Shown here piece after piece: positions 1 to 12,868 of a DNA stretch of 12,868 nt. Made by a program: the position numbers and the translations under genes. The stretch is from assembly GCA_028703735.1 (NCBI GenBank), contig JAQVMI010000018.1, positions 1 through 12,868 on the forward strand, read 5' to 3'. Positions within the stretch are counted from its first letter, which is position 1. The number at the start of each line of letters is the position of its first letter. Below the pieces are notes generated by a model. That model searched no databases, was not told where the DNA came from, and saw only the letters and a program-made list of their open reading frames with translations. Origin of the DNA: Candidatus Cloacimonadota bacterium (GTDB lineage Bacteria; Cloacimonadota; Cloacimonadia; Cloacimonadales; Cloacimonadaceae).

Positions 1-126
1 CATGTCGAAGATGAAGGTGAGTGAGTCAAGCTCTGAATAGGAAGCCGGGTTACCCGGGTTGACCTGCTGGCTGCGTCTCAATCCGTAGCTGATACCACCC
101 ATCGCTTCAGAAGCGCCCAGGGACAC
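1..126 (-). CDS. Start-less fragment of an outer-membrane beta-barrel-like protein, running off the left edge
   Basis: Read on the minus strand with codons beginning at 126, 123, 120 and so on, this stretch is open to the window edge. It encodes about 42 residues including LGASEAMGGISYGLR and NPASYSELDSLTFIF. The pattern of an AMGG..YGLR segment followed by NPASYS..DSLTF.F resembles, from memory, the region just after the signal peptide of Bacteroidota-type outer-membrane porin-like proteins. There it lies about 30-45 residues from the start, so the signal peptide and first strand are missing here. The frame differs from that of the giant gene that precedes it. An in-frame ATG exists at 141, but it has no Shine-Dalgarno sequence and no signal peptide follows it, so I do not take it as a native start. 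I infer a 5'-truncated gene whose upstream part has been replaced by the giant gene. The family assignment is moderate because only about 40 residues are visible. Confidence 0.45.
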   Translation of the reverse strand, partial: MSLGASEAMGGISYGLRRSQQVNPGNPASYSELDSLTFIFDM

Positions 127-1468
127 AGGCTGAAACGGCATCCCAACCGCTGTGAATAATCTCTCCACCCGTAAGCGCAGAACTGGATGTGACACCGCTT
201 GCCGTAGTGCTTATCAGGTTTGGAGGGGTAACACCTATGCCGTTTAGCATCGTATTAACCCCGCTTATACCGGTGCTTTCGAAGCTGAGGTAATTAGAAA
301 GATTGCCTCCGCTATCGGGAGCAAAGCGGATATATACAGTTGTGGGTTCCACATTTCCTGTAACCGGTGCAATGCTTAGCTGAGAGCCAAACTCCCTTAC
401 CCCAAGATTCAGGCTAAGCTCAAAGCCTGTCGGAGCGGTGATAACCAGGTTGTCCATCAATTGCTGAGCCGATACTATCAGCGTATCAATAGCAGAAAAC
501 TCGCCCACCACGATGCTGCCAAAGGGATTCAGCAGCGAATCCACCACAGAAATCTGGGGGATAGGAACCGTGGAAAAACTAAGCTCATTGCCATACACCA
601 AGCCTGCTACGTTTAGGGCATAAGAACGTATATAATACATGGTATTGGGGATTAGCCCGGTTAATTCTGAAGTGAACCAACCGCTTTGATTGCCTTCATC
701 GGTATGCAATTCTGCAATAGTTGGTTCTGCAGAGGTACCATAGCAAACTCCGCAAGCAGAAAGGGGAGCGAAACCGTCTGAAAGCACCCGGGCATTTACC
801 GAGGCACTAACAGATGTAATGTTCACTATAGTGGCAGTTTCCACTTCAGGTGGCAATACCCCCGTTCCGCTTAAAGCTATTGATGCAAGGCTGCATCCAG
901 TGGAAGAAGGTAACAATTGATCTGTCCATAATCCGGTTTGCATGGGGGAGAACTTGATATACACTATGGTTGGACTCAGGACATAACTGCTTGGCTCCAG
1001 GCTTAAATCCATGGAGTAGCCACTATCGGGACTAAGGGATATCTGGAACGCATTAGGACTATAAATAATTACAGGGGCAACCAGGTTTCCTCCGGATATA
1101 GTTACGTTTTGCGGTAGTGATGATTCGCCCATAGGAACATATCCGAAGCTTAGTGAATCGGTACTCACAGTTAACCAGGGTGCAGGAGTGCTAAAGGTTA
1201 CTTGCTCACCATAAGCAGTGCCAATTGCATTGGTTGCGTAGGCACGAACATAGTAATCCTGATTGGTTAGCAGGTCATTCATTTGCAGGCTATAAGAACC
1301 AAGTGAACCTGGTGCCGAAGCATGATAGTATTCCAGGGTGGGATTTTCGGTGGTGTACCAGCAGATACCACGCTCCAAAAGTGGAGTATTGCCTGTGGAG
1401 GTAATTTCGCCACCCCCAGTTGCATAATCAACTCCAACATTGGTAATAGCAGCGGTGGTTAAGCTTGG
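107..1468 (-). repeat. FN3-like/ASH-like tandem super-repeat, period 206-209 residues
   Basis: The C-terminal part alternates two domain types. FN3-like units begin at Pro2887, Pro3093 and Pro3302 (PSLTTAAITNVG, PEVETATIVNITS, PNLISTTASGVTS) and contain the G..PL..RGICW / G.APLSACGVCYG turn and the YYVRAYATN / YYIRSYALN strand. ASH/Hydin-like units begin near 2982 and 3189 (LSFGYVPMGES, NPFGSIVVGEF). The unit pair therefore repeats every 206 to 209 residues. The third FN3 copy is cut off 33 residues in. The super-repeat is not identical at DNA level. It probably continued in the ancestral protein before a terminal sorting domain. Confidence 0.7.
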
Positions 1469-4400
1469 CAAGTAAGCTCCCAAACCAGTTAGAGGCAGAT
1501 ATTCATCTGTTCCGGTATTTGTGGAGATGGTGATCTGCCCATTATAGGCAATCGCTGCAATCGGAGTGAAATGCACCACAAAGGTGGCATTGATTCCTGG
1601 GTACAGATAGAATTCCACTTCGTTTCTGGATGCAGAATTGCTTCGGGAGCTTATATACGGGGAATTTTGCTGTCTGGGTGCCGATGTAAGTTCCACAGTA
1701 TAACCTGTAGGGGTGCTTATTGTTCCGCTAAGCCCTATTTCGCCGGTATTCAAAATTTCGAAGCCAAGGGTATCAGTTTCACCCACTTCCACAGCCCCAA
1801 AATTTAGGGTAGAGGGGCTAAAAGTGTAATCCGGGGTTCCAATTCTGATAATCAAGCCCACAGCCAGATCAGGATTACCGGGGTCATTGCTAAAAAACCT
1901 AAGCTGGTTCATATACCAACCCGAAGGCAAACCAGTGGAATTTACAGAAATATCAATTGGTAAAGCAGGGTCTTCGGGTGCTATATTTCCCGAAATTGAA
2001 AAGTTGTCATTCAGCGTTATCCAATCCGTGGGCATTTGATAGTTACCGCTAAGCTGAACTTCATCTATATGCATGTCGTTGCCATAGCCGCTTTTAGCCA
2101 ATATGCCTATCTGGATATTGGCAGATTGGTCATAGGCAGATAAATCTATTGTATGCTGCCTCCACCCATTTGGCATGGTGCAGCGCAGAATGGAAAAACC
2201 TGCATCTATCCACGAACCACCATTAACTGAAACCTGCACCTGAAGTGTGTCATAATAAGTGGGATATTCGTTATCATGATACATCCAGAAGGAGAGGGTA
2301 AGCCCTGTGTAATTGGCTACATCGATACCTGGACTTTGTAAGCGGGTTCTGTTTCCAGTATGGGCATTGTAGGAATTGAAGTATCCCAGGCTACTACCTT
2401 CATGGGGAGTTATACCGATTGGGTGGCTTGTAACGCTTGTGCCATACCAGTGTCCCTCAGTTCCCATGGTTTGAGTTTCTGTCCAGCCTGTAGGGGGACA
2501 ACCATCCTCAAACCCGGTATATAACAGACTGCTCCTATCATTGCGGGAGTAATTTACCCAACCACTAAAGACAAGAGAATCCACACCTGTGTTACTGAGA
2601 TTTAGTAAACGGTGCACTGTTTCTCCCGGCTGAACATCAATATTAAAGAAAGCGTGATCCACCTCAATGCGTGCTCCACTGCCATAGCCATCCACATTTA
2701 TATTGAAAGGGGAGTTAGCTGCGTTATGGGTAACAACAACCGTGTTGGAATAGTATATTGGGTCTGTAGGCGTGAAGGTGAGGACAAATTCATTGCTGCC
2801 ACCTATGCCAACGGAAAAATCCAACACATTGCGTGCCGGTTCATATTCAGGTTTTTCGCTTGTTCCAGATTGTGCAGTTGTAAGCCTACCCCAGGGTGTA
2901 ATGCTGAAATTTGAAGGGGTGCTAATAGTGCCATGCAGAACCGCAGAACCAGGATTGGAGATTAGTATATGACGCGAACTGCTTTGAGTGTATGGGACTT
3001 CACCAAAATTGATGGTTGCTGGGTTTACCTGAATCTGAGGAACATCCGAAGACCAGTTTATACGGGAATAGGGATCGTTTTCGTGCGAAGTTCCAGCCCA
3101 GCCTCCGGTTTCATTGGTGAATTGCACAATTCCCTGATTGGATGTTTTGCTCACATTATTGAATGAGGTAGCACCCGAGGGGAAAGAGGCATAGTCTATC
3201 ACCAGATTTTGGGCATTATCCAGCCTTAATAAAGTGCCGGAACTGTAGCCATAGCGGAAGGTGCAATAGGAAAGCGGGTTAGTAGATTCTATCAAACCAC
3301 CACTCATGATATATACTCCATTCGAGCCGGTATATTCAAAGATCGCACACTCGGCATTTAGGGTGCCGCCACTGTTTACATTCAGATTGTAGTTTCCGGT
3401 GATATGGGTGATGGTGGCAACAGAACTTTCTGAGCCATTTGCAGATAAAGTGCCACCGCTCATTACATTTATAGAAGATCCGGAAAGCATTTTGAGGGTT
3501 CCGCCTGCTGCTATAACCATTTTACCCTCAGAATTGATATTTACATCGCCCTTGGTTTGAAGGGTATAAGCACCTGTATTAAAATCACCACCGTCTAATG
3601 TAACTGTTCCTGCGGTACCCAGGCTAAAGTTGCTTGCCAGGAGTACGGTAGGATAGTACCCACCTGCCACAGTTTTGTCTATCCACAGGTTTTTAAAATT
3701 TGCTGTACCGGAATTACTAAGGCTGGAATTTTGGTTACCGGTGAATTTCACAGTGCCGGTGTTATCGCTCCAGTTTCCTGTGGAACTAATGGCAAAATTC
3801 CCCCCTATTGCGTGAGTCAATCCGCTGGTGCCAAATCCCCAGGTTCCATTTAACAGGGTTACATTACCGGACATGAGCATGGGTTTGGTAGGCTGGAAGT
3901 TTCCGCTGCTTTTATCCAAGGAGAAACCTCCCAGATTGATTTCCGGGGTTCCCACCGTAATAGTTTGGGTGTTTGTTCCGTTTAAGGTTAACGTGGAATT
4001 AGGATAAGCCAGTAAACCCTTTCTGCTGCCTTCTACCCAACTGAGTGAGCTGTTGTTGTCTGTTAGATTTCCCTTTATTTTTAAGTGACCTGATGATAGC
4101 AGATAGGCGTTTGAGGCTATTGACACATTGCTATTTACCTGCACCACTGCTTCAGAATAGGTATGGAACCCACCGGAAGATACGGTTAAATCGGATAAAA
4201 TGGTCGTGTTAGATTCATCTATAATGGTTTGGTGTGCATTGGTGGGATGGTTTATCGTTAGTTTGTAGAAGCTCTGATTACCGGTTACAGTTTGTGGGTT
4301 ATAACTCGAACCGGTATTGCGGCAGATAACCTCACTTGTTCCACAAGTATATCCTGAGGTGCCAACGTTGTTTGTCCAGTCGTTACCCAGCTCCAAAGTG

Positions 4401-7400
4401 AAGTTATTGGTATTAAAAGATCCGCTTTGGATGGTTAAATCTCCGGTTATGGTTGCATTGGTAGATAGTATCAATGCAGCACTGGTTTTGTTTACTGTAA
4501 CGTTATGAAGTTTATTGTTTCCACCCAGGTTGATATTCGCCTGCACAGAACCTATGAACTCGAAGGTTCCATTCTCTTCGCAAAGCACATTATCGGTGAT
4601 CGCATATAAGCCTCTGCCAAGCTTGAAAACCGAATAGGAATTGTTATCCACGTTTGCTCCAGTAACAAACTGCAAGCCTTTGTTGGTGAACTCTATCGTG
4701 TTGCCCCAAGTTACCCATTCGCAATTTATTAATTGCCAAGAGCCTGTGTAGGGGGCATCGTTAATAAAAGTGCCTCCCCGCATTTCTACATAAGATGCTG
4801 TGGTGGTGCTGAAGTTACCATGCACTGTCATTGCCAAATCCAGAGCGTTAATAACCCCGCCCGTCATTTCAAAAATCCCATCCACAGTAAATACATCCAG
4901 AGGGATAGCACCATTTGTATCCAGCGAATAAATTGTCCCCAGATTCACAATCAGGTTGCCCATTATATGAACATTAGTTGAGGCAGTTTCGCGCCGGAAG
5001 TTCTGATCCAGAAAGCTGTTTGCTCCGGTAATCTGTAAATTTCCCTGCACCGATAGGGTAGTCCCATCCAATGGACGGAATTTCCCGGAAGTTATCTCCA
5101 GATTATTCAGCACTGTTACGGTTATTCCTGTATCAACTGTTACGTAGCCACTACCAGTGTTTATCACCAGGCGGTTAAACGTTTCGTTTGTGGCAATACT
5201 CTTTAGGTTGCTGCTGGTAATGAAGCTAACCAAACCGCTGCCTTCCAGGAAGTTACCCGCACTACCGTTATTTGTCCACCTGCCTCCCAGCTCAATCTGA
5301 TCTGCACTGTTATTATTATACAAATATCCTGCCATCGCTATTTCAAGATTCTGGTTAATAGTAAGTTTGTGTCCATTTACGTATAGCTTGCCAGAGCTAA
5401 CAGCTATATCCAGTTTTGTGCTAATATCTGTGTATAGAGACACTGCTCCTGTGATCCCGGTTTTATTTATTACCAATGTGGGCAGGTAATTTTCACTTGC
5501 CAAACTAATACTTGCCTGCCGTTCTCCTATCATTTCGATGCTGCCGGCTTCGGCTTTGAAGGTATCGGGATTATTGGCAGCAAAGCTCCAGCCCAGTTTT
5601 ATGGTTCCTCCGGTAAAATTGAAGCCGGAAGTCCCTATCTGCATACCATTATTGGTAATCTGTAAAGAGCCTCCACTCATATTTGTAATACCACCAAATA
5701 AATACATAGTGCCGTTGTAATCCGAATTGATAATCAGGCTTCCTCCGTGCAGAGCAGTACGTCCGGAAGCATATTGCAAGAAGGTATTGCCTATGTTCAT
5801 GCTGCCGGTGAAATCATCAGGCAAGTTTAGCAGACCGCTGTTATACAGGTTTGTAGCATAAACAGCAATACCCTCTGCCAGGGTTAAAGTTCCCCCGCTC
5901 CAGATATCTATCTTGCCGGCAATATGTACCGACAGGCAGTTTGTCAGATGATCATCTATAAGCGTAGTGGCGGTTGCCTTAACAATTACATCTCCGCTGA
6001 AATTGAGTTCTGAGATTCCCGTGGAGTGTAAAACAAAGGTTCTTCCGGAAATTTCATTTGTAAGAGTCCCCAGGACGGTTAAGGGTTCGTAAACATAGAG
6101 GTCACCGGAAAACATAGAATCTCCAATAAAGCTGAAGTTCACAGCCGCAGGCAAGATAACACTGCTTCCCGCCTGAATATAATGATCATCTTTTGTTCTA
6201 ATCGTTCCGGCTGTCAGGTTTAGCGCTGAAGAACCAATTTCCCACGAAACATAACTCCCCAAACCGTCTACCTCAATTAGTTCATTGGCATTATCCATCC
6301 TGATGCCGCCATGGATTTTCAGATAATCATCTATGGTTAACTGGCAGTTATCCACCTGTAAGAGGCTGCCAGATTGCACAATGCAATAGCCACTAATTTT
6401 TGTATTGGAGTTTACTGTAACCTGGTTTATCCTTTCCTCACTTTGCCTGCCACTACCTTCCCGTGAGGCTTTGTTAATAATTACATGATTCACGTAACTG
6501 GGAGAATTAACATGCAAAATTGCAGATCCAGCTCCATACATTTCCACAATTCCACCGGTGGGATTAAAACCCGGGCGTTCCACTTTAAAATCGCCCGAAG
6601 TGCGGATAATTCCGCCACTTATTATGTCACTTAGATAGTAGCCAGTGCTACTTAAAAGGATCCCATTATTCTTAAAATCCAGTATCCCACCATTCATAAA
6701 GACAGTAATAGTGCGGGTATAAGCCCATTCGCTGGCATAACTGGCTCCCCCATAGATATTAAAAGCACCGCTATAGATATATATATCTGCATCCAAATCT
6801 ACATATTGGTTTATGTCCTGATGCAGCTCTATTAAGCCGCCTTCCAGATAGTAACGTCCCATTATTCTTATATCGACGAGGTCTGCAGCACTAAACTCAG
6901 CCCCGCTTTTTACTCTTAAGGATCCGGATGACCAATTATAATCTTCGCAAACCAGTCTTTTGCCTATTGGTACCTGCAGTTCAGCTCCATTATCTTTGGA
7001 CAGTTCCAGGTTTTTAAATCCCGTTTCATAGCATTCTTCGTTGTTACTACCAAAGAACCTAACCGTGTGGTTTGCACCTGCCAAAGCTGCTTCTCCGGCA
7101 TCATTATACCAGCTTCCATAAACAGTTATCTGCCTGTTTCCTGCATCCAAGATGCCTTGGGCAATAAACATTGAACCATACAGGGTAAGATTGCTGTTTA
7201 GCGTTACGGTGGATGCGCTGTCAATTTTCAAGCTATGGATAATATCTGAACTGCCAAGAGTGATGCTCTGAGCACTTAAGCGGTTATAAATATGCAGCAG
7301 GCAGTTCTGAAATAGTATCCCCCCTGCAGAACTAAGGTTGCCATACAGCTTAAGGTCATAGTCGCAGGTGTTTACAAACGCTGCTCCGCTTGCAACAGAT

Positions 7401-10126
7401 AAATTGCCCAGGATGTTTGTAACCTTGTCTGTTTCCTCATCAACCAGTACTTCAGCCCCGCCGCTTTTATTAATGTTTAGGTGATAGAAGGAATTGGTGG
7501 AAGAATTCACCTGTATGCGACAATCGCTATTACCAATAAAGTTCACTGTAGCAGAAGTAAGCTGCACCTCAGATCCACTATTAACCAACCAGTTACCAGA
7601 TATGTTTATGGCAGCAGCCCCGAGATTGTCAAACTCCGCTGTGGAAGCCCATGTTAAATTGTTGACTATGTTTAACACTGGATTAGTGCTGCCTAAAACT
7701 AGATTTCCTGCAATTGTAGCAGAGCCATTTACTGTCAAATTACCCCTGATGTTTAGCGATGCTCCACTATCAAGGATCAAATCTCTGCATTGAACCGTGC
7801 CAGGATAGTTAATAACGGGATATCTGGTTACACCAGTAGGAATAACAACATCGGATGAAGCCGTAGGAACCACTCCAGTAGCCCAGTTTCCTGCATTGCT
7901 CCAGTTTGTGTCCACATTTCCGGTCCAGTATCCGGGATAGCCTATGGTGATGTTTACAAATCCCGTGAACGCCGCATTAGCCCAAACAATTAGCCCATAG
8001 GTATCGGCATTGGTAACAGTTAAAGAGAAAGACTCGCTGCTTGAAGATTCGCTGTTGTCACAAAATCCGCTCAGCGTGGCAGGACTGTGAAAGTAATTGC
8101 TACCGAAGGATGAACACAGCCCAAAGCCCAGATTAGTATTTTCGGTAGTGCTTAAAGTGAAGCTATAAGTCCCCGGCGAAAGAGATACATCCCACATTTT
8201 TACCACATCGCCTGCCAACCATAATAATCCTGTATTGGCTCCCAATGAAAGGCTATGCATCCCCGCTTCCAGCTCCAGTTCATTTTCACTGGTATATGGA
8301 TTAATCTCTGTTTTCAGCCCCATCTGAGCATAAGCAGTATGGGTGCGATCTAATGCAAGCCAGTTTACTTTGCTGTATGAAGAGGAACTGATCAATTGAC
8401 TGGCAAAGTTTTGGTCGTAGAGACCCAGCTTACTATGAACACTGGTGCCCCCGTTTAAAACTATGGGTTTTCTAATGCCTACCACAGTCCAGGCTGCAGA
8501 AGTTGTGGGGAATTTGTAATACACCGGACTGGAAGGAATCACAGTGGAAACATCATTCACAAGGGTTGGCACTGCTCCTCCGGCATTGATGGTAAAAGAG
8601 CCATAGCTGCCATCAGCACCCAAGATGTGCCCTTCAGCATCCATCACCTGTACCAGCACCCTAAAATCTGCTCCATTTAGACCAGTTGGGATACTCCATC
8701 CATAACTGCCATTATTGGGTGCATTAAGAGTTATGATTTCCCACCAATTATCATTTCCGTAGGCAGAGACAGGAGTATAGTATATTTCTACATGCGTATT
8801 GGGCACATTGTCGGATACCCAGCTTATTTCCATGATGCTACCAGCCTGGTAGGTTTCAAAATCAGTTCCGTTTTCCACCCAGCCATGGCCACCATCGGGG
8901 TGCAACAGGGTAATGCTACAGCCGTCCTTAGGGCGGGGATGCACCTGCACCAGTTGGTAAAATTCACTTATGTGCCAATTGTCCAGGGCCGGGGAATTTG
9001 AATTATGCACTGCTACGATTGGGCTGCTGGAATTGTAACCATAACCAACCACAGTGTGCCCCCAAATATTCATTATGGTAGGTTGTCCCCAGTCAATTTC
9101 TGTCATCAGGTCAGAATACATTGCACCATTGTTACCCAGATAGTCCACAATCCAATCGTTGTTGTAGCACCAGGAACTATGCCCTTTGTAGGTAAAGAAA
9201 TCCTCCATGCCATCATTTACGTTCCAAGGCATGGTGCTACCTCCAGAATCTGTATCCATAAAATCTGCAATCAAGGGCAGGGCATCGGGAAGATGGTGGC
9301 ACGTTTCTTCTGTATTAGGTTCATATCTGGTATAGTTGCTACCAATTAGCTTCGAATAATCACCCTCACGATCCATGGAAGTATTGTCCCAATAAGCTGC
9401 CACGGTTACCCCAGCCGTGGGAGAACAACCATAGGACCAGCGGATGGAAGGCATCAATTCCGGATGGGGGATATATACTACTTCTCTGGTTTGGGTGTGC
9501 CCTGCTAAGGATTCATTCCATTCAGTACTGTAATCATTTTGTCTGGGGGGATAATCTGGAAATTCTGTAGCGGTTAGAAATTCTTCCCGGGTAAGAACAG
9601 AACAGGGTGCCAGGGCTTTTACATAGTACTCTGTATTACCATCAGTTACCACAGACCAACGACTGCCAAAGCTAACAAAGATTTGGGACAAGGTATCGTA
9701 TTTGCCTTTCAGCTTCAGTTTAGCTAAGCTGTCTATCTCCATTGCATAAGCGTATTCGTAGGAAAGGCTGTTCGCATATCCCATTATCACGGGTTTATCG
9801 GTTCTGGCTCCCAGTGTGATACATCCAAATTCTTCGGTGTTCCAGGTTGCATCAGCCAGGTTGTTTCCAGTTTCCTTTATCCTTTCCATCAGGACAGCCT
9901 TTTCGGGGAAGGGCTGTCCTTTGCAATAATTGAATTGCCAGGCTAAGAGATCACCCTTTCTGTCATATAGGGGAATGGGTTCATCGGCATAAACCTTGCC
10001 CCAGAATTCTGTGGCATTCCTTAAGGCTATGGTTTTAACTTCGTCAAGAGGGATTTCCCGAGACTCAAAGGCAAAGGTGCTAACTGCCCATGCCAGTAAA
10101 AACAACAAAATAATCGCGGATTTCAT
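107..10126 (-). CDS. Giant secreted papain-fold cysteine protease/beta-solenoid adhesin, C-terminally truncated
   Basis: The protein has 3,339 residues. The start is supported by GGAGG at 10135..10139, eight bases upstream, and by a clear signal peptide (MKSAIILLFLLAWAVSTFA, cleavage after residue 19). Domains in order: propeptide-like region 20-220, reminiscent of C10 peptidase/Spi propeptides; papain-fold peptidase about 225-400 with YGCSPTAG (Cys234), GHTVVGYGY (His357) and VHNSN (Asn375); Ig/Kre9-like domain about 403-515; a jelly-roll-like stretch about 520-730; an NW-type module opening the solenoid at Tyr733; beta-solenoid to about 2360; ASH/Hydin-like domains (NFGEV at about 2371 and two more); MAM/cleaved-adhesin-like domain about 2534-2694; FN3/ASH super-repeat from 2887 to the end. 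By family knowledge the peptidase should cleave proteins or peptides outside the cell, while the solenoid and Ig-like parts act as stalk or adhesin. No sorting domain is present and the last repeat is broken, so the natural C-terminus is missing. The protease role is fairly secure; substrate and partner are unknown. Confidence 0.9.
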   Translation of the reverse strand: MKSAIILLFLLAWAVSTFAFESREIPLDEVKTIALRNATEFWGKVYADEPIPLYDRKGDLLAWQFNYCKGQPFPEKAVLMERIKETGNNLADATWNTEEFGCITLGARTDKPVIMGYANSLSYEYAYAMEIDSLAKLKLKGKYDTLSQIFVSFGSRWSVVTDGNTEYYVKALAPCSVLTREEFLTATEFPDYPPRQNDYSTEWNESLAGHTQTREVVYIPHPELMPSIRWSYGCSPTAGVTVAAYWDNTSMDREGDYSKLIGSNYTRYEPNTEETCHHLPDALPLIADFMDTDSGGSTMPWNVNDGMEDFFTYKGHSSWCYNNDWIVDYLGNNGAMYSDLMTEIDWGQPTIMNIWGHTVVGYGYNSSSPIVAVHNSNSPALDNWHISEFYQLVQVHPRPKDGCSITLLHPDGGHGWVENGTDFETYQAGSIMEISWVSDNVPNTHVEIYYTPVSAYGNDNWWEIITLNAPNNGSYGWSIPTGLNGADFRVLVQVMDAEGHILGADGSYGSFTINAGGAVPTLVNDVSTVIPSSPVYYKFPTTSAAWTVVGIRKPIVLNGGTSVHSKLGLYDQNFASQLISSSSYSKVNWLALDRTHTAYAQMGLKTEINPYTSENELELEAGMHSLSLGANTGLLWLAGDVVKMWDVSLSPGTYSFTLSTTENTNLGFGLCSSFGSNYFHSPATLSGFCDNSESSSSESFSLTVTNADTYGLIVWANAAFTGFVNITIGYPGYWTGNVDTNWSNAGNWATGVVPTASSDVVIPTGVTRYPVINYPGTVQCRDLILDSGASLNIRGNLTVNGSATIAGNLVLGSTNPVLNIVNNLTWASTAEFDNLGAAAINISGNWLVNSGSEVQLTSATVNFIGNSDCRIQVNSSTNSFYHLNINKSGGAEVLVDEETDKVTNILGNLSVASGAAFVNTCDYDLKLYGNLSSAGGILFQNCLLHIYNRLSAQSITLGSSDIIHSLKIDSASTVTLNSNLTLYGSMFIAQGILDAGNRQITVYGSWYNDAGEAALAGANHTVRFFGSNNEECYETGFKNLELSKDNGAELQVPIGKRLVCEDYNWSSGSLRVKSGAEFSAADLVDIRIMGRYYLEGGLIELHQDINQYVDLDADIYIYSGAFNIYGGASYASEWAYTRTITVFMNGGILDFKNNGILLSSTGYYLSDIISGGIIRTSGDFKVERPGFNPTGGIVEMYGAGSAILHVNSPSYVNHVIINKASREGSGRQSEERINQVTVNSNTKISGYCIVQSGSLLQVDNCQLTIDDYLKIHGGIRMDNANELIEVDGLGSYVSWEIGSSALNLTAGTIRTKDDHYIQAGSSVILPAAVNFSFIGDSMFSGDLYVYEPLTVLGTLTNEISGRTFVLHSTGISELNFSGDVIVKATATTLIDDHLTNCLSVHIAGKIDIWSGGTLTLAEGIAVYATNLYNSGLLNLPDDFTGSMNIGNTFLQYASGRTALHGGSLIINSDYNGTMYLFGGITNMSGGSLQITNNGMQIGTSGFNFTGGTIKLGWSFAANNPDTFKAEAGSIEMIGERQASISLASENYLPTLVINKTGITGAVSLYTDISTKLDIAVSSGKLYVNGHKLTINQNLEIAMAGYLYNNNSADQIELGGRWTNNGSAGNFLEGSGLVSFITSSNLKSIATNETFNRLVINTGSGYVTVDTGITVTVLNNLEITSGKFRPLDGTTLSVQGNLQITGANSFLDQNFRRETASTNVHIMGNLIVNLGTIYSLDTNGAIPLDVFTVDGIFEMTGGVINALDLAMTVHGNFSTTTASYVEMRGGTFINDAPYTGSWQLINCEWVTWGNTIEFTNKGLQFVTGANVDNNSYSVFKLGRGLYAITDNVLCEENGTFEFIGSVQANINLGGNNKLHNVTVNKTSAALILSTNATITGDLTIQSGSFNTNNFTLELGNDWTNNVGTSGYTCGTSEVICRNTGSSYNPQTVTGNQSFYKLTINHPTNAHQTIIDESNTTILSDLTVSSGGFHTYSEAVVQVNSNVSIASNAYLLSSGHLKIKGNLTDNNSSLSWVEGSRKGLLAYPNSTLTLNGTNTQTITVGTPEINLGGFSLDKSSGNFQPTKPMLMSGNVTLLNGTWGFGTSGLTHAIGGNFAISSTGNWSDNTGTVKFTGNQNSSLSNSGTANFKNLWIDKTVAGGYYPTVLLASNFSLGTAGTVTLDGGDFNTGAYTLQTKGDVNINSEGKMVIAAGGTLKMLSGSSINVMSGGTLSANGSESSVATITHITGNYNLNVNSGGTLNAECAIFEYTGSNGVYIMSGGLIESTNPLSYCTFRYGYSSGTLLRLDNAQNLVIDYASFPSGATSFNNVSKTSNQGIVQFTNETGGWAGTSHENDPYSRINWSSDVPQIQVNPATINFGEVPYTQSSSRHILISNPGSAVLHGTISTPSNFSITPWGRLTTAQSGTSEKPEYEPARNVLDFSVGIGGSNEFVLTFTPTDPIYYSNTVVVTHNAANSPFNINVDGYGSGARIEVDHAFFNIDVQPGETVHRLLNLSNTGVDSLVFSGWVNYSRNDRSSLLYTGFEDGCPPTGWTETQTMGTEGHWYGTSVTSHPIGITPHEGSSLGYFNSYNAHTGNRTRLQSPGIDVANYTGLTLSFWMYHDNEYPTYYDTLQVQVSVNGGSWIDAGFSILRCTMPNGWRQHTIDLSAYDQSANIQIGILAKSGYGNDMHIDEVQLSGNYQMPTDWITLNDNFSISGNIAPEDPALPIDISVNSTGLPSGWYMNQLRFFSNDPGNPDLAVGLIIRIGTPDYTFSPSTLNFGAVEVGETDTLGFEILNTGEIGLSGTISTPTGYTVELTSAPRQQNSPYISSRSNSASRNEVEFYLYPGINATFVVHFTPIAAIAYNGQITISTNTGTDEYLPLTGLGAYLPSLTTAAITNVGVDYATGGGEITSTGNTPLLERGICWYTTENPTLEYYHASAPGSLGSYSLQMNDLLTNQDYYVRAYATNAIGTAYGEQVTFSTPAPWLTVSTDSLSFGYVPMGESSLPQNVTISGGNLVAPVIIYSPNAFQISLSPDSGYSMDLSLEPSSYVLSPTIVYIKFSPMQTGLWTDQLLPSSTGCSLASIALSGTGVLPPEVETATIVNITSVSASVNARVLSDGFAPLSACGVCYGTSAEPTIAELHTDEGNQSGWFTSELTGLIPNTMYYIRSYALNVAGLVYGNELSFSTVPIPQISVVDSLLNPFGSIVVGEFSAIDTLIVSAQQLMDNLVITAPTGFELSLNLGVREFGSQLSIAPVTGNVEPTTVYIRFAPDSGGNLSNYLSFESTGISGVNTMLNGIGVTPPNLISTTASGVTSSSALTGGEIIHSGWDAVSACVPGRF
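115..130 (-). other. Apparent junction between two unrelated genes
   Basis: The third FN3-like repeat of the giant protein aligns gap-free with the first two for 33 residues, ending in SAC at Cys3334 (codon 127..125). The earlier copies then continue GICWY and GVCYG; this copy continues VPGRF and stops at 109..107. None of the three minus-strand frames resumes the FN3 pattern, so a simple one- or two-base indel does not explain the break. The outer-membrane-like frame becomes recognisable from about position 120. The breakpoint is thus narrowed to roughly 126..117. Whether it is biological or an assembly artefact cannot be told from the sequence. Confidence 0.6.
2045..2521 (-). other. MAM/cleaved-adhesin-like domain within the giant protein
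   Basis: Residues about 2536-2694 begin GFEDGCPPTGW, contain the W..G / YFNSYN segment and the TGLTLSFWMYHD strand, then DTLQVQVSVNGGSW, and close with GNDMHIDEVQLSG. This order (FE.G.PPGW, L.SP.ID, L.FW.Y, D.L.V.VS..GG.W, ..IDDV.L) matches the jelly-roll domains of gingipain-type cleaved adhesins and MAM-like modules in secreted FCB proteins. By family knowledge such domains bind protein or carbohydrate; the ligand here is unknown. It is flanked by ASH/Hydin-like domains on both sides. Confidence 0.65.
3047..7930 (-). repeat. Beta-solenoid region with at least nine divergent copies of one module
   Basis: Residues 733-2360 are dominated by short strand-turn units of the type GNLTVNG, GNLSVASG, GDLTIQSG and GGTLSANG, typical of right-handed beta-helix adhesins. 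On top of this a longer module recurs: an aromatic/hydrophobic strand with a glycine (VNFIG, VRFFG, VEMYG, IEMIG, FEFIG, VKFTG), about 15-20 residues, then F..L.INK, then about 15-20 residues, then L.I.SG. I place copies beginning near residues 861, 1021, 1193, 1529, 1632, 1854, 1932, 2045 and 2125. Spacing is irregular (about 80 to 340 residues) and the copies are diverged, so this is an old duplication history. The opening unit (YWTGNVDTNWSNAGNW, then VPT..DVVIP) is a module often found at the start of such regions in FCB proteins. Confidence 0.75.
8927..9454 (-). other. Papain-fold (C39-like/C10-like) peptidase domain within the giant protein
   Basis: This segment encodes about residues 225-400. 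Cys234 lies in WSYGCSPTAG, directly before a helix-like VTVAAYW, the usual nucleophile position in the C39-like_2 and C10 families. His357 lies in WGHTVVGYGY and Asn375 in AVHNSNS, the order and spacing expected of a Cys-His-Asn/Asp triad. All three residues are present, so the domain is predicted active. The region before it (residues 20-220, with PLYDRKGDLLAWQFNY and CITLGARTDKPVIMGY) resembles the inhibitory propeptide of streptopain-like C10 enzymes, suggesting a zymogen. C39-like and C10 cannot be separated confidently by eye. Confidence 0.75.
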
Positions 10127-10267
10127 AATCTATACCTCCAAGCAAGGAAGACATAATCGGTTTTCACATGCAGTAATTTCGGGTTCATAGCAAACGAACC
10201 TACTTTTCTTTTTTTATATAGCTACGTGGCATTAGTCTTAGCGTTTAAAACCACAGCTCTTTTTTTG

Positions 10268-10280
10268 GGTCTAATAGACC
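10268..10280. promoter_or_regulatory. 13-bp perfect palindrome, candidate operator
   Basis: GGTCTA-A-TAGACC is a perfect dyad with six-base arms and one central base, following a run of seven T. It lies about 140 bases upstream of the giant gene's start, outside the likely core promoter. A regulator-binding dyad is possible, but a match of this size can arise by chance and nothing else supports it. Confidence 0.25.
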
Positions 10281-10390
10281 TTAATTCATGTGCAGAAACA
10301 GATCAGAATTCAAGTTCAGTTTTGCTGTCCAACCTATTTTTAGCTAAAACTTAAGGCGAATTTCGTCAAGGCAATTATTTGTTTTGCTGC

Positions 10391-10417
10391 TTGTGGAGTG
10401 TTGATTCATTTCCACAA
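10391..10417. promoter_or_regulatory. Seven-base inverted repeat with 13-base spacer
   Basis: TTGTGGA (10391..10397) and TCCACAA (10411..10417) are exact reverse complements. The centre lies about 90 bases upstream of the TTGACA hexamer of the hydrolase promoter. It could be a binding site for a dimeric regulator or form a small hairpin; there is no following T tract, so it is not a terminator. Chance occurrence is not excluded. Confidence 0.25.
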
Positions 10418-10495
10418 TATCAGTCCACTTCTGATTTGGTATTATTCGTGACAAAAAATGAGGATTCGGGATGAAACAAAAAATATAAATAGTGC

Positions 10496-10525
10496 TTGAC
10501 AAATAACCTGCAAATCTGGAACAAT
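10496..10525 (+). promoter_or_regulatory. Candidate sigma-70-type promoter for the hydrolase/T9SS-protein pair
   Basis: A perfect TTGACA (10496..10501) is followed after 18 bases by AACAAT (10520..10525), a 4-of-6 match to the -10 consensus. The expected transcription start near 10532 would lie upstream of the ATG at 10554 but downstream of the ATG at 10524, which agrees with the start chosen for the hydrolase. The -10 is weak and the position is inferred. Confidence 0.45.
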
Positions 10526-10542
10526 GAAAATGATTAGTTATC

Positions 10543-10547
10543 AGGAG
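10543..10547 (+). promoter_or_regulatory. Shine-Dalgarno AGGAG deciding the hydrolase start
   Basis: AGGAG lies six bases before the ATG at 10554. The in-frame ATGs at 10524 and 10530 lie upstream of it, the one at 10548 is directly adjacent, and the one at 10563 is too far. This favours 10554. Confidence 0.7.
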
Positions 10548-10553
10548 ATGTAT

Positions 10554-11297
10554 ATGAATAGAATGAAAATTGCCATCTTGCTTTTATTGCTGATTAGCTG
10601 CTATGGCTTATGCGCTAATGACAACCCTAATATTGAGTCCCCCTTGAACCTCTCTGTTCAAACCCCTGCTGGCAAGGGACCTTTCCCCAGTGTGGTAATA
10701 TGCCCTGGCAGGGGATATCACATGGATCGCCCACTTATCAAAAACCTTGCTGACCAAGCTGTGAAAGAAGGGTTTGCTGCGATACGTTTCAATTGGACTT
10801 TCTTTATGCAGGGAACTGAGCCCTCAAATGATGGACAGCAGGAATTAAATGATATTGAAGCTGTGTTAAGGCAAATGAAACAGATGCCGGTAATTGATAC
10901 TACCAGAATCTACATGGCAGGAAAATCTTTAGGCTCTATGTATGCTTACGCAGTTTTTAGGGATCATGCTGAAGTGAAGGGTTGTCTGCTACTAACACCT
11001 ATCATTCCGGATAGCACTGCTGGGGCAGATTATTATCCGGATTTGCAGAATGAACTACGCAAAGTGGTGTTTGTTTTGGGAAACGAGGACTATTATAACT
11101 GCCGCGTAAATAACTTATACAGCTATCTTGCTAAGTGCAAAGCCTCCATTCCTGTAGTTGTTTTGGCTGGAGCACATAGCTTCGATCAAGCTGGACAAAG
11201 CACAGACAAAAACTTGATTGCCATTGATGAATATAATCTGCAACAGGCAATGAATACTTCGATCTACTGGCTGAAAACTTTCGAAAACCCAAACTAA
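10554..11297 (+). CDS. Exported alpha/beta hydrolase (KANL3/TEX30- or dienelactone-hydrolase-like)
   Basis: With the start at 10554 the protein has 247 residues. The N-terminus MNRMKIAILLLLLISCYGL is a signal sequence; LISC fits a lipobox, so it may be a lipoprotein with Cys at +1, although cleavage after GLCA is also possible. The hydrolase fold shows as PSVVICPGRG (oxyanion-loop strand), then GKSLGS with nucleophile Ser125, LGNEDYY with Asp179 as the likely acid, and GAHSFD with His208. These give a complete Ser-Asp-His triad. Length and the RGYHMDRPLIKNLADQ segment recall the compact KANL3/TEX30-type hydrolases. Most hydrolases of this type are cytoplasmic, so export is worth noting. The substrate cannot be predicted; ester or peptide-ester cleavage is the family's usual chemistry. 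The T9SS-type gene follows after 17 bases, so the two are probably co-transcribed. Confidence 0.85.
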   Translation: MNRMKIAILLLLLISCYGLCANDNPNIESPLNLSVQTPAGKGPFPSVVICPGRGYHMDRPLIKNLADQAVKEGFAAIRFNWTFFMQGTEPSNDGQQELNDIEAVLRQMKQMPVIDTTRIYMAGKSLGSMYAYAVFRDHAEVKGCLLLTPIIPDSTAGADYYPDLQNELRKVVFVLGNEDYYNCRVNNLYSYLAKCKASIPVVVLAGAHSFDQAGQSTDKNLIAIDEYNLQQAMNTSIYWLKTFENPN

Positions 11298-11314
11298 TTA
11301 ACAAGGAGCATATC

Positions 11315-12571
11315 ATGCCACAGAGATGCATTATTTTTTGCTTTGTTATCGCACTTCTTAGCGTTTTTCCACTTTATGCACAGCCCCAACTTGAAGGCGA
11401 ATTGCATATCGATTCCGTACAGGGTTACATCATTCAGATGCACCTGGATGTCAGCAATGTTGGCAATGAAACCTTTAGCCACACTTTCGGAGACTCCGAG
11501 GTTTGTTTCTACAGCATCGATGGCAACGAATACCACGACATGGCTTTGCCAATAGTTCTACCATTTTCCCTTGAACCAGGTGCAACATACACCTTTAACT
11601 TGACTAACCTCTATCCTCTTAGTTCCGGTTCCCACAGCATCCAGGCTTATCTAAATGTTATGGATAACGAAGGCAACCCTATGCCTATGGGGGTTCCACA
11701 AATTGTGGTGATTCCAAATTCCACCTCTATTACGATTGGTGCAGGAGATGCCCTTTCCCGCATCCCGATAGATTTTTATTGGAGAACCACTTTGTATCAA
11801 TGCATCTTTAGTGCAGAGGAACTTAATCACACTTCCGGTTGGATTTCCTCCCTGTCGTTTTATAACAACTTCAGCCAAGAAACATTCAGCAACCAACAGA
11901 TAAGAATATATCTTACCCATGTTACCCAAAACGATTTGGCAGAGGATTGGGTAGAACCAAATATGGTACCTGTTTTTTATGGATTTCTAAATTTCCCCAC
12001 AGGGGAAAACGAAATTGTAATTCCCCTATCTTCAGGATTTTATTATGATGGAAGCTCCAATTTGGCAATGATGGTGCATCGTCCCATACCAGAATCTTAT
12101 CAGATGAGTTCCGATCCATTTTTGGTACAGGCTGCAAACCCCTTGCGTTCCCGTAAATATACCAGCGATAGCACTACGCTATATCCCGGAAATCCCCCTG
12201 CTCCTGATCCATCCCAACATGTAGCATTTATGCCCAAAACAACCTTCCAGATAATCCCCAATCCCTCTGGAAACAATGATGAGCATGCTATCCCGTCTGC
12301 CATTGTTTCCAGCTTGTATCCCAATCCTGTTTTCAGCGAATGCACCATCAAGATATCTAACAGCAATCCCGAACCTGCCAATCTTGAGATATTTAACCTA
12401 CGTGGTCAGAAAATCCGCAACTTAAATAGCCCTGTAAGAATTACAGATCACATCCTTCATTGGGACACAAAAGACTCCCTGGGAAAGCCATGTCCTTCCG
12501 GTATCTATTTTTACAGAGTAAGTAGCAGGAGTAGCAGTATCAGCAAAAAGCTCATTCTTATAAGGCAGTAG
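11315..12571 (+). CDS. Secreted surface protein with type A T9SS C-terminal sorting domain
   Basis: The protein has 418 residues. AAGGAG (11303..11308) stands six bases before the ATG, and the gene begins 17 bases after the hydrolase stop, suggesting an operon. Residues 1-22 form a signal peptide (cleavage after PLYA, leaving QPQ). Residues about 25-135 are a beta-sandwich resembling the BsuPI domain (HLDVSNVGNETF, GDSEVCFYSIDGNEY, LEPGATYTFNL). Residues about 138-320 form a second domain (SRIPIDFYWRTTLYQCIFSA, WISSLSFYNNF, LAMMVHRP) that I associate from memory with Cloacimonadota surface proteins; its function is unknown. Residues about 328-418 are a textbook type A sorting domain: LYPNP, LEIFNLRGQKI, SGIYFYRV and the terminal KKLIL. 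By family knowledge this directs passage through the outer membrane by T9SS and usually surface attachment after the domain is removed. No catalytic motif is seen, so the protein may be structural or ligand-binding. Confidence 0.88.
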   Translation: MPQRCIIFCFVIALLSVFPLYAQPQLEGELHIDSVQGYIIQMHLDVSNVGNETFSHTFGDSEVCFYSIDGNEYHDMALPIVLPFSLEPGATYTFNLTNLYPLSSGSHSIQAYLNVMDNEGNPMPMGVPQIVVIPNSTSITIGAGDALSRIPIDFYWRTTLYQCIFSAEELNHTSGWISSLSFYNNFSQETFSNQQIRIYLTHVTQNDLAEDWVEPNMVPVFYGFLNFPTGENEIVIPLSSGFYYDGSSNLAMMVHRPIPESYQMSSDPFLVQAANPLRSRKYTSDSTTLYPGNPPAPDPSQHVAFMPKTTFQIIPNPSGNNDEHAIPSAIVSSLYPNPVFSECTIKISNSNPEPANLEIFNLRGQKIRNLNSPVRITDHILHWDTKDSLGKPCPSGIYFYRVSSRSSSISKKLILIRQ

Positions 12572-12868
12572 CGTTTTATTTCAGAGAGTCGCATAATACC
12601 ACAGAATAGCCTAAAACCGCTTATTGAATAGTATTACACCGTATTCTGTGTACTGTATAAGTCTGGAGTCGATACTGCTTGAATATTCATTTTTATAGAG
12701 ATATCTTTTTCAGCCGTATGGACTTCAGCGGCACCTGAATAAAAAACTTTGGAATAGTATGACTGTATTGTCTTAGCAGTCTCTGTTACAAAGAAGGGCA
12801 ATACGAGCTTTAACTTGACTTTTTAATCAGGAATAATTTCCCTGCCTTTGTTGCATAGCTTTAGCTAT
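12572..12868. other. Gene-free downstream region
   Basis: No open frame with a ribosome binding site is visible on either strand. I find no convincing intrinsic terminator for the preceding operon, that is no GC-rich hairpin followed by a T run. What can be pointed to is a nine-base inverted repeat (own entry), a weak dyad GACTG-N11-CAGTC at 12761..12781, an isolated TTGACT at 12815..12820 without a good -10, and ATAGCT-TT-AGCTAT at the very edge (12855..12868), which may continue beyond the window. Confidence 0.5.
12600..12650. repeat. Nine-base perfect inverted repeat downstream of the T9SS-protein gene
   Basis: CACAGAATA (12600..12608) and TATTCTGTG (12642..12650) are exact reverse complements separated by 33 bases, starting 28 bases after the stop codon. 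The arms are AT-rich and no T tract follows, so an intrinsic terminator is unlikely. An mRNA 3'-end stem or a protein-binding site is possible. Confidence 0.3.

Follow-up and report, generated by a model that had tools for sequence, protein, structure and literature searches.

The contig analysed here, from Candidatus Cloacimonadota assembly G000 (the host), appears to end in an assembly chimera and not in a gene fusion, a reading to which we assign a probability of about 95%. The window is the entire contig (C104, 12,868 bases), so that window base 1 is also the contig end; the assembly comprises 472 contigs, with an estimated completeness of 80.8%. On the minus strand, a giant reading frame of 3339 amino acids (107-10126) ends in ...HSGWDAVSAC-VPGRF-stop, with Cys3334 encoded by codon 127-125 and the stop codon at 109-107. 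The first-pass annotation had proposed two explanations for this end, namely a contig chimeric between two genomes or the fusion of two genes by a real deletion or recombination; our results strongly favour the former and make the latter improbable. The features are collected in Table 1.

Table 1. Features at the left end of the window, with the assignments considered most likely.
Feature	Position	Strand	Remarks
Host gene for a giant secreted or surface protein, most likely 3'-incomplete	125..10126	-	residues 1-3334; the G004 homologue shares 47.6% identity over 2-3334 and has 141 additional residues
Probable artefactual end of the giant frame (VPGRF + stop codon)	107..124	-	foreign DNA read out of frame
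Foreign tail up to the contig end, from a Bacteroidales bamG (codons 44-84 and one further base)	1..124	-	124/124 nt identity to L055 3000-3123
Junction	124..125	.	base-by-base comparison with L055; possible overlap of the two sides by about one base at most (G at 124)

A second minus-strand frame (1-210) is open at the contig end and, from base 123 leftwards, reads SLGASEAMGGISYGLRRSQQVNPGNPASYSELDSLTFIFDM. A scan of genome contigs with this left frame (65 residues) returned 63 loci, every title naming Bacteroidota taxa, and at the DNA level 46 of the 63 matched window 1-300 at E 1e-3. One of them, L055 (DURL01000074.1, a stretch of 6123 bases from the Bacteroidales MAG AS08sgBPME_89), is identical to window 1-124 at 124 of 124 nucleotides, in the interior of an intact gene; the runner-up reaches 87.7% identity over 122 bases. 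Because this identity is complete and the match in the AS08sgBPME_89 genome has an E value of 1.9e-58, the left frame is a real fragment of an outer-membrane protein gene and not a chance reading. The intact L055 frame encodes 446 amino acids, of which the tail holds residues 44-84, and the fragment therefore has neither a start nor a signal peptide, just as the first-pass annotation had described it; its proposed 42 residues and a boundary at about position 120 are refined here to 41 residues and a junction at 124|125. GC content, at 0.56 in 1-124 (a foreign side of 124 bases only), 0.53 in 125-248 and 0.45 in 125-10126, does not discriminate between the explanations. The name of the donor MAG appears to come from the project of PMC7038595, whose text contains names like AS08sgBPME_53 and describes Illumina data only, assembled with MEGAHIT.

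The gene at L055 passes the curated cut-off of the NCBIfam BamG model NF053685 (314.8 vs 250 bits) and is 82% identical to a second gene, at L003, which scores 317.8 bits; the 41-residue fragment alone obtains 29.6 bits against the same model. Among Pfam models, none matched the L003 BamG at E 1. The earlier suggestion of an unrelated Bacteroidota-type outer-membrane protein was thus correct, and the protein can be named as a member of the BamG family, described in PMC12578637 as essential and as a FadL-like barrel within the BAM complex of Bacteroidota. The 124-base tail comes from the inside of a gene above the curated cut-off, but it is confined to those internal residues and does not belong to a gene of the host genome.

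BamG-like (FadL-type) genes were found in all 60 genomes of the host's order, none of them over the curated cut-off (best 135.4 vs 250 bits); of the 14 control genomes only two matched, Bacteroides ihuae (over the cut-off) and Caulobacter vibrioides (under it). This other lineage may have a BAM subunit of the Bacteroidota type. This wide occurrence would fit a left frame that belongs to a BamG-like gene of the host or is where the giant gene naturally ends, yet such an origin has a negligible probability. The best host gene of this kind (C161 9308-10378, 105.6 bits, a 401-aa frame) lies on a different contig and, by tblastn, matched neither the fragment nor the L055 protein significantly; the fragment is without its first 43 codons, the homologues of the giant protein are 140-147 residues longer, and both variants are refuted by the 100% match to a Bacteroidales locus that has the missing 5' end.

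The two sides of the junction otherwise look like two independent genomes. The 124-base piece is the sole match to window 1-2026 in the AS08sgBPME_89 genome, and the 6123 bases of L055 have no match in the host genome besides this piece. The two parents are only distantly related: the partial host RpoB is 49.5% identical to Bacteroidales RpoB over 388 amino acids vs 92.7% over 395 amino acids for the same-genus genome G004. Each parent gene also occurs separately without the junction, bamG as the intact frame in L055 and the giant gene in six homologous frames, all of which run on past the corresponding position.

These frames were obtained by searching the last 639 residues of the giant protein in 40 genomes, its own included. 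Matches occurred in 38 of them, many only partial, and, leaving aside the window, the stretches at the seven best places were fetched. Six frames (G004:C71, G013:C205, G016:C23, G026:C35, G026:C41 and a host paralogue on C467) can be aligned as far as residue 3333 or 3334, beyond which they diverge from the window protein; this bears out the earlier observation that homology ends at Cys3334. In each of the six, the residue following the last aligned cysteine or its equivalent is Gly, and the frame runs on for 140-147 residues, finishing the repeat and adding another module; none enters BamG. A homologue with the left frame directly after the repeat, which the first-pass annotation had named as evidence against a fusion of unrelated genes, is accordingly represented by 0 of these 6. 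The same-genus homologue G004:C71 (a 3450-aa frame, open at the contig start) is collinear with window residues 2-3334 but, unlike the window protein, has 141 more residues beyond the equivalent of Cys3334. The seventh stretch (G013:C172), uninformative for the tail, is cut off by the end of its own contig at the position matching residue 3073. The gene on G016:C23 is interrupted by an upstream TGA, and its pieces were compared separately.

Two side observations concern this gene family. The host itself has a second giant paralogue on C467 (L093), an open frame of 3174 amino acids about 31% identical to window residues 1472-3334. In another genus of the family, the single TGA that interrupts the homologue at G016:C23 20378-22306 (L091) could be due to a sequencing error, to strain variation or to decay into a pseudogene.

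The identity to L055 starts where the homology of the giant gene stops and extends to contig base 1. Read in the frame of the giant gene, L055 also yields VPGRF followed by a stop, which explains the five odd terminal residues. A search of the host assembly with the 141 residues by which the G004 homologue is longer gave 25 matches. The best is the C467 paralogue (47%), and those on C104 correspond to earlier repeats within the window. Of the remainder, two lying near contig ends were read as possible continuations of the giant gene and rejected: on C224 the sequence before the shared module differs, and the matches on C101 are only about 26% identical. Among the matches read, the host assembly thus offered no convincing continuation, nor could the missing end be located by synteny, as the neighbour gene of the G004 homologue matches the host genome at only 26-33%.

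Taken as given, the sequence reads like a real and very recent transfer or recombination event that carried bamG DNA from a Bacteroidales into the giant surface-protein gene at its 3' end, truncating it by about 140 residues, and 100% identity would be expected of such an event as well. We nevertheless regard it as very unlikely: the contig stops within the foreign piece, whose length is below that of a common short read (about 150 bases), the rest of the 6.1-kb donor locus is absent from the host genome, and the junction with its bamG piece is carried by none of the six homologous frames. Nor did a search with window 1-400 of the 'phages' collection, the only phage records covered, give a match. 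A foreign stretch that is identical to an unrelated genome and ends together with the contig is what an artefact would leave.

Misassembly in de Bruijn graph assemblies usually stems from shared repeats or k-mers, so that a misjoin of two genuine contigs through such a sequence might come to mind. Outside the 124-base piece, however, the window and the 6123-base L055 have no 15-mer in common, and at most about one base is shared at the join; a repeat-driven misjoin is therefore unlikely, and for L055 it is nearly excluded. A contig joined in this way would also be expected to extend more than 124 bases into bamG. Overall, we consider this route even less probable than a recent transfer.

A single chimeric read, in contrast, can account for the tail because the latter is foreign, short, located at the contig end and without shared k-mers. 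We propose that one fragment joined the DNA of two bacteria from one mixed community during library preparation or sequencing. The partners would have been the bacterium carrying the giant gene and a Bacteroidales similar to Proteiniphilum, both presumably present in the same sample. A single chimeric read or molecule would have made the join, and the assembler would then have extended the host contig by 124 foreign bases beyond its true end and stopped. PMC8376068 describes a similar situation in viral RNA-seq, where singleton chimeric reads bridge contigs and the foreign part is found mainly at the extremities. The likeness lies in foreign sequence at a contig extremity, joined by chimeric molecules from library preparation; the difference is that host rRNA and virus were joined there in RNA-seq, whereas here two bacterial genomes would be involved, probably in a DNA metagenome, through a putative chimeric read. 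Against our reading counts the finding of PMC6162917 that chimeric reads had no substantial impact on single-cell assemblies.

Regarding the nature of the giant protein, the labels of the first-pass annotation held up only in part. 'FN3-like' is a loose label: no Pfam fn3 match is seen in the window protein at E <= 1, and the G004 homologue barely passes (26.0 vs 25 bits). The designation 'protease' was not borne out at the curated cut-off, as the first 515 residues match Peptidase_C39_2 with E 0.11 and 13.5 bits (cut-off 24); this weak match falls in the N-terminal region (window 8580-10126), and the G004 homologue gives E 0.04 and 14.9 bits against the same cut-off. A comparison with solved structures returned no match at E 0.1. 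A peptidase function may at best be taken as a lead from sequence similarity. Window 11315-12571 encodes a protein of 418 aa that carries a sorting domain for type IX secretion (TIGR04183, 49.7 vs 23 bits; Pfam PF18962); none is listed for the longer G004 homologue of the giant protein.

The annotation of the host gene can be settled on this basis. Judged by its homologues, the giant gene is most likely to be annotated as 3'-incomplete through assembly, with about 140-147 residues missing, its last five residues and stop codon being artefacts and bases 1-124 foreign. A protein database that accepted the 3339-residue frame as complete would be misled. The contig clearly illustrates how gene fusion or horizontal transfer can be mimicked by a short stretch of foreign sequence where a contig ends.
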